Source: a bacterium
Lineage (GTDB): Bacteria; Chloroflexota; Chloroflexia; Chloroflexales; Kallotenuaceae
DNA: 64,000 nt
Assembly: GCA_016781505.1 (NCBI GenBank)
Contig: JADDQF010000102.1
Location: 1-64,000 of the forward strand
Reading direction: 5' to 3'
Both the position numbers and the translations under genes were made by a program. Below, one piece after another: positions 1-64,000 of this stretch; positions within the stretch are counted from its first letter, which is position 1; every line of letters begins with the position of its first letter. Below the pieces are notes generated by a model. That model did no database searches. It had not been told where the DNA came from and saw only the letters and a program-made list of their open reading frames with translations.

Positions 1-399
1 CGTGAGCGCGGCGTCACAATTATTTTGACGACCCACGATCTGGCGGATATCGCGCGCTTGTGTCCACGGGTCGTACTGATCGACCATGGGCAAGTCATCT
101 ATGACGGAACGCTCGCGGCGCTGAGTGCACGGTATGGGCGGTGGCGGACGCTTGTCGTCGACCTTAGCCACGAGGTCGAAGCGGTATCCGTGCCGCAGGC
201 CGAGGTGGTGCGGCGCGAAGGACCACGAGTGTGGCTACGCTTTGATCGGGCCGCTACGACCGCCGCCGCGTTGATTACGGATGTAGCTGCCGCCTATCCC
301 GTGCGCGATTTAACGGTCGAGGAACCGGAGATTGAAGCGATCGTGCGGGATATTTATGAGGCTGGCAGCGCACTTAATCACCGGGCGCTTGCCCCATAA
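1..399 (+). CDS. ABC transporter ATP-binding protein, C-terminal part (5' truncated by window edge)
   Basis: Open frame from base 1 reads RERGVTIILTTHDLADIARLCPRVVLIDHGQVIYDGTL, the H-loop and D-loop-distal part of an ABC ATPase. Confidence 0.85.
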   Translation, partial: RERGVTIILTTHDLADIARLCPRVVLIDHGQVIYDGTLAALSARYGRWRTLVVDLSHEVEAVSVPQAEVVRREGPRVWLRFDRAATTAAALITDVAAAYPVRDLTVEEPEIEAIVRDIYEAGSALNHRALAP

Positions 400-404
400 C
401 CCTC

Positions 405-1457
405 CTACTGCAACGCGGCAACGATCTGTTGTACGTTGTACTGCATCATCTTGATGTATGTGTCGCCGTTGCTGCCAGCCTCGCCGAGCGCATCGGTGTA
501 CAAGTCGGTCACAACTTTGATCCCGGCCTCATTCGCCACCTGCTCGGCTAATCGCGGGTTGACGGTGTTTTCGGTGAAAGCGGCCGGTACGTTCTGCTCC
601 CGAATCAGCTGCACGAGTTGGGCAATTTGCTGGGCCGACGGCTCTTGCTCGGTTGAAACATTCTCGAAGACGTTGCCAACAACGGTGAAACCATAGCGCT
701 TGGCAAAATAGGCAAAGTTGTCGTGATTGGTGACCAGCTTGCGCCGATCCGCTGGTATCGTAGCAACTTGCTGCGTGATGGTGGCGTCAAGCTCCTTCAG
801 CTGAGTAATATAGGCTGCTGCCTGGTTATCGTAGGTGGCAACATTGCCCGCGTCCACCTGCTTAAGGCCGTCACGAATGTTTTCCACATAGCCGATAGTG
901 TTCTGCACATCCAGCCACATGTGCGGGTCGTTCCCCGCGCCTTCTTGGTCGTGGGCATCTGTCTCGGCGCTTGCCGCTGCGCTTGTATGCTCGCTTCCCG
1001 TGCCATGCTCCTCATGCTCAGCGCTTGCCAGGGTCGGCAAGCCTTCCGAAACCACCACTGTTGGCCGTGATCCGCCCGCATTCGCGACCAGCTCCTCCAG
1101 CCAGTCTTCAAGGCCCAACCCGTTCTCAAACAGAACGTGCGCCTCGCTGATGGCTTGCACATCGCTGGGCGTAGGCGAGTACGTATGGGGATCGGTGCCG
1201 GGCGGCAGCAGCACGCGGACATCCACTCGTTCGCTGCTGACATTTTTAGCCAGATCGCCAATAATGCTGGTGGTAGCTACTACCTGCAGTTTCCGGCCAG
1301 TGGATGCTCCTGCATTGCTGCTTCCCCCATCCCCGCCGGCGGTTAGAGCTGTGTCCGTTGATGATTGCGGCGATGTGCCAGCCGCACCGCAGGCGACGAG
1401 TAAGCTGCTCGCTACCAGCAGCTTAAAGAAACGTGCAGAGCCTTTGTGCCAAAACAT
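405..1457 (-). CDS. Metal (zinc/manganese-type) ABC transporter substrate-binding lipoprotein
   Basis: Lipobox-like LLVASSLLVACG, VVATTSIIGDLAKNV...VLLPPGTDPHTYSPTPSD, a His/Asp-rich loop and NDPHMWLD. Start chosen at MFWHKG, which has a GAGGGGA RBS. Confidence 0.9.
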   Translation of the reverse strand: MFWHKGSARFFKLLVASSLLVACGAAGTSPQSSTDTALTAGGDGGSSNAGASTGRKLQVVATTSIIGDLAKNVSSERVDVRVLLPPGTDPHTYSPTPSDVQAISEAHVLFENGLGLEDWLEELVANAGGSRPTVVVSEGLPTLASAEHEEHGTGSEHTSAAASAETDAHDQEGAGNDPHMWLDVQNTIGYVENIRDGLKQVDAGNVATYDNQAAAYITQLKELDATITQQVATIPADRRKLVTNHDNFAYFAKRYGFTVVGNVFENVSTEQEPSAQQIAQLVQLIREQNVPAAFTENTVNPRLAEQVANEAGIKVVTDLYTDALGEAGSNGDTYIKMMQYNVQQIVAALQ

Positions 1458-1562
1458 GCTGTGTCCCCTCTGGTGTCGGCGTACGAATTCGATGGATGCT
1501 GCAATACTGTCACGCAGCACTACCTGTTTCGATTATAGATACGACATATCATTAAGTCAAAT

Positions 1563-1606
1563 TATTGATACTGGTGAACGTTCTATAACGGTATAGCGTA
1601 TCAATA
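1563..1606. promoter_or_regulatory. Inverted repeat TATTGATAC-N26-GTATCAATA upstream of the metal-binding lipoprotein gene (candidate metalloregulator operator)
   Basis: Perfect 9-bp inverted repeat read directly: 1563-1571 and 1598-1606. Confidence 0.45.
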
Positions 1607-1953
1607 TAAAGGAATATGCTGCAGCATCACCAAGTGGGCGGCAGCAAAAGGCCACGCCTGCTGCAGGTCGCTGCTCACAGATCGTGGCGCTTCGAGGTTC
1701 AGATTGTGGCGGTTAGCGGATGATAAGGTATGGGGGAGGGAAATCTACGAGCGGCAGCGCGGCAGGTAATTGTGTGGGCGTATGATACGTCGGCTCATCC
1801 GTAAGCGGCAAACACACAACGAATTGGCAACCGGCAACCCAGCGGGGGAGCACCGTTCGGCTAGCAAACGTGCCGAACGGCGCTTCTCCTGCGAGCCAAT
1901 GCTGCACTGGCGCCCCCGCTCACTTATAGTCGTTGTGCTACGACGTAAGGAGA

Positions 1954-4900
1954 TCAGGTTATCGGTTGCTGATCGTCGCGCAAGCCGGCCGACAAAGCGT
2001 GCCACTCTTGCAACGAGCGTACGGTCCACGCGCCGGATTTGAGCGCCTTGATCGCCTCGATTGCCGCCTCGGCGCCGCTCAACGTGGTGATCGACACCAC
2101 GCCGTACTGTACGCCGGCCCGCCGCATGGCTAGCTCGTCATAAAAGCTGGCCTGACCAAGTGGCGTGTTGACGATCAGATTGATCTCGCCGTTCTTGATC
2201 AGGTCCACGACATTCGGCCGGCCCTCGTTGACCTTGAACACGATGTCGGCGTGGACGCCATGTTGGGCGAGGTAGTCCGCGGTGCCGCCTGTGGCCACAA
2301 GCCGGAAGCCCAGCGCGGCAAACTCACGCGCGATCGGCACAACGTTGGGCTTGTCGGCATCGTTAACGCTCACAAAGACCGCACCACCCCGCGGCAGGTC
2401 GCGGTTGCAGCCAAGCTGGGCCTTGGCGAACGCCTCGCCAAAGGTTTCGCCGGAGCCCATGCCCTCGCCGGTTGAGCGCATCTCTGGGCCGAGCGACGTA
2501 TCGACGCCGGGAAACTTCGACCACGGCAGCACAACTTCTTTGACATGAAAGCCCGCAATTACCGGTTCCTCGGTAAAGCCCAGCTGCCGTAGCTTGCGGC
2601 CGGTCATCACTTGCGCGGCCACCTTGGCCCAGGGCACGCCCGACGCTTTGGAAACGAACGGGACGGTGCGGGAAGCGCGCGGATTGACCTCCAGCACATA
2701 CACGACATCGTCTTTCATCGCGTACTGCACGTTCATCAGGCCGACGACGTTAAGGGCCTTGGCTAGGGCAACGGTGTAGCGTCGCATGGTTTGGAGGTGC
2801 TCGGCGGGGACCATGGACGGGGGAAGCACGGCCGCCGAATCACCGGAGTGAATGCCGGCGAGCTCGATCTGGTGCATAATGCCCGCGATCACTACATCCT
2901 CGCTATCGGCGACTGCGTCGACATCAAACTCCCAGGCGTCTTCCAAAAACTTGTCGATCAGCACGGGGTGATCGGGCGAGATGTCGGCGGCTTCGCGCAT
3001 GTATTTGCGCAGCTCGTCTTCGGTGTACACAATCGCCATGCCGCGGCCACCCAACACATATGATGGCCGGACCACAACCGGGAAGCCGATGCGCTGGACG
3101 ACTTGAACAGCGGTTTCGAAGGAGGTTGCGGTGCCGTTCGCCGGCTGCGGAATATTATGTTCACGCAGCAGTGCCCCGAAGCGCTCCCGATCCTCGGCCA
3201 GATCGATGGCTTCCGGCGTCGTCCCCAGAATTGGTACACCCGCCGCTTCAATCGACCGCGCCAGCTTGAGCGGCGTTTGGCCACCGAACTGCACGATCAC
3301 GGCTATGTTTGGGCTTGGCCGCGCTGGATCAAGGGCAAGACCTTGGCCCTCTTCGTCGACAATATTGAGCACATCTTCCAGTGTGAGCGGCTCGAAGTAG
3401 AGCCGGTCGGAGGTGTCGTAGTCGGTGGAGACGGTTTCGGGGTTGCAGTTGACCATGATCGTTTCATAGCCCAGCTCTCGCAGGGCGAAAACGGCGTGGC
3501 AACAGCAGTAGTCGAACTCCAGGCCTTGGCCGATACGGTTCGGGCCGCTGCCGAGGATGATAACCTTTGGCCGATCAGTGGGATCGGATTCGCTCTCGGT
3601 TTCATACGATGAGTACAGGTAGGGCGTGAGCGCGGGAAACTCGGCGGCGCAGGTGTCGACCCGGTGGTAGGTCGGCACGATCGCCTGTGTCTTGCGCTTA
3701 GCGCGTACAGCTTCCGGCTTGGCATGTAACAGCATGGCCAGCTGCTGATCGCTGAAGCCGGTGCGCTTGGCCTCCCGCAGCAAGCGCGGCGGCACAGTGT
3801 CGAGCGTAAACGCGCGTAGACGGCCTTCCAGATGCAGGATATGCGCGAACTGGGCCACAAACCACGGATCATAGCCAGTGAGCCGGGCTACCTGCCGCTC
3901 ATCCATGCCACTCTGTAGCGCATAGCGCACATAGAACGGTCGCTCAGGACGGGGCGTGATCAGATATTCCCGGAGCCGCTCGCCGTCGATCCCCTCTTTG
4001 CCGTCGGCGCCCCACCCACCGCGGCCGATCTCAAGACTGCGCAGGGCCTTTTGCCAGGCCTCGGCAAAGGTCCGACCAATCGCCATCGCTTCGCCGACCG
4101 ATTTCATCTGTGTGCCGAGATTTGGCTGCGCGCCTGGAAACTTTTCAAAGGCAAAGCGCGGAATCTTAACCACGACATAGTCGAGGGTCGGCTCGAATGA
4201 GGCCGGCGTTTCGCGGGTAATGTCGTTGGGCAGCTCGTCCAACGTGTAGCCCACCGCCAGCTTGGCCGCGATTTTGGCGATCGGAAAGCCCGTAGCCTTG
4301 GAGGCGAGCGCCGACGACCGCGACACCCGTGGGTTCATCTCGATCACGATTACGCGACCATCGCGCGGATTGACGGCGAACTGGACATTGGAGCCGCCGG
4401 TCTCGACGCCAACGGCACCCATTACGGTAACGGCCATGTCGCGCAGCCGCTGATATTCACGATCAGTTAGGGTTTGGGCCGGCGCTACCGTAATGCTGTC
4501 GCCGGTATGCACGCCCATCGCATCCAGATTTTCAATCGAGCAGATAATCACGACGTTGTCGGCGCGATCGCGCATCACCTCAAGCTCGAATTCCTTCCAC
4601 CCGATCACGCTCTCCTCGACCAACACCTGATTCGTAGGCGAAAGATCTAGGCCGTTTTCAACTATCGAGCGAAACTCCTCGATGTTGTAGGCAATGCCAC
4701 CGCCCGTGCCGCCCAGCGTAAAGGACGGCCGGATAATCGCGGGAAAGCCGGTCTCCTTGACGATCTGGAGGGCTTCGTCGAGGGTAATTGCCACACCGCT
4801 GCGGGCAACGGGCAGCCCAACGCGTGCCATCGCCTGCTTGAAGAGCTCGCGATCTTCGGCGATCTCGACCGCTTGCACGGATGCCCCGATCAGCGGACAG

Positions 4901-5235
4901 CCATACTCGTCCAGCACGCCCGCGTTGTGCAAGGCAACCGCGAGATTCAGCGCCGTTTGACCGCCAACCGTCGGCAACACAGCGTCGGGCCGCTCCTTGG
5001 CGATGATCCGGCTGACGCTTTCAACGGTCAACGGCTCGATATAGGTCGCATCGGCAAACTCGGGGTCCGTCATGATGGTGGCGGGATTCGAGTTGACCAG
5101 CACGACGCGAAAGCCTTCTTCTCGCAGCGCCTTGCAGGCCTGCACGCCCGAGTAATCGAACTCACTGGCCTGTCCGATCACAATCGGTCCGGCACCCAGG
5201 ATCAGAATCGTATGAATATCAGTTCGTTTAGGCAT
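1954..5235 (-). CDS. carB: Carbamoyl-phosphate synthase large subunit
   Basis: 1093 aa; [41 protein letters not shown], duplicated ATP-grasp halves and a C-terminal MGS-like domain. Confidence 0.98.
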
Positions 5236-5281
5236 CTATGCTCCGGTTCGTTTGATCTATCAAAATAGCTCATCCATCTTG

Positions 5282-5959
5282 TTAAATATTTGGAATCTGC
5301 CAGTCGATTGGCGTTTTGCCCGCCGCCTCAAGGGCTGCGTTGATCTGGGAAAATGGTCGGCTGCCAAAAAAACCATTCTTAGCTGAAAGAGGCGACGGAT
5401 GAGCCGACTTTACCACGGTATGGCGGCTGGTATCAATAAAGCCGAGCTTTTTGTGCGCGTACGCTCCCCACAGCACAAACACGACCGGACTATCCTTGGC
5501 GTTGACCGCCCGAATAACAGCATCAGTAAATGTCTCCCAGCCTTTGCCCTTGTGCGAAGCTGGTTGATGGGCCCGCACCGTGAGCACTGCGTTCAGCAGC
5601 AGAACGCCTTGTTCCGCCCAGGGCACGAGATAGCCGTTGTTGGGCGCGCGGCAGCCGATGTCGCTGTTAAGCTCGCGGTAGATATTTGCCAGGGATGGCG
5701 GCGGCTTAATGCCGGGTCGGACCGAGAAGGCCAGCCCATGCGCTTGGTTATCGTCGTGATACGGGTCTTGGCCCAAGATCAGCACGTTAACCTGCTCGTA
5801 GGGTGTCAGCTTCAGCGCATTAAAGACGTCGGGCTCTGGCGGAAACACCGTATGCTCCCGCCGCTCGACATCGACAAATTGCTGCAGCTTTTCAAAGTAT
5901 GGCTGCTTAAGCTCGTCGGCGAGCACGTTGTGCCAGGAGGCGGGAAGGTCAATGTTCAT
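5282..5959 (-). CDS. ung: Uracil-DNA glycosylase
   Basis: VNVLILGQDPYHDDNQAHGLAFSV and HPSPLSAKNGFFGSRPFSQIN are family-1 UDG motifs. Start set at MNIDLP. Confidence 0.96.
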   Translation of the reverse strand: MNIDLPASWHNVLADELKQPYFEKLQQFVDVERREHTVFPPEPDVFNALKLTPYEQVNVLILGQDPYHDDNQAHGLAFSVRPGIKPPPSLANIYRELNSDIGCRAPNNGYLVPWAEQGVLLLNAVLTVRAHQPASHKGKGWETFTDAVIRAVNAKDSPVVFVLWGAYAHKKLGFIDTSRHTVVKSAHPSPLSAKNGFFGSRPFSQINAALEAAGKTPIDWQIPNI

Positions 5960-6040
5960 AGATTCGCCTGCTTGTCCTCTCTGCATTGATCGGCTGCGCC
6001 GCGCACGTATGCGAGACGACGTATTGCCAGATGTCACTGC

Positions 6041-6850
6041 TCATTCACATGTAGCTAAAAAGAGGCCGACATCTTTGGTGATACGCAGTGGTCCCTGGGC
6101 GGCGATTTCAGCCTCCACAGCCCGGACCAAACGGGCCCGCTCCTCGGCTCCAAATGCTCGGGTGTCCGCCGTCGACAGAATAAAAGCCACAATCGGCTCG
6201 GCTTCGGGAACGATCAACCCGTCCGGGTAACGCCGCAGCTCAACTCCTTCAAACCAGCGGGCGATCTCGGCTCCGCCATTTTCAAGCAAAAACGTGCCGG
6301 TGCTCGGTCCACCCCAAGCTGCTGTCCCTAGATCATGCCGTTCCACGAGCGCATGGATCTCGCGCAGATGTGCCTCCCCGTTCGTAGCCGCAAAAAACCG
6401 TCCGCCGGGATGCAGCACCCGTTTGATTGCGGCATACGCTCGCTCGCGACTGGGCACATGGTACAGCATATGGTTGGCGATCACGGCGTCAAAGTGGGCG
6501 GCGGCAAAGGGCAAGTTTTGCACGTCCGCTACCTCGAAGGCAAACGGATGTCCGACGGCTTGAAGATTGCGCCGGGCTTCGTCCAACATGCCGGGCGAAA
6601 AATCAGCCAGGGTGATCTGCCAACCGGCGGGAATGTGCTCGGCGTTTTCCTGCCACAGGTAGCCCGGCCCGCAGCCGATTTCAAGAATGGCGCACTGAGC
6701 CGGGAGGTCGAGCTGTTCAAAGACCCAGCGCAGCCAGCCCTGCTGGTTGGTGCTGAAGCGTTTATGCAGCTCGACCCGCGCATTAAATTTCGTAGCGTCT
6801 TGGTACTGGTCGGCGCGCAGATACCCTTGATCGGCGATTCGAGACACCAC
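6041..6850 (-). CDS. Class I SAM-dependent methyltransferase
   Basis: ILEIGCGPGYLW motif I and a Methyltransf_11-like core. Confidence 0.85.
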   Translation of the reverse strand: MVSRIADQGYLRADQYQDATKFNARVELHKRFSTNQQGWLRWVFEQLDLPAQCAILEIGCGPGYLWQENAEHIPAGWQITLADFSPGMLDEARRNLQAVGHPFAFEVADVQNLPFAAAHFDAVIANHMLYHVPSRERAYAAIKRVLHPGGRFFAATNGEAHLREIHALVERHDLGTAAWGGPSTGTFLLENGGAEIARWFEGVELRRYPDGLIVPEAEPIVAFILSTADTRAFGAEERARLVRAVEAEIAAQGPLRITKDVGLFLATCE

Positions 6851-6870
6851 TGCTTCCTCCAGACGCCAGC

Positions 6871-7986
6871 TTAGCGTTCCCGCTCCTGTTCCATCAGCCG
6901 TACAAACTCGGTAAAGAGTTGATCGGCGTCATGCGGCCCTGGCGCGGCCTCCGGGTGGTATTGCACCGAAAAGGCCGGATAGCGCGTGTGACGCAGTCCT
7001 TCCACCGTGCCGTCGTTCAGGTTGCGATGGGTGACCTCGATGTCGTCGGGCAGCGACTCGGCCGCGACCGAAAAGCCATGATTTTGTGACGTGATTTGGA
7101 CGTGGCCACTGCTCAGATCCTTGACCGGATGATTACAGCCGTGGTGGCCATACGGCAGCTTAAAGGTCGAGCCGCCCACTGCCAAGCCCATCAACTGGTG
7201 ACCGAGGCAAATACCAAACATCGGCGTGCGGCCCAGCAGCGTCTCGATATGCTTGACGGCATAGTCCAGTGTCGCCGGATCACCAGGCCCGTTCGACAAA
7301 AACACGCCATCCGGCTTGAGGGCCAAAACATCTTCCGCCGTGGTGGTAACGGGCACCACGGTAACATGGGCGCCGTGGTCTACCAGCTTGCGGAGAATGT
7401 TCCGTTTGAGCCCAAAATCGTAGGCGACGACATGCAACCGGGGCGGAGGCGACGCAATCCCAGCCCACTCGCCGCTGCCTTGGCTCCAGGTATAGGGCTG
7501 GCGCGTGCCCACGCCGCTGGCAAGGTCTAGCCCTTCCATCGGCGACGCCGTCCGAGCCAAGTTCAGCAAATACTCGGTGTCGTCCGTCTCAGTGGAGATG
7601 GCGGCCCGCAGCGCGCCTTTTTCGCGAATATGGCGAGTCAGGGCGCGCGTGTCGATATCGGCCAGCGCGACGATCTCGTGCTCGCGTAGGTAGTGCGCTA
7701 ACGCGGTTCTGGCGCGCCACGACGAGTAGTCATCGGTGTAGGAGCGTACCAAAAAGCCCGCAACATAGGGCCGTTCAGCCTCCGGATCGATCTCGTTCAC
7801 TCCGGTATTGCCGATATGCGCGGCGGTCATCGTTACGATCTGGCCGGCATACGAGGGATCGGTTAATACTTCCTGGTAGCCGGTCATGCCGGTCGCAAAA
7901 ACTACCTCACCGGTCGTCTCGCCCTGCGCGCCAAAGGAGCGTCCTTCAAAGACGCGGCCATCTTCCAATACCAACAATGCTTCCAT
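6871..7986 (-). CDS. carA: Carbamoyl-phosphate synthase small subunit
   Basis: [20 protein letters not shown]...; GATase motifs [11 protein letters not shown] and [10 protein letters not shown]. Confidence 0.97.
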
Positions 7987-8054
7987 CTATCTCTGCTCTT
8001 TGTTCGACAAACCAAACGCACTGTCCCAACTCGGTTGTTGCGGTCGTTCGTCGA

Positions 8055-9248
8055 TCAACTTAACACTTCCAACGCATGGTGCAAGATACCGATCATCTCG
8101 TCCACATGCTCACGCTCAACAATCAGCGGCGGCACAAAGCGGATCACGTCGTCGCCCGCCGGTACCAGCAGGAGGCCCGCCTCTTGAGCTGCGTTTTTAA
8201 CCGCGGCCGCACTGCCACGAACCTGCATGCCCTGCATCAAGCCACGCCCCCGGATGTCAACTACGTTTGAGTCGTGTGCCTGGATTTCACCCAGCCGGGT
8301 CCGCAGATAATCGCCAACCTCGCGCACATGCGCCAGCATGGCCGGGTCGCTCAGCCGGCGAAAGACCGCCGCCGCTACCGCGCAGACCAGTGGCCCGCCC
8401 GCAAAGGTCGAGCCGTGGTCGCCGGGCTGAATATGCGCCGCGACGGCGTCAGTTACCAGGATGGCCCCAATCGGGAGGCCATTGCCGAGTGGCTTGGCCG
8501 CGACCATGATGTCCGGCATTGTGTCGGTTGCTTGGTGCGCCCACACTGTACCCGTCCGTCCACCGCCCGACTGAATCTCGTCAAAGATCAGCAGCGCGCC
8601 GTGCTGGTCGCAGAGCTGCCGTAGGCCAGCCAGAAACTCATCCGTCGCAGGTGTGACACCGCCCTCGCCCTGGATCGGCTCCACGATCACCGCGCACACG
8701 GTGTCGTCCATGATTTGTCGGGTTGTTGTGAGGTCGTTGAAGGGAGCAAAGCGTACACCGGGCATCAATGGCTCGAAGGGCTCGCGGTACTGCGCTTTAT
8801 GGGTCGTCGCCAGCGCGCCCATGGTGCGACCATGAAAGCTGTGCTCAAAGGCAACAATGCCGGTCTTTCCTGGACCATGCGTTTGCCGTGCCACTTTACG
8901 GGCAAATTTCAGTGCTCCTTCAACCGCCTCCGTGCCGGAGTTGCTGAAGAAGACCTTGTCGGCAAAGCAGGACTCGACCAGCAGCTTGGCTAGCTCGACG
9001 GCCGGCTCGGTCCAATACAGGCTTGAAACGTGGGTGAGCTTGGCGGCCTGCTCTTGAATCACGGTCAAAGACGTTGGATCGGCGTGGCCCAGCGCGTTCA
9101 CGGCTATGCCGGCCACGAAATCAAGGTAGCGCCGGCCCTCGGTGTCCCAAACCTCCATGCCCTTGCCGTGGGCTAACACAAACGCCGCACGATTATACGC
9201 TTTAACAAAATAGCGCTCCGCGTCAGCGATTACCTGCGATGTGCTCAT
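8055..9248 (-). CDS. argD: Acetylornithine aminotransferase (class III)
   Basis: FSNSGTEAVEGALKFAR, LIFDEIQSGGGRTG, position in arg cluster. Confidence 0.94.
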   Translation of the reverse strand: MSTSQVIADAERYFVKAYNRAAFVLAHGKGMEVWDTEGRRYLDFVAGIAVNALGHADPTSLTVIQEQAAKLTHVSSLYWTEPAVELAKLLVESCFADKVFFSNSGTEAVEGALKFARKVARQTHGPGKTGIVAFEHSFHGRTMGALATTHKAQYREPFEPLMPGVRFAPFNDLTTTRQIMDDTVCAVIVEPIQGEGGVTPATDEFLAGLRQLCDQHGALLIFDEIQSGGGRTGTVWAHQATDTMPDIMVAAKPLGNGLPIGAILVTDAVAAHIQPGDHGSTFAGGPLVCAVAAAVFRRLSDPAMLAHVREVGDYLRTRLGEIQAHDSNVVDIRGRGLMQGMQVRGSAAAVKNAAQEAGLLLVPAGDDVIRFVPPLIVEREHVDEMIGILHHALEVLS

Positions 9249-9251
9249 CGG

Positions 9252-10007
9252 TTATGCTCCCTCCGCGATCTGCGTTCCCGTCCCGCTGCGCAGCCCTTCA
9301 AGGTTGGTGATGCGCACAGCCTGAACGCCGGCTAGCGCTCCGATAGCCGAACGCACTTTAGGCACCATCCCGCCGCCAATGGCTTCGGTTGCGATATGCT
9401 GCTCGATCTGTCCCGGCGTTAGCCGTGGCACAACGGCGCCGTCGATCATGACGCCCGGCACGTTTGACACAAAGATCAGCTCGTCGGCCTGTAGCGCGGT
9501 TGCAATCGCCAGCGCGGCATGGTCGGCGTTAACGTTGGTGGGACCTTGATCCTCCTGGTCGACCGAAACCGGAGACACTACGGGCAGCCACCCCTGAGCA
9601 AGCAGCAGACGTAAAACCTCGGCCCGGACCGCCACCACCTCGCCGACGCGCCCTAGATCACGGCCTTCGGGCCGCATCGGGGTTGTTTGCAGCAAATGCA
9701 GATCAACACCGCTAAGGCCGATAGCGAGCACGTCGGCCGCGTTCAGCTGTGCCACGAGTCGCTTGTTGACCGCACCGCTCAGCACTTGCTCGACCACCGC
9801 CATAGCTGCAGGGCTGGTTGCGCGCATACCATCCACAATCTCGAAGTCGAGCCCGTGGCGCTGCAAGCCCATTGCGATCTCTTTGCCCCCGCCATGCACG
9901 ATCACGCCGCGCTGACCAGCAGCGTTTAGTGTTCGCACGGCTGTGGCGAGGCCGGCCAAGAATTCTGGCTGATCGATTTCGTTGCCGCCGATTTTTAGTA
10001 CGTACAT
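9252..10007 (-). CDS. argB: Acetylglutamate kinase
   Basis: MYVLKIGGNEID...VIVHGGGKEI...NVNADHAALAIA, amino acid kinase fold. Confidence 0.92.
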   Translation of the reverse strand: MYVLKIGGNEIDQPEFLAGLATAVRTLNAAGQRGVIVHGGGKEIAMGLQRHGLDFEIVDGMRATSPAAMAVVEQVLSGAVNKRLVAQLNAADVLAIGLSGVDLHLLQTTPMRPEGRDLGRVGEVVAVRAEVLRLLLAQGWLPVVSPVSVDQEDQGPTNVNADHAALAIATALQADELIFVSNVPGVMIDGAVVPRLTPGQIEQHIATEAIGGGMVPKVRSAIGALAGVQAVRITNLEGLRSGTGTQIAEGA

Positions 10008-10065
10008 AACTTAACCAGCAAGTAGCAGCGTGCGCCGACCAACATTGGTCCTTGCATGCTTATTG

Positions 10066-11076
10066 TTATTGCAGCCCGGTCGTTTCCGGTAACCCAAACA
10101 TAATGTTCATGTTCTGGATCGCCTGGCCCGAGGCTCCCTTGACCAAATTATCCTCACTCGCCATGATCACCCAGTTGCCGCGGTCATCCACCTGCTGCAG
10201 CCCAAGGACACACAGATTGCTGTGCACGCTATGCGCAAGCGTCGGAAGCTGGCCAGCCGCCAGCAACCGCACAAACGGCTCCTGGGCATAGCGCTCGGTG
10301 TAGATTTTACGCACAGCATCCGGTGCTAAGTCACGCGGCAGGCGCACATAGCAGCTTGACAGAATGCCGCGGCTGACGGGCAGCAGATGCGGCGCGAAGA
10401 TCACATGCAGCGGTGCACCGGCAGCTCGGCCCAGCTCCTGCTCCATCTCGGCGATATGCCGATGGGAATGGCCGACGTTGTAGGGCGCGAAGTTTTCGTT
10501 CGCCTCAACATAATGCGTCTTGAGCGACAAGGAACGGCCCGCGCCGCTCACGCCGGATTTGGCGTCCACAATCACCTGGCCATCCAGTAATCCCGCCTCG
10601 GCCAAGGGTAAGAGCGCAAGCAGAACGCTGGTCGGATAACAGCCGGGATTAGCTACCAGTCGCGCCTTTGCGATCTGCTCGCGATACAGCTCGGGCAGCC
10701 CGTAGACCGCTTCGGCAAGCAGCTCGGGCGCGCCGTGCGGATGCTTGAACCACGTCGCGTAGTGCTCCACATCGCGCAGCCGGAAGTCGTTGCTGAGATC
10801 GACCACGCGTGCGCCCGTCGCCAGCACTTCCTGCGCAGTCCGAATCGTTGTTTCGCCGTGCGGCAGACACAAAAACGCAACATCGCAGCTGGCCGGATCA
10901 GCCGCGCTGGCATCGACCAGCGGCAAATCGTCAGCAACCGCAAACGCATCGCTTAGGCGTTGCCCCGCATAGGTGCGGGACGTGGCAAAAACTATTTCAG
11001 CTTGTGGATGGCGGCGCAGCCACCGGATCAGCTCAACCCCAGTATAGCCGGTTGCGCCATAAATCCCAATTCGCAT
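10066..11076 (-). CDS. argC: N-acetyl-gamma-glutamyl-phosphate reductase
   Basis: MRIGIYGATGYTGVELIRWL...VANPGCYPTSVLLAL. Confidence 0.97.
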   Translation of the reverse strand: MRIGIYGATGYTGVELIRWLRRHPQAEIVFATSRTYAGQRLSDAFAVADDLPLVDASAADPASCDVAFLCLPHGETTIRTAQEVLATGARVVDLSNDFRLRDVEHYATWFKHPHGAPELLAEAVYGLPELYREQIAKARLVANPGCYPTSVLLALLPLAEAGLLDGQVIVDAKSGVSGAGRSLSLKTHYVEANENFAPYNVGHSHRHIAEMEQELGRAAGAPLHVIFAPHLLPVSRGILSSCYVRLPRDLAPDAVRKIYTERYAQEPFVRLLAAGQLPTLAHSVHSNLCVLGLQQVDDRGNWVIMASEDNLVKGASGQAIQNMNIMFGLPETTGLQ

Positions 11077-11119
11077 GATGCTTCTCCCAATATTTCGACA
11101 GTGTACACGGCAAGCTAGG

Positions 11120-11656
11120 TTAACCGCCTGCTTCTTTATATGCCGGCACAGGTTCGTTCAATCGTAAGATCATCGCCACTTCATCGCAGCAGTCTTGTTT
11201 GGGGCAGAACTGACAGTCCTGCCATACTTTCTGCGACAACGTTGGTTTTTCCACGATGTCAAAGCCCAGCTTGGCGAAGAATTGCACCTGATAGGTCAGC
11301 GCAAAGACCGTCGGAATGCCCAGAGCCTTGGCATCCGCAATCAACGGCTCGCACAGCCGCCGGCCCAGACCCCGCCCCTGCCAGGCCGACGCAACCGCCA
11401 GCGACACAATTTCGGCCAGGTCGCGCCAGGTGATCTTAAGGCCGGCGCAGCCCACTATGCCCCTGTCGCTCTCGGCCACAATAAAATCACGCAGGTTGTT
11501 GTACAGCTGCGCGTGCGTTTTGGGCAGCATCAGCCCCTGTGCCGCGTAGCCGTTGATCAGCTCGGCCATCTGATCCACATCCGTGACGTACGCACGCCTG
11601 ATCCGGGGCTGGTCGCCGTTGGCCGGCGGCGGCATATGTAGTGCAATGTGTGGCAT
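11120..11656 (-). CDS. argA: Short GNAT-type N-acetylglutamate synthase
   Basis: GNAT core (SAWQGRGLGRRLCEPLI) plus C-terminal CQFCPKQDCCDEVAM cluster typical of short ArgA; lies between argC and argH. Confidence 0.8.
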   Translation of the reverse strand: MPHIALHMPPPANGDQPRIRRAYVTDVDQMAELINGYAAQGLMLPKTHAQLYNNLRDFIVAESDRGIVGCAGLKITWRDLAEIVSLAVASAWQGRGLGRRLCEPLIADAKALGIPTVFALTYQVQFFAKLGFDIVEKPTLSQKVWQDCQFCPKQDCCDEVAMILRLNEPVPAYKEAGG

Positions 11657-11660
11657 ACGG

Positions 11661-13028
11661 CTATCGCGTGCAGGCGCGCGCGGCGGCCAGCTGCGCGGCT
11701 AGCACTTCCCCCGCCGTCCCGCCGCTGACATTGCGCTGCTCAACCGAACGACGCATATCGAAGAGCTGCTGCCAGTGATCGGCTAGGCCGGCATGGGCGT
11801 TACGGACGGTTTCAAGCGGCAGTTCGCGGAGGGCAATCCGCTGCTGCTCGGCTGCTCGCACCAGCTGGCCGACAATGCCGTGTGATTCCCGGAACGGCAC
11901 CTGCATACGCACCAGCTCGTCGGCGATATCCGTCGCCAGCAGGGTATCATCCAGCGCCGCCTGCATCCGCTCGGTATTGATCCGCAGCGTGCCCACCACC
12001 CCCGCGACGACCGGCAACGTCAACAAGAGCGTGTCGACGGTGTCGAACAGGCCTTCTTTGTCTTCCTGCAAATCCTTGTTATAGGTTGAGGGCAGCCCTT
12101 TCAGCACCGTCAGCAGTCCCGTCAGATTCCCGATCAGTCGCCCGGCTTTGCCACGCGCCAGCTCCAGCGAGTCCGGATTTTTCTTTTGCGGCATCAATGA
12201 CGAGCCGGTTGAGTAGGCATCGTCGAGCGTCACAAAGCCGAACTCGGCCGTGCTGTAGATGATCAAGTCTTCGGCCAGCCGCGACACATGCGTGCCGATC
12301 AGCGCGCCGACAAAGAGCAGCTCGGCCACAAAATCGCGGTCGCCCACGGCATCCATGCTGTTGGGCGTGACACCATCAAAGCCCAGTACCTGGGCTAGCG
12401 TATCGCGGTCGACGCCCAGCGCATTGCCCGCAAGTGCGCCGGCACCGAGCGGCATAAGGTTGAGCCGTTGCCGACAATCTTCGAGACGAGCACGGTCGCG
12501 GTGCAGCGGCCAAAAGTGCGACAACAGCCAATGGCCTACCGGCACCGGCTGCGCACGCTGTAGATGGGTGTAGCCCGGCATCAGCGCAGCTTGATGCTGT
12601 TCGGCCTGGGCAATCAGTGCACGCTGCGTTTCACATAACGCCTCGTCCAGCCGCTTGATCATGGTGCGGGCATAGATGCGCAGATCGGTCGCGACCTGAT
12701 CGTTGCGCGAGCGGCCGGTATGCAACTTCCCGGCTACCGAACCGACGATCTGGTGCAGCCGGTGTTCAACCGCCGTATGAATATCCTCGTCGGCCAGCCG
12801 CAGCTCAAAGGTGCCGTTGGTGAACTCTTCGAGCACCTGGCCTAAGCCGCGCTGCAGCTCGTCCCGCTCATCGGTGGTAAGCAGACCGGCAGCGGCGAGC
12901 GCCTCGGCATAGGCGGCCGATCCCTCGATGTCGGCCTCGTACAGCCGCCAATCAAAGGTGATCGAAGCGTTGAACTGCTCCATCACGTCGCTCATCTGGC
13001 CTTCAAAGCGCCCGCCCCATAGTTTCAT
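11661..13028 (-). CDS. argH: Argininosuccinate lyase
   Basis: MKLWGGRFEGQMSDVMEQFNASI...GSSLMPQKKNPDSLEL. Confidence 0.98.
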   Translation of the reverse strand: MKLWGGRFEGQMSDVMEQFNASITFDWRLYEADIEGSAAYAEALAAAGLLTTDERDELQRGLGQVLEEFTNGTFELRLADEDIHTAVEHRLHQIVGSVAGKLHTGRSRNDQVATDLRIYARTMIKRLDEALCETQRALIAQAEQHQAALMPGYTHLQRAQPVPVGHWLLSHFWPLHRDRARLEDCRQRLNLMPLGAGALAGNALGVDRDTLAQVLGFDGVTPNSMDAVGDRDFVAELLFVGALIGTHVSRLAEDLIIYSTAEFGFVTLDDAYSTGSSLMPQKKNPDSLELARGKAGRLIGNLTGLLTVLKGLPSTYNKDLQEDKEGLFDTVDTLLLTLPVVAGVVGTLRINTERMQAALDDTLLATDIADELVRMQVPFRESHGIVGQLVRAAEQQRIALRELPLETVRNAHAGLADHWQQLFDMRRSVEQRNVSGGTAGEVLAAQLAAARACTR

Positions 13029-13087
13029 CGCTACCTCATATCGACATGGCTACACGAAGCTTGCCTACAACGTTGCCTTCGTGCTGG

Positions 13088-14326
13088 TCAGGTCCTGTAG
13101 TCGGCATTGATCGACACGTATTCGTGCGAGAAGTCACACGTCCATACGGTGGCGGCCTCGTCGCCCAGCCCTAGATCAACTGCGACGAAAACATCCGAGC
13201 CGGTCAGGCTGGCATGCGCATCGGCTTCGTTGTATGCAAGCGGCGCGCCAGCGGCCACCAGCTGCACATCGCCAAACCACAGCGCTAACCGCTGGGGATC
13301 GACCTCCACTCCGCTGCGTCCGACCGCCGCCAGCACCCTGCCCCAGTTCGCATCCGTGCCAAAAATCGCGGTCTTGACCAAGCTGGAGGTGGCGATCGTA
13401 CGGCCAACCTGGCGGGCTTCGGCAAACGAGCGCCCGCCTGTTACCGCGACAGTTACGAACTTGGTCGCGCCTTCGCCATCACGCGCCACCAGCTTGGCTA
13501 GCTCGCTGCACACGGCGGTGAGTCCGGCCTGAAATGCTTCAAACGCCGCGGAGTCGGCTGTTATTTGCGATGTTTTGGCTGCGCCATTGGCCAAGACCAG
13601 CAGCGTATCGTTGGTGCTGGTATCGCCGTCGACGGTCATACAGTTGAACGACCGGTCGACGGCATAGCGGAGCGCGGCGTCGAGCGCTGTTTGGTCGATC
13701 ACGGCGTCGGTGCAGACCAGTGCCAGCAGTGTGGCCATGTTGGGATGGATCATGCCCGCGCCTTTGCAGATGCCCGCAATCGTGACCGGCCCATCGTCGA
13801 GCATCAGCTGCACGGCGACCTCCTTCGGCCGGGTGTCGGTGGTCATGATCGCTTGCGCTGCGGCATGACCGGCGTCTGGCTCGTTGCTGAGCTGCGTGGC
13901 AGCCATTCTGATCCCCGGCAGCACCTGCCGCATCGGAAGCTGCGCACCGATCACACCCGTCGACATCACCAACACGCTGTCACATGGGAGATCAAGCGCT
14001 TCGATCACGGCCTGCGCCGTAGTCTCGGTGTTGCGCAGCCCCTGCTCGCCCGTGACGGCGTTGGCACAGCCACTGTTGATCACCGCAGCCTGAATGCCCG
14101 CGGCATTGCGGCCAAGCAGTGCGCGATCAAACTGGACCGGCGCGGCTTGAACCGCATTCGTGGTGAAGACCGCTGCAGCCACACAGGGGCTGTCGGCGAC
14201 GATCAAGGCCAGATCTAGGCCACCCCGTTTTTTGATCCCGGCTGCAATACCGGCGGCCCGAAAGCCGGGCACGCTGGTCAACGGTTCGCCCAGCACAGGT
14301 GTGATGGATGTTGAGGATTTGTTCAT
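13088..14326 (-). CDS. argJ: Bifunctional glutamate N-acetyltransferase/ornithine acetyltransferase
   Basis: GMIHPNMATLLALVCTDA contains the autocleavage motif region. Start at MNKSS gives a 4-nt overlap with the upstream gene. Confidence 0.96.
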   Translation of the reverse strand: MNKSSTSITPVLGEPLTSVPGFRAAGIAAGIKKRGGLDLALIVADSPCVAAAVFTTNAVQAAPVQFDRALLGRNAAGIQAAVINSGCANAVTGEQGLRNTETTAQAVIEALDLPCDSVLVMSTGVIGAQLPMRQVLPGIRMAATQLSNEPDAGHAAAQAIMTTDTRPKEVAVQLMLDDGPVTIAGICKGAGMIHPNMATLLALVCTDAVIDQTALDAALRYAVDRSFNCMTVDGDTSTNDTLLVLANGAAKTSQITADSAAFEAFQAGLTAVCSELAKLVARDGEGATKFVTVAVTGGRSFAEARQVGRTIATSSLVKTAIFGTDANWGRVLAAVGRSGVEVDPQRLALWFGDVQLVAAGAPLAYNEADAHASLTGSDVFVAVDLGLGDEAATVWTCDFSHEYVSINADYRT

Positions 14327-14970
14327 GGCTGCTCCACAGGCGGCATATCCGCAAGATGGGCAATATCGTTGTAGCGCAGCAGGAACCACCGGTTGACGTT
14401 GAACCGGTCACTTTTGCGCCACTCCGTCAGCGACGTGTTGTGTGTCCAAAAGCCGGTGGAAGTACGTGGTCCTAGATCCAGGAACAGGTAAAATGAGGCT
14501 TCCACGATACCACCGTGCGCCGCAACAATCACCGTTTGGTTGGGATGCTCGCGCACAATCCGATCAAGCGCAGTGCTGGCCCGCACCACAAAGGCCGCCC
14601 AGCTTTCCATGCTGGGAATGCGCTCGGTATACGGCTGGTCATGTTGGAACGAGCCGTAGCGCGCTTCAAGCTCGCGCCAGGAAAAGCCCTCCGCCTCCGC
14701 GCCCGGCCGTTTCTCGTGCAGCTCGTCGTCCCATTGAATGGGCAGACCCAGTGCCTCCGCGATTGGCTCGGCCGTTTGTCGTGCCCTCGCAATCGGGCTG
14801 GCATACAGCACATCGGCTTTGAGCTCGTCCTGCCTTAAGCGTTGGGCAAGACGGGCAACCTGAGCATGGCCCCGCTCGGTTAGCCCTGCGCAGGTCTCAA
14901 GGCCATGCGCCAGACCGGATACATTACACACCGCCTCGCCATGGCGGACGATGATGAGTTTCGTGGCCAC
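14323..14970 (-). CDS. Histidine phosphatase family protein
   Basis: KLIIVRHGEAVCNVSG...RARQTAEPIAE: RHG motif. Confidence 0.9.
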   Translation of the reverse strand: MATKLIIVRHGEAVCNVSGLAHGLETCAGLTERGHAQVARLAQRLRQDELKADVLYASPIARARQTAEPIAEALGLPIQWDDELHEKRPGAEAEGFSWRELEARYGSFQHDQPYTERIPSMESWAAFVVRASTALDRIVREHPNQTVIVAAHGGIVEASFYLFLDLGPRTSTGFWTHNTSLTEWRKSDRFNVNRWFLLRYNDIAHLADMPPVEQP

Positions 14971-15045
14971 GTTGTCTCCTGGGCGCCGAGAACACAGAGC
15001 AACCTGTGTGCTGGTATACGCGCTATGTCCCCGGCGCTGTGTTGC

Positions 15046-16305
15046 TTAGTCGCGCTTGAAGGTGTTGAAATCGGGCTGTCGATAACGGCTTGTGCCTGTT
15101 TCAGAGCTGACCAGCGCCTCGACCTTGAGTGGCAAGCCGTACAGGTGGATAAATCCTTCGGCGTCGCGCTGGTCGTACACATCTTCCTGGCCAAATGTGG
15201 CAAAATCTTCGCGATACAGCGAGACCGGGGAGCGACGTCCCACCACAATCGCCTGGCCCTTGAAGAGCTTGAGCCGCACGTCGCCGGTTACGTTCTGCTG
15301 CGTAGACTGGACAAAGCGGTCTAGGTGTTGGCGCAGCGGTGTAAACCAGCGCCCGTTGTACACCAGATCGGCATACTCCAGCGCAACCCGATCCTTGTAG
15401 TGCAGGGTTTCGCGGTCAAGTGTCAGGAGCTCCAGCTCACGATGGGCAGTTTGCAAGATCGTCCCGCCCGGCGTTTCGTACACGCCGTGGGATTTCATGC
15501 CAACCAGGCGGTTTTCAACCAGGTCAATGCGGCCGATACCATGCTTGCCGCCGTAGCCGTTGAGCATGCACAGCAGATCGACCAGGCCAAGGCGCTCGCC
15601 GTTGAGCGCCACAGGAGCGCCCTGTTCGAAGCTGAGGACAACATATTCCGGCTGATCCGGCGCAGCTTCGGGCGCGACCGACAGCGTGAACATATCCTCT
15701 TCGGGCTCGTTCCACGGATCTTCAAGCACGCCGCCTTCATGGGAAATATGCCAAATGTTGCGGTCGCGGCTGTAGATTTTCTTCTCGGTCTGGGCGATCG
15801 GAATGTTGTGCTCACGGGCATAGCGAATGGCGTCCTCGCGGGAGCGAATGTCCCACTCTCGCCACGGAGCGATCACCTTGAGCTTGGGATTGAGCGCCAT
15901 GTAGGTCAGCTCGAACCGAACCTGGTCGTTGCCTTTACCGGTACAGCCATGGGCAACCGCATCCGCGCCCTCCTGCTCGGCAATCTCGACCTGGCGTTTT
16001 GCAATCAGTGGCCGCGCCATCGACGTGCCGAGCAGGTATTTGCGCTCGTACACCGCACCGGCCTGAACCGTGGGCAGGATATAATCACGGATAAATTCTT
16101 CGCGCAAGTCCTCGATGATTACCTTGGAAGCGCCGCTCTTGAGGCCTTTTTCTTCAAGACCGCCGAGCTCTTCTTCCTGTCCCAAGTCGGTGCAATAACA
16201 GATGACCTCGCAGCCGTAGTTTTCACGCAGCCAGGGCACGATGACCGACGTATCCAATCCGCCAGAGTAGGCCAGCACGACCTTCTGGATGCCTTTGTTT
16301 ACCAT
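15046..16305 (-). CDS. argG: Argininosuccinate synthase
   Basis: [45 protein letters not shown] upstream of ATG. Confidence 0.98.
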
Positions 16306-16393
16306 CAGCTACTCCCTTATCACAACGATGTCAAGCAACAGCCCAGGTGTTGCCAAAAACGTTCGTCGGGCACCCAGCTCGCCGTTGAGCAAC

Positions 16394-16427
16394 AAAAAGC
16401 AGCCCCGCCGTCTGGCAGAGCTGCTTT
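16394..16427 (-). terminator. Rho-independent terminator (candidate attenuator) in the argG leader
   Basis: RNA AAAGCAGC-UCUGCCAGACGGCGGG-GCUGCUUUUU; 8-bp outer stem followed by a U-run, located before argG ATG. Confidence 0.75.
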
Positions 16428-16450
16428 GCACGATTCCAACGCAAGCACCA

Positions 16451-16516
16451 CTAACCAGACGTTTGGTCCGGCTGCGTACGACGCAAGCGACGTGGTGTGG
16501 CGTGTGGTCTGTTCAT
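16451..16516 (-). CDS. Arginine-rich leader peptide MNRPHATPRRLRRTQPDQTSG (candidate attenuation leader of argG operon)
   Basis: 22-codon ORF between a consensus promoter and a terminator; codons CGT CGC TTG CGT CGT at positions 9-13. Confidence 0.75.
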   Translation of the reverse strand: MNRPHATPRRLRRTQPDQTSG

Positions 16517-16526
16517 CTAGCGCGCG

Positions 16527-16555
16527 AGTATAGCACGGAGCGTCAGGGGTGTCAA
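16527..16555 (-). promoter_or_regulatory. Sigma70-type promoter for argG leader
   Basis: TTGACA-17 bp-TATACT (minus strand), -10 element 10 nt before leader ATG. Confidence 0.85.
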
Positions 16556-16647
16556 TGCACGCAGGCTGAAACCGTGCGCGTCAAGACTACCCACGAAGAC
16601 GTCGCTGGATCGGGATTACGATATAACGTCTTCGCTTGGCGCATCCG

Positions 16648-17694
16648 CTAAAACACTTTTTTCAACAAACCAATCGCGCCCTGCTTCCATGGCACGCGGT
16701 GCGATACGCCCGACTGGTTTTCGAACTGCTTGCGATTGTCGATGTACCACTTAAAGTTGCGCAGCAGCGCGTCTTTGTTGGAATATTTTGGCTTGTAGCC
16801 AAGCTGCTTTTCGGCCTTTTCAATCGACACAAACGAATCCTTGGAGGCCGTCTCATAAACCCACTTGTAAAGCGGAGAAACTTTCAACAGTTCCAAAAAG
16901 CGCAAAGCCCAGATGGCGGGCGCGGCCGGAATGCCGATGATTTTTTTGCCATAGCCGGCGTAATCCAGCACCACTTGGTAATCTTCTTTCATGGTGCTGA
17001 ACTCTTTAGCGCCGATGTTAAAGGTGTCGTTGACAACCTCCACGGGCAGCGTCATCGTCAGATAAATTGCTTGGCACAAGTCCTCGACATCCAACAGCTG
17101 GTATCGGTTGCGTCCGCTGCCGATCATCGGAAAATTACGCTTGTCGAGCGCCCAATCGTAGAGCAGAGCAAAGACGCCGAGCCGCTCCGGGCCGATAAAC
17201 GATTTGGGCCGAATAATCGGAACGACCAAGCCTTTGGCGCGATATTCGAGGCAAACCATCTCGGCCTGAATCTTGGCCTGGCCATACGGACCGACGCCGA
17301 TCAAGCGGTCGTTCTCGAAAAGCGGGTGGTGGTCGGGGATACCGTAGACCGCGGTGGATGAAATCATGATGGCGCGCATGACATTGTGCTGCTTGGCGAC
17401 ATCCAGCACCATCCGCGTGCCCTCAACATCCGTGGTATAGATGTCGCGGTCCGCATACAACGGGAGCGCCGCAGCCGTATGCACCACGAAGTCGACGCCC
17501 TGCATCGCCCGCTCAACATCTGCTCGGTTGCGAATGTCGCCCTTCACGATCGTAATCTTGTCGCGCATATCAGGGTAATCAAAATCCGCAATGTCGAGCG
17601 ACACAAGCGCATAGCCTTTGGCGTCTAAATAGCGAATTAAGTTGATCCCCAGAAAGCCGGCCCCGCCGGTTACAAGCACCTTTTCTTGCGCCAT
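16648..17694 (-). CDS. NAD-dependent epimerase/dehydratase
   Basis: VLVTGGAGFLGINLIRYL Rossmann motif; YGQAKIQAE (YxxxK). Confidence 0.92.
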   Translation of the reverse strand: MAQEKVLVTGGAGFLGINLIRYLDAKGYALVSLDIADFDYPDMRDKITIVKGDIRNRADVERAMQGVDFVVHTAAALPLYADRDIYTTDVEGTRMVLDVAKQHNVMRAIMISSTAVYGIPDHHPLFENDRLIGVGPYGQAKIQAEMVCLEYRAKGLVVPIIRPKSFIGPERLGVFALLYDWALDKRNFPMIGSGRNRYQLLDVEDLCQAIYLTMTLPVEVVNDTFNIGAKEFSTMKEDYQVVLDYAGYGKKIIGIPAAPAIWALRFLELLKVSPLYKWVYETASKDSFVSIEKAEKQLGYKPKYSNKDALLRNFKWYIDNRKQFENQSGVSHRVPWKQGAIGLLKKVF

Positions 17695-17848
17695 TCAGCG
17701 TTCCTCCCCAATGGACATGCTGGCACGCCAGCTGCAATCTGCTGTTTTTCAAGTTGCACATTTTATCACAAAGCTTGCGCACTAGCCGCTTTGCAGGGCA
17801 GGCAGAGTTTTTACCTCCATAGCGCGGCTTTAACCGGCTTTTGCGGGC

Positions 17849-17878
17849 TTGACGGCCAGCGCGGGGCTGTGCTATAGT
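17849..17878 (+). promoter_or_regulatory. Sigma70-type promoter for aromatic operon leader
   Basis: TTGACG-18 bp-TATAGT. Confidence 0.75.
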
Positions 17879-17905
17879 CTGCCCCAACCTGTAAAGGATG
17901 TGAAT

Positions 17906-17983
17906 GTGCTGGGCAAGCATCGCGCTTTCAGCTTTGGTTACTTTTATTTTACGGAGCGAAGCAAGCTGCTGATCGCTGATTGA
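17906..17983 (+). CDS. Phe/Tyr-rich leader peptide (V/M)LGKHRAFSFGYFYFTERSKLLIAD
   Basis: GTG-start ORF with AAAGG RBS 8 nt upstream. F-S-F-G-Y-F-Y-F run, followed by a strong terminator and then aroH-aroF-tyrA. Confidence 0.75.
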   Translation: MLGKHRAFSFGYFYFTERSKLLIAD

Positions 17984-18009
17984 TGCGTGTTCACAAGATT
18001 GTGGAAGCC

Positions 18010-18050
18010 AAGGAGCGTGAGGCAGCAAAGCCCACGCTCCTTATTGTTTT
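18010..18050 (+). terminator. Rho-independent terminator/attenuator upstream of aroH
   Basis: AAGGAGCGTG-A-GGC-AGCAAA-GCC-CACGCTCCTT then ATTGTTTT; perfect 10-bp outer stem. Confidence 0.88.
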
Positions 18051-18124
18051 CTCGCCATCGACGTTGCTGGCGGGTCCGTCGAAACCAAACGGCGACAACC
18101 AACGCCGTGTACTCGGAGGCCAGC

Positions 18125-18502
18125 ATGACGATCCGCTGTTGGGGCATTCGCGGCGCGACCACCGCAGAAGCAAACACCCGTGAGGCCATCCTGGAGGCTA
18201 CCAATGAGCTCTTGTTGCTGCTGATCGAAGCCAACGACCTGCAAAGCTCCGATATTGGCAGCGCCATCTTCACCACTACCCCCGATCTCAACGCCGAGTT
18301 TCCTGCGATTGCCGCCCGACGGCTGGGCTGGCATGATGTTGCCCTCGTGTGCGGCCATGAAATGAGCGTTCCCGGCGCACTTCCTCTCTGCATCCGCGTT
18401 CTCGTGCATTGGAACACCTCTAAAACGCAGAGCGAAATCAAGCATATCTATATTCGTGGCGCCAAAAACCTGCGGCCAGACCGCAGCATTTCTGTCACGT
18501 AG
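18125..18502 (+). CDS. aroH: Chorismate mutase, AroH class
   Basis: [30 protein letters not shown]...[18 protein letters not shown]. Confidence 0.95.
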
Positions 18503-18592
18503 GGCGACGCATAAGCGGACGGCAAGACGGAAGACAAGGCTGTTGCCGCTCACCAAATCAATTGGTGTGCAGCTTATCGAAGGAGTTGTGTA

Positions 18593-19645
18593 ATGATTAT
18601 TGTGATGCAGCCAGGAGCCACGGCGATGCAGATTGAAGATGTTTTGGCTCGGCTAGCCGAGCTGGATCTGTCCGGCCAAATTACGCAGGGCGAAGAACGA
18701 GCGATCATCGGGGTGCTGGGCTCGCCGATAGTGCCGGGGTTTGGCGCGGCCATGGAAGCGCTGCCGGGCGTGGAAAAAACATTGCGCGTGAGCAAGCCGT
18801 ATAAGCTGGCCAGCCGGGAATTTCACCCCACTCCGACGATAGTGCACGTGCGGGATGTCGCGATTGGCGGCGATGAGGTTGTGGTGATTGGCGGGCCGTG
18901 CTCGGTGGAAAGCGCAGAGCAGCTGCGGCGAACCGCGCATGGCGTGCGCGATGCCGGTGCTCGCCTGCTCCGCGGCGGAGCCTACAAGCCCCGCACATCG
19001 CCGTATGCCTTTCGCGGCATGGGTGAGCGTGGACTGGAGCTGCTGGCGCAGGTCGGGCAAGAGACTGGGCTGGGCATTGTGACCGAGGTCATGACCCCGG
19101 CGGATGTGGCGCTGGTGGGTCAGTACACCGACGTTTTCCAGATCGGCGCGCGCAACATGCAAAACTACCTGCTGCTGGAAGAGGTCGGCCGCTCCCAAAC
19201 GCCCGTGCTGCTGAAGCGCGGCTTATCGGCGACAATCGAGGAATGGCTGCTGGCTGCAGAATACATCATGGCCCAGGGCAATCCGCAGGTGATGCTCTGC
19301 GAGCGTGGCATCCGAACCTTCGAGACCGCTACCCGCAACACCTTTGACCTGAACGCCGTCGCGTATGCCAAGCGTGTGAGCCATCTTCCGGTGCTAGCCG
19401 ATCCCAGCCATGGTACGGGCAAGTGGCAGCTGGTCACGCCGCTTTCCCTGGCCGCAATCGCCTGTGGTGCTGATGGCCTGATCGTCGAGGCGCATCCCGA
19501 TCCGGATCGGGCGCTTTCGGACGGCGCTCAGTCGCTGACGCTGGAAAACTTCGCCCGCTTGATGGTGCAGGCCGTGGGAGTGGCGCAGGCGGTCGGTCGC
19601 ACGATGCAGACCAGTGCAGCGATGTCCGCCTCGCCGGTTGTTTGA
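18593..19645 (+). CDS. aroF: 3-deoxy-7-phosphoheptulonate synthase (AroF, TIGR01361-like)
   Basis: [12 protein letters not shown]...[24 protein letters not shown]...[17 protein letters not shown]. Confidence 0.96.
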
Positions 19646-19687
19646 GCACGTTGCGCATTCGGGCCGGCTCGTTGATAATGCGCCATT

Positions 19688-20539
19688 GTGAATGTTTCGA
19701 TTATTGGCTTAGGCTTGATCGGCGGGTCGCTCGGATTAGCACTGCGAGCGACCCCGCTGGATTTGCATGTCGGCGGTTGGGATCGGGATGCCGCAACGAT
19801 AGCAGCAGCGCTTGAGCGCGGCGTGATCGAGCGCGGGTTTGACACAGTGGCCGCAGCCGTGGCGAACGCCGAGCTTGTGGTCGTGGCAACGCCAGTCCTG
19901 GCCGTCCGTGCCATATTTGAGCAGATTGCGCCCTACCTGCAGCCGGGTACAATTGTCAGCGATGTTGCCAGTACCAAAGTGGACGTGTTGGAGTGGGCGG
20001 AGCAGCTCCTGCCACCCTCCGTGGCCTATGTGGGCGGTCACCCGATGGCCGGCTCGGAGCAGCACGGCATCGGGCAAGCGCGCGCCGGCCTGCTGCGTGG
20101 TGCAATCTACTGTCTCACACCACTTGCCGGTGCCCCGGTGGAAGCGCTGGCGACGCTGGAGCAGCTGACGCAGGCTATCGGAGCGCGACCGCTGCGGATC
20201 GAAGCCGCGACGCATGACGCCTACGTCGCGGCGGTCAGTCACCTGCCATTCCTGCTTTCGGCGGCCTTGGTGGAGCATGTTGCCAACGCCGAGCGATGGA
20301 CCGCTATGCAACAGATCGCGGCGACAGGCTTCCGCGATGTGACACGGCTGGCTTCGGGCGATCCCCAGATGCACCGCGACATTTGCCTCACCAACGCCGC
20401 CATGATTGGGGCCGAACTACGAGGCATGGCGCAGTTGCTCAACGAGCTGGCGGAGCATCTTGACGACGCTGTTTACCTCGAGCGCTTTTTCGCCGCGGCC
20501 CAAGCTCACCGGGCTGCGTGGCTGCGCGACAAAACCTAG
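19688..20539 (+). CDS. tyrA: Prephenate dehydrogenase
   Basis: VSIIGLGLIGGSLGLALRA...GGHPMAGSEQHGIGQA; GTG start. Confidence 0.92.
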   Translation: MNVSIIGLGLIGGSLGLALRATPLDLHVGGWDRDAATIAAALERGVIERGFDTVAAAVANAELVVVATPVLAVRAIFEQIAPYLQPGTIVSDVASTKVDVLEWAEQLLPPSVAYVGGHPMAGSEQHGIGQARAGLLRGAIYCLTPLAGAPVEALATLEQLTQAIGARPLRIEAATHDAYVAAVSHLPFLLSAALVEHVANAERWTAMQQIAATGFRDVTRLASGDPQMHRDICLTNAAMIGAELRGMAQLLNELAEHLDDAVYLERFFAAAQAHRAAWLRDKT

Positions 20540-20599
20540 CTGCCCTGAGCGGGTGAGTATGAGTTCGGGGGACTTCAGCCGTAGTCGCGAAGCACACGT

Positions 20600-21703
20600 T
20601 CAGCGTCTGCTGCGGTCACATTCGGCCCGCAGCTTGAGATAGCTGTGCCGCCGACGCTCCGCAATCTTGCCGTCCGCGATCGCAGCTTTGATCGCACAGC
20701 CAGGCTCCGTATTGTGGCTGCAGCCTGCGCCAAAGCGACAGTCATCGAGGTATGGCCGCATCTCGGGAAACAGGCTCGCCAGCTCACGATCCTGGACGTT
20801 CCACAGCGCAAATTCGCGCATGCCGGGTGTATCGACCACGCTGCCGCCGACTTCAAGCGCAAACATTTCCAGATGCGTTGTGGTGTGCTTGCCTTTGTTG
20901 GTTTTATCGCCGACCATGTTGACGCGTAGCCCTAGTCCGGGCTGAATGGCGTTCAGCAGGCTGGTTTTGCCGACGCCGGATTTACCGGCGAAAACCGAGA
21001 CTCGTCCGGCCAGCTCGTGTTGCAGCTGCGTCATGCCAGTGCCGTCCGTCGCGCTGGTTAACAGCACACGGTAGCCGATCTGCTCGTAGCTGCGGACCTC
21101 GTCGGCCAGCTCCCGGGGCTCGATCAGGTCGGCCTTGGTGATGCAGACCAGCGCTGGTAAATTCGATGCCTCCGCGGCAACCAGATACCGATCAAGCAGC
21201 GCCCAACTCGGAGCCGGTCGTGCCGCCGCGACGACGCACACGACCTGATCGGCGTTGGCGACAATCACCTGCTCCAACGGCTTGGGTCCGGCCGCCCGGC
21301 GCACCAGCGCGCTGATCCGTTCCAAAACCTCGACGATCATCCCCGTACCGTCGCCCACATCAACGAAGCTAACAATATCTCCGATGGCGACCGGATCGGC
21401 CATGCGAATATCCTCGACATCCTGGACGCGTGGGTGGATCGAGTTGGCGTCGGCGATGGGGTAGATCAAGACTTTACGCAACCGGCTTGACAAGGAACAT
21501 ACGACATTGGTGCCGTCGACGTTCACCCAGTAATGGCCGAGTGATTTTTTGAAAACCGTCCCGGAAAGGGTTGTTCCGGTCATGCGGCGGGCCGCAAGCA
21601 GTTGGGCCGCGGTTTGATATCCACGCACGGTAGGTACTCCACTACATACAGCATCGGCCACTGAACACACCGATGGCCGATAAGCACAATCGTCACACGA
21701 CAA
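20600..21703 (-). CDS. rsgA: Ribosome small-subunit-dependent GTPase (start uncertain; may begin further downstream near RRMTGTTLSG)
   Basis: Circularly permuted GTPase: VFAGKSGVGKTSLLNAIQP, DTPGMREFALW, C-terminal CRFGAGCSHNTEPGCAI zinc site. Confidence 0.93.
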   Translation of the reverse strand: MSCDDCAYRPSVCSVADAVCSGVPTVRGYQTAAQLLAARRMTGTTLSGTVFKKSLGHYWVNVDGTNVVCSLSSRLRKVLIYPIADANSIHPRVQDVEDIRMADPVAIGDIVSFVDVGDGTGMIVEVLERISALVRRAAGPKPLEQVIVANADQVVCVVAAARPAPSWALLDRYLVAAEASNLPALVCITKADLIEPRELADEVRSYEQIGYRVLLTSATDGTGMTQLQHELAGRVSVFAGKSGVGKTSLLNAIQPGLGLRVNMVGDKTNKGKHTTTHLEMFALEVGGSVVDTPGMREFALWNVQDRELASLFPEMRPYLDDCRFGAGCSHNTEPGCAIKAAIADGKIAERRRHSYLKLRAECDRSRR

Positions 21704-21721
21704 GCAGGCAGGTGTGGCGAC

Positions 21722-21755
21722 AAAAAAGCCACACGGCGAACGTGCGCCTGTGGCT
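21722..21755 (-). terminator. Rho-independent terminator of small structured transcript
   Basis: Minus strand AGCCACA-GGCG-CACGTT-CGCC-G-TGTGGCTTTTTT. Confidence 0.85.
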
Positions 21756-21817
21756 GCAAACCCGGATGTAGTGGCGAAACACCGGCTGGTAAAGCCTGCA
21801 CGGGCTTAAGCATGCCC

Positions 21818-21844
21818 GCCGGCTCCGCGATTACTGGAGCCGGC
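21818..21844 (-). other. Perfect 9-bp hairpin GCCGGCTCC-N9-GGAGCCGGC
   Basis: Read directly; lies between the small ORF and the terminator. Confidence 0.7.
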
Positions 21845-21866
21845 CCTGGGGTGTTCGTGCTAGGGA

Positions 21867-21977
21867 TTAGCGCTGAGTGGAGGACGTTTGCGGCAGTCGC
21901 CAGGCGCACTCAGACATCGCACCGAACCGCGGAGTGAACACGGCGGTGCGACACGAGTTGTTATCTACTGCTGCCAT
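21867..21977 (-). CDS. Small ORF, 36 aa: MAAVDNNSCRTAVFTPRFGAMSECAWRLPQTSSTQR
   Basis: Strong RBS AAAGGAGGCAGTCT-ATG; flanked by a palindrome upstream and hairpins plus terminator downstream. Confidence 0.5.
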   Translation of the reverse strand: MAAVDNNSCRTAVFTPRFGAMSECAWRLPQTSSTQR

Positions 21978-22174
21978 AGACTGCCTCCTTTCCTAAGCTG
22001 ATCAGAGCTTAGCATGGGGTGTCGGGGAGATCAACCCCGACTTTCGGCTGAGCACAGGTGGTCCATAGCGCGGTGGTCGATTCCTTTTGCCACATAACCC
22101 AACGCGGTTGCCCGCCACGCCGCGAGCACACCAGTGCTGGCGTTGTTCAGGCTTGCCCGCTTGCTGTCCACCGT

Positions 22175-23089
22175 TCAGTCCGCTTTACCACTCGCCCGCT
22201 GAACTGTGTGTCCGCCAAATTGATTGCGCAAACCGGCCAGCACCTTGGCCGCAAACGACTCGTCTTGCCGCGACACAAAGCGCTGCATCAGCGACAAGGT
22301 TATGACGGGCGCAGGGACGTCTTGATCGATCGCTGCCTGCACCGTCCAACGTCCCTCGCCCGAGTCGCCCACCCACCCTTTGATGGTTTCAAGATCGGGC
22401 TCAACCTCGAACATGCGCGCCGCCAGTTCCAGCAGCCACGACCGGACCACGCTGCCATGCATCCACAAGTCGGCGATCTGATGCAGATCAAAGTCAAATT
22501 CTTGTTTGGTCTTGAGCAGCTCAAATCCTTCGGCATAGGCCTGCATCATGCCGTACTCGATGCCATTATGAATCATCTTGGTGTAATGGCCGGCCCCACT
22601 CGGCCCGACATGCGCATAGCCTCCGGCTGGCGCCAGCGTTTGCAGGATCGGCTCGACGCGCGCTACCGCTTCTGCCTCGCCGCCAACCATCAAGCAGTAG
22701 CCTTCTTGCAGCCCCCAAATGCCGCCACTGGTTCCCGCGTCGACATAAAAAATGTTGTGCTCTTTGAGCCGTGCCGCGCGCGCTTGGGTGTCTTTGAACA
22801 GGGAATTGCCGCCGTCGATCAGCATGTCGCCCGGTTGCAGGAGCGGCTGCAGTGCGGCGATGGTGCTGTCCACGGGCGCTCCGGCCGGCACCATCATCCA
22901 GATTGCCCGTGGCGCTGCCAGGTGATGCACCAGCTCTTCCAAGGACGCGACGCCATTCGCGCCGCCGGCCACGGCTGCCTTCACTGTTTCCGGGTTGCGA
23001 TCATAGGCCACGACCTGGTGTCCCCCGCGCAGGAGCCGTTCGGTCATGTTGCCGCCCATTTTGCCCAATCCAATCATGCCCAGTTCCAT
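22175..23089 (-). CDS. gnd: 6-phosphogluconate dehydrogenase, decarboxylating (short GndA-type)
   Basis: MELGMIGLGKMGGNMTERLLRGGHQVVAYDRN...GPSGAGHYTKMIHNGIEYG. Confidence 0.95.
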   Translation of the reverse strand: MELGMIGLGKMGGNMTERLLRGGHQVVAYDRNPETVKAAVAGGANGVASLEELVHHLAAPRAIWMMVPAGAPVDSTIAALQPLLQPGDMLIDGGNSLFKDTQARAARLKEHNIFYVDAGTSGGIWGLQEGYCLMVGGEAEAVARVEPILQTLAPAGGYAHVGPSGAGHYTKMIHNGIEYGMMQAYAEGFELLKTKQEFDFDLHQIADLWMHGSVVRSWLLELAARMFEVEPDLETIKGWVGDSGEGRWTVQAAIDQDVPAPVITLSLMQRFVSRQDESFAAKVLAGLRNQFGGHTVQRASGKAD

Positions 23090-23335
23090 TAAAAACTCCT
23101 CCAACACAAGCATCTGTACGGCGCAGTATCTGGATCACGGTCAGGTCATATCAGGATATAGGCCAATAAATGGCCGATACACACGGCTGGGCAGCTACGT
23201 GTAGCAATCTTACTTGCCTTGATCTTGGACGTACCTGAGCTATGGCTTGGTTCGCTTCTTGCTTCCTCCGTATGCATTACTGCCTTTCGATCACCAAGTG
23301 AATGTTAGGGTATGTGCCCCGCGAGGATGTTCCTG

Positions 23336-24997
23336 ATGTTGTTTGTTGAATTTGCCCGCGTCTGCGAACAGGTGGCCGCGACGACAAAAAAGCTGGAAAA
23401 GGCAGCCCTGCTCGGACCGTTCTTGGGGCGACTTGATGACCAAGACTTAGCTATTGCGGCTCGGTTTTTCGCGGGCACGCCCTTTTCGCTTGCTGATCAG
23501 CGGGTGCTCAACGTCGGCGGCGCGGTTATTCGCGATGCCGTGCTCCAGCTAACGGGAGCTTTGCCCGAAGAATGGTCACGGCTCCTCGTGGCGCTTGGCG
23601 AGGCTGGCCGGGCAGCACAGCAGCTTCTGGCCCAATATGAAACCGTTGAACCGACGCTAACGTTGGCCGATGTGATGGCCGTCTACGAGCAGCTTGAGGC
23701 AGCCCGCGGTCCTTCCAAAAAAGTGCCGATTATCATGGCGACGTTGCAGCGGATGACGCCGCTTGAAGCTGCCTACTTTATCAAGCTGATGCTGGGCGGC
23801 GATCTTCGGATCGGCTTGCAGGAAGGGTTGGTCGAGGATGCACTTGCCCGCGCCGCGGGAGTGCCGGTAGGGTTGGTGCAACGAGCCAACATGCTCTTGG
23901 GTGACATCGGCGAAACGGCGCTGTTTGCGCGCTATGGAGAGCTTGCCGCGGCGACCATGCGGCTGTTTCATCCGCTGAAGTTCATGCTCGCCTCCCCGAT
24001 CTCCGACCCGCAAGAAATCCGCAAAGGTATCGCCGGGCCGTTCTTTGTCGAGGATAAATATGATGGCATTCGGGCGCAGGCTCACAAACAGGGCGACCGC
24101 GTTGTGTTGTACTCGCGGACGCTTGACGAGATCAGCCAGCGTTTCCCTGAGCTGCACGCACCGCTGCTGAATCTGCCCGGCGAATGGGTGCTTGACGGCG
24201 AGATCTTGGCGGCGCGAGATGGCCGTATACTGCCGTTCAAAGCGTTGCAAGCACGTCTTGGGCGCAAGGATGTGAGCGAGGATCTGCTGGCGTCTACACC
24301 CGTCATCTTTGTGGCCTACGATCTGTTGTATCAAGATGGCGACGTGCTGCTGGACGCTCCGCTCTACATGCGGCGGGTGCAGCTGGAAGACCTTGTGCGA
24401 ACGTACGCGTCCGATCAGCCAGTAGATGGTGTCGTGTCAGGGACGGTAATGCCGTCGCTGCAGCTATTGGTGCGGGATGTTGAGCGAGTCGAGCGGTTGT
24501 TTGAACAGGCGCGGGCCCGTGGCAATGAAGGGCTGATGGTGAAAGATCCCGACTCGCACTACAAGCCGGGTCGCCGCGGTCGTGAATGGCTCAAGGTTAA
24601 AAAGGCGTTGGCGACGCTGGACGTGGTTGTGACGGCGGCTGAAGTGGGGAATGGCCATCGGCGGCGCTTTCTGAGCGACTATACCTTTGCCGTACGGCGC
24701 TCGGCGGACGATCCGGAGCTGCTGAATGTGGGCAAGGCCTACAGCGGCCTGACCGATCCTGAGGTGCAGGAGCTTACCGATTGGTTTACCGCTCATACCG
24801 TCCGCGATTTCGGCCGCGTCAAGCTGGTCGAGCCGCAGATCGTCTTCGAGGTCGCATTTGACAGTGTTCAGCCGTCGCCACGGCACAAGAGCGGCTACGC
24901 GCTCCGTTTTCCGCGCATCATCCGTTGGCGTAAAGACAAGCCGGCCGCCGAAATCGATACCTTGGACACCGTGCGCCAGCTAGCCGAGTTAACCTAA
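23336..24997 (+). CDS. ATP-dependent DNA ligase (archaeal/eukaryotic-like family)
   Basis: Adenylation motif VEDKYDGIRAQAH (KxDG), EGLMVKDPDSHYKPGRRGREWLKVKK, ligase N-terminal domain. Confidence 0.95.
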   Translation: MLFVEFARVCEQVAATTKKLEKAALLGPFLGRLDDQDLAIAARFFAGTPFSLADQRVLNVGGAVIRDAVLQLTGALPEEWSRLLVALGEAGRAAQQLLAQYETVEPTLTLADVMAVYEQLEAARGPSKKVPIIMATLQRMTPLEAAYFIKLMLGGDLRIGLQEGLVEDALARAAGVPVGLVQRANMLLGDIGETALFARYGELAAATMRLFHPLKFMLASPISDPQEIRKGIAGPFFVEDKYDGIRAQAHKQGDRVVLYSRTLDEISQRFPELHAPLLNLPGEWVLDGEILAARDGRILPFKALQARLGRKDVSEDLLASTPVIFVAYDLLYQDGDVLLDAPLYMRRVQLEDLVRTYASDQPVDGVVSGTVMPSLQLLVRDVERVERLFEQARARGNEGLMVKDPDSHYKPGRRGREWLKVKKALATLDVVVTAAEVGNGHRRRFLSDYTFAVRRSADDPELLNVGKAYSGLTDPEVQELTDWFTAHTVRDFGRVKLVEPQIVFEVAFDSVQPSPRHKSGYALRFPRIIRWRKDKPAAEIDTLDTVRQLAELT

Positions 24998-25058
24998 TGC
25001 AGCTGTGGGTAGCGGCCATACACGTTTACATGTACCGTTTTGTGTGCTCGTTTTGCCG

Positions 25059-26132
25059 TTACTGAAGCTCGAACACACTCTGCACAATGCAATGATCGCC
25101 GCCCCGTGGAGTGCAATCCGTGGTCGTAGCACGTGGGCGTAGCTGTGGACTGCTCAACAGATAGTCGATCCGTAACAGCGCGAAGCCGTACTGCATAATG
25201 CGGGATGGCCGCCATGTGTTGCCCATGCCTACTCCAGCTGCGGCATGAGCATCTTGTAAGCCAGCCACAAGCTCACGATATGCCGACTCTTGATCGGTAA
25301 GGTTGAAGTCACCCATCAGGAGCAATGGTTCACCCTGGACCAGCCTTGGCGCGACAAACTCCCGTATGTACCGAATCTCGGCGTCACGCGTGCTTGGCTC
25401 GAAGTCGTTTGGCACGGGCAATTTACCCATAAAGCCGATCCGACCTGGCCGTGGATGAGCGTTGATCACCAGCAGCGTACGGCCGCCACCAACATCAAGC
25501 CGCGCCCACAGGATGGGATTCGCATCGGGCAGATTCGGATTGTCCAGCCGACCCTGCTCTAAAATCGGATAGCTGCTTAACAGGCCCATGCCATCCGTAC
25601 CCCCAGGCACCAAGATCTGCCAAGGATACAGCCGGTTGAGCTCTGCGTCACTATGAATAGCGTCGCTCTGTGTATGGGTAAACTCTTGCAAGGCCACTAC
25701 ACCAGCCGCAGAATCGACAAGCGTGTTGGTGAGCATGGCTGTGTCCCTGTTGTCGACATACGTGTTCCAGCTGAGGACGGAAATGTGTGGAACGTTCGGC
25801 GTTGCCTTTGGCGGCCACGAAACCAAATTGGTGCCGAAGCGCACGCCGAAAACGACGATGCACATCGCCAGCGCAAAGCGCAGCAGTCGGGTTTGCTTGC
25901 AGAATACCAAAGGCATCAGCGGCACGAGCACGAGGAACAGATACGGGGCGAAAATCTGGGTTAGAGCCAGGATGCCGCTTCGTTGCGGTGCAAGGAGGTG
26001 CAGCGCCGATAACGTCACAACCAGAAGCGCGCTCCCTGTCGCCGCCGCGACCGCCAGCCGTTCCATTCGCCGACGCAACGATGATGGGGGCTGCACTGAC
26101 ACTGGATGCTTACGAACGAGAGGGGTATCCAC
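25059..26132 (-). CDS. Membrane-associated endonuclease/exonuclease/phosphatase family protein
   Basis: N-terminal TM segments; VLSWNTYVDNRD, VALQEFTH, LLMGDFNLTDQE, RIDYLLSS. Confidence 0.85.
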   Translation of the reverse strand: MDTPLVRKHPVSVQPPSSLRRRMERLAVAAATGSALLVVTLSALHLLAPQRSGILALTQIFAPYLFLVLVPLMPLVFCKQTRLLRFALAMCIVVFGVRFGTNLVSWPPKATPNVPHISVLSWNTYVDNRDTAMLTNTLVDSAAGVVALQEFTHTQSDAIHSDAELNRLYPWQILVPGGTDGMGLLSSYPILEQGRLDNPNLPDANPILWARLDVGGGRTLLVINAHPRPGRIGFMGKLPVPNDFEPSTRDAEIRYIREFVAPRLVQGEPLLLMGDFNLTDQESAYRELVAGLQDAHAAAGVGMGNTWRPSRIMQYGFALLRIDYLLSSPQLRPRATTTDCTPRGGDHCIVQSVFELQ

Positions 26133-26379
26133 AAAACTCCCTTTGGTTAATCATTGGCTCTCACATCTGCGCCAGATTACCAGAAGGAATGTCTGCAATG
26201 CATGATAAGCCTATTACAGTCGCCTTATACGCATGGTGATAATGTTCCCCGCTGTTGGGCAGCTACGTTGAACAGGTGATAATCCCCGCCCCCTGATCCA
26301 TTTTGAACAGCTCCATCAGGGGATATGGTCATCCGGACGTGCGAACGTCGCCAACGACGCCAAGTGGAGCATAAATCAA

Positions 26380-26427
26380 AGCGGTACCTCAACATCTGGC
26401 GCTCCGTCCACATGTTGGGGTACCGCT
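26380..26427 (-). terminator. Long hairpin (16-bp stem) downstream of gatB
   Basis: AGCGGTACCTCAACAT...ATGTTGGGGTACCGCT; on the minus strand followed by TTTGATTTAT. Confidence 0.55.
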
Positions 26428-26480
26428 GCGGCCTGGCACTCAGCCTTGCGCACTGGGCCGGCTTGGCTTGGTCCTACCGC

Positions 26481-27932
26481 TTAGGCATCCAATACCTCGT
26501 GCAGCGCCTGCTCCGCGAGCTGCGGATTGGCCTGACCTTTGCTGGCTTTCATGACTTGGCCAACCAAAAACTTGATCGCCTGGGTCTTGCCCGCCCGATA
26601 ATCGTTGACGACCTTTGGATTGGCATCCACGGCTTGCTCGGCAAACTGACGCACCGCGCTGGTATCGCTGATCTGTCGCCAGCCTTTGGCATCCACAATC
26701 GACGTTGGATTGCTGCCGGTCCGAAAGCTCTCCTCAAAAACCAGCTTAGCGGTCGGGCCGTTAATCGTGCCGCCCTTGATCAAGCCCAACAGCTCGCCAA
26801 TAAACGCCGGTTGGAGGCGTGCCGCTACCACTCCAATCGTTTCCCCACTATCGTTCAGCAGGCGGAACAGCTCGCCGGTGATCCAATTAGCAATCGCTTT
26901 GGCTGGCTGGCCTTGCCCGGCGGTGACCGCCTGTTCAAAGTACTCGGCCACCGACCGCTCACTGGTCAGCAAGGCAGCATCCTGGGCCGACAAGGCGTAC
27001 TCGCGTTCAAAGCGCTGGCGCCGTGCATCCGGCAACTCCGGCAACTCGGCCCGTCGCGCTGTCGTCCAGTCCTCGGAGATGGCCAGCGGCGGCAGGTCCG
27101 GCTCGGGGAAGTAGCGATAATCGTGCGCGAGCTCCTTGGAGCGCTGCGGCTCCGTTATGCCTTTATCTTCGTCCCACCCACGCGTTTCTTGTTGCAGCGT
27201 TTGGCCACTCGCCAGTACCTTGGTTTGCCGCTCGATCTCATAGATCAGCGCGCGCTCAACGGAGCGGATCGAGTTCAGATTCTTGATCTCGATCTTGGTG
27301 CCAAAAGCGGTCGTGCCCCTAGGCCGCACCGACACATTGACGTCGAAGCGCATCGCACCCTCGTCCAGGTTGCCGCTGTTCACGCCAATCCAGACCAGCA
27401 ATTGCCGCATCTTGGCGCAATACAGCTTGGCTTCCTCGGACGAGCGAATGTCCGGCTCGCTGACCACCTCCATCAGGGGTACGCCCGACCGGTTGTAGTC
27501 CACCAGGGAGCCGTCTCCGCCGTGCGTCAGCTTGCCGGTATCTTCTTCCATATGTGCGCGGGTAACGCCGATCCGCCTGGTGCCCGTGCTGGTCTCTATG
27601 TCAAGCCAGCCAGCCGTGCTGATCGGATGGTCGTACTGGCTGCGCTGATACGACGACGGCAGGTCGACATAAAAATAATTCTTGCGATCAAAAAACGTAT
27701 CATGGTTGATGGAACAGTTAAGCGCAAGGCCGGCCATCGCGATCATCTCAATGGCGCGCTGATTCATCACCGGCAGCGAGCCTGGCAATCCCAAACAGAC
27801 CGGACACACATGCGTATTCGGCGCGGCGTTGGCGTAATCGGCGCTGCAGCCACAAAACATTTTCGAGTCGGTCAAGACTTGGGCGTGAACTTCCAGCCCG
27901 ATGACCGCTTCATACTCCATATGATCCTCCAT
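26481..27932 (-). CDS. gatB: Aspartyl/glutamyl-tRNA(Asn/Gln) amidotransferase subunit B
   Basis: YEAVIGLEVHAQVLTDSKMFCGCS...DYNRSGVPLMEVVSEPDIRS. Confidence 0.97.
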   Translation of the reverse strand: MEDHMEYEAVIGLEVHAQVLTDSKMFCGCSADYANAAPNTHVCPVCLGLPGSLPVMNQRAIEMIAMAGLALNCSINHDTFFDRKNYFYVDLPSSYQRSQYDHPISTAGWLDIETSTGTRRIGVTRAHMEEDTGKLTHGGDGSLVDYNRSGVPLMEVVSEPDIRSSEEAKLYCAKMRQLLVWIGVNSGNLDEGAMRFDVNVSVRPRGTTAFGTKIEIKNLNSIRSVERALIYEIERQTKVLASGQTLQQETRGWDEDKGITEPQRSKELAHDYRYFPEPDLPPLAISEDWTTARRAELPELPDARRQRFEREYALSAQDAALLTSERSVAEYFEQAVTAGQGQPAKAIANWITGELFRLLNDSGETIGVVAARLQPAFIGELLGLIKGGTINGPTAKLVFEESFRTGSNPTSIVDAKGWRQISDTSAVRQFAEQAVDANPKVVNDYRAGKTQAIKFLVGQVMKASKGQANPQLAEQALHEVLDA

Positions 27933-27954
27933 ACAGACGGGAATTATAGCATGT

Positions 27955-28004
27955 AGGCTTCAGGTTTCAGGTAAATAGGCTTCAGGCTTTAGGTTTCAGG
28001 CTTC
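27955..28004. repeat. Degenerate heptamer tandem repeat (AGGCTTC/AGGTTTC)
   Basis: AGGCTTC AGGTTTC AGGTAAAT AGGCTTC AGGCTTT AGGTTTC AGGCTTC. Confidence 0.8.
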
Positions 28005-28049
28005 AGCCTTTTCTGATCGAATGTAGACAAGTAAGTTACCCAACAGCAG

Positions 28050-28077
28050 TTGCCTGTTGCCTGTTGCCTGTTGCCTG
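28050..28077. repeat. Perfect heptamer tandem repeat (TTGCCTG)x4
   Basis: Four uninterrupted copies, ending 7 nt before a TACAAT -10-like element. Confidence 0.95.
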
Positions 28078-28113
28078 ATTGGGGTACAATAGCGAGTGAA
28101 ACTGGAGAGATAC

Positions 28114-29304
28114 ATGATTGAGCGCACGCTGTATTTTGATCACGCCGCCACCACCCCGACTGACCCTGCGGTGGTCGATGCGATGTTGCCATACTTCACC
28201 GAATGCTTTGGTAATCCGTCCAGCATCTACCGTTTGGGCCGCTCTGCGCTCCAAGCCTTGGACGATGCTCGGTCGCTGACGGCTGAAGTGCTGCGCTGCT
28301 CGCCCAAGGAGCTTATTTTTCTGGGCGGCGGCTCGGAGTCGGATAATTTAGCCATCAAAGGTGTTGCTTTTGCGGCGCGTGAAGCTGGCAAAGGGCAGCA
28401 TATCATTACCAGTGCGCTTGAGCATCACGCCGTGCTCCATGCCTGCGATTACCTGAAGGCATTTGGCTTCGAGGTCACGGTGCTGCCCATCGACGGTGCC
28501 GGCCTTGTGTCACCCGCAGATGTACGCGCCGCAGTTCGGCCCGACACGGTGCTGGTGTCGATCATGTACGCCAACAACGAGATCGGCGCGATTCAGCCGA
28601 TTGCCGAAATCGGCGGGATCTGTCGCGAGCGGGGCGTTCTGTTTCATACGGATGCCGTTCAGGCGGCCGGCGCGCTGTCGTTGGATGTCCAGGCGCTCAA
28701 CGTCGATCTGCTGTCGTTGACGGCGCATAAGTTCTACGGGCCCAAGGGCGTGGGCGCGTTGTATGTCCGGCGCGGCGTGCAGCTGTTGCCGCAGATCAGT
28801 GGCGGTGGGCAGGAGCGGCGGCGGCGTGCCGGCACCGAGAATGTGCCCGGAATTGTCGGGTTTGCGACAGCCTTGCAGCGGGCGGAAGAGCGGCGCTCCA
28901 GCTATGTCGCCCACTGCACGGCGTTACGGGATCGGTTGATCGACGAGCTGTTGGAGCGCGTGCCTTTTACACGGCTCAACGGGCATCGGACGCAGCGGCT
29001 GGCGAACAATGCCAATCTTAGCTTTGCTTATACCGAAGGCGAGAGCATTCTGCTGCTGCTTGATCAGGCGGGCGTGTGCGCTTCGTCTGGCTCGGCCTGT
29101 GCCAGCGGCTCGCTCAATCCATCGCATGTGCTGATGGCCCTGGGTTTGGACGCCGATCAGGCCCACGGCAGCATTCGCCTGACCGTTGGGAAGGACACGA
29201 CCCATGCCGACGTTGATTACGTGCTTGACAAGTTGCCCGGTATGATCGAGCGGCTGCGCAGCGTGTCACCGCAGTATCGCGAGCAACTAGCGCTGAGCAA
29301 CTAG
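28114..29304 (+). CDS. Cysteine desulfurase, NifS/IscS family
   Basis: MIERTLYFDHAATTPTDP...DLLSLTAHKFYGPKGVGALYVRRG, CASSGSACASGSLNPSHVL. Confidence 0.95.
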   Translation: MIERTLYFDHAATTPTDPAVVDAMLPYFTECFGNPSSIYRLGRSALQALDDARSLTAEVLRCSPKELIFLGGGSESDNLAIKGVAFAAREAGKGQHIITSALEHHAVLHACDYLKAFGFEVTVLPIDGAGLVSPADVRAAVRPDTVLVSIMYANNEIGAIQPIAEIGGICRERGVLFHTDAVQAAGALSLDVQALNVDLLSLTAHKFYGPKGVGALYVRRGVQLLPQISGGGQERRRRAGTENVPGIVGFATALQRAEERRSSYVAHCTALRDRLIDELLERVPFTRLNGHRTQRLANNANLSFAYTEGESILLLLDQAGVCASSGSACASGSLNPSHVLMALGLDADQAHGSIRLTVGKDTTHADVDYVLDKLPGMIERLRSVSPQYREQLALSN

Positions 29305-29341
29305 CACCGGAGCCGAAGCAGCAGGAGCGTATTGCTCGTAG

Positions 29342-30193
29342 GTGGTTATGGCTGAAGCACGAATTTTATATGTCGCGACGACAGATGGCTTGATCCAGCT
29401 TGCTAATCCTGGCAAGAGCGACCGGTGGCGCGAAGTGGGGCGCGCGCTGCAAGGGCAAGATGTGCGCGCGGTTGTGGCGTCGCCGCTCGATCCGCTGCTC
29501 GTCTATGCCGCAACTGTGCAGGGCGTATCCCGCTCAGCCAATGGCGGCCAGAGCTGGACCGTCGTCGATGCCCAGCCCGTCCGAACGTTGGCATTCGACC
29601 AAGCCGGCGTTGTGTACGCGGGCACCGAGCGTGGATTGGTGCTGTCGAGTGCGGACGGCACAACCTGGCAAGCCGCTGATGCGTTTGCTGGACCGGTGGT
29701 GCAGATCGTCGTGGGCAGCGACGACACGCTGCTGTCGGTTGGGGCTGATGGCACGGTTTGCCAGCGTACGCCGGAAGGGTGGGTGCCGCGGGCGATTCAT
29801 GTGCCGCATGTGCGGGGGTTGGTGCCGAGTGCGGCTGAGCCTCATACGTTGTATATTGTGAACCAAACCTCGCTGGTAACGCCGCTGGGGACGCAACGGC
29901 TGGCATCGCGGCCAACCGGAGCTCTGTTGACGTTGCGCGGCGGTTCCGAGGTGCTGCTGATCGGTACCGAGGGCACATTGTTGCGCTCCGAGGACGCCTG
30001 CTATTCGCTCTCAGAGGTGCCGGGGCCGGAGCGTGCAGCGGTGTTAGTCTCACCGCCGCGCTTTGTGGACCAAGCATTTGCCGGAACACAGGGTGGGGAG
30101 CTATGGTTCAGTGCCGATCGCGGTCGTAATTGGCAGCAGTTGTGGAGTGGAGATGCGGCGATACGGGGCATAGCATTCGCGCGGGCATTGTAA
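29342..30193 (+). CDS. YCF48/BNR-repeat-like beta-propeller protein
   Basis: Repeated GxSWTVV / DRGRNWQQLWSGD motifs. Confidence 0.65.
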   Translation: MVMAEARILYVATTDGLIQLANPGKSDRWREVGRALQGQDVRAVVASPLDPLLVYAATVQGVSRSANGGQSWTVVDAQPVRTLAFDQAGVVYAGTERGLVLSSADGTTWQAADAFAGPVVQIVVGSDDTLLSVGADGTVCQRTPEGWVPRAIHVPHVRGLVPSAAEPHTLYIVNQTSLVTPLGTQRLASRPTGALLTLRGGSEVLLIGTEGTLLRSEDACYSLSEVPGPERAAVLVSPPRFVDQAFAGTQGGELWFSADRGRNWQQLWSGDAAIRGIAFARAL

Positions 30194-30211
30194 ATTTCGG
30201 GGCTGGCCGGA

Positions 30212-30243
30212 GCGAGGGCGCTGACAAGCGCCCTCGCTTTTTG
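30212..30243 (+). terminator. Rho-independent terminator
   Basis: GAGCGAGGGCGCTGACAAGCGCCCTCGCTTTTT. Confidence 0.9.
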
Positions 30244-30355
30244 ATGCCGAGCCTAAGCGCAGCCTGATTGGTGGCCCCGAAATTGGTCTATCGGCAGGGG
30301 TTAGGGTAAACTACCGCCTTCGTACGGCCGAGCCCTAGTCCGGAGGTGGGAACGC

Positions 30356-30904
30356 ATGGCATCTGAACGGCGGACGCAATCCTTGAGCCTAGCGCGCGTC
30401 TGGGTGCGCAGCAACATCATTACCACGGTGCTGATCGTGTTTATTCTGTTGTCGCTCCTGCTGCACGCGCTCACGATCGGCGCGCTGATACGCGTGCGTG
30501 GCACCCTGCAGCGGCAGCTTGATATTAGCTCTCAACAGCTGGCCCAAGTTCGCCAGCAAAAGGTCCGCTACGATTTTCCGGTTGACCAAACCTTTTCAAT
30601 CGATACCACCATCGCCATTAGCGAAACGGTAACCGTGCCGATCAACATAAGCGTGCCGATCAAGGAGACGGTGACTCTGCCGATCGACACCCCGCTTGGT
30701 CCCGTGCCGATTACAGTGCCGCTCGACATGACGGTGCCGATCACAGATACGATCGAGGTGCCGATCTACAGGCAGCTGCCTTTCAAGGCCGACATCCCGA
30801 TTCAAACCGACATCCCGATCGACATCGACCTGAGCCAGCCCCCACTAGGCGACATTTTGCAACAATTTCAGGATGCACTGCAGGACCTGCGTAATCGCTT
30901 ATGA
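30356..30904 (+). CDS. Single-TM protein with repetitive VPI/IPI beta-rich region
   Basis: TM near the N terminus, then SETVTVPINISVPIKETVTLPIDTPLGPVPITVPLDMTVPITDTIEVPI. Confidence 0.75.
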   Translation: MASERRTQSLSLARVWVRSNIITTVLIVFILLSLLLHALTIGALIRVRGTLQRQLDISSQQLAQVRQQKVRYDFPVDQTFSIDTTIAISETVTVPINISVPIKETVTLPIDTPLGPVPITVPLDMTVPITDTIEVPIYRQLPFKADIPIQTDIPIDIDLSQPPLGDILQQFQDALQDLRNRL

Positions 30905-32403
30905 CGTTTCGAACCCGTTCCCACACGCGACAACTCACCTTACCGCGCCTGCCGCTCGTACTCAGTGTATGGCTGGCCTTGGCCTGCGGATCTTGGGCTC
31001 TGCTCCGTGGGGTGGAATACGTGCTGCTAGCCCTGCGTTATGCCGCGCCCCTGGATGGGCAGGAAGGTATGGCCTTGTGGGAGGCGGCGCTGCTGCGGAA
31101 TAGCCTGGGCTTGTATCTTCCGGTTGTGCCCTCGTACTTCGTGTCGGCTCCGTATCCGCCGCTGCATCCTGTGTTGCTGGCCGTCTTCGGGCCCTCGACG
31201 ACCCCTCACCTTTTCTGGGCTGGCCGAGTAATTTCGCTGGTAGCCGCACTGCTGGTGGCTGTTTGCGGCTTTGGCTTGGTGCGGCGCGTGACAGGGTCGA
31301 AGCAAGGCGGCGTCTCCTCTGCCGTTCTGATTCTTGCTTTTGCGCCGGTTCAGCTGTGGGCGATGCGGATCAAGCCGGACATGGTCGGACTCGCCTTGAC
31401 CATCGCCGGCCTGTGGCTTGTCGCACGCTGGCCCGGCGAGCCCGCTATTGCGGATGGTCGTGGAACGGCTCGCCGCTCCTGGAAACTGCCTTCCGCTACC
31501 TTGGTTGCCGCTGCCTCCGCCTTTGTTTTGGCCCATTTCACCAAACAAACGCTGCTTGGCGGGCCACTGGCAGCTGCTACCTTTTTGATGTTACATGATT
31601 GGCGCCTGGCAGTGCGCTGGGGCTTGCTGTATCTGCTGCTGTTGGCCGGCACCTGGTTGCTGCTTGACCTTGTAACGCATGGCCAGTACACCTATCATAT
31701 CTGGGTGCTACACAAGCTCCAATGGTCGGGTGACCGCTTCTGGAAGCTGGCCAGCCAGCTCCGGGACATGTGGCCGCTGCTCGTGCTCGGCTTGATCGGC
31801 TTAGTCGTGTGCCGTCGGCAGCCGACGGTCATTAATGCCTACCTGCTCTGGGCGCCCGCCTCGCTGATCGGGGCAGGCGTGGTCGGGTCACACCATAATC
31901 ATCTGCTCGAAACGGGCGTTGCGCTCGTGCTGGCGGGTGGCCAAGCGGTTGGCCTCGGTATGATGTCCGGAGGCACGTTGCGGGTGCTAGCGCCGGTGTT
32001 GATAGGGACCCAACTATTGTTTTGGCGCGTGCCCCTGCCCTGGTTTGCGGGCGATTTCCAGCCCGATCTGCGCTACTCACGCTATATTGACTACGTTCGT
32101 GCCACGCCGGGCGAGGTGTTGGCGGACGATGTTGGGCTGGTTTACGCCGCGGGAAGGCCGCTCTTCTACGACGATCCGGCTGCCATGGGCCCGGCTGCCG
32201 TGCTTGGTTTATGGGATCAACGCCAATTCGTTGCGGACATTCGCGCCAAACGCTACAGCGCCATTATTCTACCGATCAATGTTTTCGAAGACGGGCTGAT
32301 TGATCCGTCAGCGCGCTGGACGCCCGAGATGCTGCAAGCGGTCAAAGACGCATACACCGTCAAGTTCAAAGACACGCTGATCATCTACGCGCCCCGGCCC
32401 TGA
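30901..32403 (+). CDS. Polytopic membrane protein, GT39/ArnT-like glycosyltransferase
   Basis: Many TM segments; short overlap (ATGA) with the upstream gene. Confidence 0.6.
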   Translation: MTFRTRSHTRQLTLPRLPLVLSVWLALACGSWALLRGVEYVLLALRYAAPLDGQEGMALWEAALLRNSLGLYLPVVPSYFVSAPYPPLHPVLLAVFGPSTTPHLFWAGRVISLVAALLVAVCGFGLVRRVTGSKQGGVSSAVLILAFAPVQLWAMRIKPDMVGLALTIAGLWLVARWPGEPAIADGRGTARRSWKLPSATLVAAASAFVLAHFTKQTLLGGPLAAATFLMLHDWRLAVRWGLLYLLLLAGTWLLLDLVTHGQYTYHIWVLHKLQWSGDRFWKLASQLRDMWPLLVLGLIGLVVCRRQPTVINAYLLWAPASLIGAGVVGSHHNHLLETGVALVLAGGQAVGLGMMSGGTLRVLAPVLIGTQLLFWRVPLPWFAGDFQPDLRYSRYIDYVRATPGEVLADDVGLVYAAGRPLFYDDPAAMGPAAVLGLWDQRQFVADIRAKRYSAIILPINVFEDGLIDPSARWTPEMLQAVKDAYTVKFKDTLIIYAPRP

Positions 32404-32549
32404 TTGCTGCCCGACAAAGGTAGTGTCGGGACCATCACGTGTGCTCCCGCTGCTAGCTGCCAAATGGTGGAGCGCAGCTAGTGCTGGCGCAGGTTGACAG
32501 CGACCCTCGCTGCTCTATAATCCCTGCTAGCATATGCCTCGAGGAAATC

Positions 32550-34253
32550 ATGCCACCACGTGCTCGTTGGGTTCCGCGCGCGGCCGCACCCACTACCTAT
32601 ATCCATGAGCTGCCAGCTGATGTTTCACCATTGGTTGGACAGCTGCTTTGGAATCGCAACATCACCGATCCGGCTCAAGCTCGGCCGTTTCTGGCTGCCG
32701 AGTACGCGATGCTCCACGATGCGTTTGCGCTGCGTGATATGGAGCGCGCCGTGGCGCGCATTCGCCTTGCCATTGAGCAGCAAGAAACTGTCGCGGTTTA
32801 TGGTGATTTCGACACCGATGGCGTGACCGGCGTCGCGCTGCTGAAGCAGGCGTTATCGGCGTTCGGCCTTGAGGTGCTGCCCTATATTCCCAAGCGTTTG
32901 GAAGAAGGGTACGGCCTGAACATGCAGGCCGTCGAGGCCCTGGCGCGGCAGGCGCAGCTGCTGATCACCGTGGATTGCGGCATTTCCAATGCCGCCGAAA
33001 TTGCACGGGCACAGGCACTCGGTCTCGACGTGATTGTGCTCGACCATCACACGCCGCCCGCCGTTCTGCCCCAAGCCTACGCCCTGATCAATCCCAAGCG
33101 CGATGGCTGTGCCTATCCGTATAAAATGCTGGCGGGAGTTGGCGTTGCCTACAAACTGACCCAGGCATTGCATCGGGCTGGCCTCCGTTCAGGCTTGAAA
33201 GGACGCGACCTGCTCGACGTCGTGGCGCTGGGCACTGTTACCGACATGGCTCCCCTGGACGGCGAAAATCGGGTGCTGGTCAAGCATGGGCTGGTGGCGC
33301 TCAACACCACCGAACGACCGGGCATTAATGCGCTGATCGACGCTGCTGCCGCGCGGCGGCCGGTCGATGCGCGGACTATCGGATTCACGTTGGGTCCGCG
33401 CATCAACGCGGCCGGTCGGCTCGACGATGCGATCAGGGCCTATGAGCTCCTCCTTGCGAGCACGGAGCCGGAAGCCCGCAGGCTTGCCGATGAGCTCAAC
33501 ACGATCAACCTGCAGCGTCAAACGTTGACCAAAGATGTGCAGCGGGCGGCGCATGAGCTAGCCGTCGCGAGCGGCAAGCATGAGCAACGCGTGATTATCC
33601 TGGATGGGTCGGACTTTCCGGCGGGCGTGGTTGGGCTGGTGGCGGCGCGGCTGGTGGAAACCTTTTGCCGTCCGGTACTGCTGCTTGAGCGGGGCGAGCT
33701 AACCAGCCGTGGCTCGGGACGTTCCATCGTCGGCTTTTCGATCATCGATGTCTTGACCGAAGTTGGTCACCTGTTCCAAAAGTTCGGCGGGCATACCATG
33801 GCTGCCGGCTTTACGATCAGTAACGCCCATCTGCCGGAGCTGGAAGCACGCCTCAATGCGATCGCCGCCCGTGATTTGGCCGACGACCTGTTGATTCCCC
33901 GGCTGATGTACGATGCCGAGCTGCGCCTGGGACAACATTCGCTGGAGCTGATCGATCAGATCGCCCAGCTGGAACCGTATGGCCATGGCAATCCCGAGCC
34001 GGTCTGGGTTTCCCGCGGCGTGCGAGTGATCGATGCGCGGACGCTGGGCCGGGAGCGGCAGCACCTCAAGCTCCGGTTGTTTGACGGTCAGACCGCGGTC
34101 GATGCCCTATGGTGGCGCCACGCGGAGCGTCTTGAAGCGTTTGCGCACAACCCACGGGTAGATGTGGCCTACACGTTGTCTACCAACGAGTATCTGGGCA
34201 AGCGCCGCGTCCAACTGATCGTTAAGGATGTGTTGCCCTGCGGAGCAACCTAG
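32550..34253 (+). CDS. recJ: Single-stranded-DNA-specific exonuclease RecJ
   Basis: VAVYGDFDTDGVTGVALL, VLDHHTPP, DHH/DHHA1 architecture. Confidence 0.95.
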   Translation: MPPRARWVPRAAAPTTYIHELPADVSPLVGQLLWNRNITDPAQARPFLAAEYAMLHDAFALRDMERAVARIRLAIEQQETVAVYGDFDTDGVTGVALLKQALSAFGLEVLPYIPKRLEEGYGLNMQAVEALARQAQLLITVDCGISNAAEIARAQALGLDVIVLDHHTPPAVLPQAYALINPKRDGCAYPYKMLAGVGVAYKLTQALHRAGLRSGLKGRDLLDVVALGTVTDMAPLDGENRVLVKHGLVALNTTERPGINALIDAAAARRPVDARTIGFTLGPRINAAGRLDDAIRAYELLLASTEPEARRLADELNTINLQRQTLTKDVQRAAHELAVASGKHEQRVIILDGSDFPAGVVGLVAARLVETFCRPVLLLERGELTSRGSGRSIVGFSIIDVLTEVGHLFQKFGGHTMAAGFTISNAHLPELEARLNAIAARDLADDLLIPRLMYDAELRLGQHSLELIDQIAQLEPYGHGNPEPVWVSRGVRVIDARTLGRERQHLKLRLFDGQTAVDALWWRHAERLEAFAHNPRVDVAYTLSTNEYLGKRRVQLIVKDVLPCGAT

Positions 34254-34434
34254 GCTGCATTGTTTGATTCACGCGTAACAGTGCCAGAACCCGCGGCGAG
34301 CGCCCATAGTCGCCCGTATAATCGTAGACTCGCACAATGCTGGTGCCAGGAGGCAATGACGCCGCGTGCTTTAACAATTTGTCAAACCGTGGCGTGGGCT
34401 ACGCCCTGGGGCGACAACGGAAGGAGTTTGAGCA

Positions 34435-35592
34435 GTGAAGATTGGTATTCTAACCGGCGGCGGGGATGTTCCAGGGCTTAATCCGTGTATCAAGGCGGTT
34501 GTTAACCGAGCGGCGGCGGCCGGAATCGATGTCGTGGGTATTCGGCGGGGCTGGGGCGGTCTGCTGAATTACAACCTTGACGACGAGAGCGATCGGGAAG
34601 AATGGATCCAGCCGCTAACGCCCACTCAGGTGCGCACTATCGACCGCTACGGCGGCACGCATCTCCATACGTCCCGTACCAATCCTGGCCGAGTGCGGCC
34701 GGGGATGATGCCGGCCTTTTTGCGAGATCGCTTTCCGATCCCCGAAGGCAAGCAGCACACCGACTGCACACCCCATGTGCTCGAGGTGCTCGAACATCTT
34801 GGCATCGATACGCTGATTCCGATTGGCGGCGATGACACGCTCAGCTATGCGGTGCGGATGCATCAGGAAGGCGTTCGGGTGGTCGCGATTCCCAAGACCA
34901 TGGATAACGACGTCTTTGGGACCGACTACTGCATCGGCTTTTCGACCGCCGTCACGCGTTCGGTTGAGTTTATCAACGCGCTGCGGACCCCGACGGGCTC
35001 GCACGAGCGGATCGCGGTGATCGAGTTGTTTGGCCGTAACTCCGGCGAGACCGCCTTGATCTCGGCCTACCTGGCCGACGTAGACCGAGCCGTGATCAGC
35101 GAGGTGCCCTTCGACGTCGAGCGGTTGGCGCAATTTCTGGTCGACGACAGGCGCCGCAATCCGTCCGATTATTCGATCTGCGTGATCTCAGAGGGCGCGT
35201 CGATGCAGGGTGGTCAAATTGTCGAGTATGGCCAGGAAGATGCGTATGGCCACAAAAAGCTCGGCGGCATCGGCATGATCACGGGCGAGGCGATCAAACG
35301 CATCACCGGTGTAGACATTGTGCACCAGCAGCTTGCCTATCTGATGCGTGCCGGCGCGCCCGATTCGCTCGACCGCATGGTTGCGATCTCGTACGCCAAT
35401 CTCGCCGTCGATCAAGTGCTGCAGGGCCACAGTGGCCGGATGGTCGCCCTGCAAAATGGCGCCTACACCACCGTGCCCGTGGACACGATGATGCACGGCT
35501 CCAAGCGGGTCGATGTACCCGAGCTGTACGACACCGAGACGTACCGGCCACGCGTTTCCCACGTGCTGGGCAAGCCAATGTTCTTGTATTAG
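34435..35592 (+). CDS. 6-phosphofructokinase (PPi-type active-site signature)
   Basis: [55 protein letters not shown] start. Confidence 0.93.
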
Positions 35593-35647
35593 AAGTGGGC
35601 TGAACACTGGGGCTTTAGCCCCACGGCTACAACGTATCGGAACAAAA

Positions 35648-35678
35648 AACGGACGCGCTCCCTGCGAGCGCGTCCGTG
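35648..35678. terminator. Terminator hairpin between pfk and the convergent TPR gene
   Basis: ACGGACGCGCTCCCTGCGAGCGCGTCCGT with an adjacent A-run (T-run on minus strand). Confidence 0.8.
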
Positions 35679-35696
35679 TACGTCGCGGGGACAGTG

Positions 35697-36572
35697 CTAG
35701 CTTTCGTCGTCGTCGTCGTCGTCGGTGTTAAGGTCGGCCTCGATCTCTTCAAGCCCAACTTCTTCTTCCTCGTTCGTCGCCGTTCCGCGGAAGAAATCCT
35801 CATCGCCCTCGTCGCCGACTTCCTCTTCGGTCAGCTCTTCGTCCTCGGTCAGCTCGTCGCTGTCGAGCTCGTAGCGCGTCGGCACGTCGCGGACATACGT
35901 GCGGAAGTGGGCGATGTCGCCGCCCAGCTTGCCCGGGAACGAGACCAGCGTGCGTTGATTGGGCGACTGATAAATTTCGCGGATCAGCGCCTTAACGCCG
36001 CCGGCATCAAGGTTCGCCACCACGGCCGCGTAGCGGTTCCCGCCCCGCATCATATCGATCAGGCGCTGTGCCAAATGCGGCTCAAGGTAGCCAATGGTTC
36101 GGCCCTCGCCGTCGGTCAGCCACACATCCTTGCCGTCGTTCTGGATTTCCAGCCGCTCGCCGGTCGTCAAGCGCACGATAATGTCACTCGGCGGCAGCTT
36201 TGTCAACGTGGTAAGCGCGGTCTTGCCGGTCTCCACAATAAAAATTTGCGGGTCGGCGTGCTCCCGGATCGTCGCCCGCACACCGCCGCCTTCCAACCCT
36301 TGCAGCTGTTCCAGGCGGGCTACATTTTTCTGGGCGACCACGTTCGAGCGGTTGACCTGCAGCGACTCGCGATAATATTCCAGGGCGCGGTCATACTGGC
36401 CCAGCTCAAGATAGGCTTTGCCGAGGCGGTTGAGCGCGCTGGCATCCACGCCCAGCTCGAGCAGCCGCAAATTATCGTTGATCGCTTCGTCCCACTCGTT
36501 GCTGGACGCGTGTTCAATGGCGCGCTCGACCAGCCGCTTGCGTAGCCGCATCCGTTCATCTTGCTTCGTCAA
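35697..36572 (-). CDS. TPR-repeat protein with Asp/Glu-rich C terminus
   Basis: ALNRLGKAYLELGQYDRALEYYRESLQVN; acidic tail DDDDDES. Confidence 0.75.
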   Translation of the reverse strand: MTKQDERMRLRKRLVERAIEHASSNEWDEAINDNLRLLELGVDASALNRLGKAYLELGQYDRALEYYRESLQVNRSNVVAQKNVARLEQLQGLEGGGVRATIREHADPQIFIVETGKTALTTLTKLPPSDIIVRLTTGERLEIQNDGKDVWLTDGEGRTIGYLEPHLAQRLIDMMRGGNRYAAVVANLDAGGVKALIREIYQSPNQRTLVSFPGKLGGDIAHFRTYVRDVPTRYELDSDELTEDEELTEEEVGDEGDEDFFRGTATNEEEEVGLEEIEADLNTDDDDDDES

Positions 36573-36588
36573 GCTCGTTCCCCTTTTA

Positions 36589-37959
36589 TCAAATTACTTC
36601 CAACGGAATCACGTCTGCAGCCCGTGTCTGAGTCACCACTTGATCCACAGACTTTGGTGCTGTGCCTGCCAGATGCCCACTCAAGGACCATGGACCGGTG
36701 CGCGTGATCGCTACGTGGGCCAAGCGTCCCGTCCAGTCGGCATCATCCGCGAAGTACACCAGCTGGTTTTGGCCGGTACGGCCGCGCCAGTTGCCTTTGG
36801 CTTGGCTTTCGACCAAGACTTCGACGGTTTTGCCCAGCAGGCGCTGATTGATCTCAGTCACAACCGCGGTTTGCGCCTTTTCCAGCTCAACCCGGCGCAG
36901 CTGCTTTTTCCAATATGGTACCGCCAGCGCCTCGTCCAGCTCCATATCGGCCGCGGTGGTGCCCGGCCGCGACGAAAACGCCGCGATATGCACTTTGCCG
37001 AAGCGCACCTCGTTGATCAGGTCCAGTGTGGCCTTGAAATGCTCGTCGGTCTCGCCCGGATGGCCGACAATGATGTCGGTCGTCATCGAAACATGCGGGA
37101 TGGCGGCGCGGATCCGGCCGATCAGGTCCTTGTAGCGTTCAACGGTATAGCCGCGCTTCATCCGCTTCAAAATCTCGTTATGGCCAGCCTGGATCGGCAG
37201 ATTAATCTCGGGCATGCACTTGGGCAGCCGCGCTACCGTGTCGATCAGCTTTTGGGTCATCCAGGCCGGATGCGAGGTCAGGAAGCGCAGCCGAACCAGC
37301 CCCGGCGTGTCATGCACGGCTTCGACCAGATCCGCAAGATCGGGTCGGCCCGGCAGATCGTGGCCGTAGGCATCCACGATCTGTCCCAGCAGCGTAATTT
37401 CCTTGGCACCGCGGGCAACCACCCGCCGACACTCTTCCAAGATCTCCGCCATTGGCCGCGAACGCTCACGGCCGCGCCGCAGCGGGATCACGCAGTAGGC
37501 GCAGCTCATGTTGCAGCCATAGATGATCGGCACGTGCACACTGACCGGCGGATGCAGCGCGTCCGCGATCGGCAGCACCGGCTCGTCAAACGAGTAGACC
37601 GGATTCGGCACCCGCGCGATCACCTCGTCCACCGCGCTGGGCGACACGAAATGATCCACCATGGGCAGCTTGTCTTTGAAGATCGACTGGTTATCCGGGC
37701 CGACCATGCAGCCCCACAGCACAATTTGTGTATCAGGCTTTGATTTTTTAAGATGCGCCAGAGACCCCAGCTTGCCGGTGATGCGCTCTTCCGCGCTTTC
37801 GCGCACGCTGCACGAGTTCAGCACAACAAAATCGGCTTCCTCAGCCCGATCCACAGGTGAGTAGCCGACGCGCTGCAGCGCCGCTTCCAGCCGCTCCGAG
37901 TCCGAAATGTTCATCTGGCAACCGACAGTCCAGATATGGTATGTTGGCATCGCTAACAC
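36589..37959 (-). CDS. miaB: tRNA-2-methylthio-N6-dimethylallyladenosine synthase
   Basis: YHIWTVGCQMNISDSERLE, radical-SAM CNMSCAYCVIP, C-terminal TRAM. Confidence 0.96.
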   Translation of the reverse strand: MLAMPTYHIWTVGCQMNISDSERLEAALQRVGYSPVDRAEEADFVVLNSCSVRESAEERITGKLGSLAHLKKSKPDTQIVLWGCMVGPDNQSIFKDKLPMVDHFVSPSAVDEVIARVPNPVYSFDEPVLPIADALHPPVSVHVPIIYGCNMSCAYCVIPLRRGRERSRPMAEILEECRRVVARGAKEITLLGQIVDAYGHDLPGRPDLADLVEAVHDTPGLVRLRFLTSHPAWMTQKLIDTVARLPKCMPEINLPIQAGHNEILKRMKRGYTVERYKDLIGRIRAAIPHVSMTTDIIVGHPGETDEHFKATLDLINEVRFGKVHIAAFSSRPGTTAADMELDEALAVPYWKKQLRRVELEKAQTAVVTEINQRLLGKTVEVLVESQAKGNWRGRTGQNQLVYFADDADWTGRLAHVAITRTGPWSLSGHLAGTAPKSVDQVVTQTRAADVIPLEVI

Positions 37960-37983
37960 CTAAGCGGGCGGAGCGCTAACTAC

Positions 37984-38023
37984 ATCTATGCGTGTGAGTT
38001 AGTATCTATGCGTGTGAGTTAGT
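37984..38023. repeat. 20-bp perfect tandem duplication ATCTATGCGTGTGAGTTAGT x2
   Basis: Read directly upstream of miaB. Confidence 0.95.
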
Positions 38024-38152
38024 TTCCAGCCCGTCGCCGCACGTACATTTTCCATAATGCAATCGCGTATTATAGCATAGCCGGGCCTTCCCAGCAGGCC
38101 TGCGAAATGTGCGTCCATAAAAGGTGCTTCTGGAATGCCAATGGCATAAAAC

Positions 38153-38179
38153 AAGCCCCGCTTCCATAAAGCGGGGCTG
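38153..38179 (-). terminator. Rho-independent terminator
   Basis: Minus strand AGCCCCGCTTTATGGAAGCGGGGCTTGTTTTA. Confidence 0.85.
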
Positions 38180-38197
38180 GGCGCTGCTAGCCTTTGT

Positions 38198-39514
38198 TTA
38201 ACCGTAGTTTTCTTCCAGCCAGGCGCGCCATTCTTGATCGAACTGCTCGTAGCTGATGCCATACGCTTCTTGAATCGCGGCCGGTAGATTTTGCTTCTGG
38301 TCATAGCTTTGCACCAATTTCCAAAAGCCATCCATGCCGCCGTGCTTGTCGTTGATGAATTCCACCAGTGTGAAGGCAAAGCCATAGGCCAAGCCCACAT
38401 CCTGCTCAAGAATGGTCAGGTGCTCCAGATCCTGTTTGTTCACCTGGCCGCTGGTGTCCATGATCGGGATGATCTGGTCGGAAGCTACCGCGGCGGGCAC
38501 GCCACGCGACCGAGCTGAAGTGGGGTCGGAAACATATTCGGCTAAGCCTTCCACCATCCAGTCGCTCATGCGGGAGATTGGAGTGAAGCTGCGGTTATTG
38601 ACCAGATGCGTGTACTCATGGGTGAGCGTTGTTTGGAGGTCACCTTCCCAACCGGCCGAGGCATCATAGAACGGAAAGACGTAGGAGTTGGGCGCTGCGA
38701 TCACGATCCGGTCGCCTGCCCGTGAGTTGCGATCATAAAAGGCCAATGTGTTAGGACTGGTTACCGCGCCAACGCCAAAGGTCGGCTTGATATACACGTT
38801 TGCCTTGAGGTCGGGCACCTTGCCGAGCTTTTCAAGCACTTGTTCGCGCGCTACGTCCATCTGCTGCATCAGCTTTTCGTTGACGTCTTTGGTCCATGGG
38901 TACATGTAGAAGGTGAAGTGTTCACTTTCCACCTTTTGGCGCTCGCCGAGCTGCTTCTCGTTCGGCTCCGACATCAGCCAGCGTCCGTTGACCTCGCGAA
39001 AGGTCCACTTAGCCTGCAGGCCGCTCCGCTCGATGGTTGCAATGATAAAGCCAGACTCGTGCGGCTCGACCTCCGTGACGGTGTATTCAAAGCCGCCCTG
39101 GCCGCCAAAGATCGACTCCTGGTAGTTCTCGAAGCGGGTCTGCACATAGCGTTTCATGGGCCCGTTCTTGGGATCGACGACCTGGGCCAACAGGGAAGGA
39201 TCGTTGTCGTTGTAGGCTTTGGCGTACAGGTCCAGCGTTTCCTGAATGGACGCGATGATCGCTTGTTCATCTGTGGTGTTGGCAACCGGTGACTCGGCTG
39301 CTGAAGGTGCGACGCTGGCTTGGGTGCTGGAAGCGGCAATCGCAGCCGCGGACGCGCTTGCCGACGGCGCGGCACTGGCTTGGGCCACCGCACTCGCACC
39401 GTTTTCGGCCGGGGTGTCGATCGACTGCACCGCCGAACATGCGCTGAGCACGCTGGCTAGCAGCAGGATGCTGCCTGCCCGACGCAGCGAATGAGCTGTG
39501 ATTCTTGCGAACAT
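38198..39514 (-). CDS. Lipoprotein with MA-like gluzincin peptidase domain
   Basis: Lipobox LLASVLSACS, Ala/Ser-rich linker, TTLTHEYTHLVNNRS (HExxH) and downstream GLAEYVS. Confidence 0.8.
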   Translation of the reverse strand: MFARITAHSLRRAGSILLLASVLSACSAVQSIDTPAENGASAVAQASAAPSASASAAAIAASSTQASVAPSAAESPVANTTDEQAIIASIQETLDLYAKAYNDNDPSLLAQVVDPKNGPMKRYVQTRFENYQESIFGGQGGFEYTVTEVEPHESGFIIATIERSGLQAKWTFREVNGRWLMSEPNEKQLGERQKVESEHFTFYMYPWTKDVNEKLMQQMDVAREQVLEKLGKVPDLKANVYIKPTFGVGAVTSPNTLAFYDRNSRAGDRIVIAAPNSYVFPFYDASAGWEGDLQTTLTHEYTHLVNNRSFTPISRMSDWMVEGLAEYVSDPTSARSRGVPAAVASDQIIPIMDTSGQVNKQDLEHLTILEQDVGLAYGFAFTLVEFINDKHGGMDGFWKLVQSYDQKQNLPAAIQEAYGISYEQFDQEWRAWLEENYG

Positions 39515-39676
39515 GGAACCTCCACTGGTTGCTACATGGGGATGGTTAAACTGTACCACGTCGTGGCAGTTCGTGCATACGTTTCTGCTTAGAGTGCTGC
39601 GAACAGATGTCTTAGGTGCGGGTGGGACGTGCGGTATAATAAAAAACGAGTCTCGGCCACGCTGCAGCTAAAACTG

Positions 39677-39706
39677 TTGACGGCCCCAAATCGCATTGTG
39701 TACAAT
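39677..39706 (+). promoter_or_regulatory. Sigma70-type promoter upstream of alaS
   Basis: TTGACG-18 bp-TACAAT, 26 nt before ATG. Confidence 0.75.
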
Positions 39707-39731
39707 GCCGCAACATGGACAGGAGCGTTAG

Positions 39732-42446
39732 ATGAAAAGCTCGGATATACGTCAAACATTTCTGCACTACTTTGCCCGTAATGATCACGAAATTGTACCT
39801 TCGGCGCCGCTTGTGCCGGCCAATAATCCAACGCTGCTGTTCACCAATGCCGGCATGGTGCAGTTTGTGGAAACCTTTGTTGGGCTGGAGCAGCGGCCCT
39901 ACACCATGGCTACCACGGCCCAAAAATGTATGCGCGTGTCCGGCAAACATAACGACCTTGAAAATGTCGGCCCATCGCCACGGCACCACACTTTTTTCGA
40001 GATGCTCGGCAACTTTTCGTTCGGCGATTATTTCAAAAAAGATGCGATTGCTTTTGCGTGGGATCTGCTAACCAATGAGCTCAAGCTGCCCAAAGAGCGG
40101 CTGTGGGTGACGGTCTTCGAGGGCGACGACAAGGTGCCCCCGGACGAGGAGGCCGAGCGGCTGTGGCAAGCAGTTGGCGTTGCGCCCGAGCGTATTTTGC
40201 GCTTCGGCGCCAAAGATAATTTCTGGTCGATGGGGGATACCGGCCCCTGCGGCCCGTGCTCCGAAATCCACTACTACCAGGGCGACGACGTTGCCAACCA
40301 GGTGCCGGAAGGCGTTAACAGTGACGATGACGACTACATGGAGATCTGGAATCTGGTCTTCATGCAGTACGACCGGGATGCCCAGGGTCGGTTAACGCCC
40401 TTGCCCAAGCCCTCGATCGATACCGGCATGGGCTTTGAGCGGCTGGTCGCGGTGTTGCAGGGCGTGCGCAACAACTACGAGACCGATCTGTTCGCGCCCA
40501 TTATTGACCGCCTGACTGCGTTGATGGGGCAGGGCCGTGAGCATTACATGGCGAACCGGGCGCCGTATCATGCCATTGCGGACCATTCGCGGGCGTGTGC
40601 ATTCTTGATCGCGGATGGCGTGCGGCCCGGCAATGAAGGCCGGAACTATGTGCTCCGCCGCATTTTACGCCGTGCGGCGTACCAGGGTCAGACGCTGGGC
40701 TTGACCAAACCCTTTCTGGCCGAAACGGCGGCCGTGGTGATCGAAGGCATGGCCGACGTCTACCCGGAGCTGAGCGCCAAAGCCGACTATATCAAGCAGG
40801 TTATTACCACGGAAGAAGAGGGCTTCGGCCGGACCCTTCAAAGCGGTTTGGAGCAGCTTGAAACAATTGTTGCGGCCATGCAGCGCGCGGGCCAAACGAT
40901 CATGCGGGGCGAAGACGCGTTCCGGCTGCACGATACCTATGGCTTTCCGCTCGACCTAACGGCGAAGATTTTGGCGGAGCGCAACCTGGGCGTTGACGAG
41001 GACGGCTACCTTCGTGCACGCCAAGCCCAACGCCAGCGGGGCCGCGATGCAGCGCAGTTCAAGCGCGGCGCCCAAGCCGAGCTGTGGACGGAAGCGGAGC
41101 TGCCCCCAACCACATTTGTGGGTTACACCGAGCTGCAAACAACCGGGCAGGTCCTGGCGATTGCGGTGGCAGGCGACCTGGAGCAACAGGCAACCGAAGG
41201 CGAGTCCGTTCAAATTGTGCTGGATCGTACCTGCTTCTACGGCGAGAGCGGCGGTCAAGTCGGGGATACGGGCGTGCTTGTGGGGCCGCAGGGCGCCGTG
41301 CGGGTGACGGATGTGCAAAAGCCGGTGTCCGGGCTCTTCGTCCACACCGGTACGGTTGAGCGTGGCGTTGTCGCAGTTGGCCAGGAAGCTCAGCTTGTGG
41401 TCGATGCCGAGCGCCGCCAGGATATCATGCGCAACCATACCGCCACGCACCTGCTGCACCGCGCGCTGCGCGATGTGCTGGGCGAGCACGCCGAGCAAGC
41501 CGGCTCGCTGGTGGCGCCCGAGCGGCTTCGCTTCGACTTTGGCCATCCCCAGGCAGTAACACCCGACGAGCTGCGTGAGATTGAAGGCCGTGTCAATGCC
41601 TGGATTCGGGCCGATACCGAGGTTTCGCCGGCCGAGATGCCGCTTGCGGCGGCGAAACAGGTGGGAGCGATGGCGCTCTTTGGCGAAAAGTATGGCGACA
41701 TTGTGCGGGTCGTCACGGTGGGCTGCGTTGAGGTGAGCGGTCGTGAGCACGGCGGGGCGGTGGCCGAGCAAACCATTGTTGCCGAAACCATGTGCTCCCG
41801 TGAGCTGTGTGGTGGTACGCATGTCGAACGAACAGGTCAGATCGGCTTCTTTCGCATCCTAGGTGAAAGCTCGATCGGTTCCGGTTTGCGCCGGATCGAG
41901 GCGGTCACTGGGCGGGGCGCGGAAGCGTATGTTGATAGCCAGCTTGGCCTGCTGCGCGACCTTGCCCAGCGCATGAGTACGACGCCCTCTCAGCTGGTCG
42001 AACGTGTCGAGCAGCTGTTGAGCCAGCTGAAGCAGCAACAACAGCAGCTTGGGAAGCTTGCCCGCCAACAAAGCGGCGCCCATCTGCAAACACTGCTGGA
42101 ACGGAAAGCGGAGCACAACGGTGTTGCGCTCGTCGCCGCTCGGGTTGAAGCGCCCAGCATGGACAAGCTGCGCGAGATGGGCGATTGGCTGCGCGATAAG
42201 CTGGGCTCCGGCGTAGTGGTGCTGGGCACGGTGCTCAACGAAAAGCCGCAGTTGCTCGCGATGGTCACGCCCGATCTGGTCAAGCAGGGCTATCATGCTG
42301 GCAATCTGGTCAAAGGACTGGCTCCGATTGTGGGCGGCGGTGGTGGTGGCCGGCCTGATGTAGCGCAGGCCGGCGGGCGTGACAGCACAAAGCTTGACGT
42401 GGCATTACAGCAGGTGGGTGACGTGCTCGCCAAGCAGCACGCGTAG
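39732..42446 (+). CDS. alaS: Alanyl-tRNA synthetase
   Basis: MKSSDIRQTFLHYFARNDHEIVPSAPLVPANNPTLLFTNAGM; CGGTHVERTG. Confidence 0.98.
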   Translation: MKSSDIRQTFLHYFARNDHEIVPSAPLVPANNPTLLFTNAGMVQFVETFVGLEQRPYTMATTAQKCMRVSGKHNDLENVGPSPRHHTFFEMLGNFSFGDYFKKDAIAFAWDLLTNELKLPKERLWVTVFEGDDKVPPDEEAERLWQAVGVAPERILRFGAKDNFWSMGDTGPCGPCSEIHYYQGDDVANQVPEGVNSDDDDYMEIWNLVFMQYDRDAQGRLTPLPKPSIDTGMGFERLVAVLQGVRNNYETDLFAPIIDRLTALMGQGREHYMANRAPYHAIADHSRACAFLIADGVRPGNEGRNYVLRRILRRAAYQGQTLGLTKPFLAETAAVVIEGMADVYPELSAKADYIKQVITTEEEGFGRTLQSGLEQLETIVAAMQRAGQTIMRGEDAFRLHDTYGFPLDLTAKILAERNLGVDEDGYLRARQAQRQRGRDAAQFKRGAQAELWTEAELPPTTFVGYTELQTTGQVLAIAVAGDLEQQATEGESVQIVLDRTCFYGESGGQVGDTGVLVGPQGAVRVTDVQKPVSGLFVHTGTVERGVVAVGQEAQLVVDAERRQDIMRNHTATHLLHRALRDVLGEHAEQAGSLVAPERLRFDFGHPQAVTPDELREIEGRVNAWIRADTEVSPAEMPLAAAKQVGAMALFGEKYGDIVRVVTVGCVEVSGREHGGAVAEQTIVAETMCSRELCGGTHVERTGQIGFFRILGESSIGSGLRRIEAVTGRGAEAYVDSQLGLLRDLAQRMSTTPSQLVERVEQLLSQLKQQQQQLGKLARQQSGAHLQTLLERKAEHNGVALVAARVEAPSMDKLREMGDWLRDKLGSGVVVLGTVLNEKPQLLAMVTPDLVKQGYHAGNLVKGLAPIVGGGGGGRPDVAQAGGRDSTKLDVALQQVGDVLAKQHA

Positions 42447-42598
42447 CACAGGTCGCGGGGTGTGCCGCCCAGCGCGAACGTTCCCTGCCGTGTGCGCGTT
42501 TGGCGATAGGCTTTGGGGCGGCAAAAGGCCGGAGCAGGTGTGGACGGCGTTGCCGTCACGTTCTTATCAGGTTGCGGATTTGCACAGCGAGGAACGCC

Positions 42599-44797
42599 GT
42601 GAGCAATAAACCCTCAAACGAGCGGGGCGGACAACGACCGGCGCCCCGCTCGCCCTCATCCATGTCTCTCGGCCAGATCGGTCGCGACGACACGCCGCTC
42701 CTCATTCCCATCACGCCCAACAGCACGGTTGACGAGATTGCGCGCATGGTGCAGGAGGCCGGAGCCCCGCGGGTTGAGTTGCTGGTGCCTGACGGCACGA
42801 CGGCGCTGCAAAGCATTGCCGGCAATGAAACCTTGCGCGAGGCGGCCAAAGCCGCTGGCGTGCGTGTGTCATTGTTTACGTCGGATGAAAAAACAACCCA
42901 TGCCGCCCGCTTCGCCAAGCTGGATGTGGTAAGCGTGGGTGGCACCGTAACATCACCCGGCCCTGGCGATCTTGCACGCCGGCCGACCGGCGCACGACCG
43001 GCTGTGAAACCACCAACTTCGCTCGTGCCGCCCACGCCCGCCCAACCCGCGTCGCGTCCAAATCGGATGCCGCCGACACCAGTCCCGACTACGCCCCGGC
43101 GAAGCCCTGCTCAACCGGCCACGCCCGCTCCAGTGCCGGCTAGCGACGATAACTTTTTGTCGGCGCTCGACCAATTTGATCAGGCCGATGCGGAGCCGCC
43201 ACGCGTGCAGCAATCCGAGCAGGGCGCGTTGATGTTCGACGTGGCGGGTGATGTTGGCGTGCCGCGACCGGCGCAGAACGACGATGAGTGGGAAGCCGCT
43301 TTAGGCGATCTGGACTCAACCATTGGCCAGGATGCACCACCACCGCCACCACGACAAACACCGAGTCAACGGCAGCGGACGGTCGCTGAGCCGCGTGAAC
43401 GTCTGCCGCGGCCAAGTATCTTTGGCGCATTGCTCGGCAACTTTCCCGCCCGCGCCCGCCGGCAACGGGAAGTGCCACAGGAGGACGAGGGACCGCGCAT
43501 GGCGCGGCCTGAGCGCACCGCCGAAGAGTTAGATGCGCGTCGTCGGCAATCACGGAATCTCATGCTCCAAGCCCTGGCGCTGATTGCGCTGCTGCTGGTT
43601 GCGGGGGCCTTGGTGTTGTATGCGTTGAATGGCACCATCGACCCACGCGCTGCCTTCAACGCTGCCTTCAACACAGCCCCGACCCTGCAGATCGCCGCTC
43701 CAATTAATCGGGCAGAGGCCGAAGAGTTCAGCGGTCAAGTCGTGCCGCTGGTGCGCGAGCCCGTGACGGACCCGGCCTCAATTAACGTGCAGGGTGCGTT
43801 GCTGACCGCACCCGTCATGGTTACATTGCAAGGCACGGCTGCTGGCTCCACGGTTGCGCCGATAGGCTTTGCCCGTGGCACGGTCACTCTGCGAAATCGG
43901 TCATCCCAGGCTGTCTCGATCGCCGGCGGTACCGAGATTGATGTTAATGGTCTCCGCTTTGTGGTCGAAGATACTGTCACTGTGCCGCCCGCGGTGGCAA
44001 CGGATGTCGGGATAACCTTTGGCGTGGGCGAGGCGACGCTTGTGGCGCGTAATCCGGGCGCGGAAGGCAACATTCCGGCGGGCACCATTACCACAATCCC
44101 CGGTTACTCGGGCACCCTCGTCGTCTCGCAACCAGCGCCATTTGCCGGGGGCAACAATCAGCCGGTCCAAATTGTGTCGCCCGCCGACGTCGAGCAGCTG
44201 TTGCCGCAAGCGTTGAGCCGTTTGTACGGGCAAGGTGTGCAATCGCTCCAGGCGCAGGTACAGCAGCTTCCAGGCTTTGCCCTCGTCCAAAGCGCATCGA
44301 CGCCCGAAATCACGCCGACCGAGGAGCTGCTCAAGGATGTGCAGCCGGGCGATTATTCGGTGTTCCCGCCGATTGGTCAGGTGACCGAGGACGGCAGGTT
44401 TACGCTGCAAGTGTCGGAAACCTTCGCTGCGCTAGCCAGTCCGCTCGACCAGCCGATCGATCAGCAACTCCAGCGCGCCGTCGCCAACCAGATCAAGCTG
44501 CAACGCCCGGATTTAGCCGATGCAGAGGTGCAGATTACCAGCTGGCAGCGGGCGGAGCAAGGGATCATGGTCGATGCTCTGGTGGTGCCGCAGTCCCAAA
44601 CGCTGGAAGTGCCGCCGGAGCTAGCAGACGAGATTGGTACGCAGATTGCCGGCAAGTCACGAGCGGAAGCCCAAGCCTATCTGGACCAGCTGCAAGCGAA
44701 CGGCGCGATTGGCGATTTCCAACTGCCAGCTGAGTGGGATCCGGTGCCAACCGATGTCAAGGTGCAGTTCAATGTGCCTGAGCCGAGCGCACAATGA
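42599..44797 (+). CDS. Membrane protein with Pro-rich linker and baseplate-J/gp47-like domain
   Basis: GTG start with GAGGAA RBS; disordered Pro-rich segment, single TM (LMLQALALIALLLVAGALVLYAL), then RGTVTLRNRSSQAVSIAGGTEIDVNGLRFVVEDTVTVPP...NPGAEGNIPAGTIT. Confidence 0.65.
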   Translation: MSNKPSNERGGQRPAPRSPSSMSLGQIGRDDTPLLIPITPNSTVDEIARMVQEAGAPRVELLVPDGTTALQSIAGNETLREAAKAAGVRVSLFTSDEKTTHAARFAKLDVVSVGGTVTSPGPGDLARRPTGARPAVKPPTSLVPPTPAQPASRPNRMPPTPVPTTPRRSPAQPATPAPVPASDDNFLSALDQFDQADAEPPRVQQSEQGALMFDVAGDVGVPRPAQNDDEWEAALGDLDSTIGQDAPPPPPRQTPSQRQRTVAEPRERLPRPSIFGALLGNFPARARRQREVPQEDEGPRMARPERTAEELDARRRQSRNLMLQALALIALLLVAGALVLYALNGTIDPRAAFNAAFNTAPTLQIAAPINRAEAEEFSGQVVPLVREPVTDPASINVQGALLTAPVMVTLQGTAAGSTVAPIGFARGTVTLRNRSSQAVSIAGGTEIDVNGLRFVVEDTVTVPPAVATDVGITFGVGEATLVARNPGAEGNIPAGTITTIPGYSGTLVVSQPAPFAGGNNQPVQIVSPADVEQLLPQALSRLYGQGVQSLQAQVQQLPGFALVQSASTPEITPTEELLKDVQPGDYSVFPPIGQVTEDGRFTLQVSETFAALASPLDQPIDQQLQRAVANQIKLQRPDLADAEVQITSWQRAEQGIMVDALVVPQSQTLEVPPELADEIGTQIAGKSRAEAQAYLDQLQANGAIGDFQLPAEWDPVPTDVKVQFNVPEPSAQ

Positions 44798-45273
44798 ACG
44801 GCCGCGTGGTTGCGCTCGACGTTGGCGACAAACGGATCGGGGTGGCGGCCTGTGATCCAAGCGGAATCGTGGTGCGCGCCGTGGGTGTGGTGCAGGCTGA
44901 GCCTCAAACTCAGGCGCTGGCCGAGATTCAGCGCATCGTCAACGCCGAAGAGGCGGTTCTGATTCTGGTCGGGCTGCCCCTTACCCTGCGGGGCGAGCAT
45001 GGGCCGCAGGCGCAGCGCGTGACGGCCTTTGCCGATGCCCTGCGCCAGGTTGTTGCGGTGCCGCTGGTGTTTCGGGATGAGCGCTTCACCAGCGTTGAGG
45101 CCGAACGCATCATCGAAGCCCGCGGCGGTAAGCGTAAGAAAAACCGGCGCCGCGGGGAGGTCGACGAGGTCGCGGCCACGCTGATTTTGCAGGACTATCT
45201 CACCGAGCAGGAGTTTCAGCGCCCGCGCTCGTACGACGACTGGGGCTCCGATACGCTCGATCATGAGGTTTGA
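44794..45273 (+). CDS. ruvX: Putative pre-16S rRNA nuclease / Holliday junction resolvase-like (YqgF)
   Basis: VVALDVGDKRIGVAACDPSG...VFRDERFTSVEAERI. Confidence 0.93.
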   Translation: MNGRVVALDVGDKRIGVAACDPSGIVVRAVGVVQAEPQTQALAEIQRIVNAEEAVLILVGLPLTLRGEHGPQAQRVTAFADALRQVVAVPLVFRDERFTSVEAERIIEARGGKRKKNRRRGEVDEVAATLILQDYLTEQEFQRPRSYDDWGSDTLDHEV

Positions 45274-45310
45274 TACGGGGCGGCCTAACGGGTCCGCCCC
45301 GTTCGTGTGC

Positions 45311-46915
45311 TTACCGCAAATCGGACAGCACATCCATAACCAGGTCGAGCGGCACGTCGTCACGAATCGTTGCCGCGCCAATTTCGGTCGGCAATACCCA
45401 GCGGACGCGTTTGGCGCGTACCTTTTTGTCGCTGCCGATGCGCGTCATTACCTGCTCGATATCAATGCTCTCAGACAGACGAGTCGGCAGGCCAAACAGC
45501 TCAAGCACCGCTTGCTGTTCGGCGAGGGCCGCCGAGCTAAACAGGCCCAAGCGCTGGGCGATAGCGCCTGCGGCCATCATCCCGATGGCGACGCACTCGC
45601 CATGGCGCAGGGTGTATGCGCTTTCGGTCTCCACCGCGTGCCCGATGGTGTGGCCATAGTTCAGCAATATGCGCGTTCCTTGCTCGCGCTCGTCGCCACT
45701 CACAACACGTGCTTTATAGGCCGCCGCCCGCTGCAGCAGCTCGCCGGTGATGGGCTCTTCCAACGCCAGCACATCGGCTGCCGACTGCCGAAGGTCGGCA
45801 AATAGGGCCGCATCGCCGATCACGCCATGCTTGATCGCTTCCGCCCAGCCCGCTGCGCGCTCGGGGGATGGTAGGGTGGCCAGGAGATTGGTGTCGGCCA
45901 GCACCAGCCGTGGCTGATGAAACGCGCCGATTAAATTTTTGCCAACCGCATGATCAACGCCGGTTTTGCCGCCAAGGGCGCTATCAACCGTCGCCAGCAC
46001 GGTTGTCGGCAGCTGAATGACGGCAATGCCGCGCAGAACAGTTGCGGCGACAAAGCCCGCGAGATCGCCGACGACCCCGCCTCCCAAGGCCAGCACCACA
46101 TCCCCACGCTCAACGCCGGCTCGTAACAGCCAATCGTATGCGCCCCGTACAGTGTCCAGTGTTTTGTACTGCTCGCCGGTGGGGATGCTGTACGCTTCCA
46201 CCGTGTGTCCATGGTCCCGCAGCAGTTGCTGGACGCGGTCGCCATGCAAGGCCATCACGGTCGTGTCGCTGATGAGCCAGGCGCGACCCCTTAGCCCGAG
46301 CTGGTGCAGGTGTTGCGGGAGGGAATCTAACAGCCCCGGCCCGGCCAACACCGCATACGAGCCACCGGGCGTGGAAACTTGCACGCCAGCGGATGCACTC
46401 CTCTGCTGACGCATTGAGTACGTCCGTACAACCTCGTCGGCGATCTGCTGCGGCGATTGGTCATCCGTGGTAATGATTAAATCTGCCAGATCAGCATACA
46501 GTGGGGTGCGGCGAGCAGCCATCTTTTGGAGGGCATCTTCTGGATTGTCGCCGAGCAAGGGCCTGTCCGTCATGGCTTGGAGCCGTTCAACGAGGCTCGG
46601 CGTCCGGGCGTGTAGCCAGACCACAAACGCGTTTGCCCGCAGCAGCTCACGATTTGCGGAACTTTCCACAATCCCGCCGCCGGTGGCAATCACCAGGCTC
46701 TGCTGCTCCAGTGCTGCTGCAAGGGCCTGCGTTTCCAGCGCCCGAAAGGCTGCCTCACCCTCACGGGCAAAGATGTCGGCGATTGGTCGCTGGGCCTTGA
46801 CGACTATGTCGGTATCGGTGTCGACGCAACGGCGGCCCAAGGACTGGGCGATTAACGGGGCGACAGTTGTTTTGCCGCTCCCGCTCAGTCCAACCAGAAC
46901 GATATGTTGCTGCAT
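45311..46915 (-). CDS. Bifunctional shikimate kinase / 3-dehydroquinate synthase (AroK-AroB fusion)
   Basis: N-terminal MQQHIVLVGLSGSGKTTVAPLIAQSLGR kinase; C-terminal GDVVLALGGGVVGDLAGFVAATVLRGI DHQ synthase, one ORF. Confidence 0.95.
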   Translation of the reverse strand: MQQHIVLVGLSGSGKTTVAPLIAQSLGRRCVDTDTDIVVKAQRPIADIFAREGEAAFRALETQALAAALEQQSLVIATGGGIVESSANRELLRANAFVVWLHARTPSLVERLQAMTDRPLLGDNPEDALQKMAARRTPLYADLADLIITTDDQSPQQIADEVVRTYSMRQQRSASAGVQVSTPGGSYAVLAGPGLLDSLPQHLHQLGLRGRAWLISDTTVMALHGDRVQQLLRDHGHTVEAYSIPTGEQYKTLDTVRGAYDWLLRAGVERGDVVLALGGGVVGDLAGFVAATVLRGIAVIQLPTTVLATVDSALGGKTGVDHAVGKNLIGAFHQPRLVLADTNLLATLPSPERAAGWAEAIKHGVIGDAALFADLRQSAADVLALEEPITGELLQRAAAYKARVVSGDEREQGTRILLNYGHTIGHAVETESAYTLRHGECVAIGMMAAGAIAQRLGLFSSAALAEQQAVLELFGLPTRLSESIDIEQVMTRIGSDKKVRAKRVRWVLPTEIGAATIRDDVPLDLVMDVLSDLR

Positions 46916-47053
46916 AGAAACTCTCTTTATTGCACAGGCAGCATGGTAGAAGGGGAACGCCTAAGCGTCAAGCATGTCCACAACGAGGATTGGCGAAACG
47001 ATAATGATTGTGTTGCGGCCGGTGCTGCTTTATGGTACGATCCGGTTCTCCTT

Positions 47054-47128
47054 GGGGGCTTAGCTCAATGGCAGAGCACGCGGCTCATACCCGCTTGGTT
47101 GGGGGTTCGACTCCCTCAGCCCCCACCA
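47054..47128 (+). tRNA. tRNA with anticodon CAU (probably elongator Met; Ile2 not excluded)
   Basis: GGGGGCT acceptor pairing AGCCCCC, CTCATAC anticodon loop, TTCGACT T-loop, encoded CCA. Confidence 0.93.
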
Positions 47129-47337
47129 CTATTTCTGCTGCAATCTGCCCTTGCCACCACATTCGCGCCGATTGCAGAGAGCGCACTACCCACCAGTCGT
47201 GGCTCGACGAATCGGCAATGGCATATCGCTCTTGTCGCTCCAGCCCAGGTCTATGTGATCCGCACAAGGAAGCTGCCAGGCGCTTTGATCAGGCTGTCCT
47301 GTTACAACTGGCTGTACGGAAGCAACCATTACTTGGG

Positions 47338-47871
47338 CTAGCGAGACGACGGTCCTTGGAAGGCCGGATGGAGCCAGGGTACCAGCGCGCAGATCAGCGC
47401 GTCTTCGAAAATATGGCCGCGATCGATCAGGCCACCTGAAAGGATGCCGGATGCGCCCAAGCCATGCCGGGTCTCGGTCGCCTGCGCTAGTTCGTCCATG
47501 ACCGGGCTAAGCTCTTCGCCGGCCAAAACGCGTTCGACCACATGCGGCGGCAGTAACAAGATGCCTCCGCCACCCACTGCTACCGTGCCATGGGCATCCG
47601 CGACGGCAGCCCAGCTACACAGGGCCCATCCAGCCAATGTTTGACGGAGGCCGCCTTCCAAACCTATGCCAAAATCTGCTCCACTTTGGCTGACGGCGGC
47701 CCGTGCCCGCGCGATTGCGCCGGCCTGCGTTTGCTCGTCCCCAATTGGCTGGGCCGGAACCTCAACCGCTACCGTCACGCTCCGCACACGGGAATCCGGA
47801 AAAACACGCGTGATCACAGCTTGGGTGGCCATCAGCTTCGCACGATTTGTTGATGCCAGCACGGCTTGCAT
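47338..47871 (-). CDS. DUF84/YjjX-family inosine/xanthosine triphosphatase
   Basis: MQAVLASTNRAKLMATQAVITRVFPDS...DFGIGLEGGL. Confidence 0.85.
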   Translation of the reverse strand: MQAVLASTNRAKLMATQAVITRVFPDSRVRSVTVAVEVPAQPIGDEQTQAGAIARARAAVSQSGADFGIGLEGGLRQTLAGWALCSWAAVADAHGTVAVGGGGILLLPPHVVERVLAGEELSPVMDELAQATETRHGLGASGILSGGLIDRGHIFEDALICALVPWLHPAFQGPSSR

Positions 47872-48113
47872 GGCGGACGCTCCTTGTACATTGCCCCGCT
47901 CCATCGTACCACGCGCAGAAACAATTGTTCCGGTTTAATCTACTCGAGTTTCTAAACCGATGTCATCTTGACAGGTGGAGGCCGTACGTTAGGCCACGCT
48001 CGAAGTGGTTGTCTCGACAGCTGGCTTAAGTGGACCATCAGCGGGTAGCGCGGATAGTGGTACACTTAAGCATTCGATTTTAAGGGCAGCTACTCAAGGT
48101 AGGGGATAGGCCG

Positions 48114-48404
48114 GTGTCGCTTCAGTACTTGCAAGAAGCCGTGGCGAGCGGAGATACCGAGAAACTGATTCGGTATGTCCGTCTCCACCTGGGAGACGGA
48201 AACGAAGAGCAGGGCCGCCGTGAGATCGATAAGGCGTGGATCGAGGCGCTCAAGCAGCTGCTTCAACTACCACCGACCGACCGCGAATTTATCCACGAGA
48301 CCCTGGCCACCAAAGACGCGGCCACACTGGCCCACCTGTTCTTTCACCTGCACTTTTATTTCGTTAAACAATCGGGAGAATGGATTCATGATGGAACCCT
48401 CTAA
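48114..48404 (+). CDS. Hypothetical protein, 96 aa, overlapping the downstream selenoprotein candidate
   Basis: GTG-start ORF ending inside the start of the next gene. Confidence 0.6.
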   Translation: MSLQYLQEAVASGDTEKLIRYVRLHLGDGNEEQGRREIDKAWIEALKQLLQLPPTDREFIHETLATKDAATLAHLFFHLHFYFVKQSGEWIHDGTL

Positions 48405-49200
48405 CGCGAGCCAACAACTACGGCCGGGCCTGTGGACGACCATCAACGAGCGCTATCCCGGTTCCATGATCACGAAGGCGGACACAGTCCCCCTAGCTCG
48501 CCTCAATCAACCGCTTTCCAGTGCTCGCCTCACCTTTATAAGCTCGGCCGGCGTTCAACCGCAAGGAACGATGCCCTTTGATGTCGTCCATCCTGTAGGT
48601 GATTACACTTTTCGGCCGGTGCCGTCAAACTCGACACCCGAGGCTTTGGAGATTCATCAGCTAAAATATCCGACAGCCGACGCGCACCGCGATCTTAATG
48701 TTATCTTCCCAATTGAGCGGCTACAAGAGCTGGCGGCGGAAGGCGTGGTTGGCGGCCTGACGTCGCATCTCGTCTCCTTCATCGGCTACAACATGGACCC
48801 TGAGCGATTGGAACGGACCCTGGCAGAAGAGATCGCGGATGCGGTTGTCGCGGATGGTGCCGACGCGGCGCTCCTCTGCCCGGCTTGACCAATATGACAT
48901 CAGTCTGTCGCGCTCGTGCAGCGCGCTATTGAGCGGCGCGGTATTCCGACTGTATCGATCACCGCGGCCCGTGACATCACCGAGCAGACCAAGCCGCCGC
49001 GGGCGGTTTTCGTGCCGTTCATGATGGGCCATCACTTTGGCGTGCCCTTTCATCGTGAGCTCCAGCGGCGAATTATCCTGACGGCGCTTGATCGCCTCGG
49101 CAAAGCGGAGCAGAGCGGGGATGTGTACAACCTTCCGATCACCTGGGCGCGGGCCCGTCGGGAAGGCATCGAGATCGAACGAGCGATGGGCCTGCGCTGA
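48391..49200 (+). CDS. GrdB/PrdB-like (glycine/sarcosine/betaine/D-proline reductase selenoprotein B family) with two in-frame TGA read as Sec (48886-48888, 48895-48897)
   Basis: Track ORFs 48391-48888 (frame ending ...ADAALLCPA*) and 48916-49200 are in the same frame. Read-through gives ADAALLCPA-U-P-I-U-HQSVALVQRAIERRGIPTVSITAARDITE, and downstream sequence is typical of this family. Confidence 0.8.
48909..48925 (+). promoter_or_regulatory. Candidate bacterial SECIS hairpin (GrdB-like gene)
   Basis: CGCGCU-CGUGC-AGCGCG, beginning exactly 11 nt after the second TGA. Confidence 0.55.
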
Positions 49201-49289
49201 ATGGTCCTTTAGCCTATGGCAGGATCGACGCGCAAGTCAAAGCGCTTGGAGATCGGGCATTCGTCGAAACGTGGCAGGGTTGTGCTCGG

Positions 49290-50162
49290 TCAATCCCTCC
49301 GACGCAGCAGCATTATTATCGCTGCCGCCGCCACTCCACTGCCGGCAAGAAGCAGGCGCGTCGTGCGTGGTAGTGGAGTAGCCCGCAACGCCAGGGGTGC
49401 CAGCAACGGTTTGGCGAGATGGCCGAGGAACGTCAGCGTTGCCGCCGGCGGCGTTCCGATTTCATAATCGATCACACCTTGCTTACCACCCCGTTGCAAG
49501 GCGTGCCATCCATTAACAAACGACGCAAACAGGTGGAGCATGTGGTCGATGCTGTTCAGCACTGAGGTTCCCTGCACGGGACCGGCGAAGAGTTCGTCAA
49601 TGGCGCGCCTGAGCGTTGGCACGTGCGTCCACATGCCATAGAAGACGACCCGCCCTTCGCCATCGATGAGGTAGACGGGATCCGACATATTGCCGTAGGT
49701 CTGATGGACTGTGCCCTCCAAATCATCGACCAGCACCAGCCATGGCAAGGTCTCGGCCTGTTGATATTGACGCGCTTCCTCCATCTTCTGGGTGTCGCTC
49801 TGGTAGCGGCCGTGACGTTCACCGGGATGGGCTTGCCGAATAAAAACATCCACAAACTGGACCCAGTCACTGTATTCGCTATAAAGCTGCTTCAAGGGCG
49901 GAACTCCGCCCGCGGTGATCGGTCAGGTAAAGCTGCCAAAGCGCAATACAACTGGTCGTCCCCGCAGATCTTTTAAGCGCACGCGCTCACCAGTTGTGGC
50001 AGGCAGCGCAAAGTCGGGCGCTAATTGACCCGGTTGAATGCCACGTCCCCGGAGTGTCCACCACAAATTCATCAATAAATGCTTCGCCCGATAGTGGTCG
50101 TAGTTATACTCCTCCACCGAGTGCCAGGGTTTGGTCGCCAGCTCCCACCTACCTGAAGTCAT
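49290..50162 (-). CDS. Iodothyronine-deiodinase-like redoxin with in-frame TGA read as Sec (49923-49925), C-terminal TM
   Basis: Track ORFs 50162-49923 and 49895-49290 are in the same frame. Read-through gives GRPVVLRFGSFT-U-PITAGGVPPLKQLYSEYSDWVQFVDVFIRQAHPGERHG, matching the deiodinase FGSCT-U-P...EAHP pattern. Confidence 0.88.
49896..49911 (-). promoter_or_regulatory. Candidate bacterial SECIS hairpin (deiodinase-like gene)
   Basis: GGGCGG-AGUU-CCGCCC, beginning exactly 11 nt after the TGA. Confidence 0.6.
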
Positions 50163-50464
50163 ACTTTGATAGTCCCATTACGTCATCGCAGCCCTGATGC
50201 TGCCGGTGTGCTCCTGGCTTGACGGCAGGAATCATGCTATACGGGCGAACGAATCCTCAAGGGAGTCCGCGGGAACAATGGCCCACATCAGCTCGGGGCG
50301 TGATGGGCACGTGGTCTCGTTCTGATGTATCCTGCGCCAAATTCAACAACAACCGTGCTTCATTGAAACACACCGACAGCCATAAACACTCAGTCGTCCG
50401 CAGAGCGTTTGAACGGATGCTCCCTGACACGGAATAACAAAAGTGGATATAAAATAGGAGGCCA

Positions 50465-51463
50465 TTGAACGGCGGGATGAGCGGGAGGTGTAAGATGCTC
50501 CATACACGTATCTGTGATCTGCTTGCAATTGAACATCCGATCATCAGCGCGCCGATGACCGGCCGTGCGACTGCTGAGCTCGTGGCGGCCGTCTCGGCAG
50601 CAGGTGGGTTTGGACTGATTGGCGGTTCGACGGGCGGACCAGAGTGGCTGCGTGAGCAAATTCGGATGGTGCGAGAGCGAACCGACCGTCCATTCGGGGT
50701 AGGTTTCATCTCATCAGCGCCTGGGTTGCAGGCCCTGGTGCAGGTTGCGCTTGAGGAACGCGTTGCAGCTATAAGCCATTCCTTTGCCGATCCGACGCCC
50801 TACGTCCAAGCGGCCCATGCCGTAGGTGTGAAAGTGCTGGCGCAGGTCCAAACTGTGGCCGGTGCTGTGGCGGCGGCTAGGGCGGGCGTGGACGTAATCA
50901 CGGCACAAGGGACCGAGGCCGGTGGGCATACCGGGTACAATGGTACCTTGCCGTTTGTGCCGGCTGTCATCGATGTTGCCGGCGGCATCCCGGTTGTAGC
51001 TGCGGGCGGGATTGCTGATGGCCGGGGTTTGGCTGCTGTCCTGATGCTTGGCGCCGAAGGGGCCTGGATTGGCACGCGCTTTCTTGCAAGTCGTGAGGCC
51101 GGCGGTGCCGCCTGGGCTAAGACTCGGGTCGTCCAGGCCGGTGCGGACGATACCATCTTGACGCAGGCGTATGATCTGGCTCAGAATGCGCCCTTCCCGG
51201 CGGATGTGGGCGGACGTGTACTGCGCAACGCGTTTACAGCGAGATGGCACGGCCTTGACGACGAGGTCGTAGCACGGCAACAAGAACTTGAGGCACAGGT
51301 CCTTGCAGCGGAAGCAGCAGATGATGCGCGCAATGCGCCAGTATATGCGGGGAATGACGTGGGACTGATAAGCTCGATTGAGCCTGCGGCGAAGATCATG
51401 CACAAGCTTGTGCTGGAGGCCGAGCAGATTCTGCGCGAGCGTCCTGCCAAACTGTTGCGTTAA
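50465..51463 (+). CDS. Nitronate monooxygenase / 2-nitropropane dioxygenase family
   Basis: HPIISAPMTGRATAELVAAVSAAGGFGLIGG...AQGTEAGGHTGYNG...AAGGIADGRGLAAVLMLGAEGAWIGTRFLAS. Confidence 0.92.
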   Translation: MNGGMSGRCKMLHTRICDLLAIEHPIISAPMTGRATAELVAAVSAAGGFGLIGGSTGGPEWLREQIRMVRERTDRPFGVGFISSAPGLQALVQVALEERVAAISHSFADPTPYVQAAHAVGVKVLAQVQTVAGAVAAARAGVDVITAQGTEAGGHTGYNGTLPFVPAVIDVAGGIPVVAAGGIADGRGLAAVLMLGAEGAWIGTRFLASREAGGAAWAKTRVVQAGADDTILTQAYDLAQNAPFPADVGGRVLRNAFTARWHGLDDEVVARQQELEAQVLAAEAADDARNAPVYAGNDVGLISSIEPAAKIMHKLVLEAEQILRERPAKLLR

Positions 51464-51656
51464 CCCGCTGTCTCATATTTGTGCTTGTCCATGCTCGTAA
51501 ATGAAACACCAGGCGCACACAGGTATCGGCCAGGCATGGGAACGGGATCATCGCTGTTAACTGGAGCTGCAGCCGCAATTCTGGTATGCTGACTCGCACA
51601 ATTCGCGCGTTGGGTGAGCCGTTTTATTTAAGTTTATTGATTCACTGGCAACATCG

Positions 51657-52625
51657 GTGACCAGACCACAGCTGAAGGAGACGTTCTTGCTTACGAAATG
51701 TGTTGTCGCAGTTGTCCAAGCGGAGGTTGCCTCCGATGCTCATTCGGGTTTGGAGTCGACGGCAAAGCTAGCCCGTGAGGCGGCTACGGCCGGTGCTCAG
51801 CTGATCGTCTTTCCCGAGACCTGGATCCCCGGCTATCCTGCCTGGTTAGATGTGTCGCGGGATGCTGCGCTGTGGGATCATCCGCCCGTGAAGGCCGTGT
51901 ACGCACGCATCGCCGCCAACAGCATCGCCGTGCCAGGAACAACGTTCGATGCGCTGGCGGAAATCGCACGTGAGGTTGGGGCGACGCTTGTGGTTGGCGT
52001 CAGCGAACGGGTCGGCGCGGGTGCTGGACGAGGAACGCTGTACAATACCTTGTTGACCATCGGCTCCGACGGCCAGCTGCTTAACCACCATCGCAAGCTC
52101 ATGGCGACATACACCGAACGCCTAATCTGGGGGGCTGGAGACGCGGAAGGGCTGCGTGCGGTCGATACGCCGGTCGGGCGAGTGGGGGGGCTGATCTGTT
52201 GGGAACATTGGATGCCTCTGGCCCGGCAAGTGCTCCACGAAGCAGGTGAGGATATTCACGTTGCAGTATGGCCGACCGTGAAAGATATACATCAGGTGGC
52301 GAGTCGGCACTACGCCTTTGAGGGCCGCTGTTACGTGCTCGCGGCAGGCGGACTCATGCGCGCGTCGGCGCTTCCACCGGAGCTAGAGCCGCATCCGGAT
52401 CGTATTGCTCATCCTGATCAGCTGATTCTGCGCGGCGGCAGCGCAATTATTGGCCCTGACGGTGAATATATAGTCGAGCCGGTGTACGACCAACCTTGCA
52501 TACTGACTGCCGAATTAGATCTTGGCCGGATCCGAGAGGAAAGCATGACGCTCGATGTTACCGGCCATTATCATCGACCGGAACTATTTGAGTTCCGATT
52601 GGTGCACGCCCGCCGCAATCGTTAA
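51657..52625 (+). CDS. Nitrilase-family carbon-nitrogen hydrolase
   Basis: VFPETWIPGYPAWLD, HHRKLMATYTERLIWG, GGLICWEHWMPLAR: Glu-Lys-Cys triad. Confidence 0.93.
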   Translation: MTRPQLKETFLLTKCVVAVVQAEVASDAHSGLESTAKLAREAATAGAQLIVFPETWIPGYPAWLDVSRDAALWDHPPVKAVYARIAANSIAVPGTTFDALAEIAREVGATLVVGVSERVGAGAGRGTLYNTLLTIGSDGQLLNHHRKLMATYTERLIWGAGDAEGLRAVDTPVGRVGGLICWEHWMPLARQVLHEAGEDIHVAVWPTVKDIHQVASRHYAFEGRCYVLAAGGLMRASALPPELEPHPDRIAHPDQLILRGGSAIIGPDGEYIVEPVYDQPCILTAELDLGRIREESMTLDVTGHYHRPELFEFRLVHARRNR

Positions 52626-52775
52626 GAACGACATTCAGGCTCCGTCCATAACCACAGCGGGTGCAGCCCCGGTAGGGTAAGTGTATGCTTGTTTCGGTGC
52701 TCCGGCTCTTGACGAGATGCAACCTCACGCCGTTGAGCTCCGTTGTTAAATCGTGCAGCCTCGCGGGGCGAACCG

Positions 52776-53744
52776 CTAGGGCAGCAGCAGCACTTTGCCC
52801 GACGTTTCACGACCGACAAGTGCATTTTGCGCGGCGGCAACGTCTGCCAGCGGCACGGCGCGGTCGATGCGGACTTTGAGCGTGCCCGCACTGATGGCCG
52901 TGAACAAATCATGTGCCCGCCACATAAGCTCATCGCGGGTTGCAATATGATGCCCTAGGGTTGGCCGGGTTAGAAAGAGCGAGCCTTTGGCATTTAGCAC
53001 CTGCGGGTCGAACGGCGGTACCGCTCCGCTGGATTGGCCAAAGAGTACGAGATAGCCGCGCGGTCGTAAACAGTCAAGACTCCCCTCAAAGGTTGTCTTG
53101 CCCACAGAATCGTACACAACATCAACTCCAGCACCATCCGTTAAGCGTCGTGTTTCCGAGACGAAATTCTGCTCGGTGTACCGAATGATGTAGTCGACGC
53201 CGGCTTCGCGTGCCAGCTGGGCCTTTTCCTCGGTCGAAACGGTCCCGATCACCAACGCGCCGCGCTGCTTGGCCAGCTGTACCAGCAGCAGCCCGACGCC
53301 CCCGGCCGCCGCATGGATCAGTACTCGCTGACCGGGCGTGATGGGAAAGGTGCTCGACACAAGGTAATGGGCGGTCATGCCTTGCAACAGCACGGCAGCC
53401 GCCACTTGCAGATCGATATCTGTGGGCACCGGCACCAGCTTTGCCGCCGGCACCACAATATATTCGGCATACGCGCCTAACCCCTGCGGAAATGCCACCC
53501 GATCGCCGACGTTGAGGTCGCTCACGTCTGGGCCCAGGGCGTCGACGACGCCCGCGCCCTCCGAACCAATTGTCGATGGCAGCGCCATCTTGTATTGGCC
53601 GGTCCGCTGATACACGTCAATAAAGTTGACGCCGACTGCCGCTAATTTGACCCGCACCTCGCCTGCTCCCGGCTCAGGCAACGGAACGTCCTCGTAGCGC
53701 AGCACTTCGGGGCCGCCATACTCGTGCACACGAATAGCTTTCAT
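52776..53744 (-). CDS. NADPH:quinone reductase-like zinc-independent alcohol dehydrogenase family
   Basis: [34 protein letters not shown]...[18 protein letters not shown]. Confidence 0.95.
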
Positions 53745-53831
53745 TCGTTATTCGGCGGCTGATCGGCCGCGCGCCTCCTGTCACTCATTGCGATGTCGTT
53801 CATGTTGCTCATTATAGCCTGAGCCGCTTGA

Positions 53832-54059
53832 TCACGAATCTAATCCCACCGGCTTAAGGGTGCGGACCATCCCGGTCGAGAAGTCGGCGTCAGGTAGCGC
53901 ATGATTGTTGGTGTCGGCGATCAACACCAGCTGCCCTTTGGTACATAAGCCGCCCGGTTCATTCGATTGTGGTTCCTCTGCCTGCCAGCTCCAGCATGGC
54001 TCGTCGCACAGCCAGCGACTCACTATGTACATTAGCACATGCGTAACTTGTCCTTGCAT
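53832..54059 (-). pseudogene. Remnant of an NHL-repeat (NHLRC2-like) protein
   Basis: NEPGGLCTKGQLVLIADTNNHALPDADFSTGMVRTLKP resembles one NHL repeat, without flanking domains. Confidence 0.5.
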
Positions 54060-54204
54060 AGCTGCGTTTTAATCAACAAGCGGGACTGTCGTTCACTGGC
54101 CTAGTTGGTGGCCTCAAGCCAGGACTTTGCTGCTTGTCAACGGTCAGGTTCCCGTGGTATAACAAAGCTATCCTCAACCGGTTACTCCAACAGAAGGAGC
54201 TCGC

Positions 54205-54513
54205 ATGAACATCGCTCCATCCGCTCCTGCGCTGCGTTCGCACATCTCCAGTGCGCGCGACGCCCGGCTGCGTGTCGCAATCGGCTACCAACACCTCGCT
54301 AGCGGACGTGGTTTACCAGCCCTGATCATTGAAGATCCGCAAGCGCCATGTGGTGTTCGGATTGTTTATACGCGTAAACAGCCGACCTCCGACCCAATCA
54401 GTGTTGTGCTCCACCATGCCCGGCAACTGTCAATCGACGTATTGCCGCAAGATGCATACTTTCGTGACCGAGCCGAGGCTTTGGCTAAGCTCCGGGGTAT
54501 GACGCCCGCATAG
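54205..54513 (+). CDS. Hypothetical protein, 102 aa
   Basis: ORF with AAGGAG RBS; upstream TTGTCA-18-TATAAC promoter-like elements. Confidence 0.55.
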   Translation: MNIAPSAPALRSHISSARDARLRVAIGYQHLASGRGLPALIIEDPQAPCGVRIVYTRKQPTSDPISVVLHHARQLSIDVLPQDAYFRDRAEALAKLRGMTPA

Positions 54514-54694
54514 CTGTAGCTTGCCTAATCTGCGCATGCACATGGTTGCGACCCCCGGAAGATGCGGTCGTACACCGTGTGTCTTGCTGTGCCGGGGTAG
54601 GCTCGTCTCCATCCCGTGGCTGGTGCGTGTGCACAACCGCGCGCTGTTGAGTTGCTTTACACTACGGCTGGGGGAAGCAAGCGAGCAAGCTATC

Positions 54695-55309
54695 ATGGCA
54701 GACGCCAATCGGTATCCTATTCCATCCGCCGAAGCGCGCACAGAACTGCGGATTGCAAATTCGCGGTTTATTGCGACGGCAATGCCTACGCCAACGGTGG
54801 ACGAGGCCAAAGCCAGCATTACCCGCGTTCGTGCGGAGTTTGCTAACGCCACACACAATGTGTACGCGTACGTCGTTGGCTACGGCGCGACCACAACCTT
54901 AGGCATGAGCGACGATGGCGAGCCCGGTGGTACGGCTGGCCGGCCGGCATTAGCGGTGTTGCAGGGCAGTGGTCTAGGTGACATAACGGTTGTGGTCACG
55001 CGCTACTTTGGCGGCACGCTGTTGGGCACGGGTGGCCTGGTGCGGGCTTATGGTGATGCTGTCAAGGCAGTGCTTGCCGTTGTGCCGCGCGCCGAGCGGA
55101 TTGAACGCCGCACCGTTTTGCTGTCGATTGCGTATCCCCAATACGAAAGTGTGAAGCGGCTGGTTCTGGCGCACATCGGCACCGTCCAGCATGAGGAGTT
55201 TGCCGCCGAGGTTACGCTCACACTGCAGTTTGCGGTTGACAACATCGCTGCCTTTTCCCACGAGCTGAACGACCTCACGGCTGGCCAAGCGATTGTGGTT
55301 GCCGAGTAG
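54695..55309 (+). CDS. YigZ/IMPACT family protein
   Basis: ANSRFIATAMPTPTVDEAKASITRVRAEFANATHNVYAYVVG...DDGEPGGTAGRPALAVLQ. Confidence 0.93.
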   Translation: MADANRYPIPSAEARTELRIANSRFIATAMPTPTVDEAKASITRVRAEFANATHNVYAYVVGYGATTTLGMSDDGEPGGTAGRPALAVLQGSGLGDITVVVTRYFGGTLLGTGGLVRAYGDAVKAVLAVVPRAERIERRTVLLSIAYPQYESVKRLVLAHIGTVQHEEFAAEVTLTLQFAVDNIAAFSHELNDLTAGQAIVVAE

Positions 55310-55411
55310 AGCTGCACGCGCCGCAGGGCATGGTTGCGAGGGAAAGCCAGAATTTCAACGGCGCGAACGGTATTGATCTTGCTTGTGCTGTGCGAAGGAG
55401 GAGGTGATAGC

Positions 55412-55747
55412 ATGGGCACAAGCCTCTTACAAATACAAACAATTTATGTTGGCCCACTTACGGGTGAGCCAGGCTTTGGGCGTAAACTGATCGAGGCATT
55501 GCAGCAGCTGGAGCGCTTTGAATTTACAGGCGAGCGGGCGTATGCCGACGCAATCTTGGAAGCACACGGCGACGACCAGGAGGCTGGCTTTGTCGGCAAG
55601 GCTACGCTGCGCGATCTTTCGGGAATGGTGATCTGGTCGGCGCAAACGATGCGACCGCATGGCGTGCCTGGGCCAATGGCCTACGAGCGGATCGTTGCCG
55701 AGCTGAAAGACGCTCTCGTAGCTTTGGAGGAAAGCCGGACGGCGTGA
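55412..55747 (+). CDS. Hypothetical protein, 111 aa
   Basis: ORF with GGAGGAGG RBS. Confidence 0.6.
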   Translation: MGTSLLQIQTIYVGPLTGEPGFGRKLIEALQQLERFEFTGERAYADAILEAHGDDQEAGFVGKATLRDLSGMVIWSAQTMRPHGVPGPMAYERIVAELKDALVALEESRTA

Positions 55748-55794
55748 GCGGCAGCAGAGATGATCGCATCGCGTGCCTTCACGGAGCGGACTGC

Positions 55795-56583
55795 TCAGGC
55801 GAAGGCCGCTGCATCGAGCTGCCGCACCTCCGCTAAGTGTTGCTTAGGGATCAACAAGCGCTGCAGCAAGGGGCGCAGTTTTAGCCGGTTAACGACAGGA
55901 TATAGCCGGAGCGTCCAAGCCAACGGCGTTGTGGAGCGCAAATGGAGCAGATCGCGCACCCGTTCCGGCACAAGCAGGGTTTGGATGTGCAGCAGCAGCC
56001 TGTAGCGACGTGCGCCCAGATGGCGGCGATACTGCTGGTACAGGGTCGTGGTGTAGTGGCTGTGCTCCAAGTTTTGCTCCAAATGCCGCTGGCGATCCTG
56101 CTGCCAGGCCGCGTATGTTGCTGGGAGCTCCGGAATCTGGAGGCCCTGCCCCACGCGCAGAAAAACGGCATACAGCTCCGTCTGCTCGGTATCGGTTAGG
56201 GGGCGGTGGAGCAGGCGGTATGCCCGCTCCGAATAATCGATCAGCATATACAGTACGTCCCGATGGGCCCAATCAGGAATTGTTTGCTGTCGCTGTTGTT
56301 CAAGCGCTCGGTGAATCGTGTTAATCCGGTCCAGCGTACGTTGCGCTGCCGCGGCATCAGCGAACACAATGTCACGGGCGAAACGCGCAGTGGCGAACAG
56401 CCGCCCAATCGGATCATTCGGGACTTTGCCCGTATAAAAAAGCCAATCAACCGCGCGATTAAGGGCAAACTCGGCAGCCGAGCCGGCAAATACCAATAAA
56501 ATGGTGTCGGCATTGCCCCAAATTGTGCGGACGATCGAGTTTGGGTCTGTGAACGGCAGGTTTGGATCTGGTCGTGCGCTCAT
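55795..56583 (-). CDS. MpaB/DUF2236-family oxygenase-like protein
   Basis: LVFAGSAAEFALNRAVDWLFYTGKVPNDPIGRLFATARFARDIVF and helical core resembling the MpaB family. Confidence 0.75.
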   Translation of the reverse strand: MSARPDPNLPFTDPNSIVRTIWGNADTILLVFAGSAAEFALNRAVDWLFYTGKVPNDPIGRLFATARFARDIVFADAAAAQRTLDRINTIHRALEQQRQQTIPDWAHRDVLYMLIDYSERAYRLLHRPLTDTEQTELYAVFLRVGQGLQIPELPATYAAWQQDRQRHLEQNLEHSHYTTTLYQQYRRHLGARRYRLLLHIQTLLVPERVRDLLHLRSTTPLAWTLRLYPVVNRLKLRPLLQRLLIPKQHLAEVRQLDAAAFA

Positions 56584-56722
56584 GGTTGTTTCAATTGCTT
56601 AGCATCATACGGTAGTATTGTTCTTATGAATAGTGTACCTCCATTGTGTGAGCTTGGCATGCGTTACATTGCCGAAAACGCATGTGTTGGTTGCCCAACC
56701 TAGCGCGCCAGTTACCTGAGCC

Positions 56723-57841
56723 ATGGAAGGATTTCCTGTGTATCGCCAGCTCATCTATCCCGTCCTTCAATCCGTCGATCCCGAACGTACGCACGAGCTT
56801 GTGCTGCGGCTGCTGCAAGGGTTTGAGCGAGCGCCCTTGCTCCGTAAGCTGTTAGGCAAATTATTTGTGGTTGACGATCCCCGGCTTGGCGTCGAGGTGT
56901 GGGGTATGCACTTTGCCAATCCACTGGGCATTGCCGCCGGTTTGGACAAGAACGGCGTGGCCGTGGAAACCTGGGGTGCGCTAGGCTTTGGACATGTCGA
57001 GGTCGGCACAGTGACACCTCGCCCGCAGCCCGGTAATCCACGGCCGCGCTTATACCGGCTGCCGGCCGACCAGGCGTTGATTAATCGGTTGGGCTTTCCC
57101 GGGCATGGCGCTGTTGCCGTGCATGATCAACTTCAACGTCATGCCGGATCCCGTCTGGTTGTGGGCGTCAACATCGGAGCAAACAAGGCCAGTGTTGAGG
57201 CTGGACGCGCCAATGAGGATTATGTGCGGGCGTTGGAGCAGCTGTACGCCGTTGCCGATTACATCACGATCAATATCAGTTCGCCGAATACCCTGCGGCT
57301 GCGCGATCTTCAAGGCTGTGTAGCGCTGGAAGCCTTGGTCCAGCAGGTGGTTGCCCGTCGTGACACAATGTCGGTGCGCAAGCCCATCCTCGTCAAAATC
57401 GCGCCTGATCTCGCGCCGGCCGAGCTTGACGATATCCTGCATGTGAGCACGGCACATGCGATTGATGGCCTTATAGCTACCAATACCACGGTGGCCCGAC
57501 CGCCCACCCTGCGTAGTCGTTACCGGCGGGAGTCGGGTGGACTGAGCGGCGTGCCGCTGCGGGAGCGGGCCACTGATATTTTGCGCTACGTGTATGGGAG
57601 TACCGGTGGCGCGCTGCCCATTATCGCCGTAGGCGGCGTGTTTGACGCTGCGGATGTGTTTGCGCGGCTGGCTGCCGGCGCAGCGCTGGTGCAAGTGTAC
57701 ACCGGCTTTGTGTACGGAGGCCCAGGTTTAGCGCGGCGACTCCTGCGCGGGGTACTGCGCTTGATGGATGCCCAAGGCTTGACCTCAATCGCCGAGATCA
57801 GAGGCCTCAGCTGTGGCGCGTCAAGCTCGGTGCTGGTCTGA
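56723..57841 (+). CDS. pyrD: Dihydroorotate dehydrogenase (quinone, class 2)
   Basis: NPLGIAAGLDKNGVAVETWGALGFGHVEVGTVTPRPQPGNPRPR...TGGALPIIAVGGV. Confidence 0.96.
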   Translation: MEGFPVYRQLIYPVLQSVDPERTHELVLRLLQGFERAPLLRKLLGKLFVVDDPRLGVEVWGMHFANPLGIAAGLDKNGVAVETWGALGFGHVEVGTVTPRPQPGNPRPRLYRLPADQALINRLGFPGHGAVAVHDQLQRHAGSRLVVGVNIGANKASVEAGRANEDYVRALEQLYAVADYITINISSPNTLRLRDLQGCVALEALVQQVVARRDTMSVRKPILVKIAPDLAPAELDDILHVSTAHAIDGLIATNTTVARPPTLRSRYRRESGGLSGVPLRERATDILRYVYGSTGGALPIIAVGGVFDAADVFARLAAGAALVQVYTGFVYGGPGLARRLLRGVLRLMDAQGLTSIAEIRGLSCGASSSVLV

Positions 57842-58016
57842 GGCTGCAGGGTGAGGAGCCTATCCAGCCGCCGGCTCACCCCGGCGGCCTGCTTGCGACG
57901 CTGGCACAGAAGACGCTACAATAAAAATCGCGGGCGAAGCATCCACGTTGGCCAAGCTGTTGCTTGGGCCGTGATCGCGCCTCGTAGCGTACGCAACAAC
58001 GGAAAGGAAGCAGCAG

Positions 58017-58769
58017 ATGGACGTGTACGACAACGACGTCGCAACACAACGTCATGCACGGGGGACGGCGGGAAACTATTCCGAAGAAGACCATGAAACA
58101 TGGCACAAGCTGTGTGTGCGTCAGTCCGAGCTGGTTGCTCCGGTCGCCTGTCACGCCTTCAAGGTCGGGCTGCCGAAGCTGGGCTTGGACTTCAAGCGCT
58201 TGCCCGACCGGGAGATCATGGAGCGGCGTATTTATGGGCTCTCCGGCTGGCGGCTGGCCGATGCCCAAAATGAGTATCTCGGTCCGACCGAATGGTTTGA
58301 GCATATTGCGGCCAAGCGTTTTCCCGTCACGGATTATATTCGGCGGCCGCATGAGCTGGATTTCACCCCCCTACCCGACCTTTTCCATGAATACTTTGGC
58401 CACCTTGCGTTCTTTACCGACCCGGCGTTTGGCGAGATAGCCCAGCGCTACGGCACGGTGTATTTGCAGGCCCGCACCGAAGCGCAGCAGCTAGCTATAG
58501 CCCGCCTGTGGTGGTTCGGCATCGAGTTTGGTTTTGTGCGCGAACAGGGCGAGCTTAAAGTGATTGGCGCCGGCTTGCTGTCATCGCCGGGAGAGCTGCA
58601 GCACGCACTGCGGGACGAAACGCCCAAGTATGCCTTTGATATCAACCGTGTTGCCGCCACACCATCAGCCGCCTATAGCTATCACGATCACTATTTCATT
58701 CTCGACTCGGTACAGCACTGGCGTGAAATCATCGATAGCTACGCGCGCCAGGAGGGCCTCGCAGACTAG
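58017..58769 (+). CDS. Aromatic amino acid (phenylalanine-4-) hydroxylase
   Basis: PLPDLFHEYFGHLAFFTDP metal ligands; QLAIARLWWFGIEFGFV. Confidence 0.94.
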   Translation: MDVYDNDVATQRHARGTAGNYSEEDHETWHKLCVRQSELVAPVACHAFKVGLPKLGLDFKRLPDREIMERRIYGLSGWRLADAQNEYLGPTEWFEHIAAKRFPVTDYIRRPHELDFTPLPDLFHEYFGHLAFFTDPAFGEIAQRYGTVYLQARTEAQQLAIARLWWFGIEFGFVREQGELKVIGAGLLSSPGELQHALRDETPKYAFDINRVAATPSAAYSYHDHYFILDSVQHWREIIDSYARQEGLAD

Positions 58770-58801
58770 ATGCAGCCAACTCACGAACCGATCTGGGCGC
58801 T

Positions 58802-60007
58802 TTGCGTGAGGTGCTCACACTTAACAGCCAGGCCGATCTGCCTGGTCAGCGGAAACGGGCGTTGATGGGCAGCTTGAGCGTCCAGATTGCGGGCGAGGCT
58901 GTGCTGTTGCCATCCGGCACTCCCGATCAATCCCTCGATCCGGGCGATCAGCTGCTTGCGGAGCACGGAGCACCTAGCGGTGGCCAGCGCGTCCTGGTCT
59001 TAGGGGCGGGCAATGGCGTCCTGCCCGTGTTTTGTGCTCGCCGTGTGGGTCAAGGCGAGGTGCTGGTGGTCGATCAGCGCTCCCATGCCTTGGCCGTGGC
59101 AGCCGCAACCGCGGCGCTGAACGGAGCGACTGCGCGCTTCATATCTACCACTGATCTGTCACGCCTGCCCGCCGGCTCGGTTAACCATGCGCTGATCAAT
59201 ATCGCCTTTCAGCCCAACAGTGTTCGTTTGGTCGAATTGCTTGGAGAAACGCAGCGGTTAACGGAGCCGGGTGCGCGGGTGTACCTTGCCGGTGCCCGGG
59301 ATCGTGGGGCCGACACCGCGATCAAACGTTTGGGCGAAGTCTTTGGTCGGGCGCAGCTGGCCGCGTATCGCAAAGGCTATCGCGTGGGCGTAGCTGTCCG
59401 CAGCGAGGCTGCGATGCCACCGGCAGCTGCTCCCCAGCTCGAACTGATGGAGGTGGAGCTGCGTGGGAGCCACTACACATTGGAGGCGCATTCCGGCGTC
59501 TTCGCCCGCGGCGGTCTCGACCCGGCTGCTGCCCTGCTGGCTACAGCTATCGAGGTGTCAAGCGGTGATAAGGTGCTCGACCTCGGCTGCGGCAGCGGCA
59601 TTGTCGGCATGGTGGCTGCGCGTTTGGCTCCACAGGGGCATGTATGGCTCGTGGATACCAACACCGAGGCGGTGGCGCTGACACAACGGAACGTGGAGCG
59701 GAATGCCATCCCCAATGCAACGGTGCTGGTGAGCGATAGCACGGCGGCCGTCGCCGACCAGCGCTTTGATGTGGTGGTGTGCAATCCGCCATTTCATGAG
59801 GGTCGCAGCGCAGCACGCAGCCTTGGCCTGCGCTTGATCAACGATGCCATGCACGTACTCCCGCCCGGCGGTCGCTGCTTCGTTGTCGCCAACCGCTTCT
59901 TGCCCTACGAAACGGCGATGCGGGAGCGCCTTAACGATGTGCGCGAGGTTGCAGGCGATACGCGCTACAAAGTGTTGCGCGGCTCTGGTCTTTACCGATC
60001 CGGGTAG
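58802..60007 (+). CDS. RsmC-like class I methyltransferase (start uncertain)
   Basis: Tandem MTase-like domains; VLDLGCGSGIVGMVAARL and FDVVVCNPPFHEG (NPPF). Confidence 0.85.
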   Translation: MREVLTLNSQADLPGQRKRALMGSLSVQIAGEAVLLPSGTPDQSLDPGDQLLAEHGAPSGGQRVLVLGAGNGVLPVFCARRVGQGEVLVVDQRSHALAVAAATAALNGATARFISTTDLSRLPAGSVNHALINIAFQPNSVRLVELLGETQRLTEPGARVYLAGARDRGADTAIKRLGEVFGRAQLAAYRKGYRVGVAVRSEAAMPPAAAPQLELMEVELRGSHYTLEAHSGVFARGGLDPAAALLATAIEVSSGDKVLDLGCGSGIVGMVAARLAPQGHVWLVDTNTEAVALTQRNVERNAIPNATVLVSDSTAAVADQRFDVVVCNPPFHEGRSAARSLGLRLINDAMHVLPPGGRCFVVANRFLPYETAMRERLNDVREVAGDTRYKVLRGSGLYRSG

Positions 60008-60087
60008 CACAGGGTACAGCCTCCTGGTGCCGGGCGAAAAGGCCAGGCAGTGCAGATCTCGCCTTTCACGTACGGCTGGAGTTGGTG

Positions 60088-61089
60088 TTACGCTTTGCGG
60101 CGAACGCGCAGCAGGGCAATCTTGGTTGAGTGATTAAACGGCGCCGGATCGGTGATGGGTTGGCTGACCAGCGTTTCGGGATACCCCGTGAAGTCTAATG
60201 GTACCGGCAGCAATGCTTCGATTGCCAGGTAGCCGTCGGCGCACAGCGCTGCCAAGGTTTCGAGATAGGCTTTGCCGCTCACAAAGACGGCATTGTTGAT
60301 CGCTACGATATAGCCGCCGTCGTTGACGAGCGGACGAACTTTGTTGATCAAGCGCCCGCTATTGTTGGCCAGATCGACCGTTCCATGTTTGGTTGTGGCA
60401 AAAATTGGCGGGTCGACAAAAACACAGTCGAAGCGTTCGTCTGCGCGCTTCAAGCGGTTGATCTCCGTCCAAAAATCGCCGGTCTGGAAATCTGCCTTGT
60501 GGATCGGAAATCCATTCAGCGTGTACGACGTTTTAGCCAGATTAAGAAAGCGGCGGTTCAAATCCAGATGCACAACCCGGGTCGCCCCGCCGGCCCGTGC
60601 GGCAACGCCTAAGCTCCCGGTATAGGCAAATGTGTTGAGAACTGATTTTCCGCTGAGTGAGTCGACTGCCCATTCACGCAGGTGCCGTGTATCCAGATAA
60701 AGACTGGCATCGCGGTTGAGCAAGATATCCAGCGCGTACCAAACGCCGTGTTCACGCACCTTACGCGCGGGTGCTTCGCCGAACACCACAACCCCATTGG
60801 CCTCCTCGGACGTTGCCGCATGCCGTGTTTTCACGACCACCGAGTCGATCCAGGGCAGGCGCTCGCACAGCCATGCCTGTGCTGCCTGGACATCGGCTGT
60901 GCCCGCCTCGGGCGGATCAGCATAGTTATGCAGCACAATCGTCCGGCCATACAGGTCAATAGCCAGCTTTGGCCATCCTTCCAGAAAGCCATTCAGTAGT
61001 CGGAAAGCAAGCTCGTGTCGCGCGTCGAACAGAGCGCTGCGCGCGTGTACCGCCGCCGCCAACATGGCTGCGAGCTCAGGGCTGCTCAT
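60088..61089 (-). CDS. RlmI-like SAM-dependent rRNA methyltransferase
   Basis: SVLNTFAYTGSLGVAARAGGATRVVHLDLN; FDCVFVDPPIFATTKHGTVD. Confidence 0.85.
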   Translation of the reverse strand: MSSPELAAMLAAAVHARSALFDARHELAFRLLNGFLEGWPKLAIDLYGRTIVLHNYADPPEAGTADVQAAQAWLCERLPWIDSVVVKTRHAATSEEANGVVVFGEAPARKVREHGVWYALDILLNRDASLYLDTRHLREWAVDSLSGKSVLNTFAYTGSLGVAARAGGATRVVHLDLNRRFLNLAKTSYTLNGFPIHKADFQTGDFWTEINRLKRADERFDCVFVDPPIFATTKHGTVDLANNSGRLINKVRPLVNDGGYIVAINNAVFVSGKAYLETLAALCADGYLAIEALLPVPLDFTGYPETLVSQPITDPAPFNHSTKIALLRVRRKA

Positions 61090-61298
61090 GCAGCGTGCTC
61101 CGACGGTGCAATGGCTGTCCACTGCTGTTGTGAATTACACGCGCTGTTGTCCGGCTTCACGTGGCCTTGCATCATCTTCATTCCCTTGCTGTTTGCGCAT
61201 CAAATGCGGCGGCGGTACGCCACTTCGCGCTTGACACATATATAACCTAAGGTATCCTTATTATCAAGCACCTTGATAAGCAGTGCTGATCGAGCAGC

Positions 61299-61757
61299 AT
61301 GTCCGACCAAATTGAAGAACTCACCCAAGAATTACTGGTAATTTTGCCACTGCTCACCCGGATTGTGGCCGCGGAAGTGCGCCGGGAAGCTGGCGATGCA
61401 ACGACTATGCCACAGTTTCGGGTGCTGGCCCATCTGCACGCCGGTCCGCTGACCCTGAGTGCGCTCGCCAAACAACGACGGGTTAGTTTGCAAGCGATGA
61501 GCGAGCTGGTGCAGGTGCTGGTCGAGCGTGGCTGGGTTGAGCGCGTTCCCGCAGCTCATGATCGTCGCCAACACCTGCTGCACCTTTCCGATCACGGGCG
61601 GCAGCACTACGAGCGAGCCCACGACCAAACGCTTCGCCGGCTTGTGCCGCTGCTAAGTGCGCTGGACGAAGGGGAGCGTGCGGCGGTGCAGCAGGCGTTG
61701 CCAGCGCTGCGCCGGGTGCTTGCCCGCGAAGAAAGCGAAGAAGACATTGGCAGCTAA
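61299..61757 (+). CDS. MarR-family transcriptional regulator
   Basis: LSALAKQRRVSLQAMSELVQVLVERGWVERVPAAHDRRQHLLHLSDHGR wHTH. Confidence 0.93.
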   Translation: MSDQIEELTQELLVILPLLTRIVAAEVRREAGDATTMPQFRVLAHLHAGPLTLSALAKQRRVSLQAMSELVQVLVERGWVERVPAAHDRRQHLLHLSDHGRQHYERAHDQTLRRLVPLLSALDEGERAAVQQALPALRRVLAREESEEDIGS

Positions 61758-61783
61758 GCTCCGTTTGGCCGAAACGCCGAATA

Positions 61784-63094
61784 ATGGACGAACCAATGCG
61801 CGATTATGACGTCACACCGCCCGAAGGCGCTGCTGTGCCGCGGGTGCCCCCCGATACGCCCACCGCACTTGCCGTCCACGATCCGTATGCCGCACTGCGA
61901 TTCCCCGATTTTCGTTGGCTAACGCTTGGCCAATTTATCAGCACACTTGGGACCCAAATGGTCGGTGTGGCTGTAGGCTGGGAGCTGTACGAGCGCACCA
62001 ACTCGGCGTTTGCGCTCGGCTTTGTTGGACTGGTGCAGGTACTGCCGGTTATTCTGCTGTCGCTGCCGGCGGGGCACGCGGCGGATCGGTATGACCGACG
62101 ACGCCTCGTGGTTGGATCGCAACTGCTGTTAGCACTCTGTTCGCTGGGATTGGCTCTTATTTCGTTTGCTCAGGGTCCGCTCGCGCTGGTTTATGCCTGT
62201 TTGTTCGGGATTGGCGTTGCCCGGGCATTTAGCTCACCGGCCAGCTCAACGTTGTTGCCACAGACGGTACCGCCGCAGCATTACGCGAACGCAGCTACCT
62301 GGGGCAGCAGCACATGGCAGCTAGCGGCGGTGATGGGTCCGACGCTGGGGGGCTTTTTGATCGCGGTAAGCCTCAGCGCGGCGCTGGTGTATCTGTGTGA
62401 TGTGGTGGCGTGTCTGCTGTTTGTGTTAGCGCTGAGCATGGTGCGTGGACGCCAGGTTGCCCGCTCAACCGAGGCGCTCAATCTCAGATCGTTGCTGGCC
62501 GGCGTACACTTTCTGCGCCAGAATAAAATCCTGCTGGCTGCGATCACGTTGGATTTGTTCGCGGTGCTGCTGGGCGGCGCGACCACGTTGCTGCCGGTCT
62601 TTGCCCGCGACATTTTGCAGGTGGGTCCAACGGGGCTAGGCTGGCTGCGGGCCGCTCCTTCAATCGGCGCTCTCGCGATGGCAATAATCCTGGCGTATCT
62701 GCCGCCAATCAAGCGCGCTGGTCGGGTGCTGCTGTGGGCAGTTGCCGGCTTTGGCGTCGCAACCGTGGTGTTTGGGCTATCACGCTCGTTTGCATTATCG
62801 TTTTTGATGCTGGGACTGCTCGGCGCTTTCGACAACGTCAGCGTCGTGATTCGCCATACGTTGCTGCTGGTGCTCACGCCCGACGAATTGCGCGGTCGAA
62901 TATCGGCGGTGAACAGTGTGTTTATCGGTGCATCGAATGAGCTGGGCGGGTTTGAGTCGGGCGTGGCGGCGGCGCTGCTCGGCCCGATCACAGCGGTTGC
63001 GGCGGGCGGCATCGGCACGATCCTGGTGGTGCTGGTGGTGGCCCTGGTATGGCCTGAAATGCGGCGGCTTGGGCGACTGGAATCCCATCCATAG
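61784..63094 (+). CDS. MFS transporter
   Basis: Multiple TM segments, GHAADRYDRRRLVVGSQ motif A. Confidence 0.92.
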   Translation: MDEPMRDYDVTPPEGAAVPRVPPDTPTALAVHDPYAALRFPDFRWLTLGQFISTLGTQMVGVAVGWELYERTNSAFALGFVGLVQVLPVILLSLPAGHAADRYDRRRLVVGSQLLLALCSLGLALISFAQGPLALVYACLFGIGVARAFSSPASSTLLPQTVPPQHYANAATWGSSTWQLAAVMGPTLGGFLIAVSLSAALVYLCDVVACLLFVLALSMVRGRQVARSTEALNLRSLLAGVHFLRQNKILLAAITLDLFAVLLGGATTLLPVFARDILQVGPTGLGWLRAAPSIGALAMAIILAYLPPIKRAGRVLLWAVAGFGVATVVFGLSRSFALSFLMLGLLGAFDNVSVVIRHTLLLVLTPDELRGRISAVNSVFIGASNELGGFESGVAAALLGPITAVAAGGIGTILVVLVVALVWPEMRRLGRLESHP

Positions 63095-63414
63095 CTGAAG
63101 GAAGCGACGGGGATCAGCCGTGGGATAGGCTGCCCCGCGTAAGCGTTAACGTTTCCCGAGGCACGTATCCTTTATTGATTGCGCGGTTAGGTTTAGGCGA
63201 TGCTGTTCAGCAGGATTGTGAGCTCGCGCCTTGAAGCCGTTTCGATAGTGCCGGAGTCGCGGGCTAGACGTTGAGCGTGGTGTGGAGCGGCCCGCGGACG
63301 TATGCGCAGGTCGAGCGCCACAACGACGGCTCGCACTTTGCCTGAGTTAATCCAGGGCAACCTGCTGGATGTTGTACCTGGTGCTGAACGTTTCCGTACC
63401 GTCCACGTACACGG

Positions 63415-64000
63415 TTACGATCCATGGACTGCCGTTATCATCTGCGTCGTTTGTGGCAGTGGCGCAAGGTTAAGTTCAGCCGCAAGGATCTCCACACACC
63501 GCTTGTACGTCCGCAGCGCCTGCGCACGATTGCCCTGTTGTACATAGGCGCGGATCAGCAGTTGATAGGTTACCTCCCAGCACGGATCACGCGCCAAAAC
63601 TTGTTCACTCAATTGGATTGCGGTAACAAGCTGGCCCTCGTCCAAAAGTAAGCTTGCCGCAGTATGCGCACTTTGTAGCCAGCGCCGCAGCAGACGATCG
63701 CGTACCGGGCAGACCCAATCTTCGTACAAACTGTCGGATACGTAATCGCCGTGGTAGAGTGCCAGCGCCTCTATGTACAGGGGAATGCGCTGCGGTGGAT
63801 CGGTGCCTGTATCCGCCTGTTCCAGCACACGTTCAAAGGTTTCCACATCGATCACGACACTATCTGGCGGCGGCAGAAAGCGGTAGGCTGTGCCGTTCCG
63901 CTGGATATAAAATGACGGTGCATGGGCTTGGCGACGTGGTTCAAGCGCCGTCATCAGCGCATGTAACGTCACCTTAAATTGATTAAGCGCAGCTCGAAGT
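63415..64000 (-). CDS. BTAD-domain (SARP-like) transcriptional activator, 5' truncated by window edge
   Basis: Open frame continues to 64000 (LRAALNQFKVTLHALMTALEP...); VETFERVLEQ...LYHGDYVSDSLYEDWV...AHTAASLLLDEGQ. Confidence 0.85.
   Translation of the reverse strand, partial: LRAALNQFKVTLHALMTALEPRRQAHAPSFYIQRNGTAYRFLPPPDSVVIDVETFERVLEQADTGTDPPQRIPLYIEALALYHGDYVSDSLYEDWVCPVRDRLLRRWLQSAHTAASLLLDEGQLVTAIQLSEQVLARDPCWEVTYQLLIRAYVQQGNRAQALRTYKRCVEILAAELNLAPLPQTTQMITAVHGS

Follow-up and report, generated by a model that had tools for sequence, protein, structure and literature searches.

Descriptions of arginine biosynthesis in bacteria usually attribute its control to the ArgR repressor or to T-boxes. 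The window analyzed here, a stretch of 64,000 nucleotides from a member of the Kallotenuaceae (Chloroflexota, order Chloroflexales), raises the question of how an arginine operon is controlled when a short open reading frame (ORF) with clustered arginine codons and an intrinsic terminator are located between a promoter and the first structural gene. All features described below are on the minus strand. The first structural gene is argG (argininosuccinate synthase, 15046..16305), which is preceded by a GGGAG Shine-Dalgarno sequence at 16316-16312. It is followed by a gene of the histidine phosphatase superfamily (phosphoglycerate-mutase-like, PGM-like, 14323..14970), argJ (13088..14389), argH (11661..13028), a GNAT acetyltransferase gene (11120..11656) that, judging by its position, possibly encodes N-acetylglutamate synthase, argC (11076-10066), argB (10007-9252) and argD (9248-8055), the last three spanning 8055..11076. 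The end of the operon (1954..7986) consists of carA (7986-6871), methyltransferase and uracil-DNA glycosylase genes (5282-6850), and carB (5235-1954). The genes from argC to carB were named by reading their translations. Nearly the entire arginine pathway appears to lie downstream of a single attenuator. The linkage of the PGM-like gene (14323-14970) to argJ and argH is also seen in Chloroflexus-type genomes.

The leader ORF (16451..16516) extends over 21 codons from ATG to TAG and encodes MNRPHATPRRLRRTQPDQTSG*, in which 5 of the 21 residues are Arg. Its control Arg codons read CGTCGC-TTG-CGTCGT; there is, then, a match between the clustered codon and the product of the operon that the ORF precedes. 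The terminator, AAAGCAGC..GCTGCTTTTT (16394..16427), located between the leader ORF and argG, consists of 14 pairs followed by a T run (the U run of the RNA). The earlier note had placed the ORF with this peptide at 16516-16451 and the terminator at 16427-16394, and all of its coordinates are correct on the minus strand. The leader RNA of the window folds better than shuffled sequences (z = -2.33). Upstream of the ORF, a promoter (16527..16555) was found that consists of TTGACA at 16555-16550, a 17-nt spacer and TATACT at 16532-16527, with 11 of 12 matches and an extended TG; one match of such quality was found where 0.4 were expected. The distance from the -10 hexamer to the leader ATG is 10 nt in the window, so short that the leader mRNA is likely to have almost no 5′ untranslated region. 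A similar -10 box is located 8-10 nt 5′ of the leader ATG in three relatives of the same family (L003, L004 and L005), two of which (L003 and L004) also have a similar -35 box. The start of the leader ORF is farther from the promoter in other genera than in the window.

The arrangement is not confined to the window. The layout ORF–hairpin–terminator was found 5′ of argG in all family relatives in which argG was found (L003, L004 and L005), with the leaders MHRQTYNLHSTPRRRRTKPDTTSG, MNTQHAHMTMLRFRRRTQPDDPSG and MKCVLRAPRRLCTEPNRSFG*. Among 37 related elements from the Chloroflexales, the Arg cluster (3-9 Arg residues), the hairpin between segments 1 and 2, the antiterminator between segments 2 and 3, and the terminator between segments 3 and 4 were all kept, and every one of the 37 arg-operon leaders has at least 3 Arg residues. 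The element is conserved over 17 genera, and a covariance model, R1, built from 22 leaders, has matches in 56 of the 82 genomes of the order, counts that are not independent because the genomes compared are related. A trivial explanation would be that the terminator serves the preceding gene, which is on the same strand and whose end is about 130 nt upstream of the ORF, and that GC-rich sequence, in which CGN codons are common, gave rise to the Arg-rich ORF by chance. Such a coincidence can practically be dismissed: a promoter is located between the upstream gene and the ORF, the element recurs over the genera and genomes mentioned above, and CGT represents 62% of the Arg codons in the Arg leaders versus 15% in the operon genes of the window.

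Known regulators of arginine genes were also sought. Control of the operon by ArgR was rejected, as the Pfam ArgR N domain was detected in none of the 82 genomes of the order and the ArgR C domain in none of the 158 genomes of the class, while the control genomes were positive in both searches. The identification of the leader as a T-box was rejected as well; no T-box, riboswitch or any other Rfam leader family reached the gathering threshold in the window, and the T-box bulge consensus was not seen when the leader was read.

The comparative alignment supports three competing helices. Segment 1 (AGCCGGAC, 16466..16473) is the protector strand, and segment 2 (CGUCUGGUU, 16453..16461), which overlaps the last leader codons, can be the partner of either segment 1 or segment 3. 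The conserved 1:2 hairpin is formed by AGCCGGAC (16473-16466) with GUCUGGUU (16460-16453); this helix is kept across 40 sequences, with 82% of the cells paired and 53% at most when the register is slid. The earlier note had assigned the protector role to CACCAC (16497-16492) and GTGGTG (16451-16446). This pairing is present in the window, but it is absent in the aligned relatives and was rejected as the protector in favor of the conserved hairpin. The antiterminator proposed in the same note, CGTCTGG (16461-16455) with CCAGACG (segment 3, 16409..16415, inside the terminator hairpin), is present and conserved, and its sequence varies on both sides, being CGUUUGGG:CCCAAAG in L005 and GGUCCGG:CCGGACU in L087. 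Its core was right, but the helix is longer than had been described and includes a conserved GCUUG(C) (16441..16446) that pairs with the AAGC foot of the 5′ arm of the terminator to form the upper helix of the antiterminator. The 2:3 antiterminator has 86% of its cells paired and, as the conservative measure, a covariation score above those of all shuffles; its 16 double-change cells, reached by 0 of 1000 shuffles, were counted after the window-type rows and L005 had been re-gapped by hand, a step that is biased toward the structure. The 3:4 terminator has 85% of its cells paired and 33 double-change cells, a number reached by 0 of 500 shuffles. The antiterminator and the terminator are mutually exclusive and both are supported by covariation. 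The check suggested in the earlier note, covariation in orthologous leaders, came out in favor of its proposal, with the Arg-rich ORF and the competing pairings kept while the sequence drifts.

A structured and well conserved RNA core of this kind would also be expected if an unknown riboswitch or an antiterminator protein bound the leader and controlled the terminator, the ORF being incidental. The coding properties of the leaders make this very improbable. The last 20 codons of the Arg leaders contain a mean of 5.4 Arg and 0.2 Lys, with a minimum of 3 Arg (n = 37), and the enrichment is restricted to the leader frame, as the other frames have 1.5 and 2.1 Arg. At the first, second and third positions of the Arg codons, the entropy is 0.04, 0.00 and 0.72 bits, respectively, that is, the codons change synonymously while the residue is retained. 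The Arg codon nearest to segment 1 is located 7-11 codons before the stop codon in 35 of 35 aligned leaders. A binding leader leaves unexplained the frame, the identity of the Arg residues in spite of silent drift at the third base, the position of the stop codon and the exchange of Arg for Lys described below; moreover, the window has no Rfam family at the gathering threshold. Four leaders have their nearest Arg codon 11 codons from the stop codon, and in L005 a direct reading places the Arg pair at 12-13 codons. By simple counting, a ribosome stalled at such distant codons would therefore mask segment 1 poorly.

A homologous element with Lys codons (KQxKRxKKPD..SG*) was found before the alpha-aminoadipate lysine operon of the same genomes, including that of the window. 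The R1 model also matched Roseiflexaceae elements, with leaders such as MQSPITKQVKRSKKPDVWSG*, before the genes for homoaconitase, LysX, homocitrate synthase and related genes. A second model, R2, consisting of the core of the element minus most control codons, found two elements in most Chloroflexaceae, one of Arg type and one of Lys type, the latter before homocitrate synthase. The genome of the window (G000) has its Lys-type leader, MSITSYQLNSKKSVSKKGRTIASG*, before homocitrate synthase on contig C60. The last 20 codons contain 3.7 Lys and 1.6 Arg in the Lys leaders (n = 53) and 5.4 Arg and 0.2 Lys in the Arg leaders (n = 37), with Mann-Whitney P values of about 1e-15 for Arg and 1e-17 for Lys, which are overstated since related sequences were counted. 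Judging by their sequences, the two leader types are a natural control-codon swap experiment, in which the same RNA core serves arginine in one case and lysine in the other, in agreement with the operon that follows. The Lys-type elements L274, L279, L288 and L290, from the genus of the window, differ from the other Lys leaders in that their frame is shifted by one base with respect to the RNA core, but they retain the KK codons.

The two leader types bear on another explanation, in which the signal is not the charging of tRNA but the basic nascent peptide (poly-Arg or poly-Lys) itself, which would pause in the ribosomal tunnel or respond, like the fungal arginine attenuator peptide, to free arginine. 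In the fungal case, high arginine represses, and a specific conserved peptide is required. In the Chloroflexales leaders, peptide positions other than the control residues drift in sequence, and base-paired RNA encodes those C-terminal residues that are conserved. This explanation gains some weight from the basic character of the two leader types and from the Staphylococcus aureus rbfL leader, which pauses at Arg codons in vitro (PMC13009471). A general effect of charge, however, would not account for the presence of Arg leaders before arg operons and of Lys leaders before lys operons, and we consider sensing of the nascent chain unlikely.

The reading that we favor with high confidence, based on the comparison of these sequences, is a ribosome-mediated transcription attenuator that would sense charged tRNA-Arg and control the arginine operon of bacteria in which no ArgR was detected. 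The mechanism of the earlier note is supported by the comparative evidence, with the protector pairing and the length of the antiterminator corrected. The case is strengthened because no ArgR was detected in the clade and a homologous version with Lys codons precedes lysine genes. From this evidence we infer ribosome stalling, antitermination and a response to arginine. Transcription would start just 5′ of the leader ATG. When arginine is plentiful, the ribosome would read CGT CGC TTG CGT CGT through to UAG and cover segment 2 (CGUCUGG), the 3:4 terminator would form, and transcription would end before argG. When charged Arg-tRNA is scarce, the ribosome would stall on the Arg codons and cover segment 1 (AGCCGGAC), and the freed segment 2 would pair with segment 3 (CCAGACG, extended by GCUUG:AAGC); no terminator would form and the operon would be transcribed. 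If the leader is not translated, the 1:2 hairpin would form first and favor the terminator.

Constrained folding was in agreement with this pathway. With a ribosome at the last Arg codon and the RNA extending through segment 3, the antiterminator was formed in 44 of 45 elements; all 45 formed the terminator when the ribosome was placed at the stop codon. With a ribosome stalled on the complete leader RNA of the window, the terminator remains the preferred structure at equilibrium (-31.9 kcal/mol). When the RNA ends with segment 3, the antiterminator is preferred even without a ribosome. The switch must therefore be kinetic and be decided during transcription, and the basal level of termination predicted from such folds is uncertain.

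The genes found downstream of the element differ among the genomes of the order. Most Chloroflexaceae with a window-type argG also carry it upstream of argG. In Chloroflexus-type genomes and a sister genus, it precedes a PGM-argJ-argH operon instead, often with an additional gene between argJ and argH, and the only argG homologue found in these genomes is remote (30% identical) and located elsewhere. Some Chloroflexaceae (L092, L094, L105 and L139) have a tRNA-Ala-like sequence and a terminator-like hairpin directly 5′ of argG, replacing the leader. At one locus, L186 (G015:C607), a single contig carries a pair of Arg-type elements separated by about 1.8 kb, with an ORF between them, a possible local duplication. 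The element was not seen in the upstream sequences of argG that were read in Roseiflexaceae and Herpetosiphon-type genomes; those Roseiflexaceae matches whose sequences were read belong to the lysine type, and the Herpetosiphon-type genomes (g23) had no model match. Weak model matches in G055, G022:C344 and G034:C379 could not be recognized as the element. A pattern scan of Anaerolineae argG loci found no matching element; at one such locus, L009, a short ORF that contains Arg is accompanied by a terminator-like hairpin.

The element core was also found before a gene for a LysE-type translocator at six loci of the Chloroflexota, mostly outside the order (L283, L286 and L287 in f14 genomes, L295 and L296 in f49, and L284). 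Their leaders are Gln/Arg-rich, for example, QRQRQQTGRSG* or QRGQQQPDRRSG. Another R2 match (L294 in G327, E = 2e-8) has a Pro-rich leader, MPMRLPSPPEPEKPDRRSG, and is located upstream of a metallophosphoesterase-like ORF. We lean slightly toward the view that one ancestral core was duplicated within the Chloroflexota and retuned by codon swap, with Arg codons before arg operons, Lys codons before alpha-aminoadipate lysine operons and Gln/Arg-rich leaders before LysE-type exporters elsewhere in the phylum, and that the supply of basic amino acids in these ArgR-less bacteria is mainly under its control. The element can be regarded as a modular sensor in which a small number of codons may determine the specificity, and a conserved attenuator of arg operons fills a gap in arginine control in a lineage without detectable ArgR.

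Several known systems share part of this design. The fungal arginine attenuator peptide of the CPA1/arg-2 upstream ORF also combines a short upstream ORF, an arginine gene and ribosome stalling, but it is a eukaryotic system in which a conserved peptide causes stalling when arginine is high, and translation is repressed. Arginine T-box riboswitches, named as RNA control of arginine genes in a study of Actinobacteria (PMC1262725), likewise sense the charging of tRNA-Arg and control arg genes by antitermination, but the tRNA binds the RNA directly and there is no leader ORF. Salmonella speF is preceded by orf34, a short upstream ORF where ribosome pausing at consecutive Arg codons under low arginine alters the downstream RNA structure (PMC6386406). 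Arg-codon pausing would be common to both systems, but speF is a polyamine gene and its control goes through RNase G, Rho and access to the ribosome-binding site rather than through an intrinsic terminator before arg genes. The S. aureus rbfL leader peptide senses arginine limitation through Arg codons (PMC13009471); in contrast to the element described here, it uses AGA/AGG codons and represses translation initiation of a biofilm regulator, with no transcription attenuation. A survey of attenuation from 2010 (PMC2965389) described leader peptide systems as known until then only in Proteobacteria and Actinobacteria and added Firmicutes, and in the open-licence literature we found no biosynthetic operon for arginine or lysine that had been described as controlled by a ribosome-mediated attenuator. 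The closest likeness is to the classical attenuators (trp, his, leu, thr, phe and ilv), which have a leader ORF rich in codons for the product, 1:2 and 2:3 helices and a 3:4 intrinsic terminator before a biosynthetic operon, and which the window element also resembles in that the decision would be taken during transcription. The logic of the trp attenuator as modeled in PMC1183508 is that proposed here. The element of the Chloroflexales differs from them in the amino acid, arginine, or lysine in the paralogous element, in its occurrence in Chloroflexota, in the homologous RNA core that the arg and lys leaders share, and in the near-leaderless mRNA predicted for the window.

Follow-up and report, generated by a model that had tools for sequence, protein, structure and literature searches.

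Described cases of amino acid leader attenuation come mostly from Proteobacteria and Actinobacteria, and some from Firmicutes. In the pheL-pheA system of Escherichia coli and other gammaproteobacteria, a Phe-rich leader peptide, three alternative RNA pairings (1:2, 2:3 and 3:4) and a terminator precede a chorismate-branch enzyme. The leader reads Phe only, and the enzyme controlled is the bifunctional chorismate mutase-prephenate dehydratase. The pheL-pheA attenuator responds to Phe-tRNA (PMC11802643). In Corynebacterium glutamicum, the aroR leader peptide upstream of aroF forms a ribosome-mediated attenuator (Neshat et al. 2014 in PMC11802643), and that review describes the aroR-aroF operon as responding to Phe and not to Tyr availability. 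Branched-chain operons of Corynebacterium are likewise controlled by leader attenuation, through the ilvBNC leader attenuators (PMC1262725, PMC11857589). According to a 2010 survey, no amino acid leader attenuator was known outside Proteobacteria and Actinobacteria until the Bacillus case that it presented (PMC2965389); a survey from 2013 proposed that such attenuators arose in gammaproteobacteria and were little transferred (PMC3766115).

The locus studied here lies in a genome of the order Chloroflexales, phylum Chloroflexota (4.18 Mb in 159 contigs). The window is the whole 64,000-nt stretch of DNA that was analysed, and positions refer to it. We read the element upstream of its aroH-aroF-tyrA operon as a transcription attenuator of the classical ribosome-mediated type that controls Phe and Tyr synthesis, with a probability of about 0.92 judged from sequence and modelled folds. 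The elements of the locus, in order, are:

17849 to 17878, plus strand: sigma-70-type promoter, TTGACG-18-TATAGT, 10/12 matches with an extended -10 TG
17849 to 17854 and 17873 to 17878, plus strand: the promoter hexamers TTGACG and TATAGT, with an 18-nt spacer
17893 to 17897, plus strand: ribosome binding site AAAGG, read from the sequence, with the GTG start 8 nt downstream
17906 to 17983, plus strand: leader peptide ORF VLGKHRAFSFGYFYFTERSKLLIAD and its stop codon, GTG start, kept across Chloroflexales
17927 to 17950, plus strand: aromatic run F-S-F-G-Y-F-Y-F, putative sensing codons, from sequence and orthologue scoring
18125 to 18502, plus strand: aroH, chorismate mutase (CM_1), Pfam PF07736
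18593 to 19645, plus strand: aroF, DAHP synthase, Pfam PF00793 and PF18152
19688 to 20539, plus strand: tyrA, prephenate dehydrogenase, Pfam PF02153 and PF20463

An earlier note on this DNA had claimed this promoter, the AAAGG site, the GTG-start frame, the mid-leader F-S-F-G-Y-F-Y-F run, a terminator between leader and aroH, and chorismate mutase, DAHP synthase and prephenate dehydrogenase downstream. Re-reading of the sequence, folding and the Pfam domains bear out every one of these. A second in-frame GTG, at 17900, is only 2 nt away from AAAGG and for that reason the less probable start. The dense aromatic run is not a product of chance: the window contains 1166 ORFs of 15-60 aa, counting both strands, and none but the leader frame has at least five F/Y per eight residues; its best stretch holds six and that of the runner-up four.

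The leader shares with pheL-pheA its Phe codons, the 1:2 / 2:3 / 3:4 logic and a terminator before a chorismate-branch enzyme; unlike pheL-pheA, it carries Phe and Tyr codons, and the Rfam models recognise no similarity. The nearest known system is C. glutamicum aroR, which is alike in its Phe-Tyr-Phe codons and its DAHP synthase operon (PMC11802643). It differs in belonging to Actinobacteria; the Chloroflexota leaders have longer mixed F/Y runs and their operon begins with aroH.

None of the Rfam leader families (Phe, Trp, His, Thr, Leu), nor the T-box, matches the window at gathering score, and a search of 17840-18130 with E up to 10 returned just one chance match, on the opposite strand. 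The only Rfam match in the whole window is a tRNA gene at 47054-47125. Direct sensing of a ligand or of uncharged tRNA by the RNA, as in a riboswitch or T-box, has a precedent in the phylum in the Dehalococcoides T-boxes of trpE and ile-tRNA ligase (PMC2494555), but with no Rfam family at gathering score at the locus and no conserved structure seen beyond the competing hairpins we regard it as next to impossible here.

Folding of the leader region with alternative structures, which the earlier note had proposed as a check, yields a set of 1:2, 2:3 and 3:4 pairings in the window, formed by the following elements:

17955 to 17963, plus strand: segment 1, 5' arm of the 1:2 protector hairpin, from the fold; partner 17967-17977, -7.7 kcal/mol
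17965 to 17982, plus strand: segment 2, 5' strand of the antiterminator, overlapping the last leader codons and the stop
17990 to 18005, plus strand: small hairpin UUCACA-AGAU-UGUGGA between segments 2 and 3, from the fold
18009 to 18026, plus strand: segment 3, 3' strand of the antiterminator, common to the terminator 5' arm and loop
18010 to 18050, plus strand: intrinsic terminator (3:4), stem 18010-18023 / 18030-18042

The terminator hairpin (18010-18042) contains one bulged A and folds at -23.5 kcal/mol. It is followed by the U-rich tail ATTGTTTT at 18043-18050, whose imperfect U-tract counts against the attenuator reading. On the modelled folds the antiterminator is the end of the leader ORF (17965-17982) paired with the terminator 5' arm and loop (18009-18026). 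The pairs are 17965-17970/18021-18026, 17974-17977/18014-18017 and 17980-17982/18009-18011, and the predicted energy is -24.8 kcal/mol with the small hairpin at 17990-18005 included. Two points count against this helix in the window itself: internal loops interrupt it, and 4/100 random shuffles of segment 2 pair equally well. A modelled ribosome whose A site holds the last Phe codon (17948-17950) reaches to about 17962 and leaves 2:3 free to form. With the ribosome at the stop codon only 3:4 is able to form, and in a ribosome-free full transcript the predicted fold is 1:2 plus 3:4.

For the antiterminator, the earlier note had pointed to two mimics of the terminator 5' arm, GGAGCG (17953-17958) and GCGUG (17985-17989; GCGTG in the DNA), which would compete for the 3' arm. 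Both exist, and their complementarity is real in the window; the proposed competition for the 3' arm found no support. Unlike 2:3, the mimic at 17953 is not kept outside the window's family, where this place reads mostly ACCAGCC or ACCGGCC; partial-transcript folds give 2:3 and not the mimic pairing, and a mimic could pair with the 3' arm only by displacing an already complete hairpin. We consider such an antiterminator extremely unlikely and rejected it as a candidate. The GGAGCG mimic falls largely within segment 1, whose resemblance to segment 3 follows from the ability of both to pair with segment 2.

The preferred 2:3 switch was examined across relatives by testing the stretch after the last aromatic codon against the terminator 5' arm and loop in 79 loci, one of which, L153, had passed the scan with a frame that was judged spurious and removed. 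In this set segment 2 mostly begins 15-20 nt (about 17) past the last aromatic codon, and its end is usually close to the leader stop codon. It is thus predicted to lie just beyond a ribosome stalled on the run and beneath one paused at the stop. The mean 2:3 energy is -25.1 kcal/mol, compared with -21.1 when partners are swapped, -17.2 when segment 2 is reversed and -15.3 when it is shuffled. When the leader tail is recoded synonymously, with the peptide kept and codon frequencies taken from the operon in the window, 2:3 becomes weaker (median z -2.0 over 68 leaders), and therefore the RNA itself appears to be under selection. At most 10 of 200 recodings match the native strength in 46 of the 68 loci, and in the window 4 of 200 do so.

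In the alignment, 2:3 pairing is found in 87.8% of cells over 13 positions, compared with 34-53% when the strands are slid by 1-3 columns; these slid controls are somewhat flattered because the pair structure was drawn from one aligned sequence. The covariation score of 2:3 is 0.263 against 0.217 when shuffled (0/500), with four doubly changed pairs, and a separate pairing count on 56 sequences agrees with the alignment result. The terminator helix is 91% paired, with 6 of its 12 pairs doubly changed. The 1:2 helix is the least conserved of the three (66% of cells paired); its protector hairpin is found in the window and in many relatives, and in equilibrium modelling it does not win over 2:3. 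Predicted upstream pairing of segment 3 is 0.74 with the ribosome on the last aromatic codon and 0.23 with it at the stop. Before segment 4 is made, the thermodynamic model favours 2:3 even without a ribosome (mean 0.70), which counts against the switch, and at equilibrium many leaders are predicted to antiterminate even when untranslated.

These results also bear on a simpler explanation, in which the hairpin acts either as an attenuating terminator that is constitutive or as a stability element of the 5' UTR, the F/Y-rich ORF being incidental. The very stable terminator would suit it, and translation of the leader is itself a prediction. However, the F/Y runs survive extensive sequence divergence, 2:3 covaries and outdoes synonymous recodings, the spacing between aromatic run and segment 2 is fixed, and aroH lineages without the terminator are also without the F/Y leader. 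We therefore regard this explanation as very unlikely.

For the ribosome-mediated attenuator, sequence anatomy, conservation, covariation, spacing and operon linkage are what the analysis shows. A short F/Y-rich ORF lies ahead of a Phe/Tyr pathway operon, an intrinsic terminator separates it from the first structural gene, and a mutually exclusive antiterminator is predicted on the terminator 5' arm, spaced for a stalled versus a finished ribosome. Leader translation, ribosome stalling and the regulatory response are what we infer from this arrangement. RNA polymerase would begin just past 17878, with a ribosome trailing it on the 25-codon leader. When charged tRNA-Phe and tRNA-Tyr are plentiful, the ribosome would reach the stop codon (17981-17983) and cover segment 2, so that segments 3 and 4 pair and transcription ends at 18043-18050. 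When Phe-tRNA or Tyr-tRNA is short, it would stall within the F/Y run, its leading edge covering segment 1 and leaving segment 2 free; segment 2 would then pair with the emerging segment 3, the terminator would be blocked and aroH-aroF-tyrA transcribed.

The element is widespread in the order. A gene for AroH is present in 57 of the 61 genomes examined, and a short ORF with a dense F/Y run lies upstream of almost every aroH locus among these 57; leaders of relatives include RFYTYFFYFTSRKPDWSLRIS, SFYRYFYYFTSPHTAWSLRTV, AYYFWFWYFASSPRDWLLRVG and SYAFFSSYFYYFSCHIELSLPTKD. The earlier note had made its reading depend on aromatic codons being conserved in orthologues, and each of the 78 orthologous leaders scored has F as well as Y in its 12-residue core (F 29% and Y 24% of core composition). 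In 76% of leader loci, compared with 1.2% of shuffles, a sigma-70-type promoter scoring at least 10/12 is found at the matching position. At loci with enough downstream DNA, aroF belongs to the aroH operon, either next to aroH or with one gene between. A strong hairpin and T-rich tail follow the leader in nearly all Chloroflexales loci examined, and on a simple scan the terminator is missing at two leader loci, L020 and L064. L020 (genome G058) has the F/Y leader and lacks the terminator 5' arm, through either a real deletion or assembly collapse at the palindrome.

A covariance model of the element, R1, matches the aroH-linked site in 57 of the 61 genomes (E 2e-17 to 9e-4); the other four are those that lack aroH. 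Two genomes have the site twice because they hold a second aroH fragment there. The next-best matches in the 61 genomes have E 0.008 or weaker. The only further match in the window's genome (G000 C117, E 0.008) is a terminator-like site before an rpmH-like gene and was taken as chance.

The predicted specificity is for Phe plus Tyr, with Trp codons too in Roseiflexus-like genomes. The phe-type leader and attenuator reading of the earlier note holds up in kind; sensing of Phe alone is too narrow, and the antiterminator differs from the mimics it proposed. In the Roseiflexus-like g7 and a relative (L026, L027, L029, L030, L034, L037), Trp codons stand amid the F/Y codons, as in YFFWFWYF, which suggests that these leaders may sense all three aromatic amino acids. 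In two genomes of one genus (G051 and G080; L228, L229), aroH is extended by a long stretch at its N-terminal end, aromatic codons in the leader are fewer, and no T-run follows the terminator-like hairpin; this looks like a decaying attenuator.

Beyond the order, named genomes of Ardenticatenia and of some Anaerolineae and Caldilineae have the leader too. The leader loci of named genomes outside Chloroflexales are:

L112, L115, L122, L123, L124, L129, L134, L139, L145, L161, L169, L174 and L177

No F/Y leader was found at the examined aroH of class relatives outside the order, Dehalococcoidia, Thermoflexus or Planctomycetes. In the class relatives (L081, L082, L085, L086, L094-L097), aroH appears to sit in a trp operon, without an F/Y leader. 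The ORF before aroH in these resembles the C-terminal end of a TrpA-like protein. Leader presence on the AroH tree needs 9 changes, compared with 51.8 with shuffled labels; the order of gain and loss is not readable from this tree because the alignment is short.

A second leader was found in the window's genome before an ilvB-ilvN-ilvC-leuA-pheA-(second LeuA-like)-aminotransferase operon (L184, 10447 down to 1523 of G000:C131, minus strand). The operon is preceded by the Leu/Val/Ile-rich leader MKHLFSNLVSLVLLVLLITEDNLACGRH, ending at a stop codon, and the terminator CCCTTCCGCAAGATGCGGAAGGGTTTTTT. The pheA gene of this genome is located inside this branched-chain operon. Of 30 relatives, roughly two thirds have a similarly placed L/I/V-rich leader ahead of ilvB, in many cases together with a terminator; such leaders are missing in family f2 and a few others of the 30. 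We treat this as a second, candidate leader-peptide attenuator with weaker evidence than the aromatic one, because hydrophobic runs arise by chance more easily than F/Y runs and the case is built on leader and terminator. It is paralleled by the ilvBNC attenuators of Corynebacterium (PMC1262725, PMC11857589), from which it differs in phylum and in an operon that goes on with leuA, pheA, a second LeuA-like gene and a class IV aminotransferase. No His-rich frame was found in the 4.2 kb around hisD, which is possibly not first in its operon, and no Trp leader was evident in the 200 nt upstream of the trpE start.

We found no description of leader-peptide attenuation in Chloroflexota in the open-access literature searched, and priority is uncertain; the attenuator is apparently undescribed in this phylum, though of a known kind. 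Phe/Tyr leader attenuation, known mainly from other groups, probably also operates in Chloroflexales and parts of Anaerolineae. A covarying family through Chloroflexales and a second, branched-chain one argue for a wider or repeated origin of such attenuators. Leader-peptide attenuation may be a general and old mode of control in Chloroflexota, covering at least aromatic and branched-chain operons, with one leader integrating Phe and Tyr, plus Trp in Roseiflexus-like genomes, as an OR gate on entry to the shikimate pathway; we hold this broader proposal at even odds. The reported Phe-not-Tyr response of C. glutamicum aroR (PMC11802643) poses a direct question for the Chloroflexota leaders, and many natural leader variants are available for studying two-amino-acid sensing. 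The covariance model could become an Rfam entry, and Chloroflexota gain a testable account of aromatic amino acid control.
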